Assembly: GCF_013372285.1 (NCBI RefSeq)
Contig: NZ_CP054301.1
Location: 2,721,001-2,785,000 of the forward strand
Length of the DNA stretch: 64,000 bases
Direction: 5' to 3'
DNA from: Marinomonas primoryensis
GTDB taxonomy: Bacteria; Pseudomonadota; Gammaproteobacteria; Pseudomonadales; Marinomonadaceae
The notes below the pieces were generated by a model, which searched no databases, was not told where the DNA came from, and was given only the letters and a program-made list of their open reading frames with translations. Both the position numbers and the translations under genes were made by a program. This document shows positions 1-64,000 of this stretch, piece by piece. Position 1 is the stretch's first letter. Every line of letters starts with the position of its first letter.

Positions 1-2
1 AT

Positions 3-101
3 GGTAAAGTCGATTTAACCATTGGTAGCGCACTGGACATATTTGGTGGGCGAGGTGTAACACTAGACGAATGCATTCTGTGGAATCAATCGCAAAAATA
101 A
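3..101 (+). CDS. C-terminal end of a HisA-like isomerase, resembling the eukaryotic type (partial)
   Basis: Only the last 32 codons are in the window; the frame is open to the left edge and ends at TAA 99-101. The peptide reads GKVDLTIGSALDIFGG followed by a tail with a WN pair. This matches my memory of the C-terminus of fungal/eukaryotic-type phosphoribosylformimino-5-aminoimidazole carboxamide ribotide isomerase (HIS6), which ends with a VDLT-GS-LDIFGG block and an RWN tail. Canonical bacterial HisA ends differently, with a GKALYEG-like block. The role would be the fourth step of histidine biosynthesis. The call rests on a short stretch and is provisional. Confidence 0.55.
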   Translation, partial: GKVDLTIGSALDIFGGRGVTLDECILWNQSQK

Positions 102-107
102 ACCGTA

Positions 108-138
108 GTAAGGGACAAGTAGTTTGCTTGTCCCTTAC
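108..138 (+). terminator. Hairpin after the HisA-like gene
   Basis: A perfect 12-bp stem (GTAAGGGACAAG / CTTGTCCCTTAC) with a 7-nt loop begins 6 nt after the stop codon. No clear T-run follows, so it may be a weak intrinsic terminator or a 3'-end stabiliser. Confidence 0.5.
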
Positions 139-305
139 TCTATCCCCGTCATATTAAAAACACGGTTTTTATTATGAGCTATATCTACGTATTATTTAAT
201 AGAATCTCCGCATCACTAATAAGGTTCTTCAGCTCGACATACCACACGCCATCCCGCATACTTAATGACTTATTTTTTGTTTTTTTACAATCTTAGGATT
301 TTTCA

Positions 306-1100
306 ATGCCTACATTTCGTACTGGCCTTTTACTTGCGTCGCTTTTACTCAGCGCCTGCTCGATGCCAATTTCACAAGAATCCCATCCGACTCAAACTGA
401 GAAAACAATAACTCAGGACATTACGACTGAAAAAAGCACGTCAACAAAAAACGATATAGCTGAAAGAATCACGCCTGTTACAGACGACACAGCGAAGCAA
501 AGTACATCTGCTGAAGCCGCAGCAGTTGTCGAAAACAATGATCAACTCATTGAGCAATTCAAAGCACAAAAACAGCTCGCCAATACAAATTTCACAGAGC
601 TCAAAAACCGTATCGGGAACGCGCCTGCGCTTCCAAGATTAATGGCTGTAGAGCAGTTAAATAAAAAAGAAATCAGCTCTGCGACTCAGCAATTACGTAC
701 TTATATAAGTAAGACCAATACGGATCTGGCTGTGTTAAATGCTCGTGTTGATAATCGTCAGAAACTTGCGGTCGATGGCGATCTGATACGAATTTTCTTA
801 TCCGAAGCGACCGTAACTCACAATAGTAATAAGTTCAAAGCACAGCCACTTGTAGGCCAGTGGGTGCGAGGCGAAAGCCGAGTTATTCGTTTAAAAGACA
901 ATATTTTATTTGAAAATCCAAGATCAGAAGACTTACACATCACGTTTTCAGAAACTTACCAACTGGTGGTTAATAACCAAACCATCGCGACGGTCAATCC
1001 ACACAAAGAAAAGAACAGCGCCAGTTTTAGTGTTTCAACACATGACAATCAAGGCAGTATTGTAGGTAAGTTAGATTACCGTATTGTGATTGATAAATAA
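306..1100 (+). CDS. Predicted lipoprotein of unknown function
   Basis: The protein has 264 residues. It begins with a short hydrophobic signal peptide ending in a lipobox LSAC, so Cys18 should be lipidated. Residue 19 is Ser, not Asp, so outer-membrane sorting is expected. Residues about 25-80 are rich in Thr, Ser, Glu and Lys and look like a flexible linker. Residues about 85-150 are charged and probably helical, and the last 100 residues look like beta strands. I recognise no family. AGGA about 8 nt upstream supports the ATG at 306. The gene stands alone and ends at a shared bidirectional terminator facing a minus-strand gene. Confidence 0.8.
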   Translation: MPTFRTGLLLASLLLSACSMPISQESHPTQTEKTITQDITTEKSTSTKNDIAERITPVTDDTAKQSTSAEAAAVVENNDQLIEQFKAQKQLANTNFTELKNRIGNAPALPRLMAVEQLNKKEISSATQQLRTYISKTNTDLAVLNARVDNRQKLAVDGDLIRIFLSEATVTHNSNKFKAQPLVGQWVRGESRVIRLKDNILFENPRSEDLHITFSETYQLVVNNQTIATVNPHKEKNSASFSVSTHDNQGSIVGKLDYRIVIDK

Positions 1101-1102
1101 TC

Positions 1103-1153
1103 AAATACAGAGCCTAAACTGCGTAAGCTTGATGTGTTTTAGGCTCTGTATTT
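1103..1153. terminator. Bidirectional terminator between convergent genes
   Basis: The 16-bp inverted repeat AAATACAGAGCCTAAA / TTTAGGCTCTGTATTT has a 19-nt loop. It lies after the lipoprotein stop and includes the stop codon (1139-1141) of the minus-strand gene. A-runs and T-runs on both flanks suit termination in both directions. Confidence 0.75.
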
Positions 1154-1624
1154 ACCTTCCATCAGCTTTGCCGCTTTGCGTCTGTGACGCACATTGTCCA
1201 GCAACACCTGAATGCACACCAAGTAGTCGATTATCGTATTAGCGAACAACTTATCATCCAATAGCCTAACCAACTTCCCAACGCGTTTTATGACTTGCCA
1301 GTTTACCGACATTACACGACTTGACGCGTATTTTTCAGGGGCGTTTAGAGCGGATAAATACGCTATCGCAATATAACCAGGTTCCGGATTCATCGTTCCT
1401 GTATCTTCTGGTAAAGCCCCTACGCCATACAGTAATCGCTCGGCGAGTCGTCGATACAAAGAAGACACTTTCTTAAAAATATGCTTATCCAGTGTATTGC
1501 TGACTCGACCATATAGTGTGGAGTTAGCAGAAAAACCATCAAAACACATCGACAACATGTCGCACAAAATACGCGAGTCTGAATTAGGATAAGACATCGT
1601 CTCTGAATGATGACCATCAAGCAT
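1139..1624 (-). CDS. Conserved-looking hypothetical protein, 161 aa
   Basis: The start at 1624 is well supported: AAAGGAG lies 7 nt upstream on the minus strand. The product has no signal peptide or obvious membrane segment. It is mixed alpha-helical with basic patches (LYRRLAERLL; a C-terminal RHRRKAAKL run), which could suit a cytosolic nucleic-acid- or protein-binding role, but I recognise no domain. It is a single gene, divergent from the sigma-54 activator at 1778, with a spacer of about 150 bp. Regulation by that neighbour is possible but is only an inference. Confidence 0.7.
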   Translation of the reverse strand: MLDGHHSETMSYPNSDSRILCDMLSMCFDGFSANSTLYGRVSNTLDKHIFKKVSSLYRRLAERLLYGVGALPEDTGTMNPEPGYIAIAYLSALNAPEKYASSRVMSVNWQVIKRVGKLVRLLDDKLFANTIIDYLVCIQVLLDNVRHRRKAAKLMEGKYRA

Positions 1625-1777
1625 TCTCTAACTCCTTTCAAAAAAGGGTGAGCTTTGTGCAAATAAGGATGATTAAAGCCGTGTTTAATGCAAAGTAAAT
1701 GAGAATGACTATGCGAGGCTTCAACCCTATGATTTCATTACTATATGAATTTTTCATTTCACTCAGGGAAAATAATA

Positions 1778-3127
1778 ATGTCTTTACCAAAGCTATTTAT
1801 GCATGTTCAAGATCCATTATTAGCTTCAAACTTGCTTTCAATTCAAAGCGTTCGACAGTATGAACTGAACATTAGCCATCAAGATAAAAACTGGCTAGAT
1901 CAGCTCACGGCTGCACAATGCGATGTCGCTCTCATTGAAGTCAATTCATTGCATGACACTGCTTTAAAAGAACTCATTAATAGCCCTATTCTGTATCAAA
2001 CAGAGTTTTTATTTTTCAGCCAAGGTGGGCCGGATCCAATATTGGATAAGCTGATGCACAAAGGCGCTGGATTTCACTATCGCGCCCCGTTCAACTTAAA
2101 GTTAATTGAATCTTCACTAGAAGAAATTTTTTGTGAGCTCAACCTAACCAAAGAACTTATCAGCACACAAACAAGCTATCTCGACCAATTCGGCCTATTA
2201 GTCGGCTCCTCTTCAGCTATGCATTCGCTATACCGTACTATTCGAAAAGTCGCAGCAACAAAAGCCAACGCCTTCATCATGGGAGAAAGTGGCACAGGTA
2301 AAGAGCTAATTGCCAACACTCTGCATGTTTTTAGCCAACGCGCAGAAGGCCCTTTCGTCGCAATAAACTGCGGTGCCCTTAGTCCTGAACTGATCGATAG
2401 TGAGCTATTTGGCCATGTAAAAGGCGCTTTCACGGGAGCCCATAAAGATCACCAAGGCGTTTTCGAGCAAGCAGAAGGTGGCACTCTATTCTTAGATGAA
2501 GTCACCGAAATGCCTTACGAACAACAAGTAAAGTTATTAAGAGTACTCGAGAGCGGTGAATACAAACCGGTCGGTGCTCAACAAGTAAAAATAGCTAACG
2601 TACGAATCATTGCCGCAACAAACCGTGTACTCGGTGACGCCATCCGCGATGAAGTTTTCCGCGAAGATCTGTATTTTCGTTTAGCTCAATTCCCTATTAT
2701 GGCGCCCAAACTAAAAGACAGAGAAGGCGATGCTTGCGGCCTTGCTCAACATTTTTTAGCGTATCGAAACAACCAAGATGGCCAACACAAACAACTTTCT
2801 GCACAAAGCCTAGAAAAAATCAGCCTGTACAGTTGGCCTGGTAACGTACGAGAGCTAAAACATGCAATTGAACGCGCCTATATTCTGGCGGATCATGTTA
2901 TTTATCCGGAACACCTCGTTACCAATGATTTAAATGACCACATCGAGACAGATAAATCAGCGGGGATTCCTATTGGCATGCGCCTAGACGACATAGAAAA
3001 AATCGCAATATTAAAAACACTCAAAAAAAATGATGGCAATAGAACAGACACCGCCAATCAACTTGGTATTAGCGTCAAAACGCTCTACAACAAACTCGAT
3101 AAATACGAAAATACGGATTTGTTGTAA
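1778..3127 (+). CDS. Sigma-54-dependent activator with a degenerate receiver domain
   Basis: The 449-residue protein has three parts. Residues 1-120 are receiver-like but lack the usual acidic pair, and Glu54 (LIEV) stands where phospho-accepting Asp54 is expected. Residues about 140-370 form an AAA+ domain with Walker A GESGTGKE (169-176), the sigma-54 contact loop GAFTGA (216-221) and Walker B TLFLDE. The C-terminal Fis-type helix-turn-helix includes TANQLGISVKTLYNKL. The architecture is like NtrC, FleQ or VpsR. The ATG at 1778 is preferred over 1745 because AGGGA sits 8 nt before it. No sensor kinase is adjacent, so phosphorylation-independent control is likely. Targets are unknown. Confidence 0.93.
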   Translation: MSLPKLFMHVQDPLLASNLLSIQSVRQYELNISHQDKNWLDQLTAAQCDVALIEVNSLHDTALKELINSPILYQTEFLFFSQGGPDPILDKLMHKGAGFHYRAPFNLKLIESSLEEIFCELNLTKELISTQTSYLDQFGLLVGSSSAMHSLYRTIRKVAATKANAFIMGESGTGKELIANTLHVFSQRAEGPFVAINCGALSPELIDSELFGHVKGAFTGAHKDHQGVFEQAEGGTLFLDEVTEMPYEQQVKLLRVLESGEYKPVGAQQVKIANVRIIAATNRVLGDAIRDEVFREDLYFRLAQFPIMAPKLKDREGDACGLAQHFLAYRNNQDGQHKQLSAQSLEKISLYSWPGNVRELKHAIERAYILADHVIYPEHLVTNDLNDHIETDKSAGIPIGMRLDDIEKIAILKTLKKNDGNRTDTANQLGISVKTLYNKLDKYENTDLL

Positions 3128-3165
3128 TACGTTTTGCTTACGATCAAAACAATCTAGTCAAACTA

Positions 3166-3197
3166 GCAAAGAGGCTGGTATTACCAGCCCCTTTTGC
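3166..3197. terminator. Terminator hairpin between convergent genes
   Basis: GCAAAGAGGCTGGTA pairs with TACCAGCCCCTTTTGC with minor mismatches. It lies between the sigma-54 activator (+) and the small lipoprotein (-) and probably serves both. Confidence 0.65.
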
Positions 3198-3212
3198 TGT
3201 CGATGAAAGCTA

Positions 3213-3482
3213 TTAACAATCAGTGTCTTTCGCGTTCGTGCCTTCTTTAATGTCTTCACAAGTATCTTCTACAGCATTACCTGCGTCCGTCATGGTGTCT
3301 TCCATTGAGTTACCAGCGCTATTCAAAGCATCTCCAGCATCGTCCATGGTTTGCTCAACGGTATCACCAGCACTGGACATGGCGTCTTCTACCTTGTCTT
3401 CAGAATCTTGGCTGCATGCTGCCAATGTAGCCGCTGTAACCAGTACCAAAGCCGTGTTTAATAGGGTGCGTTTAATGTTCAT
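3213..3482 (-). CDS. Small acidic repeat lipoprotein
   Basis: The ATG at 3482 follows GGAGG with an 8-nt spacer; an in-frame ATG 15 nt further up has no such site. The 89-residue precursor has a signal peptide ending LAAC (Cys23 lipidated). The mature part is very acidic and built from 11-residue units such as VEDAMSSAGDT, VEQTMDDAGDA and MEDTMTDAGNA, predicting an amphipathic helix like LEA or apolipoprotein repeats. Two further Cys residues lie near the C-terminus. Small lipoproteins of this kind are common in marine gammaproteobacteria, often without assigned function; an envelope or stress role is a guess. Confidence 0.85.
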   Translation of the reverse strand: MNIKRTLLNTALVLVTAATLAACSQDSEDKVEDAMSSAGDTVEQTMDDAGDALNSAGNSMEDTMTDAGNAVEDTCEDIKEGTNAKDTDC

Positions 3483-3899
3483 AATGGTAACCTCCATTTA
3501 GTTTTAATATTTTGGGAACTGTTTTGACGTTTAACGCCTGCTTTCCCAACTGATCAATTCAACAACCAGAACCAAAGACCTTCTGTACTTGTTGTTGATT
3601 TCCTTTAGAGTATTGCGAAGGCCGTGCCAATTTTTAAAAAATGGCATAACACACTGATATTAAACAACATTTACCAGCCTCCTCTAACACACCATGATCG
3701 CAACCACCCTACCCATAGGTATTTTTTACAAAACCGCTCGGTAAGCGTTTCCGTCGAGTAATTGTAAAGACGCAAAAAATGTGGCCTAAACGGTGTAAAC
3801 ACGCCGAAATAGACAAAAATATCCTTGAATGTTTTCGCCTCTACCCTAGAATTGGCGCAAAACCTTTGCCTTGTATGAAAGCCACAATTAAGGACTGTT
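3483..3899. other. Intergenic region between divergent lipoprotein and aguA
   Basis: These 417 bases hold no convincing gene. They must contain the divergent promoters of the small lipoprotein and of agmatine deiminase. Short reading frames across 3671-4024 look like chance frames or shadows of aguA. I see no clear -35/-10 pair or riboswitch. Confidence 0.5.
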
Positions 3900-5009
3900 A
3901 TGAGCACTGCACTGTACACCTCACCAAAACTAGATGGCTTTCGCATGCCTGCGGAACACGAACAGCAAGAGCAAGTCTGGATGGCGTGGCCAACTCGCGA
4001 AGACAACTGGCGAGAGAAGGGCAAGCACGCTCAAGCAGAATTTGTCGCTGTCGCTACGGCAATTTCCCAAGCGACCGACGTGACCTTTATTGTCGATACT
4101 CAACACTACGAACAAGCTCGTCTCGCACTACCAAGCCAGATTCGCATTCTTGAAATTCCTTCTGATGACTGCTGGATGCGTGACATAGGGGCAACCTACG
4201 TCGTAAACGACAAAGGCGAGCGCCGTGCAAACAGCTGGCAATTTAATGCATGGGGTGGCGACCTCGATGGATTATACGATTCTTGGGAACAAGATAATGC
4301 CGTGGCCGAAAAAATGTCCGCAGTTACAGGAGATGTGGTTTATAAAGCCCCTTTCATTTTAGAAGGCGGCTCCATTCACGTGGATGGCGAAGGTACTTTG
4401 TTTACGACCGAAGAATGCTTACTTCACCCGAGCCGCAACCCAGAGTTAAGCAAAGAAGACATTGAAGATTTTTTAAAGGTGTACTTAAACGTTACAAAAA
4501 TTATATGGCTAAAACAAGGCCTTTATAACGATGAAACTAATGGCCATATCGACAACATAATGCATGTGATTCGACCGGGTGTAGTCGCACTGACGTATTG
4601 TGACGATCCAAGCGATCCTCAATATGCCATCAGCCAAGATGCGTTCAACGTATTAAGCAAAACAAGCGATGCGAAAGGTCGAATGTTCGAAATTATCAAG
4701 TTGCCAATGCCTGGCCCACTTTTTGTCTCTGAAGAAGAAGCCAAAAATTTAGCGGAAAGCCCTTATATGAATCGCCACATTGGTGAACGCCTTGCGGCCT
4801 CTTACGCCAACTTTTTAATCAGTAATAATCGCGTTGTGTTTCCGTTACTGGATGAAAGAACAGACTATCAGGCTAAGCATATATTACAAATGGCGTTTCC
4901 AAATCATAACGTCGTCGGCGTAGCGACCAGAAATATATTATTAGGCGGTGGAAACATTCACTGTATTACTCAACAAGTGCCTAGGAAGTATTCGACTAAA
5001 ATAGTTTAA
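3900..5009 (+). CDS. aguA: Agmatine deiminase (agmatine iminohydrolase)
   Basis: It hydrolyses agmatine to N-carbamoylputrescine and ammonia, the first step of the plant/bacterial agmatine route to putrescine. At 369 residues it matches the family length. Hallmarks are the N-terminal MPAEHE-Q-VWMAWP block, the DDCWMRDIGATYV motif with substrate-binding acidic residues, EGGSIHVDGEG, NGHIDN, and the catalytic Cys355 in GGGNIHCITQQ. Start context: AAGGAC precedes the ATG. No N-carbamoylputrescine amidase (aguB) lies next to it here, so the second step must be encoded elsewhere. The gene is monocistronic. Confidence 0.97.
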   Translation: MSTALYTSPKLDGFRMPAEHEQQEQVWMAWPTREDNWREKGKHAQAEFVAVATAISQATDVTFIVDTQHYEQARLALPSQIRILEIPSDDCWMRDIGATYVVNDKGERRANSWQFNAWGGDLDGLYDSWEQDNAVAEKMSAVTGDVVYKAPFILEGGSIHVDGEGTLFTTEECLLHPSRNPELSKEDIEDFLKVYLNVTKIIWLKQGLYNDETNGHIDNIMHVIRPGVVALTYCDDPSDPQYAISQDAFNVLSKTSDAKGRMFEIIKLPMPGPLFVSEEEAKNLAESPYMNRHIGERLAASYANFLISNNRVVFPLLDERTDYQAKHILQMAFPNHNVVGVATRNILLGGGNIHCITQQVPRKYSTKIV

Positions 5010-5117
5010 CGCGGATTTAATGTTCAATGTTTTCATATAAATATACTTAGCAAGCACTTTTATATAAGCGATATATTTCTGTTTGTAGTGCATTAACACT
5101 GTGCTAATCTCGTAATA

Positions 5118-5167
5118 CTCGGATCCGAGAGTAATATCGGTGTAAATGGTTTATAACCTATCGGTGT
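5118..5167. promoter_or_regulatory. Palindrome and direct repeats upstream of the RsgA-like gene
   Basis: A perfect 12-bp palindrome, CTCGGATCCGAG (5118-5129), is followed by two identical 9-mers TATCGGTGT at 5135 and 5159, 24 bp apart. They lie about 100-150 bp before the start at 5269. This could be a binding site for a regulator; which one is unknown. Confidence 0.35.
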
Positions 5168-5268
5168 TTACGTATTTTTCTGGCTAGAATAAAAAATTTA
5201 TTCGGCTGTACTAATTGAAGCACATTGCTTCTTATTTACGATGGCGTATTTCGCTTGGGGTAATAGTA

Positions 5269-6246
5269 ATGGATTCCACGTTTACTTTATTGGATTTAGG
5301 CTGGCAAGCTTACTTCCAACAACAGTTATCATTGGATGATTTAGAATCTAATCGTATTGCACGTATCTGCGCTCAAAAAGGCAGTCACTACGAGCTTGTT
5401 AGTGAATTCGGTTTATTTGTTTTAGAAAGTGATTCAGACATACCAAGTATGGTCGTGGGTGACTGGGTTATTACCGACACTGATCACAATTTTTTGCGCT
5501 TGTTAGAGTCCAGTTCTTCATTTGAAGACATTGCCTCGAATATCGATACGGTGTTTTTAATGTGTGCATTGAATCAAGATTTCAATCTAACGCTGATCAA
5601 ACGCTATCTAGAACTCACCCATGATGCCCAAGCCGATGCGGTTGTCATCCTGACAAAAGCAGACACCTGTGAAGACGCGACTGAGAAACGAGCTCAAGTA
5701 GAAAAGCTAGATCCGTTACTTATCGTCGAAACCGTGAACGCGCTGGATGCTGACAGTTTACGCTGTTTGTCGCCTTTTCTTAAAAAAGGCAAAACCATCG
5801 CTTTGCTTGGTGCCGTAGGTTCTGGTAAATCGGCGTTAATAAACACCTTAATGCAGACCACAGAAGACGGTAAAGCGCAGAAAAATATTGGCGGCTCTGG
5901 CACATTAAAAATCATGCCATCTGGAGCAATCTTGCTCGATACAGAAGACATGCGCGAGTTACAACTTGCTGAATTTGATGGTAGTGCCATTGCCAACTTT
6001 GCTGACATTATTGCTTTGGAAAAACAGTGCAAATTCAGTGACTGCCATCATCAAGGCGAACCCGGTTGTGCTATCAAAGCCGCCGTTTTAAACAAACGTT
6101 TGGACGAACAACGCGCAGCGAACTTTTTATTACTTCATAGTGAAAACAGCAATGACGACCAAGTGACCAAATCTAAACCTCAAGAAAAATTCTATCGCAG
6201 CGCACAATCCGATGTTCGAGCGAGAAAACACAGCGCGGCAGAATAA
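5269..6246 (+). CDS. RsgA (YjeQ)-like circularly permuted GTPase, divergent paralogue
   Basis: RsgA proteins are late 30S-subunit assembly GTPases. This 325-residue protein has the family order: an N-terminal OB-like region with an LGWQ start, then G4 (LTKAD), G1 (GAVGSGKSALIN) and G3, followed by a zinc knuckle CKFSDCHHQGEPGC and a C-terminal basic tail. Two deviations are visible: the P-loop has GAVGSGKS where GxSGVGKS is usual, and G3 reads DTEDMREL instead of DTPGxRE. Loss of the G3 Gly may impair GTP hydrolysis. The ATG at 5269 has GGGGT upstream and suits the family N-terminus. A canonical rsgA is expected elsewhere; this looks like a specialised second copy. Confidence 0.88.
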   Translation: MDSTFTLLDLGWQAYFQQQLSLDDLESNRIARICAQKGSHYELVSEFGLFVLESDSDIPSMVVGDWVITDTDHNFLRLLESSSSFEDIASNIDTVFLMCALNQDFNLTLIKRYLELTHDAQADAVVILTKADTCEDATEKRAQVEKLDPLLIVETVNALDADSLRCLSPFLKKGKTIALLGAVGSGKSALINTLMQTTEDGKAQKNIGGSGTLKIMPSGAILLDTEDMRELQLAEFDGSAIANFADIIALEKQCKFSDCHHQGEPGCAIKAAVLNKRLDEQRAANFLLLHSENSNDDQVTKSKPQEKFYRSAQSDVRARKHSAAE

Positions 6247-6269
6247 CAATTCACACCTTTTAAAGAATA

Positions 6270-6303
6270 AAAAAACGACCTATTTACCTAGGTCGTTTTT
6301 TAT
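6270..6303 (+). terminator. Intrinsic terminator after the RsgA-like gene
   Basis: A perfect 11-bp stem AAAAACGACCT / AGGTCGTTTTT with an 8-nt loop is followed by TTATTT. It is a typical rho-independent terminator. Confidence 0.85.
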
Positions 6304-6429
6304 TTGATTCTGTATAAGGTCAACAACTAAAGCAGGTCTCCTTTACAGCAAGCCCTTGAGTGTTTATAACAACCCCTCTCAATTCGTTTTCACTCGTCAA
6401 ACAACCAGAGGCAGCTTTTCTGAATCATC

Positions 6430-6960
6430 ATGTCTAATACTTTGCTCATTTACTCCACGACAGACGGTCACACAAAAAAGATTAGCCTTAAAATACAAGC
6501 TGTCATCGAACAGCAAGGCCATGCGGTCACCTTATTGCCCGTAGAAGAAGTCACGACCGACACATTAGCTAGCCACGACGCCATCGTTATTGGTGCCAGT
6601 ATTCGTTATGGCAAACATCAAAAAGTCGTTTCGCACTTCATCGAACAACATAAAGCTCAACTTGAAAGCAAACCAAGTGCTTTTTACACTGTCAATTTAG
6701 TCGCTCGAAAGCCTGAAAAATGTCAGCCAGACACCAACCCATACATCATTAAATTTTTGACTCAACTAGAGTGGAAACCAAGTTTACAAGGTGTTTTTGC
6801 GGGGAAATTAAATTACCAACAATATGGTCCAATCGACCGTAATATGATTCGCTTTATTATGTGGATGACCAAAGGGCCCACAGACCCAAAAACCAATATG
6901 GAATTTACCGATTGGGCCAGTGTCGACCAGTTCGCACTGGCTGTCTGCGACATGAAATAA
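6430..6960 (+). CDS. hemG: Menaquinone-dependent protoporphyrinogen IX oxidase
   Basis: HemG is an FMN flavodoxin-like enzyme that oxidises protoporphyrinogen IX to protoporphyrin IX in haem synthesis, passing electrons to the quinone pool. The 176 residues match the family. They begin with the FMN phosphate loop (LLIYSTTDGHTKKI), then show the flavodoxin segment AIVIGASIRYGKH, the VNLVARKPEK block and the C-terminal region GPIDRNMIRFIMWMTKGPTDP typical of HemG. The ribosome binding site is weak. The Kef-type antiporter follows by 70 bp, so co-transcription is possible; a functional link is not evident. Confidence 0.95.
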   Translation: MSNTLLIYSTTDGHTKKISLKIQAVIEQQGHAVTLLPVEEVTTDTLASHDAIVIGASIRYGKHQKVVSHFIEQHKAQLESKPSAFYTVNLVARKPEKCQPDTNPYIIKFLTQLEWKPSLQGVFAGKLNYQQYGPIDRNMIRFIMWMTKGPTDPKTNMEFTDWASVDQFALAVCDMK

Positions 6961-7030
6961 CGCATTTGGTTAAGCGGTTTATTGATTTAAAGACCAACAA
7001 TGTAAAGCCGATTCCTAAGGAAGCAATGCA

Positions 7031-8905
7031 ATGACCGACGCACTCTTATTAACATTTGTTTTTCTAGTGGCTGGGGTCATTTCTGTTCCTATCGCTTCCC
7101 GCCTCGGCTTAGGCTCCGTTTTAGGGTATCTACTAGCGGGCATTATCATTAGCCCATTACTGGCATTGCTGAATGTAGATATCAGCTCCCTCCAACACTT
7201 TGCTGAATTGGGCGTTGTTTTGATGCTTTTTCTTGTTGGACTAGAGTTAAAACCCAAAAAACTATGGGCTTTGAAGTCCAAATTACTCGGATTAGGTGGT
7301 GGACAAGTTGCCTTAACGGCCGTTTTTATTATGGGCTTGGGTATGCTACTTAACCAAGATTGGCGAACCAGTTTAGCCATTGGTTTAGTCCTTGCCCTTT
7401 CTTCTACCGCCATCGTCATTCAAACGCTCACCGAAAAAGGCTTGATGAAATCGGATGGAGGCCAATCGTCCTTCGCCGTTTTACTCACTCAAGACATTGT
7501 CGTCATTCCCATGCTGGCTTTTATTCCTCTGCTGGCGGCACCAGAGCTAATCGAGTCATTAAGCCACACCACTAATGTGGCTCAAGCCGGAAATCATTCT
7601 GAGACCGTATCTTTAGTGGCGGGCTTAGCGTCGTGGCAAAAAATGCTAGTGACTATTGGCGCCATCGCCACCGTTATCTTAAGCGGCAGCTTTTTGGTAA
7701 CGCCTATTTTTCGTTATATTGCCGTCGCGCGATTACGAGAACTTTTTACCGCCACTGCGCTGATGTTTGTTATCGGCACCACATTGCTTATGTCTTTGGT
7801 TGGACTCTCACCGGCCTTGGGAACCTTCTTAGCCGGCGTCGTTTTAGCTAACTCGCCTTATCGCCATGAATTAGAGAGCGACATAGCGCCTTTTAAAGGC
7901 TTGTTACTTGGCTTGTTCTTTATGACAGTCGGTGCCGGCATTAACTTCGCTTTATTGTTTAGCCACTTCCCTACTATTCTCGGATTAACCATCGGTTTAA
8001 TCATGGTGAAAGCCACTACTTTATTACTGTTGGGATGGATTTTTAACATTCGCGGTTCAAACAAATGGCTGCTTGCTCTAGGTCTTGCCCAAGCAGGCGA
8101 GTTTGGGTTTGTTTTATTGTCTTTTACCGTCAGCAACGCCGTCATATCACAAGAAATAGCAGATACCTTACTTCTCGTCGTTGCCTTGTCGATGTTGTTG
8201 ACACCCATATTATTCATTGTCTACGATCGCATTATCGCGCCTCGCTATGCGTCTGACCAAACCGCTGGCCATCATGAAGAATTCCCCGATGAGAATAAAA
8301 TCATTATTGCAGGCTCCGGCAGAGTTGGCAGCACGATAGACAGTATTTTACGGCTAGCAAACTACCATTCGACCGTGATTGATTTCAGTGTAAAACGACT
8401 GGAGGCATTAGAGCGTTTCGGCGTAAAAAACTACTTTGGCGACGCCACGAGACCCGATTTACTGCAAGCAGCCGGTATCGATGAAGCCTCACTGTTGATT
8501 ATTGCCATTGACGACCCTGAACAAATCACCAAACTCGTCAAATACGTAAAAGAAAAATATCCAGATTTACATGTCATTGCTCGAGCTTTTGACAACAATC
8601 ATGTTTACGATTTATGGGCTTACGGATGTCGAGATATTATTCGAGAAAACTTCGACAGTAGCTTACGCATGGGAAAGTCTGCGTTTGAAGCACTAGGAAT
8701 TCCACCGGAAAAAGCCGTTGAAATGATCGAAGTATTCAACCAACATGATAAGGTCTCTATGGTAGAAGTTGCCGACGCCCATCAAATAGGCGTCCCATTC
8801 CATGAAAATAAAACCTTTATTGCGCGTTTGCGTAAATACCTCGAAGAAAAGAACCCTCAACTGCAAGCTGAAATGAAACGCATACAAGGTAAAGCAAAAG
8901 ACTAA
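7031..8905 (+). CDS. Kef-type monovalent cation:proton antiporter (CPA2) with RCK domain
   Basis: The 624-residue inner-membrane protein has about 12 transmembrane segments (residues 1-400), with the CPA2 signatures LGSVLGYLLAGIIISP and ALSSTAIVIQTL. A cytosolic TrkA-N/RCK domain follows, with the nucleotide-binding loop IIIAGSGRVGSTID and a GDATRPDLL segment, then a charged helical tail. KefB and KefC proteins exchange K+ for H+ and acidify the cytosol during electrophile stress under glutathione control. No KefF/KefG ancillary flavoprotein gene adjoins it, so I leave the KefB/KefC choice open. AAGGAAG precedes the ATG. Confidence 0.93.
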   Translation: MTDALLLTFVFLVAGVISVPIASRLGLGSVLGYLLAGIIISPLLALLNVDISSLQHFAELGVVLMLFLVGLELKPKKLWALKSKLLGLGGGQVALTAVFIMGLGMLLNQDWRTSLAIGLVLALSSTAIVIQTLTEKGLMKSDGGQSSFAVLLTQDIVVIPMLAFIPLLAAPELIESLSHTTNVAQAGNHSETVSLVAGLASWQKMLVTIGAIATVILSGSFLVTPIFRYIAVARLRELFTATALMFVIGTTLLMSLVGLSPALGTFLAGVVLANSPYRHELESDIAPFKGLLLGLFFMTVGAGINFALLFSHFPTILGLTIGLIMVKATTLLLLGWIFNIRGSNKWLLALGLAQAGEFGFVLLSFTVSNAVISQEIADTLLLVVALSMLLTPILFIVYDRIIAPRYASDQTAGHHEEFPDENKIIIAGSGRVGSTIDSILRLANYHSTVIDFSVKRLEALERFGVKNYFGDATRPDLLQAAGIDEASLLIIAIDDPEQITKLVKYVKEKYPDLHVIARAFDNNHVYDLWAYGCRDIIRENFDSSLRMGKSAFEALGIPPEKAVEMIEVFNQHDKVSMVEVADAHQIGVPFHENKTFIARLRKYLEEKNPQLQAEMKRIQGKAKD

Positions 8906-8921
8906 ATAGACACGCTTTACT

Positions 8922-9278
8922 TTAATGCAACGTGAATTTTTTTAGTCGTTCACTCCACTTCCCCGCGTGAGATCTTTCGCATGCTTCTTCGGTATCAAAG
9001 CTCACCTGCTGACGAAGTTTGTTGAGCTTTATATTAACGTCACTTAGCTCATTGTTAATCAGTGAGCATAGGTAGTCGTCTTGTTTTGCATCATAGGCAC
9101 TAACAAGTGCCAGATCGGTTTCGAACACACAAATAATTTTCAATGAATTTGGAAAGGCGTTGTAATTCACTAAGTGAGTCAGCCAAACAAATCCGTCTAC
9201 AGACTCTAATGCTGTTTCACACACGTGAGTTAGAGCTTCGCGAAGCGCGTTGTCGATTTTTTTATCGGACTTCTTCAT
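8922..9278 (-). CDS. Conserved hypothetical protein of gammaproteobacteria
   Basis: The 118-residue cytosolic protein starts MKKSDKKIDNALREAL and contains VDGFVWLTHLVNYNAFPNSL, a block I recognise from small conserved proteins in Vibrio, Shewanella and relatives. Those are sometimes labelled Fis-family regulators, but I see no helix-turn-helix that would justify the label. Its function is unknown. It is transcribed convergently to the antiporter, 16 bp from its stop, with no clear terminator in between. A divergent spacer of about 270 bp separates it from argC. Confidence 0.8.
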   Translation of the reverse strand: MKKSDKKIDNALREALTHVCETALESVDGFVWLTHLVNYNAFPNSLKIICVFETDLALVSAYDAKQDDYLCSLINNELSDVNIKLNKLRQQVSFDTEEACERSHAGKWSERLKKFTLH

Positions 9279-9547
9279 AAAAATTTAACACATATAATAG
9301 GGTGAAAACATTGGACCATTAAATTACATCAGATTCTCACAATGAGTAAAGCGATTCACACCGCCACGAGATCAAGAGCTAAGGTGAAACACGCTTTTTT
9401 CAATATTAAGCAATGCGCTCAACTATTCAGTTCCACTGATATGCATTACACTCTTAGCTTCTCTAAAGAACTCGATAGAAAGCAGACAATCGACACCTTT
9501 AGCCTGCTTTTACTTTGATTTAAGACATCCATTAAGGACTCCCCGCT

Positions 9548-10486
9548 GTGAAAAAAGTATTTATTGATGGCGAAACTGGCACAACAGGCCTTCAAGTAAG
9601 AGAGCGTCTGATTAACCATCCCAACATTGAAGTCATCAGTATTGATCCGTCTAAAAAGCGCGATATTGAAGAAAAACGCCGCCTAATGAAAGAAGCCGAT
9701 GTGACGGTACTTTGCCTGCCAGACGACGCCGCCATAGACAGCGTAATCTTAGCAAAAGAAGAAGGTTGCCGTATTCTAGACGCCAGTTCAGTACACAGAG
9801 TTGCTGAAGGCTGGGTTTATGGTTTACCTGAGTTAGATACGACTCAACGCGCAAAAATCAAAGACGCTCAGTTTGTGTCTAATCCTGGTTGTTACCCAAC
9901 TGGTGCGATCCTATTGCTAAAACCCTTAATTGAAGCAGGCTTATTGCCGGCGGATGGGGATTACTCAATCAATGCTATTTCGGGTTTCAGCGGTGGCGGT
10001 AATGCCTTAATTGAACGTTATGAAAGCACAGACAAGGCACCTATTTTTGGCGCTTATGGTTTAACTTTTAATCACAAACACTTACCTGAAATGAAAATCT
10101 GGTCAGGCTTAGACAAAGCCCCTATTTTCGTACCAAGCGTGGGTAATTTCCGCCAAGGTATGTTGACCTTCTTACCCATTCATTTGAAAAATGGCGTCAC
10201 CATGGAACAGCTTCAAGCTAAACTGGCTGACGTTTATGCAAACGATACATTCGTCACTGTGAATGACTTTAATGACATTGCGGATGACGCAGCACCTTTC
10301 TTAACACCCCATGATCTTGATAATAGCAACCAAGTTGAATTGTCTGTACTGAGTGCACCTGACAATCAATCCGGTGTGCTGGTTGCCAAACTGGATAACT
10401 TAGGCAAAGGCGCGTCTGGCGCGGCCGTTCAAAACTTAAATATCATGTTGGGCTTTGATGAAGGCATTGCAGTTAGCCTTCGTTAA
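9548..10486 (+). CDS. argC: N-acetyl-gamma-glutamyl-phosphate reductase, type 2 (short form)
   Basis: ArgC reduces N-acetyl-glutamyl phosphate to the semialdehyde with NADPH in arginine synthesis. At 312 residues this is the short type 2 form (type 1 has about 340). Visible features are the NADP loop DGETGTTGLQVRERL, the catalytic Cys115 in SNPGCYPTGA, and the SGFSGGG and HKHLPEM blocks around the active-site His. It starts at GTG 9548 with AAGGA 10 nt upstream. No other arg genes are adjacent, and I see no convincing ArgR box in the spacer 9279-9547. A hairpin follows the stop. Confidence 0.95.
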   Translation: MKKVFIDGETGTTGLQVRERLINHPNIEVISIDPSKKRDIEEKRRLMKEADVTVLCLPDDAAIDSVILAKEEGCRILDASSVHRVAEGWVYGLPELDTTQRAKIKDAQFVSNPGCYPTGAILLLKPLIEAGLLPADGDYSINAISGFSGGGNALIERYESTDKAPIFGAYGLTFNHKHLPEMKIWSGLDKAPIFVPSVGNFRQGMLTFLPIHLKNGVTMEQLQAKLADVYANDTFVTVNDFNDIADDAAPFLTPHDLDNSNQVELSVLSAPDNQSGVLVAKLDNLGKGASGAAVQNLNIMLGFDEGIAVSLR

Positions 10487-10496
10487 TAAAAACATG

Positions 10497-10525
10497 GGCC
10501 TTCTTTGACGTTTTCAAAGAAGGCC
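10497..10525 (+). terminator. Hairpin after argC
   Basis: Perfect 11-bp stem GGCCTTCTTTG / CAAAGAAGGCC with a 7-nt loop. There is no strong T-run, so termination efficiency is uncertain and some readthrough into the SLC13 gene is possible. Confidence 0.6.
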
Positions 10526-10550
10526 AATCTATATCCATTAGGGCTTTCTA

Positions 10551-11984
10551 ATGAGTAATAAAAGTAATTCCCCACAAACATCGATAACCGCTAAAAACGC
10601 TACCCAATCCCTAATAAAACCCAACTGGCCACTGTATCTAATCCTAATAATGACGTTTGTCATTGGCGCAGTTTCTTATCAATTTCTAACGTCAGTCCAA
10701 GCTCTTTCTGCCGGACTGCTGTTCATTTGTATCGCGTTCTGGGCAACCTCTCTGGTGCCTGCTTATTGGCCTGCTTTGGGATTATTTGCTTTTGCGACGG
10801 CAACGCAGCTCGCTCCAACACAAGTAATATTTGCGGGATTCCAGTCGTCGACATTTTGGTTACTGTTCAGTGGTATGGTATTTGGTGCGGCGATTAATCA
10901 CACGGGGATAAATTCACGCGCTACACGCTTGCTGATGCTGATTCTCGGCAACAGTTACCAGGGCACGATTATCAAAATTGCTTTGTTTGCGATGGGCTTG
11001 GCTTTTTTAATTCCATCTGGCGTGAGTCGTATCGTACTCATCATCCCAATTATTGCCTCCCTTGCCGATCACTTTGGCTACGATCAAAACTCTAATGGCC
11101 GGAAAGGCATGTTACTGGCGGCGGCATTTGGTACGTTTTTACCCGCCTTTTCTATCCTGCCTGCAAACGCTCCCAACATGTTGCTTTCTGGCATGGCCGA
11201 AGCCTTGTATAACGCACCCTTTTCTTATGGTGAATATTTGCTTTTACACTTCCCTGTCTTGGGTTTTGGAAAATTAGTCATGACCATTGGCGTTATTCTG
11301 TGGCTTTTTCCAGATAAAGCGCCGAATCAAGCGATAGAAGCGACGATCGAAAAATCAGCCATGACGAAAATAGAAATACGCCTATTAATTGTGCTGTGTA
11401 CTTGTTTTGCTTTTTGGTTTACTGACTCGCTGCATCATATTTCTGCCGGTTGGATTGGCCTGATTGCCGCTCTAATTTGCCTATGGCCAAGCCTTGGATT
11501 AATGGCAAAAAATAGCATAGACAAAGATATTCAGTACGGCACATTGTTATTCGCGGCGGGTATTATTGGATTAAGCGCAATCATTGCTTACTCTGGACTG
11601 GGGAACATATTGGTTAATTATTTAACCGAGGTGATTCCTTTTTCTCCCAACTCACCTTTACTTAACTTGAGTTTGCTGACGTTTATTTCCACCTGCGTGG
11701 CCGTGGTAACCAATTTGGCAGGCGTTCCTGCCATCATGACACCAATGGCTGAGCATCTTGCTAACATAACTGGCCTGTCTAGCCATGCCGTGCTGATGAC
11801 CCAAGTCTTGGCTTTCTCCAACGTATTGTTACCTTATCAGGCTCCGCCATTGATCACCGCGATTGCGCTTGGTAACTTATCCATTAGCGCGGTCACCAAG
11901 GTTTGTTTGGCAACCTTTGTGCTAACGAGTGTGATACTGCTGCCACTAAATTTCCTTTGGTGGCATATTCTAGGTATGTTTTAG
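10551..11984 (+). CDS. SLC13/DASS-family permease
   Basis: The 477-residue polytopic inner-membrane protein has about 11-12 hydrophobic segments. It resembles the sodium:dicarboxylate/sulfate symporter (SLC13, CitMHS-like) fold: paired hairpin regions around FLIPSGVSRIVLIIPIIASL and FLPAFSILPANAPNML, and a C-terminal VVTNLAGVPAIMTPMAEHLA repeat. The substrate cannot be read from the sequence; di- or tricarboxylates or sulfate are the family's usual cargo. It lies downstream of argC behind a weak hairpin, so partial co-transcription is possible. Confidence 0.85.
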   Translation: MSNKSNSPQTSITAKNATQSLIKPNWPLYLILIMTFVIGAVSYQFLTSVQALSAGLLFICIAFWATSLVPAYWPALGLFAFATATQLAPTQVIFAGFQSSTFWLLFSGMVFGAAINHTGINSRATRLLMLILGNSYQGTIIKIALFAMGLAFLIPSGVSRIVLIIPIIASLADHFGYDQNSNGRKGMLLAAAFGTFLPAFSILPANAPNMLLSGMAEALYNAPFSYGEYLLLHFPVLGFGKLVMTIGVILWLFPDKAPNQAIEATIEKSAMTKIEIRLLIVLCTCFAFWFTDSLHHISAGWIGLIAALICLWPSLGLMAKNSIDKDIQYGTLLFAAGIIGLSAIIAYSGLGNILVNYLTEVIPFSPNSPLLNLSLLTFISTCVAVVTNLAGVPAIMTPMAEHLANITGLSSHAVLMTQVLAFSNVLLPYQAPPLITAIALGNLSISAVTKVCLATFVLTSVILLPLNFLWWHILGMF

Positions 11985-12020
11985 ACAAGTTCTTAGCAAA
12001 GCGCTTCACTAAGATAGACG

Positions 12021-12056
12021 AAAGCGGCTTATCCATTCAGATAAGCCGCTTTTTTA
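12021..12056. terminator. Intrinsic terminator after the SLC13 permease
   Basis: AAAGCGGCTTATC pairs with GATAAGCCGCTTT around a 6-nt loop and is followed by a T-run. It faces the convergent acid phosphatase and may act in both directions. Confidence 0.88.
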
Positions 12057-12080
12057 TGACAATCTTGTTAAGTCAAAAAA

Positions 12081-12908
12081 CTACTTCTCTGGCTGCCAAA
12101 CATGGAACTTAGATTTACGCATTTGGTCTTTTTCAGCGGCCGATGCACCCCAATTCCCATCGTAAACTTTGCCTTCCCAGTCACCATAAGCAGGATTTGG
12201 CAACATGATAAATTGAGTGCCAAACAACGCTTTATTTTTCTCAACGGCGGCATCACTAGCGGCTAAGCTTTTTGTTCTAAAGTCATTAGAGAAATCGTTC
12301 AGGTTATCGCCCATCAACAACGCAATATCATAATCTTTCGCAATCGCTTCACGACGAGGTTGTTTATCACTGGTACTGTCACGCAACATCAGATGCGCAT
12401 CATCCACGTTAGGAAAACCCAAGTCTTGCAAATTTTCACGTGTGCCTTCTAGTCCCGAAACTTTACGATTGGTGATATAAAACACTTCCCCGCCGTTATT
12501 CGCCACATAGGTCAAAAATGCCAGCGCGCCCGGCATGGCTCTCGCTTCTGCGGCGTCCATCCACTCTCCCCATGTTTTGCTAGAGTAACCAAAATCTTTA
12601 CCAATCAACCAAGCTTGATAACCACTGTTGTCGATAATCGTTTCATCGGCATCTACCACGACCGCAATTTTTTTACCGCCTGTATGCTGGCTAACGTAAT
12701 GATCAAATTGCATTTTTGCCAGATTAAACGCTTGATATGACATGGCTTTATATTCAGCGGACGCTTGCATCCATAACGTCGACATGACCAATTGTTCGTT
12801 TAAATCTTTAGCAGAGAAATCCGCATCGTGAGCAAGAGTAGGCAAAGAGAAGCTACCCGTAAAAAGCGCAGCTGAAAACACCAGCGTTCGAAAAACAGTA
12901 GAAGACAT
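12081..12908 (-). CDS. Secreted acid phosphatase / 5'-nucleotidase, lipoprotein e(P4) family
   Basis: This is a HAD subfamily IIIB phosphatase of 275 residues. A Sec signal peptide ends near ALA/H (about residue 26); it has no lipobox Cys, unlike Haemophilus e(P4), so the protein is probably soluble in the periplasm. The nucleophile motif is VVVDADETIIDNSGY (DADET at 86-90), followed by YITNRK (HAD motif II region) and the acidic motif LLMGDNLNDF. P4 enzymes dephosphorylate nucleotides such as NMN or AMP before uptake. The gene is alone and convergent with the SLC13 gene. Confidence 0.92.
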   Translation of the reverse strand: MSSTVFRTLVFSAALFTGSFSLPTLAHDADFSAKDLNEQLVMSTLWMQASAEYKAMSYQAFNLAKMQFDHYVSQHTGGKKIAVVVDADETIIDNSGYQAWLIGKDFGYSSKTWGEWMDAAEARAMPGALAFLTYVANNGGEVFYITNRKVSGLEGTRENLQDLGFPNVDDAHLMLRDSTSDKQPRREAIAKDYDIALLMGDNLNDFSNDFRTKSLAASDAAVEKNKALFGTQFIMLPNPAYGDWEGKVYDGNWGASAAEKDQMRKSKFHVWQPEK

Positions 12909-13130
12909 GAAACACTCCTTGGTTATAGAGACACATTTTCATTCGAGTAATGAACTTAGCAAAAAATACACTTTCTGAAGCAGTTCGTCTTCACCTTTAC
13001 AATAACAATATCCATTACGCCATCTTGAGATAAAAAGTCAAAGCCGCTATTTCGCAACAGCTTTTTCAACGAAAATATCGTATTATTGACGGCTATTAAC
13101 CATTAACTCGCATTCTAACTATTGATTCCT

Positions 13131-14744
13131 ATGATACGACTTTCCAATATCCAACTCCCCCTTGATCACGACGCCACAGCACTGGAAAATACCATTTTAT
13201 CCATGCTTGAAATTTCAGCCGAACAACTCGTTCGTTTTAACGTATTTCGTCGCGGTTATGATGCACGTAAAAAAACACACATCATGCTGATCTACACCTT
13301 GGATATTGAAACCACATGCGACGACGCCTTACTCAGTCGATTTGCTGATCATCAACAAGTCAAAGCTACACCTGATCTTGATTATCACCCTGTCGCTCAA
13401 GCACCCGCTACATTAACCGAACGCCCTATTGTTATTGGTTTCGGGCCTTGTGGATTACTAGCTGCGTTGGTATTGGCACAAATGGGCTATAAGCCCATTG
13501 TTTTAGAACGCGGAAAAGAAGTACGCGAGCGCACCAAGGACACCTTTGGTTTTTGGCGTAAGAAAATTCTGAATACCGAGTCTAATGTACAGTTTGGCGA
13601 AGGCGGCGCAGGCACTTTTTCTGACGGCAAGCTCTACAGCCAAGTAAAAGATCCGAAACAATACAGCCGTAAAGTGCTTAACGAATTTGTAGCCGCTGGC
13701 GCACCAGATGAGATTCTCTACGTCAGTAAGCCTCACATCGGTACTTTCAAGCTGGTTGCCATGGTCGAAAAAATGCGCGCCCAAATTGTTGAGCTGGGTG
13801 GCGAGATACGCTTTAGCGCTCGCGTAGACGACATGCACATTGAAGATGGACAAATTACTGGCGTCACATTGGCTAACGGCGAACAACTATATTCAAAACA
13901 CATCGCCATCGCCATTGGTCACAGCGCCCGTGATACGTTCGAAATGATTCATAACAAAGGTGTTTACATCGAAGCCAAGCCTTTCTCGGTGGGCTTTCGT
14001 ATCGAGCATGAACAATCCGCTATCGACAAAGCACGTTTTGGTCCGAACGCTGGCAACGAAATTTTAGGCGCAGCGGATTATAAACTGGTTCATCATTGCA
14101 AAAATGGCCGTTCCGTTTATAGCTTCTGCATGTGCCCTGGTGGAACCGTTGTCGCGGCAACGTCGGAAGAGAACCGTGTTGTGACGAACGGCATGAGTCA
14201 ATATTCGCGTAACGAACGCAACGCCAACAGTGCCGTTGTTGTCGGAATTGACCCTTCTGATTATCCAGGTGGTCCACTGGCGGGTATCGAATTTCAGCGC
14301 AAGCTAGAAAGCCATGCGTTTGTCATGGGTGGCAGTAATTATGATGCGCCAGCACAAACCGTTGGGGCATTTTTGAGAGGAGAAACGCAAGAGCACATCG
14401 GCACAATTGAACCCTCCTTCAAACCGGGAATAAAACTAACCAACCTAGCCGACGCCTTGCCAGACTTCTGTATAGAAGCGCTTCGCGAAGCAATTCCTGC
14501 GTTTAACAAAAAGGTCAGAGGCTTTGCTTTTGAAGATGCCCTGCTGACCGGTGTGGAAACTCGAACGTCTGCGCCTATCAACATCACACGTGATAAACAC
14601 AGCTTAGAAAGCATCAACACCAAAGGTTTATACCCGGCAGGTGAAGGTGCAGGTTATGCCGGCGGTATTATGTCTGCAGCAATAGACGGCATCAAAATCG
14701 CCGAAGCCATGGCATTGAGTATTAACAATACAATGAAGGTTTAA
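13131..14744 (+). CDS. Uncharacterised FAD-dependent dehydrogenase (COG2509 type)
   Basis: The 537-residue protein has a short N-terminal alpha/beta region of about 95 residues, then an FAD-binding dinucleotide fold (PIVIGFGPCGLLAALVLAQMG, then VLERG) with TFSDGKLYSQVKD and a C-terminal ATG-type FAD signature (GLYPAGEGAGYAGGIMSAAIDG). This arrangement is typical of the COG2509 flavoproteins found in many bacteria, whose substrate is unknown. I chose the ATG at 13131 over the TTG at 13122 because MIRL fits the family N-terminus; the ribosome binding site is weak for both. A tandem repeat and a terminator follow. Confidence 0.88.
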   Translation: MIRLSNIQLPLDHDATALENTILSMLEISAEQLVRFNVFRRGYDARKKTHIMLIYTLDIETTCDDALLSRFADHQQVKATPDLDYHPVAQAPATLTERPIVIGFGPCGLLAALVLAQMGYKPIVLERGKEVRERTKDTFGFWRKKILNTESNVQFGEGGAGTFSDGKLYSQVKDPKQYSRKVLNEFVAAGAPDEILYVSKPHIGTFKLVAMVEKMRAQIVELGGEIRFSARVDDMHIEDGQITGVTLANGEQLYSKHIAIAIGHSARDTFEMIHNKGVYIEAKPFSVGFRIEHEQSAIDKARFGPNAGNEILGAADYKLVHHCKNGRSVYSFCMCPGGTVVAATSEENRVVTNGMSQYSRNERNANSAVVVGIDPSDYPGGPLAGIEFQRKLESHAFVMGGSNYDAPAQTVGAFLRGETQEHIGTIEPSFKPGIKLTNLADALPDFCIEALREAIPAFNKKVRGFAFEDALLTGVETRTSAPINITRDKHSLESINTKGLYPAGEGAGYAGGIMSAAIDGIKIAEAMALSINNTMKV

Positions 14745-14756
14745 ACTCAGCCGTTA

Positions 14757-14823
14757 AGAACCACTGAAAGAACCACTGAAAGAACCACTGAAAGAACCAC
14801 TGAAAGAACCACTGAAAGAACCA
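14757..14823. repeat. 12-bp tandem repeat, about 5.6 copies
   Basis: The unit AGAACCACTGAA is repeated five times without change (14757-14816), plus a 7-bp partial copy. It lies between the flavoprotein stop codon and its terminator, so it is transcribed but untranslated. Confidence 0.95.
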
Positions 14824-14830
14824 TTCACAA

Positions 14831-14858
14831 GCTGCTCAATCTTAAGCAGCCTGTTTTG
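14831..14858. terminator. Terminator hairpin between flavoprotein and MATE genes
   Basis: GCTGCT pairs with AGCAGC around CAATCTTA, followed by a T-rich stretch. It sits just before the stop codon of the convergent MATE gene. Confidence 0.6.
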
Positions 14859-14859
14859 T

Positions 14860-16242
14860 TTAGTTTTCTTTAAAAAATAATCCGAAAGAAATATTTTGAC
14901 TTCTACTACGTAGACTCAGCACTAGGATAGTCAGCAACAACGCAAAAAACTCAGTACTCGCCGCTGCATACCAAATTCCCCATTCAGCAAAGAAAAAAGG
15001 AAGGATAAAAATCAACGGCAAAGAAAATGCGTAGGTTTTTAGAATGCCTAAAATACCCGCTCTTTTTGCGTCTCCAATGGCTTGGAAGAACATACTGATC
15101 ATCATCTGTGGGCCCACCAGAAAAAGCGCCAAGGTAGAAAAAGGTAAAATTCGCATTACTTCATTAATAACGGCCTGATCATTGACAAATAATGCGCCTA
15201 AATCACTTCTAAAAACAAAAGCGATAAGCTGTAAAAAAACGCAGTAAATAAAGGCAACAGACAAAACAATTTTAATACTGCTATTCACTCTACTCAGCTC
15301 ATTTGCCCCAAAATTGTTACCAACAATCGCTTGAAATGCCATGCTCAAACCAAGTAAGGGCAAAAAGATGAAGGTCATTAAGCGTGTGATAATGCCATAA
15401 GCGCCTACTGTCGTTGCATAATTTCCAGCATCCCAAATTTGCAAATTATATAAAATGGCACCAGACGCTAACGCTAAACCAATATAATTTAAACTTGACG
15501 GCGCACCGAGAGACAAAAATGTTAGCCAATGCTGTCGCGACGTAGAAAACAACACAACCTGAAGATTGAGGGGGTTCTTTTTATACTTTCGATATAAAAA
15601 AATAATGACTAACGAGATAGCCTGAGCCAGTACCGTGCCATAAGCCGAGCCTTCCACACCCCAATTCATGCCAACAATGAGCAGATAATTAAACATCCCA
15701 TTGAGTAGTACAGAAAACAGTGAGACAAACGCCATAAACGAAACTTGGCCCTCACAACGCAAACTATCGCCATTAATGGTTAAAATAAACACCAAAGGGG
15801 AAAAGAAAACCAAAATAGAAATATAGCGATAACTCATATCTCCAATAAGACTTGAGCCATTACTAACCGAACTTGTTAGAGCGTGCCCACCGATTAAAAA
15901 AAGCCCCACCAAAACAGCACACACTACTAAGGACAAACTAATGGCTTGGGAAAACACGTCAACCGCACTGGACCCATTTCCGGCTCCTAACTGTCGCGCC
16001 ATCAAACTGGCAAAACCGTTCGATACTAAAGTAGACAAAGCAATGATGAGGATAAAAGCTGGAAACATCGACGTAACAGCCGTTAAAGCATCAGCTCCTA
16101 CAAAAACCCCAAGAAAATAAGCATCCACTAGTGAAAATGAGCCATTGACCAACATGATCAAAATAATGGGCGCGGCCGTTTTTAGAAAAACATGGGGTAA
16201 AGGTAAATCAAGAAAATGATTCTTTTGATCTGTACCTGTCAT
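14860..16242 (-). CDS. MATE-family multidrug/metabolite exporter
   Basis: The 460-residue inner-membrane protein has about 12 transmembrane helices in two homologous halves, as expected for MATE transporters, which export organic cations or metabolites using Na+ or H+ gradients. The N-terminal half has LVNGSFSLVDAYFLGVFVGADALTA-like family sequence; the start of the second half shows GLALASGAILYNLQIWD and FLPLLGLSMAFQAIVGNNFGA. The ribosome binding site is weak. The GNAT gene lies upstream on the same strand, 124 bp away. The substrate is not predictable. Confidence 0.9.
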   Translation of the reverse strand: MTGTDQKNHFLDLPLPHVFLKTAAPIILIMLVNGSFSLVDAYFLGVFVGADALTAVTSMFPAFILIIALSTLVSNGFASLMARQLGAGNGSSAVDVFSQAISLSLVVCAVLVGLFLIGGHALTSSVSNGSSLIGDMSYRYISILVFFSPLVFILTINGDSLRCEGQVSFMAFVSLFSVLLNGMFNYLLIVGMNWGVEGSAYGTVLAQAISLVIIFLYRKYKKNPLNLQVVLFSTSRQHWLTFLSLGAPSSLNYIGLALASGAILYNLQIWDAGNYATTVGAYGIITRLMTFIFLPLLGLSMAFQAIVGNNFGANELSRVNSSIKIVLSVAFIYCVFLQLIAFVFRSDLGALFVNDQAVINEVMRILPFSTLALFLVGPQMMISMFFQAIGDAKRAGILGILKTYAFSLPLIFILPFFFAEWGIWYAAASTEFFALLLTILVLSLRSRSQNISFGLFFKEN

Positions 16243-16365
16243 GGTAAAGAAGCCCTGTTATAGAAATCGGAGGTAAGTACGTCCTTGTCTCTTGGATAGA
16301 AACAAAATACGCGATACCCACATAAAGTTAAAAGCTAGCCAAAAAAACACCTGGCAAGAAGCAAG

Positions 16366-16818
16366 TCAAAGGGTCAACTTCATCTCTACCACACTGGACG
16401 TAAAACCCACTTTTTCATAGGCCTTAATCGCCACGTTATTTTGCGTATACACCTCAAGATAGAAATCCCTTATGCCCCTTTCTTGACCCCAAACAATAAG
16501 CTTTTCTAGCAGTTTTTTATTAAGGCCCTGTCCTCGACATTGGGGAACGACATACATAAAACCAAGATAGCCATGATGACTGTGTTGCAGGTAAGTCTTT
16601 GAGGCGCGAATTTGAACATATCCAGTTGCCACAATTTGCCCGTCTATCTCAACCACTAGAAACAAAGTGTCCGCGACAGATATTAGCGCATCGAGATCAT
16701 GATACGTGGCATCCACTTTAGTCAATTTATTAAAGGGTCGCTCAGCTTCAATCAACGCCTGTTCAAGCGCAAGTAATTTGGGCTTATCATTGAAATTGGC
16801 GTCTCTAAAGTTCAACAT
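16366..16818 (-). CDS. GNAT-family N-acetyltransferase
   Basis: The 150-residue cytosolic protein has the GNAT acetyl-CoA-binding motif CRGQGLNKKLLEKLI, preceded by the beta strand YLGFMYV and followed by the typical FYLEVYTQNNVAIKAYEKVGF block. It transfers an acetyl group to an amine, but the acceptor is unknown. AAGGAAG lies 5 nt before the ATG. It is divergent from the LysR regulator, with a spacer of about 125 bp, and could be in one transcript with the MATE exporter. Confidence 0.92.
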   Translation of the reverse strand: MLNFRDANFNDKPKLLALEQALIEAERPFNKLTKVDATYHDLDALISVADTLFLVVEIDGQIVATGYVQIRASKTYLQHSHHGYLGFMYVVPQCRGQGLNKKLLEKLIVWGQERGIRDFYLEVYTQNNVAIKAYEKVGFTSSVVEMKLTL

Positions 16819-16943
16819 TAAGGCTTCCTTGTGTGGTCACTCGCTTCGATTCAAAGTTAACAAATAGAATAAAGTAGGATTTCATGAAAATCCACTTTAC
16901 CATAGTGATCACCAGCCATCATAAAAACCAAGTGAGATTATAA

Positions 16944-17831
16944 ATGCGAATTGACCCGACATCTCTGCGTTTGTTTGTCTGTGTCATAGAGCAAGGCTCC
17001 ATTGCGCGGGCGGCGGAGCTAAATTTCATTGCCGCCTCCGCCGTTTCAAAACGTATTAAGGAATTAGAACAGTTACTGCATACGCCATTAATGATGCGTA
17101 CAAATCGTGGTGTGGTGGCGACACCGGCAGGGCAAGCTTTATTGCAAATGTCTCGGGGTGTATTACATCAGTTGGACGATATTTATAATCAGATGAATGA
17201 ATTTTCCCACGGTGTGCGTGGGCAAGTTCGCATGGTGGCAAATATCTCCGCCATCAGCCAATTTCTTCCCAAACAATTGCGCTCTTTTTTGAATCAAAAC
17301 CCTTTGGTACAAATTCATTTGGAAGAAAAGATCAGCAGTGAAATCGTTCGTGCCGTCGCTGAAAATTCAGCCGATATTGGCATTGTCACCATCGCTTCTA
17401 GAGAGTATCCAGACCTCTCTATCTATCCTTATAAAACGGATCGGTTGGTGGTTATCACACCTGTCGGCCATCCTCTCGGAAAAAATAAAGAAATAAGCTT
17501 TGTAGACACATTAGAGTATGATTATGTCGGTTTGCACACTGGTAGCGCCATCAACAATCAGATGATCAATGCCGCTACAAACGCCAACTTACCTCTTAAT
17601 ATGCGCATCCAAGTCACCAGTTATGAAGCACTTTCCAGTATGGTGGAATCTGGCCTTGGTATCGGTTTAATGCCTATTGATATTGCTCGACCCTATATAA
17701 AAGCCGCTCGAATCGAAGCCTTGCCATTATTAGATGGCTGGGCACATAGGGAGCTGAAAATTTGCGTAAGACGCTCTGATCAACTACTAGACGCAGCTCA
17801 TCACTTATTGACCCATTTACGTACCACGTGA
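16944..17831 (+). CDS. LysR-family transcriptional regulator
   Basis: The 295-residue protein has an N-terminal winged helix-turn-helix (residues 1-60, LRLFVCVIEQGSIARAAELN with AASAVSKRIKELEQLL) and a periplasmic-binding-protein-like effector domain (about 90-290). It lies directly upstream of, and in the same direction as, the CoA-transferase/lyase/TRAP cluster and probably controls it in response to the substrate or a CoA-linked intermediate. A dyad at 17911-17924 could be its site. The link is inferred from position only. Confidence 0.93.
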   Translation: MRIDPTSLRLFVCVIEQGSIARAAELNFIAASAVSKRIKELEQLLHTPLMMRTNRGVVATPAGQALLQMSRGVLHQLDDIYNQMNEFSHGVRGQVRMVANISAISQFLPKQLRSFLNQNPLVQIHLEEKISSEIVRAVAENSADIGIVTIASREYPDLSIYPYKTDRLVVITPVGHPLGKNKEISFVDTLEYDYVGLHTGSAINNQMINAATNANLPLNMRIQVTSYEALSSMVESGLGIGLMPIDIARPYIKAARIEALPLLDGWAHRELKICVRRSDQLLDAAHHLLTHLRTT

Positions 17832-17910
17832 TACCCGCCATTCAGCCATATCCTAAAGAGATGGCAGCCTAACATATGGGCGCTTTGCACTTACCCTCGT
17901 TTAAAAGATG

Positions 17911-17924
17911 ATTGTCCCAACAAT
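17911..17924. promoter_or_regulatory. Possible LysR-type operator before the CoA-transferase gene
   Basis: ATTGT-CCCA-ACAAT is a perfect interrupted dyad lying 32 nt before the start at 17956. Its form (T...A ends) suits a LysR half of a site. It is short, so chance occurrence cannot be excluded. Confidence 0.35.
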
Positions 17925-17955
17925 TACAAAAAAAAACAGATAAAGGGACACGAGA

Positions 17956-19191
17956 ATGAGCCAACGCGACTCGTCATCTAACAAAAATACTGAACATGAA
18001 ACCGAGCTGCCTTTAAAAGGAGTACGTGTTTTAGAACTAGGGTCTCTCATTGCAGGCCCTTACGCAGGCAGTATTTTCGCTCAATTCGGTGCGGAAGTGG
18101 TTAAAGTTGAACCACCTGGAAGTGGCGACCCATTGCGCAAATGGCGAAAAATGTACAAAGACACCTCTCTTTGGTGGTATACGCAAAGCCGTAATAAAAA
18201 ATCCATCACCCTTGATCTTAAATCTCCTGATGCCCAAGCCATCATTCATGATCTAGTCAAAGACGTAGATATCGTCATAGAGAACTTCCGCCCAGGAACA
18301 TTAGAAAAATGGAACCTAGGCTGGGAACAGTTATCAGCAATCAAACCTGAACTCATCATGTTACGCGTTTCTGGCTATGGTCAGGACGGCCCTTATTCCT
18401 CTCGCCCTGGTTTTGCTGCCATTGCAGAGTCCATTGGTGGCTTACGTCACCTTGTTGGTTACGAAGATAGACCACCGGTTCGAGTAGGTGTCAGCATTGG
18501 CGACACGCTCGCATCACTATATGGCGTCATCGGTGCCATGATGGCCATGCACCATCTCAAAGTAAACAAAGGTACAGGGCAATTTATTGATGTGGCTTTG
18601 TATGAATCTGTATTCGGCGTAATGGAAAGTTTGATTCCAGAATACGGCATGTTCGGTTTTATCCGTGAACGTACCGGCGCTAGCATGCCGGGGATTGCGC
18701 CCTCTGGTTCTTACATGAGCAAAGACGAGCGCTATATTGTTATTGCTGCTAACAGCGACAGCATCTTCAAGCGTTTTATGAATGCCATGAATCGACCTGA
18801 TTTAGCAAACGATCCAGAACTGGCCCAAAACGATGGTCGAGCTAAACGCTCAGGGGAATTGGATGATGCTATTCAAGCTTGGACATCAACCTATTCTCTC
18901 AAAGACGCGCTCGCCATTCTTGAAGAAGCCGCGGTTCCTTCTAGTGGCATAAACAATGCTGAAGACATCTTTAATGATCCCCACTTTCGTGCTCGTGACA
19001 TGATTGTAGAACACCCTCTTTCTGGTGACGATAAAATATCCCTGCCAGGGATAGTACCTAAACTCAGCCTTACTCCTGGTAAAACACAATGGTTAGGGCC
19101 AAAGCTTGGCGAGCACACAGAAGAAGTATTAAGTTCGCTTGGTATAGATGCCGAAAAGCTCTCAACGCTTCGTGCAAATGGTGTGATTTAG
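17956..19191 (+). CDS. Family III CoA-transferase (CaiB/BaiF type)
   Basis: The 411-residue enzyme moves CoA between carboxylic acids through an aspartyl-CoA thioester. Motifs include VRVLELGSLIAGPYAGSIFAQFGAEVVKVE at the N-terminus, SLWWYTQSRNKKSITLDL, ENFRPGTLEKW, RVSGYGQDGPYS and the catalytic Asp183 in VGVSIGDTLASLYG. GGGA precedes the ATG. The lyase gene begins 9 bp after its stop and TRAP genes follow, so it probably activates the imported dicarboxylate, perhaps using succinyl-CoA as donor. The donor and acceptor are inferred, not shown. Confidence 0.92.
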   Translation: MSQRDSSSNKNTEHETELPLKGVRVLELGSLIAGPYAGSIFAQFGAEVVKVEPPGSGDPLRKWRKMYKDTSLWWYTQSRNKKSITLDLKSPDAQAIIHDLVKDVDIVIENFRPGTLEKWNLGWEQLSAIKPELIMLRVSGYGQDGPYSSRPGFAAIAESIGGLRHLVGYEDRPPVRVGVSIGDTLASLYGVIGAMMAMHHLKVNKGTGQFIDVALYESVFGVMESLIPEYGMFGFIRERTGASMPGIAPSGSYMSKDERYIVIAANSDSIFKRFMNAMNRPDLANDPELAQNDGRAKRSGELDDAIQAWTSTYSLKDALAILEEAAVPSSGINNAEDIFNDPHFRARDMIVEHPLSGDDKISLPGIVPKLSLTPGKTQWLGPKLGEHTEEVLSSLGIDAEKLSTLRANGVI

Positions 19192-19200
19192 GAGGTCATT

Positions 19201-20166
19201 ATGTTTATGCAAAACCTACCGACTAAGGTGCGAATTAACGAAGTCGCTACTCGTGACGGCTTTCAAAGCGAAGCAATCTTTATCCCAACCGATAAAAAGA
19301 TCGAAATCATCAATCGCTTATCCTTGCTTGGCCTGAATAAAATAGAAGTAACCTCTTTTGTGTCGCCCAAAGCCATTCCAAATTTGCGAGACGCAGAAGA
19401 AGTGATGAGCAGCATTACTCGCAACCCTAACGTCACTTATGTCACCTTGGTGCCAAATGAAAAAGGCGCGGAACGCGCGTTGGCGACGAACGCAGATGAA
19501 ATAAACCTCGTCATGTCCGTCAGCGAATCGCACAATTTGTCAAATATTCGTATGACTTGCGATCAATCATTGGCCCAATTTAAGCGTATTTGCACGCTAA
19601 TGGAAGGCAGCAACACGCGTATCAATGCCTCGCTGGCAACGTCTTTTGGTTGTCCTTTTGAAGGTCTAATTGCACCTGAGCGTGTGATCAATGTTATCAA
19701 ACAATACCTTGATATTGGTATTCAGAGTATTTCAATTGCCGATACGACAGGCATGGCATCGCCGCGCCAAGTGTATGAATTGTGCGATCAAGTTCGGAAT
19801 GTTTTTCCTACACTGGATGTCACCCTGCATTTGCACAACACACGTGGAATGGGCCTTACCAATGCACTTACTGGGTTGTCTGCGGGTATTACTCAACTAG
19901 ATGCTTCTTTAGGTGGAATTGGTGGCTGTCCATTTGCTCCAGGGGCCACTGGTAACATCTGCACGGAAGATCTTGTTCACATGCTAGAGTCCATTGATTT
20001 AGATACGGGTGTGGACTTACCTACATTATTAGACATGGCACGTGAATTACCTGAGTTGTTAATGCACGACATATCAGGACAAGTTGCCAAAGCAGGATTG
20101 CGCACTGAAACAAGGCCATTATCACAAAGTGTTATTGACCTTAAAGCACGTAATGAAAAGCACTAA
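19201..20166 (+). CDS. Hydroxymethylglutaryl-CoA lyase family enzyme
   Basis: The 321-residue TIM-barrel lyase of the HMGL/DRE-TIM family has Arg-Asp in NEVATRDGFQSE, metal-binding His210 and His212 in TLHLHNTRG, and the HMG-CoA-lyase signature GGIGGCPFAPGATGNICTED with Cys243. HMG-CoA lyase splits HMG-CoA into acetoacetate and acetyl-CoA; close relatives cleave other 3-hydroxyacyl-CoA esters. AGGAGG sits 5 nt before the ATG. It is coupled to the CoA-transferase, so a transferase-then-lyase route for a branched hydroxy-dicarboxylate such as 3-hydroxy-3-methylglutarate is plausible. Confidence 0.9.
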   Translation: MFMQNLPTKVRINEVATRDGFQSEAIFIPTDKKIEIINRLSLLGLNKIEVTSFVSPKAIPNLRDAEEVMSSITRNPNVTYVTLVPNEKGAERALATNADEINLVMSVSESHNLSNIRMTCDQSLAQFKRICTLMEGSNTRINASLATSFGCPFEGLIAPERVINVIKQYLDIGIQSISIADTTGMASPRQVYELCDQVRNVFPTLDVTLHLHNTRGMGLTNALTGLSAGITQLDASLGGIGGCPFAPGATGNICTEDLVHMLESIDLDTGVDLPTLLDMARELPELLMHDISGQVAKAGLRTETRPLSQSVIDLKARNEKH

Positions 20167-20225
20167 ATAAAGAACTAGCTGTTGTATAAAAAAACAAAAA
20201 CTTATAATAAAAATAGGACACTATC

Positions 20226-21215
20226 ATGGATTATAAAACGCTTCTAAAAACGGGTTTATTGGCCTCCACTTTGATGGCATCTTTGCCTTCATTTGCAGAG
20301 ACAACCTTAGGCATTTCACTACAATTACCACTCAAACACCATCTTGGTCAAAACTTAGTCGACTTCAAACAAGAAGTGGAAGAAAAAAGTAATGGCGATA
20401 TTAAAATCAAGATCTACCCCTCTGCACAACTATTTAAAGACAGCGAAGTTCATCAAGCCGTAAGCTCCGGCGCAATTGAAATGGGTGTAATGAGTCTTTC
20501 TCAACTTGCCGGCACCATTCCTGCTGTCGATGTTTTTTATGTACCCTTCATGTTCCCGTCACAAGACAAAGTAGAAGCGGCGACTCGCCCAGATAGCCCA
20601 GTACGTATGTTACTGGATGAAGCTATTCAAAAAACCGGCACCCGTCCACTTTGGTGGCAAGCGTATGGTGGCGTAGCATTACTGTCCAAAAAAAAACCCA
20701 TCAAACAACCTGAAGACATGGAAGGAATGAAGGTCCGTGTTTTTGGTAAAACGCTCGGAGAATTTGTTAAAGCCGTAGGCGGAGCGCCCACTTCAATGGC
20801 AGGTTCTGAGCAATTCTTAGCGTATCAGCGTGGTACTGTGGATGCAGGTATGACTGGCGTTTCTGCGGTTGGCCCACGTAAGCTTTACCAAGTGATGGAT
20901 TACCTAACGCTGACCAATCATGCTGATATCGAATTCCTAACGGTTATCAATGAAAAGGTCTGGAAATCTTTAACGCCAGCCAATCAGAAAGTACTTTCTG
21001 ATGCAGCTCGTAAAGTAGAATTACAGCTACGAAATAAAATCAAAGAAATTGAAAGCGACGCTATTGCAGACGCTGAAAAGAACATGACCGTTATCCATCT
21101 TGATAACAACGATATTGCCGCTTGGCGTCAAGCCACAACGTCTGTAAAAGAGTCTTTCTTAGAAAACTCAGGCCCTTTAGGTTTGAAAGTTATCCAAGCT
21201 GCAGAGAATCTTTAA
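20226..21215 (+). CDS. TRAP transporter substrate-binding protein (DctP family)
   Basis: The 329-residue protein has a Sec signal peptide cleaved near SFA/ET (about residue 24) and acts in the periplasm. Family marks are the KIKIYPSAQLFKDSEVHQAVSSGAIEMG region and the Arg of MKVRVFGKTLGEFVKAVG that ties down the substrate carboxylate, followed by the QFLAYQRGTVDAGMTG block. It delivers an organic acid to the DctQ/DctM pair downstream. GGAC lies before the ATG. A hairpin after its stop fits the usual higher expression of DctP relative to the membrane subunits. Confidence 0.95.
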   Translation: MDYKTLLKTGLLASTLMASLPSFAETTLGISLQLPLKHHLGQNLVDFKQEVEEKSNGDIKIKIYPSAQLFKDSEVHQAVSSGAIEMGVMSLSQLAGTIPAVDVFYVPFMFPSQDKVEAATRPDSPVRMLLDEAIQKTGTRPLWWQAYGGVALLSKKKPIKQPEDMEGMKVRVFGKTLGEFVKAVGGAPTSMAGSEQFLAYQRGTVDAGMTGVSAVGPRKLYQVMDYLTLTNHADIEFLTVINEKVWKSLTPANQKVLSDAARKVELQLRNKIKEIESDAIADAEKNMTVIHLDNNDIAAWRQATTSVKESFLENSGPLGLKVIQAAENL

Positions 21216-21226
21216 GCGTTAAAAAC

Positions 21227-21259
21227 ATACCGCGAGAGCCTTTTTCACTCTCGCGGTAT
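21227..21259 (+). terminator. Intercistronic hairpin between DctP and DctQ
   Basis: A perfect 12-bp stem ATACCGCGAGAG / CTCTCGCGGTAT with a 9-nt loop, followed by a moderately T-rich stretch, lies 11 nt after the DctP stop. It probably acts as a partial terminator or as 3' protection for the DctP message. Confidence 0.7.
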
Positions 21260-21284
21260 TTCGTTGTTTTTTGGAGTATTGGCT

Positions 21285-21848
21285 ATGTCCAACCATGCAG
21301 AAAAAGAAAAGGACTTGTCAACTTGGCGAGCAGAACATCCTGCTCTTTGGGTTCGCATTAACTACCTACTAATCAAACTATGCGGCCAATTATCGGCGGC
21401 TCTGTTTGTTATCGTTGCCGCGATTATCACTTATGAGGTAGTTGCTCGTTATGTCTTTACTGCCCCAACTATTTGGTCAGAAGACATTTCATTACTTTGC
21501 CAAATTTGGGCGACTTGCTTAGGGGCAAGTTGGGTATTGCAACATAAAGCACTAATTCGAATAGACTTTCTAACCAATATGTTAGGTGAGAAGGCGAAAA
21601 AAATGTCTGATTTTGTCGCATTATTATGCATTGTGTTCTTCTCTGGTTTTATCACCTTCTATGGATTTGGGTTATTAAAGGAGTCGATAGAAATGGGCGC
21701 CGCGTCTGCCAGTATGCTAGGACTTCCACTTTGGGCAACAAAATCCGCCATTCCCATTGGCTTTGGTTTACTCACACTACAAGCCATCATGGAAATGTTT
21801 CTGATGTTCGCCAGTGACTACCAAGAACACGAAGAGGTTTCGCTCTAA
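21285..21848 (+). CDS. TRAP transporter small membrane subunit (DctQ family)
   Basis: The 187-residue inner-membrane protein has four transmembrane helices and the DctQ pattern (YEVVARYVFTAPTIWSEDISLLCQIW, then WVLQHKALIRIDFL). The ATG at 21285 with GGAG 8 nt upstream is preferred over an upstream TTG at 21264, which lies close to the hairpin. It pairs with DctM to form the Na+-driven permease. Its stop overlaps the DctM start (TAATG). Confidence 0.92.
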   Translation: MSNHAEKEKDLSTWRAEHPALWVRINYLLIKLCGQLSAALFVIVAAIITYEVVARYVFTAPTIWSEDISLLCQIWATCLGASWVLQHKALIRIDFLTNMLGEKAKKMSDFVALLCIVFFSGFITFYGFGLLKESIEMGAASASMLGLPLWATKSAIPIGFGLLTLQAIMEMFLMFASDYQEHEEVSL

Positions 21849-23119
21849 TGACGATTATTCTGTTGCTGGTTATTATGCTTCTTGCGCTGCTAATCGGTGT
21901 ACCTGTCGCTTTTGCGCTTGGTGGATTAGGCTTAGGCATGCTGTTAATAGGAGGCTTCTCGCCAATCATGGCGCCTCTGGCTCTTTATTCCTCTTTCGAC
22001 AGTTTTATTCTTTTATCTGTCCCACTTTTTTTATTGATGTCGAACATTCTATTGCAAGGCGGTATAGGCAGAGACTTGTTCAGAGCCGTGCAATCTTGGG
22101 TTGGACATTGGCCTGGTGGTCTTGGTATTGCGACCATCGCTTCTTGTACTATCTTTTCGGCAATTTCTGGCTCCTCTGTCGCAACCGCTGCGACCATAGG
22201 CAATGTTGCCATTAAAGAAATGACAGATCGAGGTTACAACAAACCTTTTGTCTATGGCTTAATCGCCGCAGGCGGTACGTTAGGTATCTTGATCCCACCG
22301 TCAATTCCCATGATCGTATATGGCGTTATTACGGAAGAGTCTATTGTCGATCTATTCTTAGCGGGCATTGTGCCGGGCTTATTAATGGCTTCTGCCTTTA
22401 TTGTTTACTGCTTTTTTTACGCGCGTTTTAGCAAAGAATATACCCCAAGTGAAAAATCGTCTAACGCTGAACGTAAAAGCGCAAGCTTGAGAGCATTACC
22501 GACTATTGCACTTGCTGCTATCATTATTGGTGGGATTTATACGGGTGTCTTCACACCAACTGAGTCCGCTGGTGTCGGCGTCGCTGTTTCACTCATCATT
22601 GTTATTTTGATGAGGACTTTTAGCGTTGCGAAATTCAAAGCAGCGGCCATGAGCACCATGAAAAATACGGTGACCATCTTCCTTATCATTGCGGGCGCTA
22701 AAGTCTTTGGTAAAGCCATCACGCTTTACCAAATCCCTCAAGATATCTCGATGTTAGTCAGCGAGAACATATCAGAAGTGGGTTTATTCATTGCTGCCGT
22801 GTGTTTTGTCTTGCTCATCATGGGGTTCTTTCTTGAATCCATATCCATGCTATTGATTATGATGCCTGTGCTGTACCCATCGCTTGGCATGATGGGAATT
22901 GACCCTATTTGGTTCGCCATCATATTTGTCATCATGATCGAATGTGCATTGATTACACCGCCGGTCGGGCTAAATCTATTTGTCATTCAATCTGTTTCCG
23001 GTGGAAAGTCCTCGGAAATAATTAAAGGGGTTTGGCCTTTCATTCTCATTATGTTGGGTTGCTTATTAGCGGTGTATTTTTTCCCCGCGATTGCTCTCTA
23101 CATCCCTTTCTATCTTTAA
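21848..23119 (+). CDS. TRAP transporter large permease subunit (DctM family)
   Basis: The 423-residue membrane protein has about 12 helices. It carries the DctM signatures LLIGVPVAFALGGLGLGML, the AISGSSVATAATIG loop, and GGTLGILIPPSIPMIVYGVI, with a C-terminal ECALITPPVGLNLFV block. It forms the Na+-coupled translocation channel. Its start overlaps the DctQ stop by one base, so translation is coupled. It is the last gene of the apparent CoA-transferase/lyase/TRAP cluster. Confidence 0.96.
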   Translation: MTIILLLVIMLLALLIGVPVAFALGGLGLGMLLIGGFSPIMAPLALYSSFDSFILLSVPLFLLMSNILLQGGIGRDLFRAVQSWVGHWPGGLGIATIASCTIFSAISGSSVATAATIGNVAIKEMTDRGYNKPFVYGLIAAGGTLGILIPPSIPMIVYGVITEESIVDLFLAGIVPGLLMASAFIVYCFFYARFSKEYTPSEKSSNAERKSASLRALPTIALAAIIIGGIYTGVFTPTESAGVGVAVSLIIVILMRTFSVAKFKAAAMSTMKNTVTIFLIIAGAKVFGKAITLYQIPQDISMLVSENISEVGLFIAAVCFVLLIMGFFLESISMLLIMMPVLYPSLGMMGIDPIWFAIIFVIMIECALITPPVGLNLFVIQSVSGGKSSEIIKGVWPFILIMLGCLLAVYFFPAIALYIPFYL

Positions 23120-23244
23120 ATTGTCCCTGATTAATAACCACCTAGCTCCTATCGTGTGACTGGGTGGTTATTACCCTCTTATCTTCATCACCATTAATCT
23201 GTATTATCCCCCACCTTAACCTAACCTATGAAAAGGAACTTCCA

Positions 23245-24597
23245 GTGAAAAAAACACTTGCTGTGCTCGTTTTCACGCTTGTCGCTGCTTGCATCGTCAC
23301 GCCTAAAATCATTGCACCGACTTACCAAGAAAAAATGGCTGATATTGTCTCGAATATCAATAATGCTCCAGGTTATAGCGCTAAAATAGTCTCAACAAAC
23401 GCGGCATGGTTCGGCGCTGAAAATAAGGTTTTAGTGAGCTTTGATACCGCTCAGATTGACCCTGCACTTCAAGGTGAAAAGCTTGAAGCTGAGTTGGTTA
23501 TTGAAACGCATTATGGTCCACTGTTATTTTCTCGCAACGGCGTATTTGGTCTGTATGAGACCGACATTCGTTTTGTCGGCGAGACACTACGAAATGAACT
23601 TATCTGGGACGAGAGCCAACCTTTATATCAGCTTTCGGTACTTGGCGGCTTCACCGGTAACTTCAAACTAGCAGACACCATTCCCGCTTTGAGCAATCCT
23701 ACAAACACCTTCACTTTCAGCGGTTATGCTGGCAAAGGTGAGATGAATGACAAAGAATTCATTTACGAAGGGGTACTGAATCAAATCGATGTAGATGACG
23801 TCTATAGCCCAACTAAAGCAGAAGGACTTACCGTATCCGTTGAATTAAATGCAGATTTAGAAACCATTATGAAAGGTGGTTTTTACGACAGCATGATGGA
23901 CCTTAGCTTAGATAAACTTACATTAGGAATGGGCACAGAACTGTCTGGTATCACAATAGGGTTGAGTTCCGCTTTAGACCGTGACACTCAGCTTGGCAGC
24001 CTTGAAATTGGTTACTTTATTAAAGAAGTTGCATATGAAGGGTTCACCGTCAGTGACCTCGCTTTGGTCACGGAACTCGATAATCTAAGCAATAAGTTCT
24101 TTCTTGATTACAAAAACTTTTCTGATAGCTTGTTAGCTGAGACCAACTCACCGGATTCCATCTACGGTGCCTTATTTGTCTTCATGCAAGACAACATTGA
24201 TGAATTACTGACAGCAAAACCAGAATTCAACATTACTGATTTTAGCGGTACCTTTTCTGAAGGCAGCTTCAGTGCAAGTCTCACTAGCAAGCTTGCCGAC
24301 ATAAGTACGCCGACGATTGATGAGTTAACCATTCCAGAGTTTTGGCTATACAACGCCATAGTAGCAGCAAATATTGAAGCCGATGAAGCCTTAGTGAGAA
24401 GTCTGGCTGAGCGATTCATTGCTGATAAAATGCGTGCGCCAGTTACCGCGCCAGAAGTGAAACAACAAGCCCAAATAATCATCGACGGTTTAATACAACA
24501 AGGTTTGATGAAGTTAGAAAACGACAAGTATCTGAGTGAAATTACCATCGAAAAAGGTCAGGGGAAAATCTACGAAATGGCCTTTCCTTTAATGTAA
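23245..24597 (+). CDS. YdgA/DUF945-family envelope protein
   Basis: The GTG at 23245 follows AGGAA with proper spacing; the open frame extends further up but without a start site. The 450-residue product has an N-terminal signal anchor (KKTLAVLVFTLVAACIVTPKI) and a long beta-rich periplasmic domain with a YSAKIVSTNAAWFGAE segment and repeated LxxELDNLSNKF-type strands, as in YdgA (DUF945). The function of YdgA is poorly known; an inner-membrane anchored periplasmic role is expected. The TRAP operon ends about 125 bp upstream, so it is probably a separate unit. A strong terminator follows. Confidence 0.8.
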   Translation: MKKTLAVLVFTLVAACIVTPKIIAPTYQEKMADIVSNINNAPGYSAKIVSTNAAWFGAENKVLVSFDTAQIDPALQGEKLEAELVIETHYGPLLFSRNGVFGLYETDIRFVGETLRNELIWDESQPLYQLSVLGGFTGNFKLADTIPALSNPTNTFTFSGYAGKGEMNDKEFIYEGVLNQIDVDDVYSPTKAEGLTVSVELNADLETIMKGGFYDSMMDLSLDKLTLGMGTELSGITIGLSSALDRDTQLGSLEIGYFIKEVAYEGFTVSDLALVTELDNLSNKFFLDYKNFSDSLLAETNSPDSIYGALFVFMQDNIDELLTAKPEFNITDFSGTFSEGSFSASLTSKLADISTPTIDELTIPEFWLYNAIVAANIEADEALVRSLAERFIADKMRAPVTAPEVKQQAQIIIDGLIQQGLMKLENDKYLSEITIEKGQGKIYEMAFPLM

Positions 24598-24624
24598 AAC
24601 ATCGCGACAATTTGTATTAGATCT

Positions 24625-24676
24625 AAAAAAGGCGCGTCCTGTATTTGCTAATCAAAATACAGGGCACGCCTTTTTA
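24625..24676. terminator. Bidirectional terminator
   Basis: AAAAAGGCGCGTCCTGTATTT pairs with a near-complementary arm ending CGCCTTTTT, with a few mismatches; A and T runs lie on both sides. It is shared by the YdgA-like gene (+) and the SPOR lipoprotein (-). Confidence 0.85.
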
Positions 24677-24692
24677 TTATCAATAAAACAAT

Positions 24693-25376
24693 CTAGTAAG
24701 CGGCGAAAGTCTCACCATTATATTGAGTCACTAGACAATCCTTGCCCTTTTCTTTCAGCATTTTACAAAAATTAGAACTAAACGATTTTTCCATAAATGG
24801 ACCGACTTTTAACTGATACATAGTACGGCCTTTGACTTCTTTTTCATTGACCAACGGAATTAGACCATCAAAAGACGTCGGATAGTCTTTTAATAATACT
24901 TTCCAGCCACGAACGGCTTCATCACGGTTCCCATAGGACGCAACTTGAACGCCATACTCTTGTTCTTGGTTGACCAATGGCGCGGCCACAACAGGGGCAG
25001 CATTGACCATCTTAGCCTGTTTTTTGGGCGTTTCTGCCATTGGCATCGTATTGCCTTGATCGTCTAACGGCGCAGCCGTCACCGCAGGCGCCACGTTCAT
25101 CGCAGCCATACTTTCGTCTGCCATTATGTTGTCATTACTGGACATGGAATCCGCTGGCATTGCAGGATTATCGCCTTGCTTTAACGCTGCAAGTTCTGCT
25201 TCCAGAGCATCAATCCTATCCAGCTTCGGCTGTATGGACTGCCATTGCTCATCATGAGCACGAACTTTATCTTGTAAATCACCATAGGCCATAAAAGTAT
25301 TTTTATCGCCCGTAGAGGAACAAGCACCTAATGATAATCCCGCTATAACAACAATCAGTTTTTTGGACATTCCCAT
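24693..25376 (-). CDS. SPOR-domain lipoprotein
   Basis: I place the start at ATG 25376 (GGAG 9 nt upstream). The 227-residue precursor has a lipobox LGAC (Cys19). A predicted coiled-coil stretch follows (LQDKVRAHDEQWQSIQPKLDRIDALEAELAALK), then a Met/Pro/Ala-rich low-complexity linker of about 70 residues. The C-terminal SPOR domain (about 150-227: YGVQVASYGNRDEAVRGWKVL, with TMYQLKVGPF) binds denuded peptidoglycan at division sites. The protein is probably a periplasmic cell-wall or division factor. Confidence 0.88.
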   Translation of the reverse strand: MGMSKKLIVVIAGLSLGACSSTGDKNTFMAYGDLQDKVRAHDEQWQSIQPKLDRIDALEAELAALKQGDNPAMPADSMSSNDNIMADESMAAMNVAPAVTAAPLDDQGNTMPMAETPKKQAKMVNAAPVVAAPLVNQEQEYGVQVASYGNRDEAVRGWKVLLKDYPTSFDGLIPLVNEKEVKGRTMYQLKVGPFMEKSFSSNFCKMLKEKGKDCLVTQYNGETFAAY

Positions 25377-25445
25377 TACTCTATTCTCCATGTACATGAT
25401 TAAGACAGTCACCTTACTATCTAATACTTTTTTACTAAGTACTCT

Positions 25446-25880
25446 TTAAGAAGTCGATAGTAAGTGTTGCCCCCACAAAATTAAGGCATAACGAGCCGCT
25501 TTGCCAATCAAAACTAACGGTAAAAAATACCAAATAGGCGTACGAAACACACCCGATACTAAAGCAATCCCATCACCAACAACAGGAAGCCAAGTAAATA
25601 ATAAACTCCAGATGCCGTAACGGTTAAACAAGCGTTCGGCTTTTTGTCGAGTCTCAGCGTTTATGGGGAACCATTTTTTGTGTTCATATCGAACCAAATA
25701 CAACCCCAACAACCAGTTGGTTAAGCCACCTAATGTATTACCTACACTGGCCCAAAACCATAAAAAAACCACGGACAGTGTCGCGTCATTGGCATAATAA
25801 AGTAATACCGCCTCTGATCCAAAAGGCAAAATAGTTGCCGACAAAAATGAAACAAAAAAAATGAATAAATAATCCAACAC
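25446..25880 (-). CDS. YqaA-like small DedA/SNARE-associated membrane protein
   Basis: The product has about 144 residues with several membrane helices and the YqaA pattern: FLSATILPFGSEAVLL, the GNTLGGLTNWLLG motif, KAERLFNRYGIWSLLFTWLPVVGDGIALVSGV, and a terminal helix with RYALILWG. The start is uncertain: GTG at 25880 and TTG at 25877 share an AGAGA element; a GTG at 25919 has no good site. Family members are inner-membrane proteins of poorly known function, related to DedA lipid-transport proteins. Confidence 0.85.
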   Translation of the reverse strand: MLDYLFIFFVSFLSATILPFGSEAVLLYYANDATLSVVFLWFWASVGNTLGGLTNWLLGLYLVRYEHKKWFPINAETRQKAERLFNRYGIWSLLFTWLPVVGDGIALVSGVFRTPIWYFLPLVLIGKAARYALILWGQHLLSTS

Positions 25881-26139
25881 GACGTCTCTATATCTACTTT
25901 TATGGAAACAATAAAGCACCTAAATGCGAAAACAATGATCTAGCTCAATATCCCGCTACTAGGCAATATGTATAAAAACACTTAACCTAGAAAAATGACC
26001 AAGTGTAAAAATAATTAAGTCGTCAATATGATATTTCCTTCAATTCAGTAAGTTGTTAAAACGCTTAGTTGAATAATATATTGAGCTCGAGTTTTATTTA
26101 CTAGTGCCAAAATAAACAGATCTAAAAAACGGAGACGAC

Positions 26140-27756
26140 ATGCTGGATCGCATTAATGATATTAAAATACGTTACAAGTTATGGGCCATAATTGGACTTA
26201 TGTCCATGGGAACAACCGCTCTAATTTTAGTCTCACTTACGTCTTTGTTTAACAGCCATGTTGATGCTCGAAATGACCGAACACAAGATATTTTGGACAT
26301 CGTAAACTCGACGTTATCACCCATTTATAAAAAACAACAATCAGGTGAGCTGACCGCCGATCAAGCAAAAAATCAGGCCATTACGCTTTTATCTGCATTC
26401 AAGTATGGCAATAAACAAAGCCTTTGGATCATCAATAAAAACAATCTTACTTTAATCAATGCCCCAATAACCTATAAAAACAATCACACTCCTGCTTCTC
26501 TTACTGAAGCACTCAAAAATCCACAAGCATCATCAGTAGAAAAGAATTATCAGGCGATAACATTTGAGTATCAGGGTAACGATGGCACAGCACACCGGAT
26601 GCTCGCCAGCGCATATACTTTTACGCCATGGAATATCACCATCATTGCCACCGCATCCATGGATGCGGTCATGAGCTTTTTCTTAAACGCATTAGTCGAT
26701 TATGCCATTTTAGTGAGCGTATTAACCGTCTTAGTCGGAGGTACGGCACTCTATATTATTCATTTGGTCACCAGCCGCGTGACGTCGCTGTGCAAAACCA
26801 TGACATCGGTGCAACACTCCGGAGATCTAACACAACGTGTCGAGTTTACTGGCCAAGATGAAATGGGCGAAATGTCGCGCGCCTTTAATAGCATGATGAA
26901 CGACTTTCAATCCATCGTGCGCAATGTCGGCCACTCCAGTGAGACCCTAGATAATATCGTCGGTCAGACCAATAGATCGACCCAAAAAACAGCGCAAGGT
27001 GTGAGTAAACAATTATCCAATACGGAAAAAGCCACTGATCTGATGCAAAGTGTGATGACCTCCGTTGAAGACACGCTCGCCATTGCCGAGCAAGCAAACC
27101 ATACGACACAAGAACTTGACCAGCATTCCAAACAGGGTCTTGGTGTCATGAACAAAGCCAACCAAGACATACAACAACTGTCTATTGAAGTTGGAGACGC
27201 GGCAATACAGATTCAAAAATTACGCGAAGCGGTCACACACATTAACGAACGATTAGGCATCATTGCAGAAGTGGCAGACCAGACCAACTTACTCGCGCTC
27301 AATGCCGCCATTGAAGCCGCTCGAGCGGGTGAACAAGGCAGAGGATTTGCCGTTGTGGCGGACGAAGTTCGTCATCTTGCCCAACGTTCGCAATTAGCGG
27401 CAACTGAAATTGGCGGATTAATCGATCAATTGACACAACAAACACTGACCACAGTGGACGTCATGGAGACAGCCCGAAACACGGCTAATCAAGGTGCGGA
27501 GCAGACTTCTCAAGCGGGTCAGGCATTTACTGAGATTGCCAATGGCGTGCTGTCCATTTCCAAACTGAACAGTAATATTAGCCAAGCGGCTGAGCGTCAA
27601 TATGAGTCTTCAAAAACGGTTCACCAAACATTGGAAAGCATCGCCAATGTTTGTGAAGATACCAACCATAATTCTACTGATATTCAAACGTCCGTGAACA
27701 ATTTACAAGAATGCGCCAGTCAATTACGCCAATTGGTGCATCAGTTTAGTACCTAA
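26140..27756 (+). CDS. Methyl-accepting chemotaxis protein with periplasmic Cache-like sensor
   Basis: The 538-residue receptor has a TM helix (about 14-35), a periplasmic domain of about 150 residues that resembles a single Cache (sCache_2) fold, with the [22 protein letters not shown] region, a second TM (about 185-210), a HAMP domain ([12 protein letters not shown] with [14 protein letters not shown]) and a cytoplasmic signalling coiled coil. The hairpin tip is [35 protein letters not shown]. It signals to CheA/CheW; the ligand is unknown, small carboxylates being common for this class. GGAG precedes the ATG. It is a single gene. Confidence 0.95.
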
Positions 27757-27867
27757 TCAAAAAGGGATAGCGCTCTCAAAAAAACACAACCTCTTACCGT
27801 ATTTCTACTAATGCTACTTTCATTTAATCTACAAAATTCATGTTAAGTGCACCTTAATCGTCTACTT

Positions 27868-27901
27868 ATGCTCTTATTCTGTGCATAAAAGAGCATTTTT
27901 T
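27868..27901 (+). terminator. Intrinsic terminator downstream of the chemoreceptor
   Basis: ATGCTCTT pairs with AAGAGCAT around a 13-nt loop and runs into TTTTT. It lies 110 bp after the chemoreceptor stop, in the 327-bp spacer 27757-28083. The rest of that spacer holds a promoter candidate and a small hairpin GACCGA-CAAC-TCGGTC (28035-28050) in the leader of the next gene. Confidence 0.65.
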
Positions 27902-27962
27902 AGAAAATAATGTCCTTTCCAAAAATTAAGTGAAAAAGAAACAATTTTACTACTTTAACTTC

Positions 27963-27992
27963 TTGGTGAGTCCCATTAAGTTTGGGTATAGT
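27963..27992 (+). promoter_or_regulatory. Candidate sigma-70 promoter for the glycogen operon
   Basis: TTGGTG (27963-27968) and TATAGT (27987-27992) are separated by 18 bp, about 90 bp before the first gene of the cluster. It is a reasonable but unproven match to -35 and -10 elements. Confidence 0.4.
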
Positions 27993-28083
27993 GGTTTTAA
28001 CTCAATTCACCTCTATCGACTAAATTTGGTCTAAGACCGACAACTCGGTCCTACAAACCGTTACGTTTTCTAAAGGATCAAAC

Positions 28084-31000
28084 ATGGCATCTGATACACA
28101 AGATAAGCTAGATTCTCTTTATCAACATATACAGGCGGTTATTTTATCCCGCCAGCACCCAGTGACAGGGCTTTTCCCTGCCAGCACCAGCATCAATAAT
28201 CACGGTAATTACACCGATGCTTGGGTTCGAGACAATGTCTACAGTATACAAGCCGTATGGGCATTACATTTGGCCTATAAACGTGCCTCAAATCCTCAAA
28301 AGCGCGCTAATGAACTTGAGTTTACCTGTATCAAAATGATGCGCGGGCTGCTATTTGCCATGATGCGACAATCCCACAAAGTCGAAGCATTCAAACACAG
28401 CTTGGACCCAAAAGACGCGCTGCATGCAAAATACGATACTAAAACAGGCTTAGAAGCCGTCGCAGATGACGCATGGGGACATTTGCAAATCGATGCCACC
28501 AGCTTTTATCTGTTGATGCTGGCGCAAATGACCAAAGCGGGCAGCAAACTCATCTTTTCTCGTGATGAATTTAATTTTATCCAAAATCTTATTTATTACA
28601 TTTCTCGTACTTATCGCACGCCAGATTACGGTATTTGGGAACGAGGCAATAAGGTTAACAATGGTAAAGCCGAAATAAACGCCAGTTCTGTTGGCATGGC
28701 AAAAGCCGCGATGGAAGGCATGGACGGCTTAAACCTATTTGGCGAAGATGGTCCAGAATGGGCCGTCGTTCACTCCTTTGCTGATGCGGTTGCCCGCGCA
28801 GGCTCGGTACTACAATCCTTGTTACCCAAAGAATCTCGTTCTAAAGAAGTCGACAGTGCTGTCCTGAGTATCATTGGCTTTCCGGCATTTGCCGTAAATG
28901 ATGAAAAGTTAACCCGACGCACACGCAAGGAAATCATCAGTAAGTTAGGCGGTGAATACGGCTGTAAGCGTTTTTTATTAGATGGTCACCAGTCTGAACT
29001 CGAAGACCAAAGCCGAATTTATTATGAATACGATGAGCTCATTAACTTCGAGCACATTGAGTCCGAATGGCCGCTTTTCTTCACCTACCTTTATATTGAC
29101 CGTTTGTTTGCCAGAGACTGGGAAAGTGCCAATTATTATCGCCATAAATTAGAATCGTTAATGGTCGAAAAAGACGGTCAGATGCTCTTGCCGGAATTGT
29201 ATTATGTTCCACAAGAAAATATTTTAGCCGAGAAAGAAAACCCAGGATCACAAAAACGTGTGCCCAATGACAATCTGCCATTGGTCTGGGCGCAAAGTCT
29301 GTATTTGGTTGGTAAAATGCTCGATGAAGAGCTCATAAAAACTGACGACCTTGACCCCCTCGGTTTGCATCGCATTCAGCACAGGCCAAACAAAGTGACC
29401 ACGTCCATGGTTATTTTGGCGCAAAACGATAAGGTAAAACAAAAACTACTAGACGCGGGTTGTTTATGCCAAACCCTTGAAGACATCGCGCCGCTGAAAG
29501 CCATTAGTGCGGGTCAACTGGTGGAGACTTACCGCCACCTTGGCGCCTCTGAAACATTAGGTCTTACAGGTCGACCTAATCGCGCGTTAAACAGCTTAGC
29601 GACGTCTCAGGCATTTAGTATTAACGACGAAAGTTTTTTGTGCTTGTCTTGGATTCAGAACGAAGACAAAGATTACCGAAAAATTGACCCAGCACTCTTT
29701 CAAGCCCACATACGTAATGAATTAAAAACCATCGCCGATCATTGGTATTATCAGGCCAATGCGGTTTTCAGCATACTCATCGATGAAGCCATGAGTGACA
29801 TGAAAGGCAGCGATGAACTATTTGAATTTATTCGATTATTGCAAAAACGTGAGCACGAAGAGTTTCTCGTTATTCCTCAGTCTGCGAAAAATGCATTCAA
29901 GTCAGGTAACCGTCGCGCCATTATTATCAATACGCTCGACCATAATCAACTCGAAGTGAACCTTCCTGTCCATGATGCTCCTTGGCCTTTATCTGCAGAA
30001 CCAAAAGCTTACGACGCTGCCGCCATAAAAAATCTCGATACTGATAATTTACTGGCTCGACTCAACGAGCAGCCAGACCTAAATGAAGCGATTGATTGTT
30101 TAATGGAGCTGGGGACACGTCGAGCACTGATGAACACAATTCCAAACTCTATGCCGGCGATTACCGCTTATAAAGTGTTAAACAGCGTTTATTATCAAGC
30201 GCTATTGTTGGAAAATTGGCATTGTGCAAGACAGCTGTACTCTTTGATATTGAAGCCCTCGACTGATCTTGCGACCTACATTGCCGACATCACGGTTCGC
30301 CAACGCTTGCTCGTCATTGGCGAAACGCCAGAGACAGAAGTCGATATAAGCACGCCATTAGATCAAGACGTCATCTTAGAAATGCTAAGGAGCGTGTCTT
30401 CATCACCTATTGGATTGGTGATTTGTCATGAGCTCATTGCCATTGTTGGCACATTCATAAAAGTTCACCCAGAGTTTTTCTCAGGGGTGCGTACGATTAG
30501 AATTCATAACCTTGCTTTACTCTGCGCTCGACAATTTAATCCTGATGAAAACGCACCCGTATTTGACACATTATCCAAAGTATCACCAAGCGAGCTTTAC
30601 GAAGCACTCAAACAAGTGTTACAACAAAAGCACGATGAATTTGCTCACGTGGCAAATAATATGCGCTATCACCACAGCACGGATGCTCAAAGCAAAATGA
30701 AAGATGTAGACTGGTTTGATTGGCGTGCCGAGCAAGGCATGATAACAAAACTGCCTGAGTCCATGTTATTGCAGCTCTGGGAAAGCTTGAGTCATGCAAA
30801 TACCATCGTGTTCGGTGATGTACAAAGTAATACCGCACTCGATTGTAAACGCGCACTCAGTTCAATGACGCCTGGCGAAGACACTTTTGCGCTCTTAATC
30901 GAGCTATTAACGTCAGACATCCACCCTAGCTGGTATAAAAGTCTTATTTTTGAAGGCTTGTATGCCTTTATTCAGTTTTGCCAACAACATAAAACTTGCA

Positions 31001-31209
31001 AATTTGATCAAGAAATCAATTTGCCGGTCTTAGTTTCTCAGGCCGCGCTAGATCACGCGAAGCAGCACCAAGTAGAACACCCAGAAGACAGCAGAGCTGA
31101 GGCTGCACTAGACGAATTTGCACAAATAACACCAAATAAAGTCAACCAATATTTGCGTTGGGCAGTGAGCAAACTCCACAGTCACCAGCACCAACACTCA
31201 TCGAGTTAA
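28084..31209 (+). CDS. Bacterial phosphorylase kinase alpha/beta-like protein (GH15-related)
   Basis: The 1041-residue protein begins with a glucoamylase-like (GH15) alpha/alpha-barrel: NYTDAWVRDNVYSIQAVWAL, DDAWGHLQIDATSFYL, and YGIWERGNK (Trp185-Glu186) followed by INASSVGMAKAAM. From memory it tracks animal phosphorylase kinase alpha/beta well beyond the barrel: LLPKESRSKEVDSAVL, GGEYGCKRFLLDGHQSELED, ELYYVPQENILAEKENPGSQ, LGLTGRPNRALNSL, and near the C-terminus a LPESMLLQLWESL...MTPGED segment. In animals these subunits regulate the kinase that activates glycogen phosphorylase. Here glgB starts 27 bp downstream, so a glycogen role is very likely; whether it is an enzyme or a regulator is open. 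GGA lies before the ATG. Confidence 0.88.
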   Translation: MASDTQDKLDSLYQHIQAVILSRQHPVTGLFPASTSINNHGNYTDAWVRDNVYSIQAVWALHLAYKRASNPQKRANELEFTCIKMMRGLLFAMMRQSHKVEAFKHSLDPKDALHAKYDTKTGLEAVADDAWGHLQIDATSFYLLMLAQMTKAGSKLIFSRDEFNFIQNLIYYISRTYRTPDYGIWERGNKVNNGKAEINASSVGMAKAAMEGMDGLNLFGEDGPEWAVVHSFADAVARAGSVLQSLLPKESRSKEVDSAVLSIIGFPAFAVNDEKLTRRTRKEIISKLGGEYGCKRFLLDGHQSELEDQSRIYYEYDELINFEHIESEWPLFFTYLYIDRLFARDWESANYYRHKLESLMVEKDGQMLLPELYYVPQENILAEKENPGSQKRVPNDNLPLVWAQSLYLVGKMLDEELIKTDDLDPLGLHRIQHRPNKVTTSMVILAQNDKVKQKLLDAGCLCQTLEDIAPLKAISAGQLVETYRHLGASETLGLTGRPNRALNSLATSQAFSINDESFLCLSWIQNEDKDYRKIDPALFQAHIRNELKTIADHWYYQANAVFSILIDEAMSDMKGSDELFEFIRLLQKREHEEFLVIPQSAKNAFKSGNRRAIIINTLDHNQLEVNLPVHDAPWPLSAEPKAYDAAAIKNLDTDNLLARLNEQPDLNEAIDCLMELGTRRALMNTIPNSMPAITAYKVLNSVYYQALLLENWHCARQLYSLILKPSTDLATYIADITVRQRLLVIGETPETEVDISTPLDQDVILEMLRSVSSSPIGLVICHELIAIVGTFIKVHPEFFSGVRTIRIHNLALLCARQFNPDENAPVFDTLSKVSPSELYEALKQVLQQKHDEFAHVANNMRYHHSTDAQSKMKDVDWFDWRAEQGMITKLPESMLLQLWESLSHANTIVFGDVQSNTALDCKRALSSMTPGEDTFALLIELLTSDIHPSWYKSLIFEGLYAFIQFCQQHKTCKFDQEINLPVLVSQAALDHAKQHQVEHPEDSRAEAALDEFAQITPNKVNQYLRWAVSKLHSHQHQHSSS

Positions 31210-31236
31210 CACACTCACTCTATGCTGGAGAAGTGA

Positions 31237-33432
31237 ATGGATTTAATAAAAAATGCCTTAATTAACGATGTGATGAACACACATTGCTCAGACCCGTTTG
31301 GCTGTTTAGGGCTACAGGAGTCTTCGTCTAAAATAGGTTTTTCGCTTATTGTTTGGCAACCGGAAGCAACGTCAATTCGAGTATTGGAAATAGAGACAGA
31401 TACGGTGTTGGCTCAAATGCACCAAGCCGATAACAAAGGCTTATTTTATGCCGAATGGCCAAAGGAAAAAGTACGTTTTCACTATCGCCTTGAGATTACT
31501 TACCAAGACAACAGCACTCATACGATAGTCGACCCATACCAATTTCCTAACACGACCTTTATAGACCCTGACCACCATCAAGCAAGCTTATACAAAAGCC
31601 AAGGGGCCATTCGCGCCAGTGCCGAGATCAATGACCAACTAACGATTCAAGGCACACGCTTTGCCGTTTACGCCCCTGCGGCGCGTTCTATTTCCGTCGT
31701 GGGTGATTTCAACAGCTGGGATGGTCGAACTCATCCTATGTCGAGTAACGGAGACGGCATCTGGCGATTGTTTATTCCCGATATTAATCATGGCGCTCGG
31801 TACAAGTTTGAAATCCGTTCTAAAACTGGTGAAATCCTCCCTCATCGCAGTGATCCCTATGCTCAGCGTATTGAACAATTCCCTTCTTTTTCGAGCGTAA
31901 CCTGCTTTGATAATAAGCACCAATGGCAAGATGATGCTTGGGTCAACCGCCCTATTGAAGACCTCTACGAAAAGCCTATGTGTGTGTACGAATTGCATCT
32001 AGGATCATGGCGTCGCAAGGAAGATAACCAACCTCTCACGTATCTTGAAATCAAAGATCAGCTTGTGCCCTACATTCAAGAAATGGGCTACACACACGTC
32101 GAACTATTGCCGATTACCGAATACCCATTCGATGGCTCATGGGGCTATCAGCCGGTTGGTTTGTACGCGGTAACGTCACGATTTGGTACGCCTGAAGACT
32201 TTAAAGTGCTGGTAGACGCACTGCATCAAGCTAACATCGGTGTCATTATGGATTGGGTTCCTGCACACTTTCCTGCGGACAGTCACGGTTTGGCCAATTT
32301 TGATGGCTCAAAACAATACGAGTATCCAGATCCTAAGAAAGGCTGGCACCCTGAATGGAATTCGCTAATTTACGACTTCGGCAAAGAGCATGTTGTTAAT
32401 TATCTTATTAGTAACGCGGTTTATTGGCTGGAAGAATTTCATATCGACGGCTTACGTGTCGATGCCGTTGCCTCTATGTTGTATTTGGATTACTCACGGG
32501 AAGATGGCGAATGGATTCCCAACAAAGACGGAGGCAATCATAACTACGAAGCCATTGATTTCTTACGTCGTTTAAATGAGACCGTTTATTTAAACCACCC
32601 TCACTGCTTTACTGTGGCTGAAGAATCCACCGCGTTTCCAGGCGTGTCTAAGCCCACTTACATGAATGGACTAGGCTTTGGCTTTAAATGGAATATGGGC
32701 TGGATGAATGACTCTCTAGACTACATTAAAAAAGACCCTATCTACCGACAACATCACCAAGGCGAATTAAGCTTTAGCATGGTTTATGCTTTTGATGAGC
32801 AGTTTGTTTTGCCGATTTCTCACGATGAAGTTGTCCATGGCAAAGGGTCAATGATCACTAAAATGCCAGGGGACTCTTGGCAGAAATTCGCTAATTTACG
32901 CGCCTTTTCCGCCTATATGTACTTCCATCCCGGTAAGAAACTCAATTTCATGGGTAATGAATTCGCGCAAGGCCGAGAATGGAGCCACGAACGCTCTTTG
33001 GATTGGCATTTGTTGGAAACTGATTTTCACAAATCACAGCAAGCATTATCAAAAGATCTAAACCATCTTTACCAAAATGAAGTGAGCTTGCACTTTGATC
33101 ACTCCCATCAGGGCTTTGAATGGATCAGTTACGACGATAGTGCGAACAGTATCTTAGCCTTTGCCCGAAAAGCCAAAGACCAAGATGCTCACTCAATAGC
33201 TGTCATTAACTTCACACCAACACCACATAGTAATTATCGCATTGGTGTTCCGAAAGCGGGATGTTATCAGATCATCATGAATACCGATGACAGTAGATAC
33301 ACTGGCAGCGGCTATGTTCAAGATCAAGAGTACAACACGCATGCGGTTAGTAGTCACGGTCGAGAGCACAGTATAGAACTACAAATTCCACCGCTGGCCG
33401 GTGTTTTATTAAAATGGCTAGGCGAGTCTTAG
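31237..33432 (+). CDS. glgB: 1,4-alpha-glucan branching enzyme
   Basis: It forms alpha-1,6 branches in glycogen. At 731 residues it has the full bacterial layout: an N-terminal extra beta domain (N1), CBM48 (FAVYAPAARSISVVGDFNSWDGR), the GH13_9 catalytic barrel (YTHVELLPITEYPFDGSWGYQ; VIMDWVPAHFP; nucleophile Asp in DGLRVDAVASMLYLDYSR; acid Glu in TVAEESTAFPG; SHDEVVHGKGS) and a C-terminal beta domain. GGAG lies before the ATG. It is the middle gene of the PhK-like/glgB/glgX operon; a palindrome covers its stop codon. Confidence 0.97.
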   Translation: MDLIKNALINDVMNTHCSDPFGCLGLQESSSKIGFSLIVWQPEATSIRVLEIETDTVLAQMHQADNKGLFYAEWPKEKVRFHYRLEITYQDNSTHTIVDPYQFPNTTFIDPDHHQASLYKSQGAIRASAEINDQLTIQGTRFAVYAPAARSISVVGDFNSWDGRTHPMSSNGDGIWRLFIPDINHGARYKFEIRSKTGEILPHRSDPYAQRIEQFPSFSSVTCFDNKHQWQDDAWVNRPIEDLYEKPMCVYELHLGSWRRKEDNQPLTYLEIKDQLVPYIQEMGYTHVELLPITEYPFDGSWGYQPVGLYAVTSRFGTPEDFKVLVDALHQANIGVIMDWVPAHFPADSHGLANFDGSKQYEYPDPKKGWHPEWNSLIYDFGKEHVVNYLISNAVYWLEEFHIDGLRVDAVASMLYLDYSREDGEWIPNKDGGNHNYEAIDFLRRLNETVYLNHPHCFTVAEESTAFPGVSKPTYMNGLGFGFKWNMGWMNDSLDYIKKDPIYRQHHQGELSFSMVYAFDEQFVLPISHDEVVHGKGSMITKMPGDSWQKFANLRAFSAYMYFHPGKKLNFMGNEFAQGREWSHERSLDWHLLETDFHKSQQALSKDLNHLYQNEVSLHFDHSHQGFEWISYDDSANSILAFARKAKDQDAHSIAVINFTPTPHSNYRIGVPKAGCYQIIMNTDDSRYTGSGYVQDQEYNTHAVSSHGREHSIELQIPPLAGVLLKWLGES

Positions 33433-33439
33433 ACTCGCC
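33421..33439 (+). repeat. Palindrome spanning the glgB stop codon
   Basis: GGCGAGTCTTAGACTCGCC is a perfect 9-1-9 inverted repeat that includes the glgB TAG. In RNA it can form an 8-bp stem with a TTA loop, 47 nt before the glgX start, and could modulate message stability or glgX expression. Confidence 0.6.
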
Positions 33440-33485
33440 ATCTAAGGTTTTAGTCACTTTAGATATCAACAACGCAGAGGTCTGC

Positions 33486-35513
33486 ATGAATTCACCCGCA
33501 CACCAAGTTACTACTGGCTCCACTTTTCCTCTTGGTGCCACGGTGACCAACAACGGAGTCAACTTCGCTGTTGTCTCTGAAGACGCCAGCCAACTCTATT
33601 TGTGCTTATTTGATAGCGATGGCAATGAACAGGAACCTCTGCCTTTCATCGATAAGCACAGAGGAATCTGGCACATGGAAGTCCTCGGTCTTAAAGAAAG
33701 CCAGCACTATGGCTTACGAGCCAAAGGAGAATTTAAGCCAGAACAGCAATTTGTCTTTAACGAACTCAAATTACTAATTGACCCTTACGCTAAAGACCTA
33801 AGCGAAAAGCTGGTTTGGCATGAAGACCAAACTGCTATTACAAAAGAAGGTCAGCCGCACTCGGTAGATTCGGCTTACTGTGTGCCTAAATCCATTGTTC
33901 GTACTATCCAAGCCAATGCAAATCGTCCTGCAAGAGTTAAAGTGGCGGCCACAAGTCGTGCCTTATATGAATTGCATGTAAAAGGCTTCAGCCAAAATTT
34001 GGCGATTGAAAACGAATTAAAAGGCACTTATCTAGGGGTGGTTTCTTCTGCAGGCATTGATCATCTAAAAAGCCTTAATATCACCACCATCCAGCTAATG
34101 CCCTGCTTTAGTTTTATGACAGAGCGTCATTTACAGCAATTAACACTCAATAATTATTGGGGCTACAACCCCGTTAGTTTCTTTGCACCAGAGCCTTCTT
34201 ACGCTAAAAAAGACGCGGTAATTGAGTTTCAACTAATGGTAGATGGCTTGCGAGAAGCGGGCTTTGAAGTCATTTTAGACGTGGTCTATAACCACACCGC
34301 TGAAAGCGAGTTAGACCAATCCAGCGTTTGTTTTCGCGGTTTAGACAACGCACGTTACTACCGCCATCAAGACGGACAATATCTAAATTACACGGGTTGC
34401 GGTAACTGCATTGACACATATCAACCCGCTAGCGTACGTCTTATCTGTGACAGTATGCGCTACTGGGTAGACGTCATGGGAGTGGATGGTTTTCGCTTTG
34501 ACTTAGGTGTGGACTTGGGTCGAACCGATCACGAATTCACGCCCAAAGCGCCGTTATTACAAGCCATTCTTCAAGACCCTATTTTGAGCCAAACTTGCCT
34601 AGTGATGGAGCCTTGGGATATTGGACCAAACGGCTATCAAGTTGGACAATTTCCCAAAGGGTTTCTTGAGTGCAACGACAAATACCGTGACACTATTCGT
34701 CGCTTTTGGCGCGGAGATGATGGACTTATACCTGAGTTTTCGACATGTTTTATGGGATCAAGAGATCTTTTCCATAAAGGGCATAAAAGCGCCTTAAATT
34801 CTGTCAATTACATTACCTATCACGATGGCTACACAATGAAGGATTTGGTGTCCTATCACCAACGACATAACCTAGCCAACATGGAAGAAAATCGAGATGG
34901 TCATGGTGATAATATCAGCCAAAACTTTGGTGTAGAAGGTGAAACAGACGACACAAAAATTCAACAACAACGCCTAAATCAACAACTTTGTTTTATGGCA
35001 ACCTTGTTATTAAGCCAAGGTACACCGCATATTTTAGGGGGGGATGAACTGTCTCACACCCAACAAGGCAATAATAATGCCTACTGCCAAGACAATGATA
35101 TTACGTGGCAAAATTGGCAGGAAAGCGAAGCCCGATCAGCACTGAATCATGCTATTTCAACCTTAATGGCGTTGCGTAAAACGTACCCCATTCTGGCAGA
35201 AATACACCTAGACGATGATCCACTTTATCAACATACGCCTTCAGACCATATCGAATGGTTAAATGAGCAAAGCACAGCAATGACGGCTGAAGATTGGTCG
35301 GATAACAGTCGTCACTACATTGCCTTGACGCTCGCACCAACGGACCGCTCTACACGTTTCTGGCTCGTGTTCTACAGCAGCGACGTCCCTCTAAGTGTAC
35401 CTTTTCCAATGGAAGACGCCACTATCGAGGCGCTTTATCAAACACCAGGGCTATCCATAACAGACAATTCGTTGCATTGTGCCTATCGTGGGGTCTTTAT
35501 TGGCAAAATGTAA
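33486..35513 (+). CDS. glgX: Glycogen debranching enzyme (isoamylase type)
   Basis: GlgX removes short alpha-1,6 branches left by phosphorylase. I start it at ATG 33486 (GCAGAGG upstream; family N-terminus TGSTFPLGATVTNNGVNFAV); a frame extension into glgB is untranslated. The 675 residues comprise CBM48 and a GH13_11 barrel: YELHVKGF, NNYWGYNPVSFFAPEPSYA, VILDVVYNHTAE, nucleophile Asp in DGFRFDLGVDLGR, acid Glu in LVMEPWDIGPNGYQVGQFP, and the long motif from HDGYTMKDLVSYHQRHN to NRDGHGDN. It is the last gene of the operon; no glgC, glgA or glgP follows. Confidence 0.95.
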   Translation: MNSPAHQVTTGSTFPLGATVTNNGVNFAVVSEDASQLYLCLFDSDGNEQEPLPFIDKHRGIWHMEVLGLKESQHYGLRAKGEFKPEQQFVFNELKLLIDPYAKDLSEKLVWHEDQTAITKEGQPHSVDSAYCVPKSIVRTIQANANRPARVKVAATSRALYELHVKGFSQNLAIENELKGTYLGVVSSAGIDHLKSLNITTIQLMPCFSFMTERHLQQLTLNNYWGYNPVSFFAPEPSYAKKDAVIEFQLMVDGLREAGFEVILDVVYNHTAESELDQSSVCFRGLDNARYYRHQDGQYLNYTGCGNCIDTYQPASVRLICDSMRYWVDVMGVDGFRFDLGVDLGRTDHEFTPKAPLLQAILQDPILSQTCLVMEPWDIGPNGYQVGQFPKGFLECNDKYRDTIRRFWRGDDGLIPEFSTCFMGSRDLFHKGHKSALNSVNYITYHDGYTMKDLVSYHQRHNLANMEENRDGHGDNISQNFGVEGETDDTKIQQQRLNQQLCFMATLLLSQGTPHILGGDELSHTQQGNNNAYCQDNDITWQNWQESEARSALNHAISTLMALRKTYPILAEIHLDDDPLYQHTPSDHIEWLNEQSTAMTAEDWSDNSRHYIALTLAPTDRSTRFWLVFYSSDVPLSVPFPMEDATIEALYQTPGLSITDNSLHCAYRGVFIGKM

Positions 35514-35550
35514 TTCTTCGTCTATGAATCAACCTGCGGATAAATAAACA

Positions 35551-35581
35551 ATTTAACGATGCCATTACAGCGTCGTTAAAT
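35551..35581. terminator. Convergent terminator between glgX and the ABC exporter
   Basis: ATTTAACGA and TCGTTAAAT pair around an imperfect inner stem. The hairpin covers the stop of the minus-strand ABC gene and is followed on that strand by a T-rich tract. Confidence 0.65.
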
Positions 35582-37349
35582 CATTTTGACTAAACTGTAA
35601 ATCGGCCAAGCGTTTATACAACGCACAGCTTTCAAGCAATTCAGAATGTGTGCCTTGGGCAATAATCTCACCTTGATCCAATACCATTATCCGATCTGCA
35701 TTCAAAACCGTCGCCAATCGATGCGCAATAACCAAGCTGGTTCTTCCTTTCATCAAGGGCTCAAGAGCCGCCTGAACTTTGCTTTCACTTTCAGCATCCA
35801 ACGCCCTTGTCGCCTCGTCTAGCAATAAAATGGGCGCGTCTTTCAGGATGGCGCGAGCAATGGCTATTCGCTGTCTTTGACCACCCGATAAGCGCACACC
35901 ATCTTCGCCTAATCGCGTATCATAGCCCTTGTCTAATCGAGTAATGAAGTCATGAGCATTGGCTTTTTCCGCTGCATTTTGAATAGATTCATGACTCGCA
36001 CTGCGATCTGCATAACCTAGATTATCGTAAACACTTTGATCAAACAGCACTGTCTCTTGGGGAACGAGCGCAAAGCGATGGCGTAAATCTTCCAGTGAAT
36101 ATTGTCTAATATCCTGACCGGCTAACGAAATACAACCTTGCTGAGGGTCATAAAAACGCAACAGCAATTCAAACAAGGTGGATTTACCTGCGCCTGATGG
36201 CCCGACCAAGGCCAACATTTCTCCCTGTTTAATCGAAAACGAAAGGTTTTTTAACGCGGTGTAATCCGGTCTTGATGGGTAACGAAACTCAACCTGATCA
36301 AATTTGATAATGTCTTCTCCTTGATGGAGCGCGTCCATTATTTGAGAAGGAAACACCTGTGAGCCGCTTACCACAGCACTACGTGCACTCAGTAATTCCA
36401 TAATACGTTCAGCGGCGCCTGCTGCACGCTGCAGCTCGCCCATGACTTCTGAAATAGCAGCGACAGCGCCAGCCACAATAATGGAGTAAAATAAAAAACT
36501 CGCCAAATCACCGGCACTGATTTCACCTGAAATGACATCTTTACCACCAAACCACAACATCACACCAATGCCACTCATCGACAGTAAAATAACCATCAAG
36601 GTTAGCCATGAGCGCTGCTGAATGCGTTTCACACTAACGTTAAACGCTCGATCGACTGTAGCAGAGAATCTTTGCACGTCATGCTGTTCATGGGTATAGG
36701 CTTGTACCACCTTAATGTGACGTAATGCCTGAGATAAATAACGCCCTACATTCGCGATTTCATCTTGGCTATCACGGGATAAACTGCGAACTCGGCGGCC
36801 AAAATACAACACAGGAACAATCACAAAAGGGACACAAGTAAGCAAAATTAATGTCAATTTAAAATGCATGATCAAAAGGAATAAAATTCCGCCTAACAGC
36901 ATCAAACTACTGCGCAAGGCGATCGACAAAGACGAGCCGATGACACTTTGTAATAGAGTTGTATCTGCGGTAATCCGAGATTGAATTTCACTAGGTGAAT
37001 TGTCTTCAAAAAAAGAGGGTGACAAAGTTAACAAATGCGCAAAGACAGCTTGGCGAATATCCGCGACGACACGTTCACCAATCCATGAGACCAAATAAAA
37101 TCGACAAAAACTTCCAATGCCTAATAAAAAGACCAACGCGGTAAAAATCATCAACGCATGAGTCAAACCCGCTTCCGAACCAGAAGCCAACCCTTGATCT
37201 ATTAAGAGCTGCACGCCCTTTCCCAAGCTAAGCATTGTGCCTGCGGTTACCACCAAAGCGATTAAGGCAAACACCATATGCCGTCGATAAGGTCGTAAAA
37301 AAGGTAAGAAGGTTTTTATTCCATTTTCGACATTTAACGGCTTATTCAT
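35565..37349 (-). CDS. MsbA-like ABC exporter (fused permease and ATPase)
   Basis: The 594-residue half-transporter has six membrane helices (residues about 15-310) and a nucleotide-binding domain (about 345-585) with Walker A GPSGAGKST, Q-loop VPQETVLF, signature LSGGQRQRIAIARAIL, Walker B ILLLDEA and switch His in VIAHRLATV. The D-loop reads RALDAE instead of the usual SALDAE. It would act as a homodimer exporting lipid, drug or peptide; the MsbA-related subgroup has no settled substrate. The gene stands alone. Confidence 0.93.
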   Translation of the reverse strand: MNKPLNVENGIKTFLPFLRPYRRHMVFALIALVVTAGTMLSLGKGVQLLIDQGLASGSEAGLTHALMIFTALVFLLGIGSFCRFYLVSWIGERVVADIRQAVFAHLLTLSPSFFEDNSPSEIQSRITADTTLLQSVIGSSLSIALRSSLMLLGGILFLLIMHFKLTLILLTCVPFVIVPVLYFGRRVRSLSRDSQDEIANVGRYLSQALRHIKVVQAYTHEQHDVQRFSATVDRAFNVSVKRIQQRSWLTLMVILLSMSGIGVMLWFGGKDVISGEISAGDLASFLFYSIIVAGAVAAISEVMGELQRAAGAAERIMELLSARSAVVSGSQVFPSQIMDALHQGEDIIKFDQVEFRYPSRPDYTALKNLSFSIKQGEMLALVGPSGAGKSTLFELLLRFYDPQQGCISLAGQDIRQYSLEDLRHRFALVPQETVLFDQSVYDNLGYADRSASHESIQNAAEKANAHDFITRLDKGYDTRLGEDGVRLSGGQRQRIAIARAILKDAPILLLDEATRALDAESESKVQAALEPLMKGRTSLVIAHRLATVLNADRIMVLDQGEIIAQGTHSELLESCALYKRLADLQFSQNDLTTL

Positions 37350-37457
37350 AGATCAAACCCACCACAACGTTTTATTGGCCATTACTATAACGCATTCGCG
37401 CGATAGTAATGGGGGAAAAACTTAGCAGCTGTATATTATTGCCACGCCTCTCTTAGC

Positions 37458-39020
37458 TCACTCTTTAGATTTGAATCCCATCCGGAAGCCGCCCCAATGC
37501 TGACCGTTAACATAAATAGGGACTGAAAGATCATGAAGGATTTCACCCGTATCACGCTTATAGGTTTGCAGTAAAAATGTATCGGTATGCGCGCCGCAAC
37601 GACTGCCTGTTGGATCATTGAAAATTCGCTTAGTGCGATTGTTTATTAAGTCTTTTTCATAATCGCCACTTATCGGCTGACTGAATTTTTTATTGTGTGT
37701 AGGAAAGTAGCCATTCACGTCAACTGCGCCCGCAAACATGACTTCTGCATGCTTGTCTAATACCGCTTCTTGAATCGCAGGAAAAGTGCGATCACTAAAC
37801 GCATCGTACAATGTGCTGTATTTTTGTGGATTCGTTTGCTTAATCGGCTGATAGTCCCTAGAAAAAACCGCGTGTTGAGTCAACTCACCTTTGGTAATGG
37901 CTTCTTCAAACACATGACCAATCTCTTGCGCTGCAATTTTAGCGTCATTAAGCAATGCCGAGAAAAATAATGAAGGGTCTACTTTATCCAATTCTCTAAA
38001 AACCACTTCAGCACCATTACTCAAGCCGGCAGCTTCTTGTGACAACCGATCACTGCGCTGAGAAATTTCCCGTAGAGAGTCACTGATTCGAGAGATAGAC
38101 CCACCAATTTGCGTGCTGGTTGCCCCCAACTCTTCTCCTGTACTTTCTACTTCAGACAACACTGCCGACGCATTTTGCACTTCTTCTGTTAAAGAAATAA
38201 AGCGCTGTGTTTCCCCTAACAGCGTAATAGAAAGGGATTCTGTTAAGTCTTTTAAAGAGGACATTTCATGGTTGGTTAACTCACTATTATGGCGAACATC
38301 CGTGAGTAACCGCGAAATTTGCTCCGACGCATCAGCACTCTTGCCCGCTAAGGCTCGTACCTCATCTGCAACCACGGCAAAACCTCGGCCTTGCTCCCCA
38401 GCTCGCGCCGCTTCTATTGCGGCGTTTAATGCCAGCAAGTTGGTTTGTTCGGACACCGCTTTGATGACTAACGTAATGCGGTCTATGTCATCCGCACTTT
38501 TCGTCAACAAAGCCAGTTGTTCACTGGCTGTTTGCACTTTGGTTGTGAGCTCACTAATTTTCTCAGCGCTTTGAGACAGCGCACTTTGCGCCGTGCGACT
38601 TGATTCTGCGGTGTCACTCATCGTGTGGGCTAAATGACCCAAGTTTTTTGAAAGCGTGAGCCCTGAAGCAGACAGTATTTCTACCGCTTGCTGAATTTGC
38701 TCACTGTCATCACGGGTTAAATGTATGTCTTTACTTAACGTATCAACAAAGTGAGAAACTTCTGCCGCCCCCATCGCCATTCTGGACGTTGCGTGAGTCA
38801 CTGTTTTGCTCACCTCAGAAAATGACAATGATTGATTATCAACAGAATTGGGCTCTAGACCTCTCTGAAGAGCTGTTTTACGTACTCGTTTTGATAACAT
38901 CAAACAAGCACATAAAAGAAAGCCAGCAAAAGAATAAGACAATGGCATCGAGTCTTGTGTATAACCCAATGTAAAAAGAACAAGAAGCCCTAAAACACCA
39001 AACAACTGGAAATAAAACAT
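37458..39020 (-). CDS. Chemoreceptor with N-terminal membrane anchor and C-terminal cytosolic sensor domain
   Basis: The ATG at 39020 has AAGGG 7 nt upstream. The 520-residue protein has two close TM helices (about 5-45), no periplasmic domain and no HAMP, then a signalling coiled coil with tip [35 protein letters not shown]. The last 160 residues, after [13 protein letters not shown], contain [20 protein letters not shown] and [19 protein letters not shown], which look like a Cache-type ligand domain placed in the cytosol. This suggests sensing of an internal metabolite or redox/energy state. It is a single gene. Confidence 0.9.
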
Positions 39021-39422
39021 TACCATACCCTTTTTATAATTATTATTTTCTAGTGTTTAACGATGCCAATAGAAGGTCAATGTAAAACGGAATACCTACG
39101 ACTAAAGTCTTACAGTTAAACGTAGCCACTGCATAAAGTGCACTTATCCCATCCTATTCCTTAGCCTAATTTTTCAGAGATTCTATCAAGGCCTCGCTAT
39201 TACACTTTTGATCATAGCAGTAAAAATAAAACATTAAATATGCTCTATTCGCTCTATAGAAAACCTTAGAATGAAACACACCTGTAAATTCAAATTCATG
39301 GCATAAAAAGCAGAGCTTTTCGGCAAAATACCGACTAAAATGAAAATTGTGCTCACGAAGCACTACTAAAACAATAATACCATCGCGCACAACCTGCCGA
39401 TGATCTCATTGAGGATTAAACT
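39021..39422. other. Intergenic region between chemoreceptor and dioxygenase
   Basis: About 400 bases without a convincing gene. A 74-codon minus-strand frame (39166-39390) has an aromatic-rich composition unlike its neighbours and I do not accept it as a gene. AAGTGCACTT (39136-39145) is a perfect 10-bp palindrome that may be a regulator site for either divergent gene. Confidence 0.5.
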
Positions 39423-40073
39423 ATGATCACCAACAAACCTAAAACAGAACCTTTTTACCTTGAGCTAGGCCAACTCACCTCAGATAGTGTTCGTCATCTT
39501 GCTCCTTCTTTTGATCATTTACCGCCAAACCCTTACGCTGATGGAGAGTTTCGTTTACGTCGTTATTCTCGCTTTAGTATTGAGCAAGGAAAATTACACC
39601 ACCTTCCTTCACAAGCCTTTGTTCAAGATGAGAGCATCAACCACTTCCAAGGCAATGTTGTACGTAGTTACGAAGAAATTGACGAAAATATTGTGAAAGA
39701 CCCCGCCTTTGTTGAATTATTTGAGCACTTTCAAAAAATGGCGAGCATTGTCGACCACACACCCATCGAGGTTCACCAACTGCGTATTTTTGCTGACCAT
39801 AAAAGCGCAGAGGTCGCGCCAGAAGGTGTTCATCAAGACGGTTTTGATCGTATCGGAATTTACGTCATGCAACGCTATAATATCCAAGGTGGTAATATTA
39901 ATGTTCACCTAGATAAAAAAAGTCCTGCCCTTATTAGTCATGATTTCGATAAAGGTGAATTTGTCGTCTTAAATGATCGTAAATTTTTTCATAGCGCCCA
40001 ACCAATTAAACCGGTCGATGGCGATCAAGGCTATATGGATATTTTTGTTCTTACCGCGAATTTAGTGCATTAG
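39423..40073 (+). CDS. 2-oxoglutarate/Fe(II) dioxygenase family protein
   Basis: The 216-residue cytosolic protein resembles the 2OG-Fe dioxygenase family (PF10014 type) that includes amino-acid hydroxylases of the L-isoleucine dioxygenase group. The iron ligands are visible as His-x-Asp in GVHQDGFD and a distal His in FFHSAQP. The N-terminal segment LPPNPYADGEFRLRRYSRF and RSYEEIDENI are family-like. It probably hydroxylates a free amino acid or related small molecule; the substrate is unknown. GAGG precedes the ATG and a strong terminator follows, so it is monocistronic. Confidence 0.88.
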   Translation: MITNKPKTEPFYLELGQLTSDSVRHLAPSFDHLPPNPYADGEFRLRRYSRFSIEQGKLHHLPSQAFVQDESINHFQGNVVRSYEEIDENIVKDPAFVELFEHFQKMASIVDHTPIEVHQLRIFADHKSAEVAPEGVHQDGFDRIGIYVMQRYNIQGGNINVHLDKKSPALISHDFDKGEFVVLNDRKFFHSAQPIKPVDGDQGYMDIFVLTANLVH

Positions 40074-40135
40074 CTCACATTTCCAAGGTAAACCGTATAA
40101 TACATTTTTGTATTATTTAAAAAGAACTCACGTCC

Positions 40136-40170
40136 AAACACTCTCTTTCTAAAAGGAGGGTGTTTTTTTA
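40136..40170 (+). terminator. Intrinsic terminator after the dioxygenase gene
   Basis: AAACACTCTC pairs with GAGGGTGTTT (one G-U pair) and is followed by a run of T. Confidence 0.82.
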
Positions 40171-40362
40171 TATTTAATGTCGTCACATTAAAAAAACCTA
40201 GCTCTCACTCCTTCTATCTAATTGATATTTAGTGAAATGCTCTTCATTCTATTTTTAGAATCACATCTTAAGTAATAATTATTTTTAGTCTTTTATTTTT
40301 TATCATGCTATAAATGAGGGAACATTAGATTTCTTTAAAGTAAGTAACGTCAGGATGTACTT

Positions 40363-41628
40363 TTGACAGATGTAATCACTTTAGGCGTTGACAATAAAAA
40401 CGATATTCACCAAGAATTCATAGACATTTCAAAAAAGCGTGTTTTAATCATCGAAGATATCGGTGAAATGCGCCTTATGCTGAAGTCCTTAATGACGTCT
40501 CTAGGGTATTCTAATATAGACGTAGAGTCTTCTGGGAAATCCGCGATTAAGCGCATTTTAGAAAAACATTATGATGTTGTATTATCTGATTACAATCTTG
40601 GTGGTAGTATCGACGGTCAGCAAATTTTGGAAACATCACGTAAAAACCACTCCCAAGACCACTCCACTATTTTTATTATGATTACCGCTGACACCGCCTA
40701 TGAAAGTGTCGTCAGCGTATTAGAATATCAACCTGACAGTTATCTGGTTAAACCTTTTCCCCCTGCTGCCTTTTTTCGTCGATTTGAACGAGTACAAAAA
40801 CAAAAAAAAATCTTTGAAAGTATTAACAACGCACGAAAAAAAAATGATTTTGAAAAGATGGAAGCACAAGCAAAAGCCATCATGACACAACACCCTAACC
40901 TCGCTAGTCAGTGTTTAAAAATCATTGGTGAATCACTTTATGCTCGTGGCCGTTACAAAGATGCTAAAAGCCACTACATGCTTATTATTCAAAAAAATAA
41001 AAATTTAGCCTGGGCGCACTTTGGTATTGCTTTATGCGAACTAAAACTAGGCGCTGTCGTTGCAGCCATTAAAAAACTAGAACACACAATCACTTTAAGC
41101 CGCCATTTTTTATCCGCTTATGACTTGCTTGCGGATGCCCAAGAAAGTCTCGATAATCTAGAAGCCGCTCAGGCGGCAATGATTAGCGTACTAGAAGTAT
41201 CACCACGCTCTTTCGAACGAGCGCTTAGGCTTGCTCAAATCAGCACGCAGCTAGAAGATTGGTCTACCGCTGAAAACGGCTATTCACGGCTCCTTCGCTT
41301 AACTCGCGACACTAGCCATGAACAAGTTGAGTACTACTACGACTATTTAAAATGTCTAACCAACATGATGGCCGTCGGCTCCGACAACTCTAAATTGGCA
41401 GATAAATTTAAACGAACACTCATTCGGTTACGTTCTTTCGGAAAAACAAACCCATCAGCCCTATCCAATTCCTTCAGAATCGAAATACAGCAATACCTGA
41501 CCCGAGATCATCTTGGAGAAGCGGTAAAGTCATGGAAGCAATGGAATAGACTGATCAAATCTGGTCAAGCATCCCCTCTGAGCGACGCGCAAAAACACAC
41601 GCTTAAAAAGCGCCTCGGCTTGCTATAA
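40363..41628 (+). CDS. Response regulator with C-terminal TPR domain
   Basis: The 421-residue protein starts at TTG (GGA 8 nt upstream). Residues about 25-145 form a CheY-like receiver: acidic pair in VLIIEDIGEM, phospho-acceptor Asp in VVLSDYNLGG, switch Thr in MITADT and the conserved Lys in YLVKPFPP. The remainder is helical with TPR-like repeats (RYKDAKSHYMLIIQKNKNLAWAHFGIALCELKLG and following). There is no DNA-binding or GGDEF output, so the output is probably protein-protein contact, as with VieB-type regulators. No kinase gene adjoins it. Confidence 0.9.
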   Translation: MTDVITLGVDNKNDIHQEFIDISKKRVLIIEDIGEMRLMLKSLMTSLGYSNIDVESSGKSAIKRILEKHYDVVLSDYNLGGSIDGQQILETSRKNHSQDHSTIFIMITADTAYESVVSVLEYQPDSYLVKPFPPAAFFRRFERVQKQKKIFESINNARKKNDFEKMEAQAKAIMTQHPNLASQCLKIIGESLYARGRYKDAKSHYMLIIQKNKNLAWAHFGIALCELKLGAVVAAIKKLEHTITLSRHFLSAYDLLADAQESLDNLEAAQAAMISVLEVSPRSFERALRLAQISTQLEDWSTAENGYSRLLRLTRDTSHEQVEYYYDYLKCLTNMMAVGSDNSKLADKFKRTLIRLRSFGKTNPSALSNSFRIEIQQYLTRDHLGEAVKSWKQWNRLIKSGQASPLSDAQKHTLKKRLGLL

Positions 41629-41727
41629 TCTCCTGACACCGTTATGGTCTTGCGTTGATTTTCAAACTAACGTCTGCACTATAAATTCAGGCTATTTTCA
41701 CTCTTCATTACATCCGAGCTATACACT

Positions 41728-41916
41728 ATGTCGGCTATTTTTCCATTTTCGAGCCTCATTCCTAATGACAAATTAGGTGCCGTTGAATCCACAGGTCTAT
41801 GGAGCGATCCTGCTTTTATAAAGGCTTCACCTTGGTTTGGTAGTAAGATTTATTGGATAAGCCACCTAAACGAACGAAAAAACGGTGAACTAGAATGGAG
41901 CTTTTTTTCTCGATGA
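41728..41916 (+). CDS. Small protein of unknown function, coupled to a RecQ-like helicase
   Basis: The 62-residue frame ends with a TGA that overlaps the likely start of the helicase in an ATGA arrangement (41913-41916), which is good evidence for translational coupling. The peptide is rich in Trp and Phe (GLWSDPAFIKASPWFGSKIYW), has no signal or membrane segment and resembles no family I know. The ribosome binding site is weak. It may be a partner of the helicase or simply a leader frame that sets its translation. Confidence 0.55.
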   Translation: MSAIFPFSSLIPNDKLGAVESTGLWSDPAFIKASPWFGSKIYWISHLNERKNGELEWSFFSR

Positions 41917-43865
41917 TACCCATGGAAAACGCACTGCATTCACTATTTGGCTTTGAAGGATTTCGCGAAGGTCAAAAACAAACCATAGAACAGCTTATGG
42001 CGGGACATTCTGCGCTTGCTGTTTTCCCAACAGGGTCTGGTAAGTCTTTATGTTATCAATTCACAGCCACACAACTGCCAAATTTAACACTGGTAATTTC
42101 GCCACTCATCGCTTTAATGCACGACCAATTAGACTTTTTGCGATCCAAAGGTATAGCGGCAGCAAGTTTGGACTCGAGCCAGAGCAAAGAAGAGAGCCAA
42201 GCGGTGATGACTGGCGTTCAAAATGGCACCATCAAGATCCTAATGATTTCGGTAGAACGTTTTAAAAACGAACGTTTTCGACGTTTTATCAAACGTATTT
42301 CCATTTCCATGTTGGTCGTGGACGAAGCTCATTGTATTTCTGAGTGGGGCCATAACTTTAGACCTGATTATTTAAAACTGCCCTCTTATCAACAAGAACT
42401 CGCGATCCCATTAGTCTTACTGCTAACCGCAACGGCAACTCGACGAGTTCAGCGAGACATGGCGCAAAAATTTGTGATTCATCCTGAACACATAGTGCAA
42501 ACAGGGTTTTATCGTTCTAATTTAGACATTGACCTGATTCCAACCCAAGCCCATGAAAAGCTCGGTAAGTTGAAAAACATACTGAACGACACTCAAGGCG
42601 CCAGTATTGTTTACGTGACCCAACAAAAGACAGCCGAAGACGTCGCCAACGCACTACGAGCGGATGGTTATTCCGTAGCGGCTTATCATGCTGGATTAGG
42701 CAACGAGATTCGCAGTAGCATTCAAGCCGACTTTATGGCGAGTAAAACTCGTATTATCGTAGCGACCATTGCATTTGGTATGGGTATAGACAAATCCGAC
42801 ATTCGTTTAGTTGTTCATTTTGATTTGCCAAAATCCATCGAAAATTACAGCCAAGAGATTGGCCGAGCAGGGCGAGACAATCAGCCAAGTCGATGCGTTT
42901 TACTGGCCAGTTTAGAAGGGTTAAGCACCTTAGAAAATTTTGTTTATGGCGACACACCAGAAGCACATGATATAGACAGTTTACTACGTTGCATTGCAGA
43001 ACAAACAAACGATCAGGAATGGGAAACTCAGCTTTACGGCTTATCAAACCAAACCAACATTCGCACTTTGCCATTAAAAACCTTACTAGTCCAACTCGAA
43101 TTATTGGATGCGATCACGCCAAAATACAGTTACTACGCTGATGTTCGGCTTAAATGGGAAGGCGATAGAATTGCCTTTGCTCTGCGAATCCCAGATGAAT
43201 GGCAAAACGCTTATCAAGCGGTTTTAAAAGGCATTCAGTATAAGAAAATTTGGGGAACGCCTGATTTCAACAAACTGTTCAACGAATCGGGATTATCGCG
43301 CGGGGATGTATTGCAGGTGTTAGAGTTCGCCGCAGATCAGAATATTCTTACGTTAGAAAGCAAAGGACTAACGGAAGTCTATCAGGTCAATAGCAATGCT
43401 TTTCATCATCAAACGCTGGCAAACCAGTTACATCACTATGTCGATGAAAAACAAATTGCTGAAATCGAACGAATCGCGACCATGATCCGCTTTTTCCAAC
43501 TAGAACGGTGCTTAAACCACAATTTGGCACGTTATTTTGGTGACAAAAATGCGCCAGAGCATTGCGGACATTGTTCGGTATGTCGTGGTAATCCGCTTAT
43601 TTTTACTCAATCAGTCAGCGAAAATAGCCAGCATGAATGGCAAGGTCAATTAACAGGATACATAAAAGAATTTGCTCAACACATTGCCAGCAAAAGTCCG
43701 AATACACCTATCACAGCGGTATTGATTTCTCACTTCTTAACCGGTTTAACACAACCTATTTTCACCAAAGTGAAAGCACGTCAACTTAGCGGTTTTGGTG
43801 TGTATGAAGAACGAAGCTATTTATCGGTGCTAGAAGCGGTTACTCAGCTTCTGACAGATCACTAG
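41913..43865 (+). CDS. RecQ-family ATP-dependent DNA helicase
   Basis: The 650-residue protein has the SF2 motifs: GFREGQKQTIEQLMAGHSAL (motif 0), Walker A FPTGSGKSLCYQ, VVDEAHCISEWGHNFRPDY (DEAH box plus the RecQ aromatic-rich loop), LLTATAT, YVTQQKTAEDVA, and QEIGRAGRDNQPS (motif VI). A RecQ-type zinc region follows (CLNHNLARYF...HCGHCSVC). It lacks an obvious HRDC domain and the C-terminal half diverges from E. coli RecQ, so it is probably a RecQ paralogue. It unwinds 3'-tailed DNA in repair. Its start overlaps a small gene. Confidence 0.92.
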   Translation: MIPMENALHSLFGFEGFREGQKQTIEQLMAGHSALAVFPTGSGKSLCYQFTATQLPNLTLVISPLIALMHDQLDFLRSKGIAAASLDSSQSKEESQAVMTGVQNGTIKILMISVERFKNERFRRFIKRISISMLVVDEAHCISEWGHNFRPDYLKLPSYQQELAIPLVLLLTATATRRVQRDMAQKFVIHPEHIVQTGFYRSNLDIDLIPTQAHEKLGKLKNILNDTQGASIVYVTQQKTAEDVANALRADGYSVAAYHAGLGNEIRSSIQADFMASKTRIIVATIAFGMGIDKSDIRLVVHFDLPKSIENYSQEIGRAGRDNQPSRCVLLASLEGLSTLENFVYGDTPEAHDIDSLLRCIAEQTNDQEWETQLYGLSNQTNIRTLPLKTLLVQLELLDAITPKYSYYADVRLKWEGDRIAFALRIPDEWQNAYQAVLKGIQYKKIWGTPDFNKLFNESGLSRGDVLQVLEFAADQNILTLESKGLTEVYQVNSNAFHHQTLANQLHHYVDEKQIAEIERIATMIRFFQLERCLNHNLARYFGDKNAPEHCGHCSVCRGNPLIFTQSVSENSQHEWQGQLTGYIKEFAQHIASKSPNTPITAVLISHFLTGLTQPIFTKVKARQLSGFGVYEERSYLSVLEAVTQLLTDH

Positions 43866-44247
43866 AGGGTTTGCTTGTCTCGTCATAAACACTAACTTCA
43901 ACAAGGTTGTTGTCGGGATCATTAAAATACACAGATTGGATCGGCCCTTGTGCACCAGATTTACTCACGGGGCCTTCTAGAATTGTCACTTTACAGGACT
44001 TCAAATGGCCAACGACGTCAGCGATGGTCCAGTTAGTAATAAGGCATAAATCGCCCGAGCCTTCCATTGCGTGGTTTCGAAGTTCTTGCCCAAGCAACTG
44101 AAAGTTGATTTTTTGCTGACCAAATTGCACGGCTCGACGTCCATTAGCAAAGGTAATAGGTTCCATTTTCAAAACGGTTTTGTAAAAAAGCACCGCTCTA
44201 TCTATGTCTGCCACCGTCAACACAATATGATCGAAATGACTAATCAT
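43840..44247 (-). CDS. VOC-family (glyoxalase/dioxygenase-like) protein
   Basis: The ATG at 44247 has AGGAGG upstream. The 135-residue protein shows the paired beta-alpha-beta-beta-beta fold of the vicinal oxygen chelate family: FDHIVLTVADIDRAVLFYKTVLKMEP at the N-terminus, and VYFNDPDNNLVEVSVYD with the C-terminal metal Glu. It could be a lyase, dioxygenase or resistance protein; I cannot choose. Its 3' end overlaps the RecQ-like gene tail-to-tail by 26 bp. Confidence 0.9.
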   Translation of the reverse strand: MISHFDHIVLTVADIDRAVLFYKTVLKMEPITFANGRRAVQFGQQKINFQLLGQELRNHAMEGSGDLCLITNWTIADVVGHLKSCKVTILEGPVSKSGAQGPIQSVYFNDPDNNLVEVSVYDETSKPSSDLSEAE

Positions 44248-44315
44248 CGCCCCTTGCCTCCTGCAAGCCATTCATAATAAACACTATGCTACGAATGATT
44301 GTTCAGAAAGACAAG

Positions 44316-44651
44316 TTAAGAAAGACACTCTTCACGTAAAGAATGTAAAACAAGTTCTCCTTCAATGAGACTCAATTTTTGACGTTTATTCAGTTTCTTC
44401 ACTCGATACTCTAAAACCAAAGCCTCACTTTTTGTGCCAACCGCTTCATGCCACACCAGCTCCAATGGGCCTTTGCCTTTTAGGTATCGAGCCGCTCGTT
44501 TACTGGCACCTGAATGCTCCTTAAAACGTCGATCAACATCCGTACTAATACCCGTATAAAGTGTGTTCATACGCGTTTTAATCATATAAAGACTCCACTC
44601 ATTATCACTGATGACACTTTTATCTTCTTGCACGTTTGCGTTTATTGTCAC
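44316..44651 (-). CDS. GIY-YIG endonuclease-domain protein (UPF0213/YhbQ-like)
   Basis: It starts at GTG 44651 (GGAAG 7 nt upstream; the overlapping ATG is followed at once by a stop). The 111 residues carry the compact GIY-YIG fold: WSLYMIKTRMNTLYTGISTDVDRRFKEH, then KRAARYLKGKGPLELVW and EALVLEYRVKKLNKRQKLSLI. Note that the first motif reads LYM...LYTG rather than strict GIY...YIG, as usual for the YhbQ group. Family members are implicated in nucleic-acid processing, with modest evidence. It lies close to the LysE gene upstream on the same strand. Confidence 0.92.
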   Translation of the reverse strand: MTINANVQEDKSVISDNEWSLYMIKTRMNTLYTGISTDVDRRFKEHSGASKRAARYLKGKGPLELVWHEAVGTKSEALVLEYRVKKLNKRQKLSLIEGELVLHSLREECLS

Positions 44652-44697
44652 ATTAATGCTTCCTTATGTAGAGGTGCTAAACGCCCTATTCCGATGG

Positions 44698-45306
44698 TTA
44701 ATTACCAATAATGAGCAACAGCGTTGAAGCCGTAGCAATGCCCATACAATAATTAAAAATTTTCTGCCGCTTTTGATCCGTTAGCCACTGTCGAACTCTC
44801 ACACCAGCCCAAGCCCAAATAGAAATAGCCGGAAAGCCCACAGCAGCAAACAAAACAATCATCCAGAAGCCGGATTGAGCGTACAAATCACCCGCAATCG
44901 CAAACGAACTCACACAACCAATCGCCATCATCCAAGCTTTTGGGTTCACATATTGAAATAACAAAGCTTGCCACCACGCCATCGGTGAAGAAGGTGCTTT
45001 CTTGGTTTCTAGATTTCCCACTGGCGCACTGCCAATTTTCCACGCAAGCCACAGTAAATAACCACAACCCACCCATTTGAGTAAATCATACAACGGCGGA
45101 TACACGCTAAACAGTGTTCCTAACCCGAGTAAAACAGACAGCAACAAGGTCGCGACACCCAACACGATACCTAACATATGCGGTAAAGTTCGACGAAAGC
45201 CAAACTGCGCACCGGACGCCAATAACATAATGTTATTAGGTCCAGGCGTGACCGATGTCACAAAAGCAAACATAGCAAGTGCGATAAAAAAAGAGACATC
45301 CATCAT
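44698..45306 (-). CDS. LysE-family amino-acid/metabolite exporter
   Basis: The 202-residue membrane protein with about six helices has the LysE/RhtB signature VTPGPNNIMLLASGAQFGFRR near the N-terminus and FQYVNPKAWMMAIG in the middle. LysE proteins export basic or neutral amino acids and homoserine lactone-like compounds. Its ATG overlaps the stop of the DUF1127 gene by 4 bp (ATGA). The divergent MocR regulator, which has a PLP-binding aminotransferase domain, probably controls it, with the exported amino acid as the likely signal. Confidence 0.93.
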   Translation of the reverse strand: MMDVSFFIALAMFAFVTSVTPGPNNIMLLASGAQFGFRRTLPHMLGIVLGVATLLLSVLLGLGTLFSVYPPLYDLLKWVGCGYLLWLAWKIGSAPVGNLETKKAPSSPMAWWQALLFQYVNPKAWMMAIGCVSSFAIAGDLYAQSGFWMIVLFAAVGFPAISIWAWAGVRVRQWLTDQKRQKIFNYCMGIATASTLLLIIGN

Positions 45307-45509
45307 AACATCCGCCCTCTTTTTTTAACTTTAACCATCATATCGCATAGAACGCCTTTAAAGGATGCTTGTGATAATTCAGCTTGTTGGCGCTCCTTTG
45401 TCATACCAATATCCATCAGTTGTTGAGCCGTTAAAGAAGCCAAAACTTTGCGGGTCTGGTAACGCTTCACGCAATGTTGAAAGTGAACAAATAAGCTAAA
45501 GACTAGCAT
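45303..45509 (-). CDS. Small DUF1127-type protein
   Basis: The 68-residue protein contains the DUF1127 motif, here RYQTRKVLASLTAQQLMDIGMTKERQQAE (Arg-rich helix, then LxDIGL-like turn). Such small proteins occur widely in proteobacteria; some bind RNA or act in phosphate and C1 metabolism, and many have unknown roles. GAGAAGG precedes the ATG. Translation is coupled to LysE by a 4-bp overlap, an arrangement that suggests a shared function or shared control. Confidence 0.88.
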   Translation of the reverse strand: MLVFSLFVHFQHCVKRYQTRKVLASLTAQQLMDIGMTKERQQAELSQASFKGVLCDMMVKVKKRGRML

Positions 45510-45594
45510 GACCTTCTCCCTCTGATTCGCACTGTCTAGACGTTAAAAAGTGCTATATGTATGAGTAACCACTTTAGAATAAGCCGTAAACACA

Positions 45595-45718
45595 ATACAG
45601 ATTCAGAAAACCTCTTTATTAAACACACAGAACAGGGCTTATTTCATCTGTATGGTGTAATAAAATGCAATCTGTATGGTCACTCTCAGGTTAAGAAAGC
45701 CCTACAATCAATACAGAT
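45595..45718. promoter_or_regulatory. Four-copy operator array between MocR and DUF1127-LysE
   Basis: The octamer ATCTGTAT occurs twice in forward orientation inside identical 11-mers ATCTGTATGGT (45646 and 45670, 24 bp apart), and twice inverted as ATACAGAT (45595-45602 and 45711-45718). All lie in the 243-bp divergent spacer. MocR/GabR-type regulators typically bind direct repeats, so this is the likely regulator-binding region. Confidence 0.65.
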
Positions 45719-45752
45719 ATCAGCTTAAGACACCTATTCCAAAGGAAATGCC

Positions 45753-47165
45753 ATGACACTCTATCAAAATCTCGCCAACCGTTTACGAGAACACATACAG
45801 CATGGCTTTTTCAAACCAGGCGAAAAACTGCCTTCTGTTCGACAGTTAGCTCAAGAACATGGTGTCAGCATTTCTACTGTACAAGAAGCCTATCGACAGC
45901 TTGAACAAGACTTCCTTGTCGAGGCTCGACCCAAATCGGGCTATTTTGTCTGCTTTAGAAAAAAAGATAACTTACCCAGTATTTCAAGACCGCCACAACG
46001 CCCTCTGGAAGTTTCACAGTGGGAAGAAGTCCTCAATATGCTCATGATTCGCAGCAACAACAAGGGCGTGCAGTTACAACATGCCATGCCGGATATGGCC
46101 GCACCGACACTGAAGCCTTTGCTAAAAACCTTAGCTGACCTTTCTAAGCAAAAACCAGAGTTAGGCTTGGGCTATGCGGATATTCGAGGAATCGAAGAAT
46201 TGCGCACACAACTTTGTCGTCTCACGGTTGCGTCTGGCTGCCAACTGCATCCAGATGATTTGGTGGTAACATCAGGCTGCCAAGAAGCGCTGTCTGTTTG
46301 CTTAAGAGCGGTCACCGAGCCCGGCGACATTATCGCCATAGAGTCCCCCAGCTTTTATGGTTCCATGCAAGCCATCAAAGCTGCCAATCTCAAAGCGATG
46401 GAAATCCCTACACACCCAGAAACGGGCATCAGTTTAGAAGCGCTAGAACTAGCATTAGATCAATGGCCGATCAAAGCCATTTTTGTCACCCCTACGTGTA
46501 ATAACCCTATGGGTTACACCATGCCTGAAGACAAAAAAGAGCAACTGTATCGACTGGCACAAAGTTATGATATTGCCATTATAGAAGACGACATTTATGG
46601 CGATATTTCCTATCAATTCCCTAGACCGAAAACCATAAAATCCTTTGATACTGATGGACGCGTCCTTTTATGCTCATCTTTTTCGAAGACCATCGCGCCC
46701 GGCATGCGCGTTGGTTGGATCGCACCGGGTCGTTACCGAGATAAAGTCACCCACATAAAATACGTGAGCAGCTCTATGTGTCCTGTTCTACCTCAACTCG
46801 CCATTGCAAAATTCATTCGTTTAGGCGGCTACACAAAACACATACGTCAAATGAGGCAGCGCTATGAGAAGCAAAGAGACCACTTATTGAATGCGATAAA
46901 AACCTATTTACCCAACGACACAAAGGTCAGTTACCCTGATGGCAGCTTTATTTTATGGGTGGAGCTTAACCCCTGTATTGACAGTATGGCGCTAGTGGAA
47001 CGCTGTCGTGAAGAAGGTGTTGGCTTTGCCCCTGGTCCATTATTTTCGGCGACAGGAAAATACCGCAACTGTTTTCGTCTCAACTTCAGCGAACAAAGTA
47101 TGGAAAAGCGTGAATGGGCCATTAAAACCTTGGCAACCATTTTACTAAGTTTCGAACAACCTTAA
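45753..47165 (+). CDS. MocR-type (GntR/aminotransferase) transcriptional regulator
   Basis: The 470-residue protein joins a GntR winged helix (residues 1-75, HIQHGFFKPGEKLPSVRQLAQEHGVSISTVQEAYRQLE) to a fold-type I aminotransferase domain (about 110-465) with VTSGCQEALSVCLRAV, TCNNPMGYTMP, IEDDIYGD and the PLP-lysine motif SSFSKTIAPGMRVGWI. MocR proteins sense PLP together with an amino compound. It is divergent from the DUF1127-LysE pair, and the spacer carries repeated elements; it most likely regulates both arms. GGAAATGCC precedes the ATG. Confidence 0.95.
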   Translation: MTLYQNLANRLREHIQHGFFKPGEKLPSVRQLAQEHGVSISTVQEAYRQLEQDFLVEARPKSGYFVCFRKKDNLPSISRPPQRPLEVSQWEEVLNMLMIRSNNKGVQLQHAMPDMAAPTLKPLLKTLADLSKQKPELGLGYADIRGIEELRTQLCRLTVASGCQLHPDDLVVTSGCQEALSVCLRAVTEPGDIIAIESPSFYGSMQAIKAANLKAMEIPTHPETGISLEALELALDQWPIKAIFVTPTCNNPMGYTMPEDKKEQLYRLAQSYDIAIIEDDIYGDISYQFPRPKTIKSFDTDGRVLLCSSFSKTIAPGMRVGWIAPGRYRDKVTHIKYVSSSMCPVLPQLAIAKFIRLGGYTKHIRQMRQRYEKQRDHLLNAIKTYLPNDTKVSYPDGSFILWVELNPCIDSMALVERCREEGVGFAPGPLFSATGKYRNCFRLNFSEQSMEKREWAIKTLATILLSFEQP

Positions 47166-47355
47166 AAAAATGGGTAAGACCTCTTATCAATCAGTACTTT
47201 TTGTATGGTAATTCTTATCTAGATTGATGAATTGTAAAGAAATGAAAATCTTCTTAATGACGAGATGCAAAAACGCAATAATCTATAAACTGGCTCATTC
47301 GAAAACAACGCATAAAAGCCTTACTAACTTGGCTCTTTATATTAGGACACATTGA

Positions 47356-48732
47356 ATGCTCAACCCGTCTGTATTAAACGTAGGGGTACTTTGCCTCAGT
47401 TTGTTATTAACCGCCTGTAGCAGTAACGAAAAACGCGAAGACTTTGCTGGTTTAGCCCAAAATGAACTCAGTACAGTGAGCAATATCAAATCCTCACAGT
47501 GGCATGAAATGAATAACGTCGCTACCGTTAGCCACTTAACCGATTTAATAGCGGACCCACAATTAGACGACCTCATTGCAAAAGCGCTGGAAGCAAACCC
47601 GAGCCTACAAAAAACTCAGCTGACATTACAAGCCAGCTTATGGAGCATAAAAAGCCAACATGGCGATTCATTACCCAGCGTAGAAGCTGGTTTTTCTGGT
47701 AGTAAAACCGAAGGAAGTAATGCGAGTTATAAAGCGAATTTAAGCATTAGCTGGGAAGCCGATTTATGGCAAAAATTAGCAAAAGCAGAACAGGCCGCGA
47801 CGAAAACACTGGCCAGTGACGAAGCGCTTTATCAAGCCAGTCGAGACACTTTGGTCGCCAACGTCATCAAATCTTGGCTTGCCATTACCGCCAAACAACA
47901 CACCATTGATATTGAGCAAAAACGCTTAACCTTATTAGACGCAAACGAAAAACTGATCCTTAAACGCTTCCGAAATGGTCTTGGGGATTTAGAAGCACTA
48001 GATGAATCTCGCACATCTGTTTCTCAGTCCAAAGCCGACCTTGTGGAATACCAAGAAAACCTAGCCATCGAAATACGTAACCTACAACTTTACTTAGGCA
48101 GTAATGAATCTCTCAGTTATATTGCAAACGCGACATATCCCGATGTCAGCCTGTCTTTTCAAGGGTTACCACTACAAAATCTTCAGCGCCGACCCGACTT
48201 AAAAGCAGCCTATTTAGCCATTGAAGCTGCCGATTTAAACACCTCCGTGGCGTATAAAGACATGCTGCCTAGCATCAGTTTAAGTGCCACATTAAGCGAT
48301 ACCGCTGAGTCCCCAAGTGCCGCGTTATTTGGTTCGCCTATTTGGTCATTACTCGCACAAATCACCCAGCCACTTTATCAAGGCGGACAGCTAAAAGCCG
48401 CCGCCGAAATTGCCAAGCTGAAAACAGCTCAGGCCTATCAAGACTATCGTGACACTCTACTCACCGCCGTGAATGAGGTCGAAAATACCCTCGGACAAGA
48501 GCGAGTATTGTCATTGCAAAAACAACACATCCATGACGCCCTAACCAGTTCAAAGAAAAACCTCAGTCAATATGAGAAAAAATACCGAACTGGTCTAATC
48601 GAGATTAGCGATTTGATTGATGCACAAACCACCATGTATGACTTAGAAGCACAACTTGACGATATTATTTATCAACATCTATCAAACCGAGTCGATTTAG
48701 GGCTCGCATTAGGGCTTGGAGCAAACGAATAA
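47356..48732 (+). CDS. Outer-membrane efflux lipoprotein (TolC/OprM/NodT family)
   Basis: The 458-residue protein has a lipobox LTAC (Cys21) and the OEP repeat architecture: ADPQLDDLIAKALEANPSLQ near the start, the long helical segments LAITAKQHTIDIEQKRLTL, LQRRPDLKAAYLAIEAADLN and the second repeat LSLQKQHIHDAL. It forms the trimeric outer-membrane duct of a tripartite pump. AGGA precedes the ATG. The adaptor gene overlaps its stop by one base (TAATG). Confidence 0.95.
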   Translation: MLNPSVLNVGVLCLSLLLTACSSNEKREDFAGLAQNELSTVSNIKSSQWHEMNNVATVSHLTDLIADPQLDDLIAKALEANPSLQKTQLTLQASLWSIKSQHGDSLPSVEAGFSGSKTEGSNASYKANLSISWEADLWQKLAKAEQAATKTLASDEALYQASRDTLVANVIKSWLAITAKQHTIDIEQKRLTLLDANEKLILKRFRNGLGDLEALDESRTSVSQSKADLVEYQENLAIEIRNLQLYLGSNESLSYIANATYPDVSLSFQGLPLQNLQRRPDLKAAYLAIEAADLNTSVAYKDMLPSISLSATLSDTAESPSAALFGSPIWSLLAQITQPLYQGGQLKAAAEIAKLKTAQAYQDYRDTLLTAVNEVENTLGQERVLSLQKQHIHDALTSSKKNLSQYEKKYRTGLIEISDLIDAQTTMYDLEAQLDDIIYQHLSNRVDLGLALGLGANE

Positions 48733-49922
48733 TGAAACGGTTTTCACTCTGGATTACGTTAACTTTGGCTCTAATCTCCATTTCGGGCGTGTATTTCTAC
48801 ATTACCAGCGCCATAGAAGCTCAAAATAATAAAGTGCGACAACCTCGCCCTGAAGCTAAGGAGCAGGCATTAGAAATATCCGTCATAGACGCAAAACTAG
48901 GCTCCTACGCTGCCGAGATAAAAGCATCAGGATTAGTCAAACCACGATATTCTCTGACCATTACCAGTCAAGTGAGTGGTGAAGTTATACAGATTTCAGA
49001 TCAATTTGAATCGGGTCAAATTGTAAAAAAAGGTCTTCTTTTAGCGACGCTCAAAAATACTGAACTGACGAGTCTCGTTGCCAGTGCAAAAAAATCTGTG
49101 GCCAGTGCAGAACTCGCATTAAAAGAAGAGAATCGCCAGGGAGAACAAGCCAGAGCGGAATGGAAGGCATCAGGGTTTACTGAAACGCCAGATTCCGATC
49201 TTGTATTACGTGAACCTCAATTAGCCGCTGTTCAAGCCGAATTAGACTCAGCAAAAGCCGCGCTAATGAATGCACAAAACAATTTAAAAAACACCAAGCT
49301 AACCGCACCGTTTGATGCATTGGTCGTTGAACGCACTATTTCACCAGGATCGTATTTAAGCTCTGGTAGCGACATTGGCACTCTTTACAGTATTGATCGC
49401 GCTGAAATAAAAATCGATTTATCCAACAGCGACTGGTTAAAACTACCGGATACTCAAACACTGCTTAAATCCAATTGGCCAGTCACCATTGCCAACATTG
49501 ATGACAAGACTAACTGGCAAGGGACAATCCTCAGTGTTGGGCTTCATGTTGATGAAACCACTCGCATGCGTAGCCTCACTATTGGTTTAAATAAACCACT
49601 AGAACACACGCCACCGCTTATCCCTGGATCGTTTGTTGCCATCACGTTAAAAGGCAAGCTGCTTGATAACCTATGGCGTTTGCCAAATACTGCATTGAGC
49701 CAAAAAAGCGAAATCTGGTATCTTGATGAAGACAACCGACTCGCAGCATTTGAAACCACACCTCGCTTTGTCGACTCGAAGTACGTCTATATTCAAGTAC
49801 CAAAAGCCATGCAAAACAGCCCTTATCAAATACTCATTCAGCCTTATAACAGCTACATAAAAGGCACTCTTGTAGCCCCTATCAATACAACAACCACATC
49901 GGTAAAAGGCAATAACCCATGA
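48732..49922 (+). CDS. RND efflux periplasmic adaptor (HlyD/MFP family)
   Basis: The 396-residue protein has an N-terminal signal anchor (residues about 5-30), a lipoyl half (ITSQVSGEVIQISDQFESGQIVKKG), a coiled-coil hairpin (about 115-190), the second lipoyl half (NTKLTAPFDALVVERTISPGSYLS) and beta-barrel domains. It bridges the inner-membrane pump and the outer-membrane duct. Its 3' end overlaps the RND gene (ATGA, 4 bp), so the three pump genes are translated together. Confidence 0.95.
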   Translation: MKRFSLWITLTLALISISGVYFYITSAIEAQNNKVRQPRPEAKEQALEISVIDAKLGSYAAEIKASGLVKPRYSLTITSQVSGEVIQISDQFESGQIVKKGLLLATLKNTELTSLVASAKKSVASAELALKEENRQGEQARAEWKASGFTETPDSDLVLREPQLAAVQAELDSAKAALMNAQNNLKNTKLTAPFDALVVERTISPGSYLSSGSDIGTLYSIDRAEIKIDLSNSDWLKLPDTQTLLKSNWPVTIANIDDKTNWQGTILSVGLHVDETTRMRSLTIGLNKPLEHTPPLIPGSFVAITLKGKLLDNLWRLPNTALSQKSEIWYLDEDNRLAAFETTPRFVDSKYVYIQVPKAMQNSPYQILIQPYNSYIKGTLVAPINTTTTSVKGNNP

Positions 49923-52900
49923 GCCCTATCGATAATCAATACAAAGGCATTATTCCGTGGTTCGCTAATAACCCTGTTGCGGCAAACCTATTATTAATCC
50001 TCATGATCACGCTTGGCGTGATGAACATGGGTTCGATTAATAAAGAAGCTTTCCCAAGTTTATCGCCAAACCGTGTCGCGATTTCTATTAGTAACGACAG
50101 CGGTTCCGCGAAAGAAAATGAAGAAGGCATAGCCATACCGATTGAGCAAGCACTGCAGGGAACGTCTGGCATTAAGAACATCACCACTTCGTCAACAGCA
50201 AGTTCCACACAAGTCAGCATCGAAATGCTCGACGGTTACAACATAGATACCTTGATGGATGATGTAAAAGACGATGTAGATCAAATCACCTCTTTTCCTG
50301 ACAACGCCGATCCGGCCGTCGTTTCTAAAGCGACACGTGAAGAACACTCCATCTGGATTCAGTTGTATGGTCAGGCCGATCGTCGCACCTTGCAGAAGCT
50401 CACCGATGAATTGGAATCCGATTTACTTGCAAGTGAAGACATCAGCGCCACGTCTATTTCCGGTTGGTTAGATCCCACCATGATGGTGGAAATCGATAAA
50501 AACAAACTCGAATCTTATGAGCTGACATTAACCGACATCGCCACCGCCATTAATGCAGAATCCTCGACAGCAAAAGTGGCCACACTGCGCAACGAAGACA
50601 TTTATTTAACCATCAGCGCCTCCGAGCAAGCATATATAAAAAGCCAGTTTTTACAAATACCCATAAAAACCACCGCCAACGGTGGCAAACTTTTACTGAG
50701 TGACATCGCCACAATACGTGATGTTTTTGATGAAGATGAATTCGTTCTGTCTCGCTTTAATCGACAAAACAGCTTGGCCATTCAAGTGCTCACCACAGGT
50801 AGCAGTGACATATCCAATTCTGTTGTTGCGGCTAAAGCGGTGATTCAAGATTGGCAAGACAGTGGTCGGTTGCCTCCCAACGTCACACTCGGCACTTGGT
50901 ATGACCGCAGTGAATCCATTAACCAGCGATTAGAGTTAATGATAGAAAACGCGATTACTGGCGTTTTGTTAGTGTTTATTTTGTTGGCCATTTTCTTAAA
51001 CATTACCGTGGCATTCTGGGTCGCCATGGGGTTGCCGTTTATATTTTTTGGCACATTATTTTTTATGGGCACAGAAAATGTCGGTCTGACACTCAACATG
51101 TTTACCACCTTTGGTTTTATTATGGCATTAGGGATTGTCGTCGACGATGCTGTGGTGGTAGGTGAAAGTGTTTATACCGTGCGATCCAAAGAAGGCGACA
51201 CGCTCGGCAGCACAATCAAAGGCACTATGATTGTGGCAATTCCGACTTTATTTGGCGTCTTCACCACGGTCGCTGCTTTTTGGGCACTCTCCAACATTGA
51301 AGGTCGTTTGGGGCAACTGTACTCCCAATTCGCCATTGTGGTCGCCATCTGCCTAATACTCTCGGTGATTGAATCTAAGATCATTTTGCCCGCGCATTTG
51401 GCGCACATTAATACCCGAAAATCGACCAGTACGAATCCTATTGCCAAAGTATGGGCAATGATTCAACGTGGCGCAGACAATGGTTTGCAGTGGTTTAGTG
51501 ACCGCATTTACAAGCCCAGTATCGACGTTGCGCTTAATCACCGATACGCGGTTTTTTTGTTTTTTATCGCGGTATTTCTACTCGTTATGTCAATGCCATT
51601 CACTGGCGCGATTCGTATTAGCTTTTTCCCTCAAATTCCTGGGGACACCGTTCGCGGCAGCCTGACAATGAACAACGATGTCAGCTATGGGCAAACCAGC
51701 CGTGTGTTACTCACCCTAGAAGACGCCGCTTACCAAGCGGACATAGCGTTGCGAAGCGACACAGCAGAGCACCGTCGATCTAAATCTAATTCAGATGAGC
51801 CTTCTCCGGAAAAGCCAATAGAAGATCGCTCTACCGTGAAAAAAACGCCGCAACCCAAAGGCGAGATCGCCATAAAGAACCTTCAAGTAACCTCTAGTGA
51901 TGATCAGTCCGGTAATATTCGAATCGAATTAATAACGGATAGACCTTACACCTCTGCACAATTTGCCACCAAATGGCAACAGTTATCTGGTATGCCAGAA
52001 GGCGTGAAAAACTTGCGTATTCGAAGCGCTCGCGAAAGCGTCGATGCGCTTAGAATCGAGCTCAGAGGAAACGACGCAAGCGTACTAAATGGCGCCATGT
52101 TGGAATTATTAAAGCAACTTGAAACGCTACCAGCGGTCACAGGAATAGAACAAAACACCGATCCAACCGAATCTCGCCTGGTCTTGAAACTAAACGAACA
52201 AGGTCGTTTATTGGGGTTATCGACCAGCGACCTAGCGTCTCAAGTCTCTACTAACTTCGATGGTCAGGTGGTGCAAGAATACCAGCGCGACAACGCCGAA
52301 GTGGAAGTGCGTTTGGGTTACCCTAACGATCAACAAGAATCGCCTTCTGCGGTCATGAACACCAAAATATCGCTAGAAGATGGAACTCGCATACCGCTGT
52401 CTTCTGTCGCCACGTTATCACAAGAAGAAGCCGAAACGACGATTGTTCGTATTGACGGTAAGCGCTCGTTGTACTTATCCGCCGAAGTTGATAAAGACGA
52501 AATGTCTTCTACTGAGGTCGTGGAATATTTGGAAAAAGCCGTTGTGCCACAAATAAAACGCCAGTTTTCTGGTGTGTCCGTGCACTTCTCTGGGGAAGCA
52601 GAACAAAGGGCTGAAACACAGTCTTCTATGTCTGAGATGTTCCTCATTGCGCTGTTGATTATTTATGGTTTATTGGCGATTCCTCTTAAATCTTACAGCC
52701 AACCAATTATTATCATGATGGCAATTCCATTCGGTATCATTGGGGCATTGTTAGGCCATTGGATGAATAACTTAACCTTAGGCATCCTTTCCCTTAACGG
52801 CATTTTGGCGCTCAGTGGTGTGGTGGTAAATGACAGCTTATTACTCGTTTCCCGTTTTAACGATTTACGCCATGAAACCAGCCACGTCAAAAAAGCCATT

Positions 52901-53173
52901 AGCATTGCGTGTCGCAGTCGTCTACGAGCCGTGTTACTGACCTCATTCACCACCTTTGCAGGCTTAATCCCCATTCTTTGGGAAACCTCAAGACAAGCAC
53001 AAATGCTGATTCCTGCCGCCGTATCTTTGGCGTACGGCATCCTGTTTGCGACCGTCATTACACTGATACTTGTTCCAGTACTCTTGATGATCAAAGAAGA
53101 CATTCATGAGCTTGTCGCTCGTTTAAAGAAACAAACGTCAACAACTTCTGAACCTCTTCAAGGCAGTAACTAA
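49919..53173 (+). CDS. RND efflux transporter (AcrB/HAE family)
   Basis: The 1084-residue inner-membrane proton antiporter has 12 helices and two large periplasmic loops. Family marks are NPVAANLLLILMITLGV at the N-terminus, the TM4 region with GIVVDDAVVVGESVYTVR (proton-relay Asp pair), and the second-half equivalent ILALSGVVVNDSLLLVSRFNDLR. A hydrophilic insertion at residues about 610-648, rich in Ser, Glu, Pro and Lys, interrupts the second periplasmic loop. The pump's substrate is not predictable; there is no adjacent regulator of its own. Confidence 0.96.
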   Translation: MSPIDNQYKGIIPWFANNPVAANLLLILMITLGVMNMGSINKEAFPSLSPNRVAISISNDSGSAKENEEGIAIPIEQALQGTSGIKNITTSSTASSTQVSIEMLDGYNIDTLMDDVKDDVDQITSFPDNADPAVVSKATREEHSIWIQLYGQADRRTLQKLTDELESDLLASEDISATSISGWLDPTMMVEIDKNKLESYELTLTDIATAINAESSTAKVATLRNEDIYLTISASEQAYIKSQFLQIPIKTTANGGKLLLSDIATIRDVFDEDEFVLSRFNRQNSLAIQVLTTGSSDISNSVVAAKAVIQDWQDSGRLPPNVTLGTWYDRSESINQRLELMIENAITGVLLVFILLAIFLNITVAFWVAMGLPFIFFGTLFFMGTENVGLTLNMFTTFGFIMALGIVVDDAVVVGESVYTVRSKEGDTLGSTIKGTMIVAIPTLFGVFTTVAAFWALSNIEGRLGQLYSQFAIVVAICLILSVIESKIILPAHLAHINTRKSTSTNPIAKVWAMIQRGADNGLQWFSDRIYKPSIDVALNHRYAVFLFFIAVFLLVMSMPFTGAIRISFFPQIPGDTVRGSLTMNNDVSYGQTSRVLLTLEDAAYQADIALRSDTAEHRRSKSNSDEPSPEKPIEDRSTVKKTPQPKGEIAIKNLQVTSSDDQSGNIRIELITDRPYTSAQFATKWQQLSGMPEGVKNLRIRSARESVDALRIELRGNDASVLNGAMLELLKQLETLPAVTGIEQNTDPTESRLVLKLNEQGRLLGLSTSDLASQVSTNFDGQVVQEYQRDNAEVEVRLGYPNDQQESPSAVMNTKISLEDGTRIPLSSVATLSQEEAETTIVRIDGKRSLYLSAEVDKDEMSSTEVVEYLEKAVVPQIKRQFSGVSVHFSGEAEQRAETQSSMSEMFLIALLIIYGLLAIPLKSYSQPIIIMMAIPFGIIGALLGHWMNNLTLGILSLNGILALSGVVVNDSLLLVSRFNDLRHETSHVKKAISIACRSRLRAVLLTSFTTFAGLIPILWETSRQAQMLIPAAVSLAYGILFATVITLILVPVLLMIKEDIHELVARLKKQTSTTSEPLQGSN

Positions 53174-53191
53174 AAGCGTCAAGCTTATCGA

Positions 53192-53227
53192 TTAAAAGGT
53201 GTTTTTATAAAAAAAAACGCCTTTAAA
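53192..53227 (+). terminator. Hairpin after the RND operon
   Basis: TAAAAGGTGTTTTT pairs with AAAAAACGCCTTT allowing a G-U pair. T-run and A-run are part of the stem, so strength is uncertain. Confidence 0.5.
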
Positions 53228-53322
53228 TCGCATTTACCCCCCTCCTTATATCGCGCTGATATTCCTATTATTGACATCAATCAGGAACCAAGTTGCAGCC
53301 TTCTTAAAAAAACAAGACAATA

Positions 53323-53337
53323 AGGAATACTATTCCT
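53323..53337. promoter_or_regulatory. Candidate Lrp/AsnC-type operator
   Basis: AGGAATA-C-TATTCCT is a perfect 7-1-7 inverted repeat located 26 nt before the start of the Lrp/AsnC gene. Its length and AT-rich centre fit an Lrp-family site and suggest autoregulation. Confidence 0.5.
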
Positions 53338-53362
53338 AAAAATACAAAATATTGAGAACAAA

Positions 53363-53833
53363 ATGCACTTAGATGAGATAGATTTGCAACTACTTGCTTT
53401 AATACAAAGCAATGATAGTATTTCAACAGAGTCCATGGCGCAGCAAGTTGGCTTGTCAAAAACGCCTTGCTGGCGACGAGTTCAAAAGCTAGAACAAGCC
53501 GGTTTTATTAAACGTCGCGTCGCACTGCTGGACGCCGAGAAGCTTGGTCTTGGTGTTTCCGTGTTTGTACAAGTGAAGACCAATCAGCATGACGTCAATT
53601 GGGCTGAAGAATTTGCTCGCGTTGTAGCAGATTTTCCCGAAGTGGTTGAATTTTATCGCATGGCAGGGGAATACGACTACTTATTACGTGTGCTGGTGAA
53701 AGACATTCCAGCGTACGACAAATTTTATAAACGATTAATTAGCGCTACCGCACTCACCGATGTCACCTCCAATTTCGCTATGGAGCAGATCAAATGGACA
53801 ACTCAGTTGCCTTTGCCACGCTTCAAAGAATAA
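53363..53833 (+). CDS. Lrp/AsnC-family transcriptional regulator
   Basis: The 156-residue protein has an N-terminal helix-turn-helix (LDEIDLQLLALIQSNDSISTESMAQQVGLSKTPCWRRVQKLEQAGFI) and a C-terminal RAM ligand-binding domain (FVQVKTNQHD, then VVEFYRMAGEYDYLLRVLVKD). It binds amino acids and forms octamers. It lies 45 bp upstream of a class V aminotransferase gene in the same direction and probably controls it. A palindrome lies just before its start, where the ribosome binding site is weak. Confidence 0.95.
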   Translation: MHLDEIDLQLLALIQSNDSISTESMAQQVGLSKTPCWRRVQKLEQAGFIKRRVALLDAEKLGLGVSVFVQVKTNQHDVNWAEEFARVVADFPEVVEFYRMAGEYDYLLRVLVKDIPAYDKFYKRLISATALTDVTSNFAMEQIKWTTQLPLPRFKE

Positions 53834-53878
53834 ACGACAAACGAGGTTTGCTGCGTCAGCTCAATAAGGAAAACATCC

Positions 53879-55537
53879 ATGACCATCGCAGCAACACAAA
53901 ATAACCCCAACCTAACAAATGAAGCGGCGTTATTGGCCCACATTCGTGATGGCGTCATCGGAAAAGACACTCAGATCAACACACCGTTTGGACAAAGAAC
54001 GTTAACTTATGCCGATTACACCGCATCGGGGCGCAGCCTAGACTTCATTGAAGACGCCATTCGGCAACACGTTCTGCCTTTTTATGCGAACACCCACACC
54101 GAAGCAAACGCCACTGGCCAACAAACCACCGCATTTCGAGAACAAGCACGTCAACAGATTCGAGAAGCCGTTAACGCCACCGCTGAAGATCTCGTACTGT
54201 TCTCTGGCAGTGGCGCCACCAGCGCCATTAACACGCTCATCAGTCAATTAGGTTTGCGTCAGCTCAGTGCAACGGAACAAGCACAAACCTGCATCTTCAT
54301 TGGGCCTTACGAACACCATTCAAACGAATTGCCTTGGCGAGAATTGGGCGTTGAGATAGTTCGTATTCCAGAAGCAAAAGAAGGCGATGTATGCCTAACA
54401 ACGTTAGAAGAACAACTCAAAAAGAATCAGCATAAACGCCTTATTGGCAGTTTTAGTGCCGCTTCAAACGTCACCGGAATCTTATGTGATCAAGATGCAA
54501 TAACCGCATTATTACATCGCTACAGCGCGCTGGCTTTTTGGGATTTTGCCGCCGCAGCGCCTTATGTAAACCTAGATATGAACCCACTGAAAAATAAAGC
54601 ATTGGCCAAAGACGCTATCTTTTTTTCTACTCACAAATTCATTGGTGGCCCTGGCACTCCGGGCATTCTCGTCGTTAAAAAAGCCATTATCAAGAATGAT
54701 AAACCTAGCCTGATTGGCGGCGGAACGGTGTCTTTTGTCACGCCAGTAGACCACACATTTTTATCGGTAGGCGAACGTCGTGAAGAAGGCGGAACACCAG
54801 GAATTGTAGAGTCCATCCGTGCAGGATTGGTTTTTCAACTGAAACAAAACGTTGGCGCAAAAACAATCGAAGCACGAGAACATGAGCTCGTGAAAATGAT
54901 AGAAAAGCGTTGGTATCAGCATACGAACATAGAGCAACTAGGCAATATTAAAGCGGCTCGTATATCGATTACGGCGTTTCGTATAAAAACGGATTTTGGT
55001 TATTTGCATCATGGTTTTGTAACGGCGCTACTGAATGATATGTTTGGCATTCAAGTGCGAGGTGGCTGTTCTTGTGCGGGCCCTTATGGGCATCAGCTTT
55101 TAGGCATAAATAAAACAGAATCAGAGCGTATTCAACAAGCGATGATGCAAGGCGAAAAGTTGGTAAAACCAGGCTGGGTTCGCTTTAATTTGAACTATTT
55201 TTTAGACAATGCAGAAGCGGAGTTTATCTTAGACGCTATTGATTTTGTCGCCAAACACGGCACGACTCTGTTGCCATATTATGCGTACGACCAAGGTTCG
55301 GATTTATGGCGTTTTCAAGGAAAATCCTCAACACCTAAATCGCTCAATGACCTGTTATGGCAACCGCCAAAGGTAGAGCTGAAAACAAGTCAGCTAGAAG
55401 ATAAAAGCGCTTATCTGACTCAAGCGGAAGACATTGTTAAACACTGTTTAGAAGGTCTATATACACCACAAGAGCAACCGTTTAATAAAGAGTTCAACGA
55501 CATTAAACGTTTTGTTTTAGCTGAAGATATTGTCTAA
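53879..55537 (+). CDS. Class V aminotransferase (cysteine-desulfurase-like), large form
   Basis: The 552-residue PLP enzyme has GSGATSAINTLI (cofactor phosphate loop), Asp222 in FWDFAAAAPYV, and the Schiff-base Lys253 in FFSTHKFIGGPGTPG. A C-terminal RGGCSCAGPYGHQLLG segment resembles the active-site Cys loop of SufS/CsdA enzymes. It is about 140 residues longer than SufS. It could be a desulfurase, a lyase or an amino-acid-degrading enzyme; control by the adjacent Lrp/AsnC regulator favours amino-acid metabolism. AAGGAAA precedes the ATG. Confidence 0.9.
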   Translation: MTIAATQNNPNLTNEAALLAHIRDGVIGKDTQINTPFGQRTLTYADYTASGRSLDFIEDAIRQHVLPFYANTHTEANATGQQTTAFREQARQQIREAVNATAEDLVLFSGSGATSAINTLISQLGLRQLSATEQAQTCIFIGPYEHHSNELPWRELGVEIVRIPEAKEGDVCLTTLEEQLKKNQHKRLIGSFSAASNVTGILCDQDAITALLHRYSALAFWDFAAAAPYVNLDMNPLKNKALAKDAIFFSTHKFIGGPGTPGILVVKKAIIKNDKPSLIGGGTVSFVTPVDHTFLSVGERREEGGTPGIVESIRAGLVFQLKQNVGAKTIEAREHELVKMIEKRWYQHTNIEQLGNIKAARISITAFRIKTDFGYLHHGFVTALLNDMFGIQVRGGCSCAGPYGHQLLGINKTESERIQQAMMQGEKLVKPGWVRFNLNYFLDNAEAEFILDAIDFVAKHGTTLLPYYAYDQGSDLWRFQGKSSTPKSLNDLLWQPPKVELKTSQLEDKSAYLTQAEDIVKHCLEGLYTPQEQPFNKEFNDIKRFVLAEDIV

Positions 55538-55543
55538 TTAGAC

Positions 55544-55598
55544 GATCCAGAGATATGCGCTATTTAGTATCTTTTTCTAATTAGCGCTTTTCTGGATC
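55544..55598. terminator. Nested inverted repeat between convergent genes
   Basis: GATCCAGA (55544) pairs with TCTGGATC (55591), and inside it GCGCTA pairs with TAGCGC. It overlaps the stop codon of the minus-strand MOSC gene and probably ends both transcripts. Confidence 0.5.
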
Positions 55599-56044
55599 AA
55601 ATTAAACTGCATACCCGTACGTAATATTCCAGTACTCAAGACATTGGCTCTTAACCCAGCACGGTGAATCCAAGCTCTTACTACTTGTGGCGATGTCAGC
55701 GAGTCATTGGCTAGGGATTTTCCTAACGAGCCACACGGCTCACACAGTTCCACGCCATAAAAACGTACATCCCCAATGGAAAACTCTTGCCCAACCAATT
55801 GGTTAAGCCTAACACCTTGAGTGACAATGTTTCTTCTGGTGGCTGAAAGCTCAATATATTGCCCAAAGTTAGCATTAAACGCGGCAATTTCTTCGCTTTC
55901 AACAAAAGTAATATTTGGACCATCAATGCCTTTTTTTCCATAGTATCGATCGCCTACAATCCCCTTCCCCGCATCCACTTTTACGGCATCAATCCCTATT
56001 TGGGACTGCTTGGACTTTTTCGACACATAAATTGCTTGAATCAA
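55577..56044 (-). CDS. MOSC-domain protein
   Basis: The start is TTG 56044 with AGGAGG 6 nt upstream. The 155-residue protein has the MOSC pattern: GKGIVGDRYYGKKGIDGPNITF, the conserved ATRRNIVTQGVRLNQLVGQEF block and the Cys-containing CEPCGSLGK motif. MOSC domains occur in molybdenum-cofactor sulfurases and in small stand-alone proteins that bind sulfur or Moco. No molybdenum gene is adjacent, so the substrate is unknown. Confidence 0.92.
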   Translation of the reverse strand: MIQAIYVSKKSKQSQIGIDAVKVDAGKGIVGDRYYGKKGIDGPNITFVESEEIAAFNANFGQYIELSATRRNIVTQGVRLNQLVGQEFSIGDVRFYGVELCEPCGSLGKSLANDSLTSPQVVRAWIHRAGLRANVLSTGILRTGMQFNLIQKSAN

Positions 56045-56089
56045 CTGTTGCCTCCTAAAGCATACTTACTTTTCTATCAGGACGTTTTT

Positions 56090-56578
56090 TCATATCGATA
56101 TAGGAAAAGTCACCGCCATTTTCTGATAAGGGATATCGTCTTTAAAGAATCTCTCACCTTGTGCGCTCATGCCAAACTTTTCATAAAACGACATGGCATT
56201 TTCTCGAGCATCGCACCAAAATACGCTAACGGATTGCTGCCGCATTAAGTCCATTATATGCTTTAAAACAAAGCGCCCAATACCTTTATTCTGATATTCC
56301 TCGATCGTTGCAAATTTACGCAGGCGTGCAGTTTGTTGTTTCTTGCTAAAAAGCGCGGTACTAAAAGGCTCCGTCATAAATATCGACGCAACACAAACCA
56401 GAGTTTCATTAATAAAGACACCAAAATGCTCACCACTATCATCGTCTTCTACGCGGCATTCTTCCATCGTTTTGTTAGGCCACAACACGCGATGACGAAT
56501 AGGCAAAGCCGCTTCTACTGTGATGCGACGAATAACCCAAGGGAAGCTTTTGAAAGAGTCATTTGACGGTAGATTCAT
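56090..56578 (-). CDS. GNAT-family N-acetyltransferase
   Basis: The ATG at 56578 overlaps the stop of the upstream FosA-like gene (ATGA), giving 162 residues; a slightly longer frame is less likely. The GNAT motif A is ARLRKFATIEEYQNKGIGRFVLKHIMD, followed by VFWCDARENAMSFYEKFGM. The acceptor is unknown. Because it is translationally coupled to a FosA-like gene, a joint role in modifying a toxic or antibiotic compound is possible but unproven. Confidence 0.9.
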   Translation of the reverse strand: MNLPSNDSFKSFPWVIRRITVEAALPIRHRVLWPNKTMEECRVEDDDSGEHFGVFINETLVCVASIFMTEPFSTALFSKKQQTARLRKFATIEEYQNKGIGRFVLKHIMDLMRQQSVSVFWCDARENAMSFYEKFGMSAQGERFFKDDIPYQKMAVTFPISI

Positions 56579-56958
56579 TCTGATAACCATATTAAGTTGT
56601 CATAAGGCTTTTTTCTTAGCGATTCAAGACGTGTGTTTAATGAGCCCGAATGCAGCTCTAATTTGTAACCATCTGAATCTTTAAGATAAAGAGAGTCGCC
56701 CTCATTGGTGTTTTTTTGCCATTGTTTCACTGATTGGTAACCGTCTTTTTTGGAAATACGTAACATCGCTTCGGCCTCAAAAGTAAAAGCAAAATGCGTG
56801 TAATCTTGGCTGAGACTAACCACACCAAGCGACAAACACAACCAACAATCGCCATATGACAAATGCGCGCCCGTTGCCCAACGCACCTCTCCACGAAAAC
56901 CGAGAAAATCACAATAAAATGCGATGGACCGATCTAAATCAGACACACTCACCGTCAC
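56575..56958 (-). CDS. FosA-like metalloglutathione transferase with 5' defect
   Basis: The 127-residue frame matches the FosA/fosfomycin-thiol-transferase branch of the VOC family: VSDLDRSIAFYCDFLGFRGEVRW, GAHLSYGDCWLCLSL, His55 in DYTHFAF, EGDSLYLKDSDGYKLELHSG with Glu101, and KPYDNLIW at the end. FosA's first metal ligand is a His in an NH-V/L-T motif about 7 residues from the start. Here the codons for G-F-N-H come directly before the only possible start (GTG 56958) and an in-frame TAA closes the frame just above them. As written, the protein would lack that His. It may be a decayed gene or use an unusual start. Confidence 0.75.
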   Translation of the reverse strand: MTVSVSDLDRSIAFYCDFLGFRGEVRWATGAHLSYGDCWLCLSLGVVSLSQDYTHFAFTFEAEAMLRISKKDGYQSVKQWQKNTNEGDSLYLKDSDGYKLELHSGSLNTRLESLRKKPYDNLIWLSE

Positions 56959-56970
56959 ATGGTTAAAACC

Positions 56971-57219
56971 TTAATAAGAGGTTGTCTTATCTAATGATTT
57001 GTCTTTTATAAATTCGACCATGGCATAAATCTTGGTGGCTTTTTCGAAGTGATTCAATTGATTTTTTTCAATCCACCAACGGGCCACATTCATGAGTGTG
57101 ATTGGATCGTCATTCTTATTCGCAAAAAAAGCATAAAAGGAAACTTGGACGCCATCGCCTTTTTGTTTTATTTTTTCCAGACATACTGCGAGAATCTTTT
57201 CTCTTGTTCGTAAATCCAT
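56971..57219 (-). CDS. Small DUF6500-like protein
   Basis: The 82-residue protein (MDLRTREKILAVCLEKI..., then VSFYAFFANKNDDPITLMNVARWWIE) recalls a small conserved family that I believe is DUF6500; its function is unknown. AGAGA precedes the ATG. No signal peptide or membrane segment is present. Its TAA lies 12 nt before, and in the same frame as, the GTG of the FosA-like gene, so the two are one transcription unit. Confidence 0.78.
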   Translation of the reverse strand: MDLRTREKILAVCLEKIKQKGDGVQVSFYAFFANKNDDPITLMNVARWWIEKNQLNHFEKATKIYAMVEFIKDKSLDKTTSY

Positions 57220-57373
57220 ACCGTTTCTCTCTTTTTTTCTTAATTTACGCTCACTTCGTGCTTACATTTTTTTTGCTATAACGACGCCTTATGCGACTAA
57301 AGTCTGACTTCTTATTAAACAAGCGCCTGCTAAATTAACAGGGCGTATAAAAATAATTATAAGGAGATCTATC

Positions 57374-57634
57374 GTGTCAGATCATACCATTAATGCAGAA
57401 AAATACTGGCAAGCAAACTTAAGGCTGATTATAGGCAGCCTCATTGTTTGGGCGTTAGCGTCCTACGGCTGTGCCATCCTATTTAGACCCCTACTTTCAG
57501 GCATCCATATTGGCGGAACCGATCTCGGTTTTTGGTTCGCTCAGCAAGGATCCATCCTCGTATTCATCATTTTGACTTTCTTCTATGCCTGGAGAATGAA
57601 CAAGCTTGATGAAGAATTTGGCCTTCAGGAGTAA
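57374..57634 (+). CDS. DUF4212 small subunit of a sodium:solute symporter
   Basis: The 86-residue protein starts at GTG (AAGGAG upstream). It has two transmembrane helices (about 17-38 and 52-74) with the family segments YWQANLRLIIGSLIVWALAS and GFWFAQQGSILVFIILTFFYAWRMN. DUF4212 proteins are nearly always encoded just before a large ActP-like symporter, as here (5-bp spacer), and probably act as its small subunit. Confidence 0.93.
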   Translation: MSDHTINAEKYWQANLRLIIGSLIVWALASYGCAILFRPLLSGIHIGGTDLGFWFAQQGSILVFIILTFFYAWRMNKLDEEFGLQE

Positions 57635-57639
57635 GTCGC

Positions 57640-59406
57640 ATGGATCAGTTTACTATTAACCTACTTTTCGTCGGCGGTTCCTTTGCGCTCTACTTTGGTA
57701 TTGCATTTTGGGCACGAGCTGGATCAACGAAAGAGTTCTACGTCGCCGGCGGTGGTGTCCATCCTGTATTAAACGGTATGGCAACCGCAGCAGACTGGAT
57801 GTCTGCGGCCTCTTTCATCTCTATGGCCGGCTTAATTGCCGCTGGTGGTTACGCTAACTCAACCTTCTTAATGGGTTGGACTGGTGGTTATGTATTGCTT
57901 GCCATGTTGTTAGCACCTTACTTACGTAAATTTGGTAAGTTTACTGTGCCAGACTTCATTGGTGATCGTTTCTACAGCCAAACGGCTCGACTGGTTGCTG
58001 TGGCGTGTTTAATCATTGCATCGGTTACTTACGTTATCGGCCAAATGACGGGGGCTGGCGTGGCCTTCTCTCGCTTCTTGGAAGTCGATAGTAGTACCGG
58101 CTTAATGATCGCTGCTGCTGTGGTATTTTTCTACGCAGTACTCGGTGGAATGAAAGGCATTACCTATACTCAGGTCGCTCAGTATGTTGTGTTAATCATT
58201 GCTTATACCATTCCTGCTATTTTCATATCTTTGCAACTAACCGATACTTTTATTCCAGCCATCGGTCTTTTCTCTACTCACACTGAGTCTGGTTTGCCTC
58301 TGTTGCAAAAACTGGACGAAGTAGTTCGAGAACTTGGTTTCCGTGATTACACAGCGGATGTTGAGAACAAACTGAACATGGTTCTGTTCACACTGTCCTT
58401 AATGATCGGTACCGCAGGTCTACCACACGTTATCATTCGTTTCTTCACCGTACCAAAAGTAGCCGATGCACGTTGGTCTGCCGCTTGGGCATTAGTCTTC
58501 ATCGCATTGCTGTACCTTACAGCGCCTGCGGTTGCGTCTATGGCTCGTCTGAACCTATTAACGACGATTTACCCATCCGGTCCAACAGAACAACCGATTG
58601 AATACGCCGAGCGCCCAGATTGGGTTCAAACGTGGGAAAAAACCGGTTTGATCAAGTTTGAAGATAAGAATGGTGATGGTCGTGTCCAGTTCTATAACGA
58701 CGTTCCAGCATTTCAAGAAGAGGCAACAGCTCGTGGTTGGGAAGGCAATGAGTTAGACGTTAACCGAGACATTCTTGTATTGGCAAACCCTGAAATTGCC
58801 AACCTTCCAGGTTGGGTTGTTGGTCTAATCGCAGCAGGTGGTTTAGCGGCCGCACTATCAACCGCAGCAGGCTTATTGCTAGCCATATCCTCCGCGATCA
58901 GTCATGACTTAATAAAAGGCACAATAAACCCCAATATCAGTGATAAGGGGGAATTGCGAGCCGCAAGGATATCCATGTTCGTCGCCATCATTGTGGCCAC
59001 GTACTTAGGAATGAACCCACCAGGCTTCGCAGCTCAGGTGGTGGCATTGGCCTTCGGTATTGCTGCGGCCTCTATCTTCCCAGCGTTGATGATGGGTATT
59101 TTCTCGAAACGCGTAAACAGCACCGGCGCCGTTGCTGGTATGTTAGCGGGTTTGACCTCAACCTTGGTTTACATCTTCTTGTTCCTAGGTTGGTTCTTTG
59201 TCCCAGGAACAGCATCTTTTGCCAACACACCAGATAACTGGTTGTTCGGTATATCACCATTGTCCTTTGGTGCTATTGGTGCCGTGATTAACTTTGTCGT
59301 CGCGTTTACTGTCTCTTCAATGACAGCGCCGCCGCCAAAAGAAATCCAAGACCTTGTAGAAAGCGTTCGTTACCCTCAAGGTGCGGGTGGTGCGGTTGAT
59401 CACTAA
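57640..59406 (+). CDS. Sodium:solute symporter (ActP-like, VC_2705 subfamily)
   Basis: The 588-residue SSS-family transporter has about 13 helices: FYVAGGGVHPVLNGMATAADWMSAASFISMAG near the start, VTYVIGQMTGAGVAFSRFL, and GLPHVIIRFFTVP. A long hydrophilic loop (about 310-375, including KFEDKNGDGRVQFYND, an EF-hand-like Asp-rich stretch) is typical of the VC_2705 subfamily. It probably imports acetate or another short carboxylate with Na+. AGGAG precedes the ATG. It forms an operon with the DUF4212 gene. Confidence 0.94.
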   Translation: MDQFTINLLFVGGSFALYFGIAFWARAGSTKEFYVAGGGVHPVLNGMATAADWMSAASFISMAGLIAAGGYANSTFLMGWTGGYVLLAMLLAPYLRKFGKFTVPDFIGDRFYSQTARLVAVACLIIASVTYVIGQMTGAGVAFSRFLEVDSSTGLMIAAAVVFFYAVLGGMKGITYTQVAQYVVLIIAYTIPAIFISLQLTDTFIPAIGLFSTHTESGLPLLQKLDEVVRELGFRDYTADVENKLNMVLFTLSLMIGTAGLPHVIIRFFTVPKVADARWSAAWALVFIALLYLTAPAVASMARLNLLTTIYPSGPTEQPIEYAERPDWVQTWEKTGLIKFEDKNGDGRVQFYNDVPAFQEEATARGWEGNELDVNRDILVLANPEIANLPGWVVGLIAAGGLAAALSTAAGLLLAISSAISHDLIKGTINPNISDKGELRAARISMFVAIIVATYLGMNPPGFAAQVVALAFGIAAASIFPALMMGIFSKRVNSTGAVAGMLAGLTSTLVYIFLFLGWFFVPGTASFANTPDNWLFGISPLSFGAIGAVINFVVAFTVSSMTAPPPKEIQDLVESVRYPQGAGGAVDH

Positions 59407-59430
59407 AGATTAACAACACATACTTGCATT

Positions 59431-59465
59431 AAAATCGAGTCTCACTACTTTGTGAGACTCGATTT
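59431..59465 (+). terminator. Hairpin after the symporter operon
   Basis: A 14-bp stem AAAATCGAGTCTCAC / GTGAGACTCGATTT with a 7-nt loop lies 25 nt after the stop. Only a short T stretch follows. Confidence 0.7.
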
Positions 59466-59505
59466 CCTTATAATAAGAATCCACTCAACAAAAAAGAGAG
59501 CGCTT

Positions 59506-60033
59506 ATGTTTTGGGAACTCATTGCTACCGTTTTTGCCGGTATTGGCGGCGCAGGTATTGCTCTGTTGTTAAGAAAAATAACAAAACAAACCGCCCCTAA
59601 ATGGCTCGTTCCTGTGTTTGCGGGTACGGCGATGCTTGGCTTTCAAATCCAAGGCGAATATGACTGGTTCGATCATCAAACCGGCCTATTACCAGAAGGG
59701 ATTGTTGTTGTAAAAGCAGTTCAAGAAGAAGCGCCATGGCGTCCTTGGAGTTACGTTTTTCCACAAACAATGCGTTTTATAGCGGCTGATGTTGCTAATT
59801 CAGCCAAAAACAAAATTGACCCCAACCTTGTACTTGTCGATTTATATTTCTTTGAACGTCGACATACGGCTAAACGTGTGCCTCAGATTATCGATTGTAT
59901 GCAAGGCGCAAGAACCGACTTCACTCAATCTTTTACCAAATCATCAGATTCAAAAGCCGAATCAACGTCAACATGGTATCCACTTGAAAACGATGACCCA
60001 TTACTAAAAGCGGTGTGTGACAATCAAGCTTAG
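59506..60033 (+). CDS. Conserved hypothetical membrane-anchored protein
   Basis: The ATG at 59506 has AGAGAG 5 nt upstream; the longer frame reaches into the preceding terminator and is rejected. The 175-residue product has two predicted TM helices (about 3-22 and 33-52), then a hydrophilic domain with WRPWSYVFPQTMRFIA and KIDPNLVLVDLYFFERRH. I recognise no named family. It sits between the symporter and bluB as a single gene, with no sign of a shared function. Confidence 0.8.
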   Translation: MFWELIATVFAGIGGAGIALLLRKITKQTAPKWLVPVFAGTAMLGFQIQGEYDWFDHQTGLLPEGIVVVKAVQEEAPWRPWSYVFPQTMRFIAADVANSAKNKIDPNLVLVDLYFFERRHTAKRVPQIIDCMQGARTDFTQSFTKSSDSKAESTSTWYPLENDDPLLKAVCDNQA

Positions 60034-60117
60034 AAAACTAGCCGGCTTCAAACTATCAAATTTAACTCTCTTCATCCCGAGTTTTCCTCATTGGCATAAT
60101 GTGTCATGAACCACCAT

Positions 60118-60151
60118 AATATCGACTTTTCTAATAATGAAAGTCGATATT
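60118..60151 (+). promoter_or_regulatory. Hairpin covering the bluB ribosome binding site
   Basis: AATATCGACTTT pairs perfectly with AAAGTCGATATT (12 bp, plus one G-U) around an 8-nt loop and ends one base before the bluB start codon. The only plausible Shine-Dalgarno (GAAAG, 60139-60143) is in the right arm. In RNA this would hide the site; in DNA it is an operator-like palindrome. Confidence 0.7.
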
Positions 60152-60152
60152 T

Positions 60153-60803
60153 ATGAACATCACTCAAGAAGAACGAGACGCGGTTTACAAAACTATTTTT
60201 TCGCGTCGTGATGTGCGCAGAGAGTTCAAACCAGACCCCATCCCTAATGATGTTCTAGAGCGCGTATTGCTCGCAGCTCACCACGCACCAAGCGTTGGTT
60301 TTATGCAGCCTTGGGATTTCATTATTGTGCAAAGCCCTGAATCCAAAACGAAAATCAAACAAGGTTTTCTACAAGCTCATGCAGAAGCGACTGAGCTATT
60401 TGAAGGTCAGCGCAAAGAAGACTATAAAAGCCTTAAACTTGAAGGTATTGAAGAAGCGCCATTGGGTATTTGCGTCACCTGTGATCGTAGTAGAACCGGT
60501 TCCGTTGTCTTAGGCCGAACCGCTAAACCGGAAATGGATTTATTCAGTTCCGTATGTGCAGTGCAAAACCTATGGTTAGCGGCGAGGGCTGAAAACCTCG
60601 GAGTGGGCTGGGTAAGTATTGTTCACGATCATGTCATACGCGACACACTCAACATCCCCGAATCCATCGATATTATTGCGTATTTATGCGTGGGTTATGT
60701 CGACATTTTTCATGACACTCCAGACCTTGAAAGATCAGGTTGGTTGCCTAGGCGAGACGTTAGTTCAGCGGTTCATTTTGAATCTTGGCCTGACTCTAAA
60801 TAA
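60153..60803 (+). CDS. bluB: 5,6-dimethylbenzimidazole synthase
   Basis: BluB cleaves reduced FMN with O2 to make DMB, the lower ligand of cobalamin. The 216-residue nitroreductase-fold enzyme has ERDAVYKTIFSRRDVRREF, HHAPSVGFMQPWDF, the Asp-containing EEAPLGICVTCDRSR block, EMDLFSSVCAVQNLWLAARAENLGVGWVS and the C-terminal ERSGWLPRRD. No other cobalamin genes are adjacent. A perfect hairpin ends one base before the ATG and covers the weak ribosome binding site, so translational control is possible. Confidence 0.95.
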   Translation: MNITQEERDAVYKTIFSRRDVRREFKPDPIPNDVLERVLLAAHHAPSVGFMQPWDFIIVQSPESKTKIKQGFLQAHAEATELFEGQRKEDYKSLKLEGIEEAPLGICVTCDRSRTGSVVLGRTAKPEMDLFSSVCAVQNLWLAARAENLGVGWVSIVHDHVIRDTLNIPESIDIIAYLCVGYVDIFHDTPDLERSGWLPRRDVSSAVHFESWPDSK

Positions 60804-60842
60804 AGAAAGGACGAATGAAAAACATTCGCCCTTTCCTTTTTT
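60804..60842. terminator. Convergent terminator after bluB
   Basis: GAAAGG-A-CGAATG pairs with CATTCG-C-CCTTTC around AAAAA, followed by CTTTTTT. It faces the minus-strand aminotransferase. Confidence 0.85.
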
Positions 60843-60846
60843 ACTG

Positions 60847-62082
60847 CTATTTAAGTGCCATTTCTAAGGCCTGTATCAGCTGATCAATTTCTTCTGGTTG
60901 TGTGTAATGAACAAATGACAACCTAACAACACCAGTATTAGAATCCACCCCCATTGCTTCTAGCAAGCGAACCGCATAAAAATGGCCTGCACCACAAATA
61001 ATACCTTGATCAACCAGTTTTTGAGCCAGTTCTTGAGGTGTTTGGCCTTTAGGAATAATAGCAACCGTCGCCGCTCTTTTTAAAGGATCAGTAGGACCAA
61101 GCAATGTCAGTTTAGGATGTTGATCAATATATTTAAGCAACTTAGCTAACAACACCTGCTCGGCGTCATGAAACAATACTCTTACACGTTGGGCCTTTTC
61201 AAGAGCTGAACCGCCCTCATCAAAATGATAATCATGCAAGGCATCAAAATAGTCCAGCACACCACGACTGGCTGCTACTTGAGCATGATCTGGACCTGCA
61301 GGTACAAACCATTTTTGACGATAGGCTTCATTAAAATAATGCGCTTGATTGCCTAGTTTATCTGCAATGGCATTACGAATAACCATCACACCAAGATGCG
61401 TGCCATACGCTTTATAAAGCGAAAATAAATAAACATCGGCGCCGAGTGCATCTATATCTGGTAACCCATGGCCCGCAAACGACACACCATCAACCAGTGT
61501 CATCACATTTGCCGCTCTTGCTCGCGCGCAAATTTCTGCTACTGGGTTGATTTCTGCCACCACATTGGAACAATGAGTGAACGCCAATAACTTGGTTCGT
61601 TTAGTAAAAAGTTGCTCTAGATCGTTGATATTCAAAGACCCCGTTTTCGAATCAACTCGCCACTCTTTAATGACGACGCCACGAGACGACAAAGCACGCC
61701 AAACACCGATGTTCGCTTCGTGATCTTGATTGGTCACAATAACCTCATCGCCTTCTTTCAGAATCTTGCCAAACGCCTGTGCCAGCACATACGTATTCTG
61801 AGAAGTCGAAGGCCCAAGGTGTACTTCACTTGTATCTACATTCAAATAGGACGCTAAGCGTTTATAAGCCAAATCCATCTGCGCACCGGCTTTTTGTGCA
61901 GCAGGGTGAAGGTGATAAGGCTGGAGTTTTGTTTCTCGGTAATACTGGTCCAAATGATCAATAACGGCTTTGCAAGCATAGGAACCACCTGCATTATCAA
62001 AAAAAGCCTGACCGGATAAAGATGGCTCTTTAAAAGCCGGAAATTGAGAACGAACGAACGCCAAATCTAACAAAGGTGCCAT
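60847..62082 (-). CDS. Class V aminotransferase (VC1184-like cysteine-desulfurase family)
   Basis: The 411-residue PLP enzyme shows FFDNAGGSYACKAVIDHL, GPSTSQNTYVLAQAFG (phosphate loop), NQDHEANIGVWRAL, Asp198 in TLVDGVSFAGHGLPD and Schiff-base Lys224 in LFSLYKAYGTHLG. This pattern fits the cysteine-desulfurase-like VC1184 family, whose substrate is not firmly known. An Lrp/AsnC regulator lies divergently 150 bp upstream and likely controls it. It resembles the gene pair at 53.4-55.5 kb in kind. Confidence 0.92.
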   Translation of the reverse strand: MAPLLDLAFVRSQFPAFKEPSLSGQAFFDNAGGSYACKAVIDHLDQYYRETKLQPYHLHPAAQKAGAQMDLAYKRLASYLNVDTSEVHLGPSTSQNTYVLAQAFGKILKEGDEVIVTNQDHEANIGVWRALSSRGVVIKEWRVDSKTGSLNINDLEQLFTKRTKLLAFTHCSNVVAEINPVAEICARARAANVMTLVDGVSFAGHGLPDIDALGADVYLFSLYKAYGTHLGVMVIRNAIADKLGNQAHYFNEAYRQKWFVPAGPDHAQVAASRGVLDYFDALHDYHFDEGGSALEKAQRVRVLFHDAEQVLLAKLLKYIDQHPKLTLLGPTDPLKRAATVAIIPKGQTPQELAQKLVDQGIICGAGHFYAVRLLEAMGVDSNTGVVRLSFVHYTQPEEIDQLIQALEMALK

Positions 62083-62111
62083 AACCTTATCCTCTTAAAA
62101 GCAACCGTAAT

Positions 62112-62148
62112 TTTTGCCTAGAAAAGCAAAATACTATGGCAAAAGTAT
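62112..62148. promoter_or_regulatory. Dyads between the aminotransferase and its Lrp/AsnC neighbour
   Basis: TTTTGC (62112) pairs with GCAAAA (62126), and ATACT (62131) with AGTAT (62144). They lie in the 150-bp divergent spacer and may be sites for the Lrp/AsnC regulator. Both are short and AT-rich. Confidence 0.35.
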
Positions 62149-62232
62149 AGAGAATAAAACACGCAAGTTGTTTGCTATTTCAAAGAAAGATTACTAACTT
62201 AATACAATATTTTTGTTTGAATAGAGCGATAA

Positions 62233-62706
62233 ATGAAAGAAATCACCTTAGACCGTACAGACTACAAAATAATCAAAGCATTAGAGAAAAATGGTCGTAT
62301 AAGCAATACTCAACTGGCTCAAGCCATCAACCTGTCTCAATCACAATGTTTAAGACGCTTACGCTTATTAGAAGAAATGAACGTTATTAGCGGCTACCGA
62401 GCAAAAGTGAACTATCAAAAGCTCGGCTATAGTGTCATGGCTTGGACTCTGGTGACCGTCAGTAAAGATACACCAAATGCACGGGATAACGTGATGCATT
62501 TCCTACAACAACAAAGCGCAGCGATAAATGTGCATGGTGTCACTGGTGATGTGGATTTAATCGTAGAAGTGTGTGCCAAAAACATGGCTGAATTTACGGA
62601 TTTGGTTGTCAAACAACTTTATGCTCACGCTGATGTAGTGAGTACAAAATCTTATATTTGTTTAGACACCGCCAAACAAGATGGCAGCCCTCTTGATAAC
62701 GTCTAA
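62233..62706 (+). CDS. Lrp/AsnC-family transcriptional regulator
   Basis: The 157-residue protein has an N-terminal helix-turn-helix (LDRTDYKIIKALEKNGRISNTQLAQAINLSQSQCLRRLRLLEEMNVI) and a RAM domain (MAWTLVTVSKDT, then VHGVTGDVDLIVEVCAKNM). It is divergent from the class V aminotransferase, the classic layout for a local amino-acid-responsive regulator. It is about as distant from the copy at 53363 as unrelated family members are, judged by eye. Confidence 0.94.
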   Translation: MKEITLDRTDYKIIKALEKNGRISNTQLAQAINLSQSQCLRRLRLLEEMNVISGYRAKVNYQKLGYSVMAWTLVTVSKDTPNARDNVMHFLQQQSAAINVHGVTGDVDLIVEVCAKNMAEFTDLVVKQLYAHADVVSTKSYICLDTAKQDGSPLDNV

Positions 62707-62840
62707 TACTGAATGAATTACACTTTCAAATGACCCTATTATCTGCTCAATTATTCTATTACTGTCCGATTGATTAGTTTTATTCAGCTATTGGTGTATT
62801 TTATATCGTTTGTCTTATTTACGTGGAATTCCTACTATAT

Positions 62841-62871
62841 CAACATCAAAACACAGTTTGTTTTGATGTTG
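62841..62871 (+). promoter_or_regulatory. Leader hairpin before a small basic protein
   Basis: CAACATCAAAAC pairs perfectly with GTTTTGATGTTG (12 bp, 7-nt loop), ending 31 nt before the start at 62903. It could be an attenuator, a stability element or an operator. Confidence 0.55.
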
Positions 62872-62902
62872 ATTTCAAACAACCATGGATAAGGAAAACA
62901 CG

Positions 62903-63106
62903 ATGAAAAACAATCAAACTATTGCTGAATTATTAGCAAACGTTAACTCAGCATACCTAACAGACGCTGAAAAATACGAAGCAATCGCACGTGCAGAACG
63001 CGCTGAATACATTGTTGCAGGTATATCTTCTGCTATTAAAGCCGTTAAAAAAGCAGCACTGAAATTAAAAGCCGTTTTCGTATCATCTTCTGCTCAGCAC
63101 GCTTAA
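62903..63106 (+). CDS. Small basic protein of unknown function
   Basis: The ATG at 62903 has AAGGAAA 7 nt upstream. The 67-residue product has an acidic/neutral first half (LLANVNSAYLTDAEKYEAIARAERAEYI) and a basic amphipathic helix at the C-terminus (SSAIKAVKKAALKLKAVF). It has no signal peptide. The helix could bind membrane or nucleic acid; the layout loosely recalls DUF1127-like small proteins but the motif is absent. A strong hairpin lies just upstream in the presumed leader. It is a single gene. Confidence 0.75.
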   Translation: MKNNQTIAELLANVNSAYLTDAEKYEAIARAERAEYIVAGISSAIKAVKKAALKLKAVFVSSSAQHA

Positions 63107-63188
63107 TCAATACCGCTAATATAAAGTTCAATTGGGTAAGCGTCTTCTTCTAAAAGAAGATATTTTGGCTTAGTCCAACGGATTTTCT

Positions 63189-63242
63189 AAAAAAGGAAAC
63201 AGCGCTAAAATAATAACATAAGCGCTTCCCTGCTCCTTTTTC
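63189..63242 (+). terminator. Possible terminator after the small basic protein
   Basis: AAAAAAGGA pairs with TCCTTTTT, enclosing two AGCGCT copies that can also pair. The large loop makes this tentative. A second small hairpin (TCTTC / GAAGA) lies at 63142-63161. Confidence 0.4.
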
Positions 63243-63290
63243 GAGTTACTCCACTCTATTTATTTTCTTTAAAATTTTTAATTCAGTCTT

Positions 63291-63668
63291 TTAGTTCTGT
63301 CGTTCTTGCAACACTTCTTTGAAAGCAAACATGCCATTCAATGCCGATGGAAAGCCTGCGTAGACTGACATTTGCAATAACACTTCTTTTATTTCGTCTT
63401 CACTGCAACCAACATTTAAAGCAGCGTTCAGGTGGACTTTAAGTTGAGGTCGGCAATTACCTAACGCGGTTAATGCTGCGACGGTGGCGATCTCTCTGGA
63501 CTTAAGATCCAAGCCGGGTCGTGAGTAAATATCACCAAATGGATATTCAATGGTGAATCGAGCCAAATCAGGGCAAATGTCTTGCAGGCTATCTATCACA
63601 TTATGCCCCGCTTCTCCGTCAATCTTAGAAAGCAGCGCTAAACCTAAGTCAAATCTTGAGTTATCCAT
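63291..63668 (-). CDS. Carboxymuconolactone decarboxylase (CMD) family protein
   Basis: The 125-residue protein has the CMD all-helical fold pattern: LDLKSREIATVAALTALGNCRPQLKVHLNAALNVGCSEDEIKEVLLQMSVYAGFPSALN. It lacks the CxxC pair of the AhpD peroxidase branch, so it belongs nearer to gamma-carboxymuconolactone decarboxylase-like proteins. Its substrate is unknown. It lies just downstream of a MerR regulator on the same strand and is probably controlled by it, a common arrangement for CMD genes. Confidence 0.9.
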   Translation of the reverse strand: MDNSRFDLGLALLSKIDGEAGHNVIDSLQDICPDLARFTIEYPFGDIYSRPGLDLKSREIATVAALTALGNCRPQLKVHLNAALNVGCSEDEIKEVLLQMSVYAGFPSALNGMFAFKEVLQERQN

Positions 63669-63729
63669 GGTGTACTCCTATTCATTTTCTTAAAGAAGCA
63701 ACACCTTACAAGTTAGAGCAAACTCTAAG

Positions 63730-63999
63730 TCAACTCACTTTGTTGGCTTTATACAAATCAATCTTCCTGTCTAGCGCCTCTAGATGGTTCTGCTGCAACA
63801 CTATGTGCGCTTTTAACCGTTCTTTATGGCGCTCTAACAGTTGCTGACGTTCAAAGACTGTCATTACCCCGACCTCTCGTAATTCCGCGTACTGCAGTAT
63901 ATTTTCCAGAGCCATCCCCGTTTCTTTCAAACGAACAATAAAACCAACCCAATCTACCTCTTTTTTTGTATAAGACCGATGACCACTGGTATTACGTTG
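63730..63999 (-). CDS. MerR-family transcriptional regulator (partial)
   Basis: The gene enters from the right edge of the window; its start is missing. The visible 89 codons begin with RNTSGHRSYTKKEVDWVGFIVRL, the end of the MerR winged-helix domain, followed by the long dimerisation helix (MTVFERQQLLERHKERLKAHIVLQQNHLEALDRKIDLY). No cysteine-rich metal-binding tail is present, so a stress or small-molecule sensor similar to AdhR/NmlR types is more likely than a metal sensor. The CMD-family gene follows 61 bp downstream. Confidence 0.9.
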   Translation of the reverse strand, partial: QRNTSGHRSYTKKEVDWVGFIVRLKETGMALENILQYAELREVGVMTVFERQQLLERHKERLKAHIVLQQNHLEALDRKIDLYKANKVS

Positions 64000-64000
64000 A

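Follow-up and report, generated by a model that had tools for sequence, protein, structure and literature searches.

A phosphorylase kinase α/β-like protein encoded ahead of glgB and glgX in Marinomonas primoryensis is a candidate glycogen glucoamylase

Phosphorylase kinase (PhK) was central in the discovery of regulation by phosphorylation, and the α and β subunits of the animal complex are regulators of its kinase. Glucoamylase-like domains were reportedly recognized in both subunits by Pallen in 2003. The origin of these two largest subunits of PhK, and the reason why α has an intact glucosidase site, can be addressed through a bacterial single-protein homologue encoded in a glycogen operon, as described here. 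Among the papers listed, no title or abstract opening on bacterial PhK α/β-like proteins was found, and Pallen (2003) or Carriere (2008) may mention bacterial relatives; the terms 'phosphorylase kinase' and 'PhK' were absent from 300,000 of the 445,374 characters of PMC11046441.

In the available portion of PMC10978961, PhK α and β are described as farnesylated at a CaaX motif, glucoamylase activity on maltose, isomaltose and glycogen is reported to be absent from PhK and from α-γ-δ, and the significance of the glucoamylase-like domains is said by the authors to require investigation still. A precedent is the glycogen operon of Sulfolobus acidocaldarius, in which gaa lies in the order glgC-gaa-glgX; according to the accessible part of PMC8158581, stationary-phase glycogen was 21.2 times as high when gaa was deleted, and changed modestly when glgP was deleted.

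The window, a stretch of 64,000 nucleotides from the chromosome of M. primoryensis, contains the gene order phkL-glgB-glgX, with 27 bp between the phkL stop and the glgB start. This arrangement had been described in an earlier note on the same DNA, and both the ORFs and the NCBIfam models agree with it. The features are as follows.

28084..31209, + strand: phkL, an ATG-start ORF of 1041 aa encoding a PhK α/β-like GH15 protein (PhKL) with D1-D5 architecture
28084..29340, + strand: D1, glucoamylase-like catalytic domain, approximately residues 1-419 (VIA-align rows to the 5z3/7c2 glycosidases cover model residues 1-419)
28639..28641, + strand: codon for E186 in the motif GIWERGNK, predicted to be the catalytic acid of the GH15 site, aligned with Glu185 of human PhK α
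29194..29196, + strand: codon for E371 in the motif LLPELYYV, predicted to be the catalytic base of the GH15 site, aligned with Glu371 of human PhK α
30559..31194, + strand: KPBB_C region (PF19292, 99.8 bits), spanning residues 826-1037 and containing the γ-binding D5 fold of PhK α
31237..33432, + strand: glgB, 1,4-α-glucan branching enzyme (NCBIfam PRK05402.1, 944.9 bits, cut-off 741)
33414..35513, + strand: glgX, glycogen debranching enzyme, longest ORF (NCBIfam TIGR02100 glgX_debranch, 755.3 bits, cut-off 640.9)
35551..35581, + strand: terminator-like hairpin with a 12-bp stem, between glgX and a convergent ABC transporter gene

Comparison with relatives and the preceding sequence indicated that glgX probably starts at the ATG at 33486 rather than at 33414, in which case an overlap between glgB and glgX is not required. 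Hairpin-type sites were about equally common in the region 27700-35700 (11 observed) and in shuffled sequences (8.0 ± 2.9).

The earlier note had proposed a likeness to PhK α and β over nearly all of the 1041 residues, and this was upheld by Pfam, by profile comparison and by the predicted fold. The GH15-like barrel corresponds to PF00723 (residues 8-523, 233 bits, cut-off 22) and is followed by PF19292, 'Phosphorylase b kinase C-terminal domain' (cut-off 27), so that PhKL carries, each above its cut-off, the two domains that define the PhK superfamily. When all PDB chains were searched with PhKL by phmmer at E ≤ 1, two distinct sequences were returned, PhK α (543.6 bits) and PhK β (466.1 bits). 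A profile of 32 PhKL members was collinear with residues 8-618 and 746-1168 of PhK α and with residues 47-920 and 921-1076 of PhK β. The MTPGE block near the C terminus is present and aligns with α; this stretch alone was not significant in single-sequence phmmer (domain i-E-value 250), but it lies inside the significant profile stretches. The predicted fold matched PhK α over 935 residues (VIA-align Z 43.8) and PhK β (Z 39.6), with TM scores of 0.80-0.87 against eight PhK chains, which is consistent with collinear full-length homology and a D1-D5 fold. Model residues 874-1039 aligned with residues 1051-1218 of the PhK α entry 8xyb_A (Z 17.8, 160 residues aligned), and the homology therefore extends through the C-terminal half; with the best 50 VIA-align matches considered, most of that half was thereby compared with PhK only. 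Model pLDDT was below 50 at residues 118-123, 127-130 and 184-194, and the active-site loops are thus poorly modelled. No NCBIfam model reached its cut-off for PhKL.

Both predicted catalytic glutamates are strictly conserved. In all 99 aligned rows, that of the window protein among them (96 distinct sequences; L051 and L054 left out), the position of E371 holds Glu; 80 of these rows represent the best 80 of at least 580 relatives. The same held for E186 (99/99), the motif of which was one of two patterns used to retrieve those 80. Fold, PF00723 match and glutamate pair are accordingly all those of a GH15 glucoamylase. No hydrophobic N-terminal stretch was found on inspection of the sequence, which speaks against a secreted glucoamylase. 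Human PhK α has the same site and was inactive in the assays reported in the available portion of PMC10978961, which by analogy would count against catalysis by PhKL. The same observation speaks for PhKL as a non-catalytic glucan sensor or scaffold, in which the GH15 pocket would bind chain ends and the protein would steer GlgB and GlgX as PhK α and β steer the kinase, and so does retention of the entire regulatory architecture, the γ-binding D5 fold of the model included. We judge such a role unlikely, as the catalytic pair is invariant throughout the alignment, whereas PhK β has Lys in place of the second Glu, and as glycogen-making Marinomonas strains without a phosphorylase match would still need an exo-acting step.

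The neighbourhoods of phkL were compared in the best 80 of at least 580 confirmed relatives from named genomes (22 Marinomonas and 58 non-Marinomonas loci, with distant phyla under-sampled), and in a further set of 16 non-Marinomonas loci (nine plus seven of 11 matches) and four Marinomonas loci. Neighbours were identified by tblastn with reference proteins, GlgC being excluded from the counts. Within the best 80, phkL-glgB-glgX was present in all 22 Marinomonas loci, although glgB and glgX were frame-broken in one (L060). Across the best 80 and the 16 further loci the same order recurred in two Hahella loci and in a Cellvibrionales MAG (Glk-GH13-PhKL-GlgB-GlgX), and the linkage is hence not confined to this genome. 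One Hahella locus (L078) comprised PhKL-GlgB-GlgX-Pgm with a GlgC-like gene and GlgA, and in a third (L086) glgX followed 2.5 kb after glgB. Adjacency to glgB is nevertheless not the rule, since most relatives outside Marinomonas sit away from it. None of the tested neighbours was detected in 42 of the 58 named non-Marinomonas loci among the best 80 (11 of the 42 being shorter than 20 kb), including 21/21 cyanobacterial loci, or in seven of the 16 further loci. No fixed neighbour emerged in Cyanobacteriota, Alteromonadales or most Cellvibrionaceae, either with the tested references or among the nine neighbours scanned.

Glucokinase was encoded within 2 kb of phkL in 10 of the 58 named loci and in nine of the 16 further loci (the linked loci L047 and L122 being one contig), in three arrangements: downstream on the same strand, upstream on the same strand and divergent. 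This better suits a glucose-releasing enzyme than a sensor or scaffold. In three of the 16 further loci malQ lay directly 3′ of phkL. An α-glucan enzyme of another specificity (for example a transglucosylase, or a hydrolase that is selective for α-1,6 bonds or of trehalose or dextran type) might be suggested by the glucodextranase and dextran dextrinase among the 50 VIA-align fold matches, by a weak NCBIfam trehalase match (30.2 bits, cut-off 820) and by a GH3 gene two genes from phkL in one locus (L045). Linkage to glgB, glgX, glgA, pgm and malQ instead indicates α-1,4/1,6-linked glycogen or maltodextrin as substrate, and we regard the other specificities as rather improbable.

As the earlier note had observed, glgP, glgC and glgA are absent from the window. 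Elsewhere in the host chromosome glgC and glgA are present (C1:2984915-2987618), as is a glucokinase gene in the genome, whereas the phosphorylase family PF00343 had no match at E ≤ 1e-3 in this genome (G000, a single contig listed as 100 % complete). A PF00343 match was also absent from 17 others of 30 Marinomonas genomes. A PhK-type regulator requires a glycogen phosphorylase in the same cell; none was found here to regulate, which makes a phosphorylase-regulator role very unlikely in this host, and it was rejected. A regulatory subunit in a bacterial phosphorylase-kinase-like complex might be suggested by the full-length homology to PhK α/β and by the kinase genes that adjoin phkL in two loci, L035 and L120 (the latter from Lentisphaera marina). 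Besides the missing phosphorylase match, tblastn with one kinase query gave nothing in the window and matches in four of 100 phkL loci, adjacent in two, and the best PDB matches of the L120 kinase were PknB and other kinases, with PhK γ not among the best 60 of 2289; such a complex is very improbable indeed.

PhKL was encoded in 29 of the 30 Marinomonas genomes, and the sole exception (G562) also lacked glgA and glgC above cut-off. A plasmid-borne PhKL is unsupported, as tblastn gave no match in 72,556 plasmid records. Among 293 genomes of the order, glgA was present in 20 of 23 with PhKL (not found at E ≤ 1e-90 in the other three) and in 54 of 270 without. Within the glgA-positive genomes GlgP occurred in 8/20 with PhKL and 26/54 without, in a tally that ignores kinship and, counting phosphorylases at E ≤ 1e-60 only, misses divergent ones. 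PhKL does not avoid GlgP genomes, and strict replacement of GlgP is unsupported at the level of the order.

An enzyme is favoured over a regulator, on the sequence evidence of the intact GH15 pair, the glucokinase, malQ, glgB and glgX neighbours in some loci and the unmatched PF00343. PhKL is thus probably a cytoplasmic GH15-type exo-α-glucosidase (glucoamylase) on a five-domain PhK scaffold, which would release glucose from glycogen or from GlgX products in place of GlgP. In Marinomonas, phkL, glgB and glgX are probably expressed together; glycogen would be synthesized by GlgC, GlgA and GlgB, branches would be released by GlgX, and PhKL would hydrolyse outer chains and/or released maltodextrins to glucose for phosphorylation by glucokinase, so that PhKL would do the job of GlgP in phosphorylase-less strains. 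D2-D5 probably hold the protein together, oligomerize or bind glucan. The earlier note had proposed an ancestral protein that binds glycogen, either as an enzyme or as a regulator; the first of these is favoured here, and an action on branch structure found no specific support beyond gene order. If this assignment is correct, it would supply a missing step of glycogen breakdown for those bacterial genomes that encode glycogen synthesis but no phosphorylase, and would give a function to a widespread protein group of which the window member falls below every NCBIfam cut-off.

Relatives among the best 80 of at least 580 were found in Gammaproteobacteria, Cyanobacteriota and Lentisphaerota. In a midpoint-rooted tree human PhK α and β, joined at 92/88, lay beside cyanobacterial members; given this joint support, the root and the two long eukaryotic branches, their exact placement is unsure. 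Recent transfer from an animal is unsupported, with relatives in these bacterial groups and the human pair beside cyanobacteria. The intact active site of PhKL and its probable role in releasing glucose from glycogen hint at the former role of the animal subunits. We tentatively suggest that the ancestor of these subunits may have been a bacterial enzyme, perhaps from cyanobacteria, that released glucose from glycogen, and that its complete set of five domains, among them the D5 to which the kinase later bound, predated the kinase complex; the Marinomonas enzyme may still perform glycogen breakdown in phosphorylase-less cells.

Compared with known systems, GH15 glucoamylases and related glycosidases (5z3a series, 1ug9, 3eqa) share the catalytic fold with PhKL, mainly over residues 1-419 (Z 18-24), and PF00723, but at 12-18 % identity they were not found by phmmer in the PDB at E ≤ 1, and among the 50 VIA-align matches none from this group covered the PhK-type C-terminal half. 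PHKB shows collinear homology but, in addition to its Lys, lacks the AWVRDN motif. PHKA (PDB 8jfk, 8z5r) resembles PhKL in all five domains along its whole length, in both GH15 glutamates and in the MTPGE block, with 44.6 % of residues identical across 574 columns aligned in the first half; PhKL differs in lacking the α stretch at approximately 618-746 and, in 0/99 aligned sequences having Cys at position -4 from the C terminus, the CaaX farnesylation motif, and in a host without a phosphorylase match. The Gaa protein of S. acidocaldarius is archaeal, and its likeness to PhKL is drawn from operon and role, not sequence: it too is encoded beside glgX in a glycogen operon and, according to the accessible part of PMC8158581, is a glucoamylase with a major role in glycogen degradation.

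In the window, the gene for the PhKL protein stood ahead of glgB and glgX on the forward strand, and the cluster and its surroundings were laid out as follows.

26140–27756, methyl-accepting chemotaxis gene directly upstream of phkL
28084–31209, + strand, phkL, ORF of 1041 aa
31237–33432, + strand, glgB, starting 27 bp past the phkL stop
33414–35513, + strand, longest glgX ORF, 3' of glgB
35551–35581, terminator-like hairpin 3' of glgX
37458–39026, second methyl-accepting chemotaxis gene near the glycogen cluster

The GlgX proteins of relatives start later than 33414 and the ATG at 33486 is preceded by an AGAGG stretch, which makes 33486 the likelier glgX start; the frame is open ahead of it (33414–33485), so that the longest ORF seems to overlap glgB by 19 bp. 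Downstream of the cluster lies an MsbA-related ABC transporter gene in convergent orientation. Of four Marinomonas loci checked, three had a relative of the upstream chemotaxis gene ahead of PhKL.

Pfam assigned PhKL residues 8–523 to GH15 and 826–1037 to KPBB_C, both above cut-off, and the only PDB sequences matching at E ≤ 1 were the alpha (543.6 bits) and beta (466.1 bits) subunits of animal phosphorylase kinase (PhK). A profile built from 32 bacterial proteins, headed by that of the window, matched PhK alpha with 1015.8 bits (alpha 8–618 and 746–1168) and PhK beta with 833.4 bits (beta 47–920 and 921–1076). The AlphaFold model built from the 32-row alignment (pLDDT 82.4, pTM 0.82) aligned with PhK alpha over 935 residues (Z 43.8, rmsd 3.4 Å) and with beta at Z 39.6, in agreement with Foldseek (TM 0.80–0.87 for eight PhK chains); other glycosidases among the fold matches listed were confined to the first half, mainly residues 1–419. 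Model residues 874–1039 matched residues 1051–1218 of 8xyb_A, a chain listed under the alpha sequence (Z 17.8). In animal PhK, the gamma subunit is held by domain D5 of alpha (PMC10978961). Given the KPBB_C match and the profile and fold alignments, the C-terminal half is homologous too, as the earlier note had proposed, and the similarity is not confined to the GH15 barrel.

According to the same paper, the catalytic pair of human PhK alpha consists of Glu185 and Glu371, and glucoamylase activity could be detected in neither PhK nor alpha–gamma–delta (PMC10978961). The pair corresponded to E186 and E371 of PhKL in the phmmer alignment, and both positions were Glu in all 99 aligned rows (the window and 98 relatives; 96 distinct), with E186 lying within one of the two patterns used to retrieve the best 80 relatives and E371 outside both. 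W47, R49, D50, W185 and W402 were likewise constant. Bacterial PhKL keeps both Glu, whereas in PhK beta the second catalytic position is occupied by Lys and the AWVRDN motif is missing. A cytoplasmic glucoamylase-type enzyme is the probable reading; catalysis is put in doubt mainly because the human homologue was inactive, which also speaks for a non-catalytic sensor or scaffold.

Neighbouring genes were compared by tblastn in the best 80 relatives. All 22 Marinomonas loci had glgB and then glgX downstream of PhKL, each gene being broken across two or three frames in one locus (L060). Among the 58 other loci, searched with the tested reference genes, the direct order PhKL–glgB–glgX occurred in three (Hahella L078 and L080, Cellvibrionales MAG L079); in one more Hahella locus (L086) glgB came straight after PhKL, with glgX 2.5 kb beyond, and three Cellvibrio loci had glgB and glgA on the other strand, 5.6–8.2 kb away. 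Glucokinase lay within 2 kb in 10/58 (L079 being counted here also), and no tested gene was near PhKL in 42/58, 11 of them on stretches <20 kb. In a further set of 16 non-Marinomonas loci, glucokinase lay within 2 kb in nine, three with malQ directly downstream, and none of the tested genes was nearby in seven. The chance of a glucokinase within 2 kb is roughly 0.1 %, estimated for one such gene in a ~4 Mb genome. Pfam confirmed glucokinase in L035, L039, L041, L043, L047 and L079, and MalQ in L047 (L122 duplicates L047, and L091 duplicates L046). The MAG order was Glk–GH13–PhKL–GlgB–GlgX; that of Hahella L078 was PhKL–GlgB–GlgX–phosphoglucomutase, a GlgC-like nucleotidyltransferase (other strand), then GlgA. 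Glucokinase and Entner–Doudoroff genes preceded PhKL in three loci (L047–L049). The glgB linkage that the earlier note had reported thus extends beyond this genome, to other Marinomonas, Hahella and the MAG, yet it marks a single clade rather than the family as a whole.

Kinase genes were seen at two loci. In Lentisphaera marina, PhKL is preceded at a distance of 189 bp by a same-strand gene (L120:8855–9799, +) for a Hanks-type kinase of 314 aa (PF00069, 134.8 bits; best PDB matches PknB), and a PPK2 gene followed PhKL on the other strand. At L035:11513–14812 (+), the gene for a 1099-aa Pkinase–AAA_16 protein is divergent from PhKL, with 320 bp between the two, and glucokinase comes after PhKL.

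The named-genome scan gave at least 580 confirmed relatives; among the best 80, which were retained, Marinomonas contributed 22 loci and cyanobacteria 21, and Hahella, Cellvibrionaceae, Alteromonadales, Methylococcaceae and Lentisphaerota were also represented. Protein searches found PhKL in 29/30 genomes of the genus and 23/293 of the order, and PF19292-positive genomes numbered 10/274 in the class and 5/299 in the phylum (the window's own counted). In the 52-row tree, a starred clade united Marinomonas PhKL with the proteins of Hahella, Cellvibrionaceae, Alteromonadaceae and Colwelliaceae; the human subunits alpha and beta (joined 92/88) were placed beside 13 cyanobacterial rows (96/86). First-half identity to human alpha was 51–56 % in cyanobacterial members (569–589 columns), up to 53 % in gammaproteobacterial members and 45 % in the window protein; phmmer scores to PhK alpha were 851.9 bits for Calothrix, 750.3 for L035, 716.7 for Lentisphaera and 543.6 for the window. 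The PhKL at L050:6261–9497, although its branch was very long at 2.08 changes per column, lies between glucokinase and malQ.

The host genome (a single contig, C1, of 4,068,722 bp) has one glucokinase, one GH15 and, above cut-off, the following genes.

C1:2984915–2986045, glgC
C1:2986167–2987618, glgA

The phosphorylase family PF00343 had no match in it at E ≤ 1e-3. Across 30 Marinomonas genomes, PF00343 matched in 12 (two weakly) and not in 18, and glgA and glgC were above cut-off in 28 and 29; the one genome without PhKL (G562) also lacked both above cut-off. In another (G830), PhKL and glgA were both fragmented, possibly through base-calling errors. Weak, divergent PF00343 matches in two Marinomonas genomes, G503:C9:196280–197770 (~15 kb from PhKL) and G523:C36:84654–86144 (~23 kb), are perhaps short-type alpha-glucan phosphorylases. 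In the order (293 genomes; statistics ignoring phylogeny), glgA was present in 20/23 genomes with PhKL versus 54/270 without, and outside the genus in 8/11 versus 54/269. GlgP occurred in 11/23 PhKL genomes and, among glgA-positive genomes, in 8/20 with PhKL versus 26/54 without; 28 glgA-positive genomes lacked PhKL and showed no phosphorylase at E ≤ 1e-60 either. PhKL does not avoid GlgP across the order, so replacement of GlgP by PhKL is argued for the GlgP-less genomes and not as a general rule.

The Pfam model 'Phosphorylase b kinase C-terminal domain' already matches bacteria, including Synechococcus elongatus, and the homology was thus implicit in databases. The literature listings, which did not extend to the text of a 2003 paper on the glucoamylase-like domains, described neither PhK-like proteins of bacteria nor the glycogen gene clusters around them. 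What appears new is a predicted GH15-type enzyme that carries the entire PhK scaffold and is encoded in glycogen operons of bacteria.

GH15 enzymes use an inverting mechanism. PhKL would most likely cleave glucose from the non-reducing ends of glycogen or of maltodextrins released by GlgX, with E186 as the putative acid and E371 as the base, and the glucose would pass through glucokinase to central metabolism. An archaeal precedent for such a role in glycogen breakdown is Sulfolobus gaa: the gene is co-transcribed with glgC and glgX, and stationary-phase glycogen stood at 21.2 times upon gaa deletion, with a modest effect of glgP deletion (PMC8158581).
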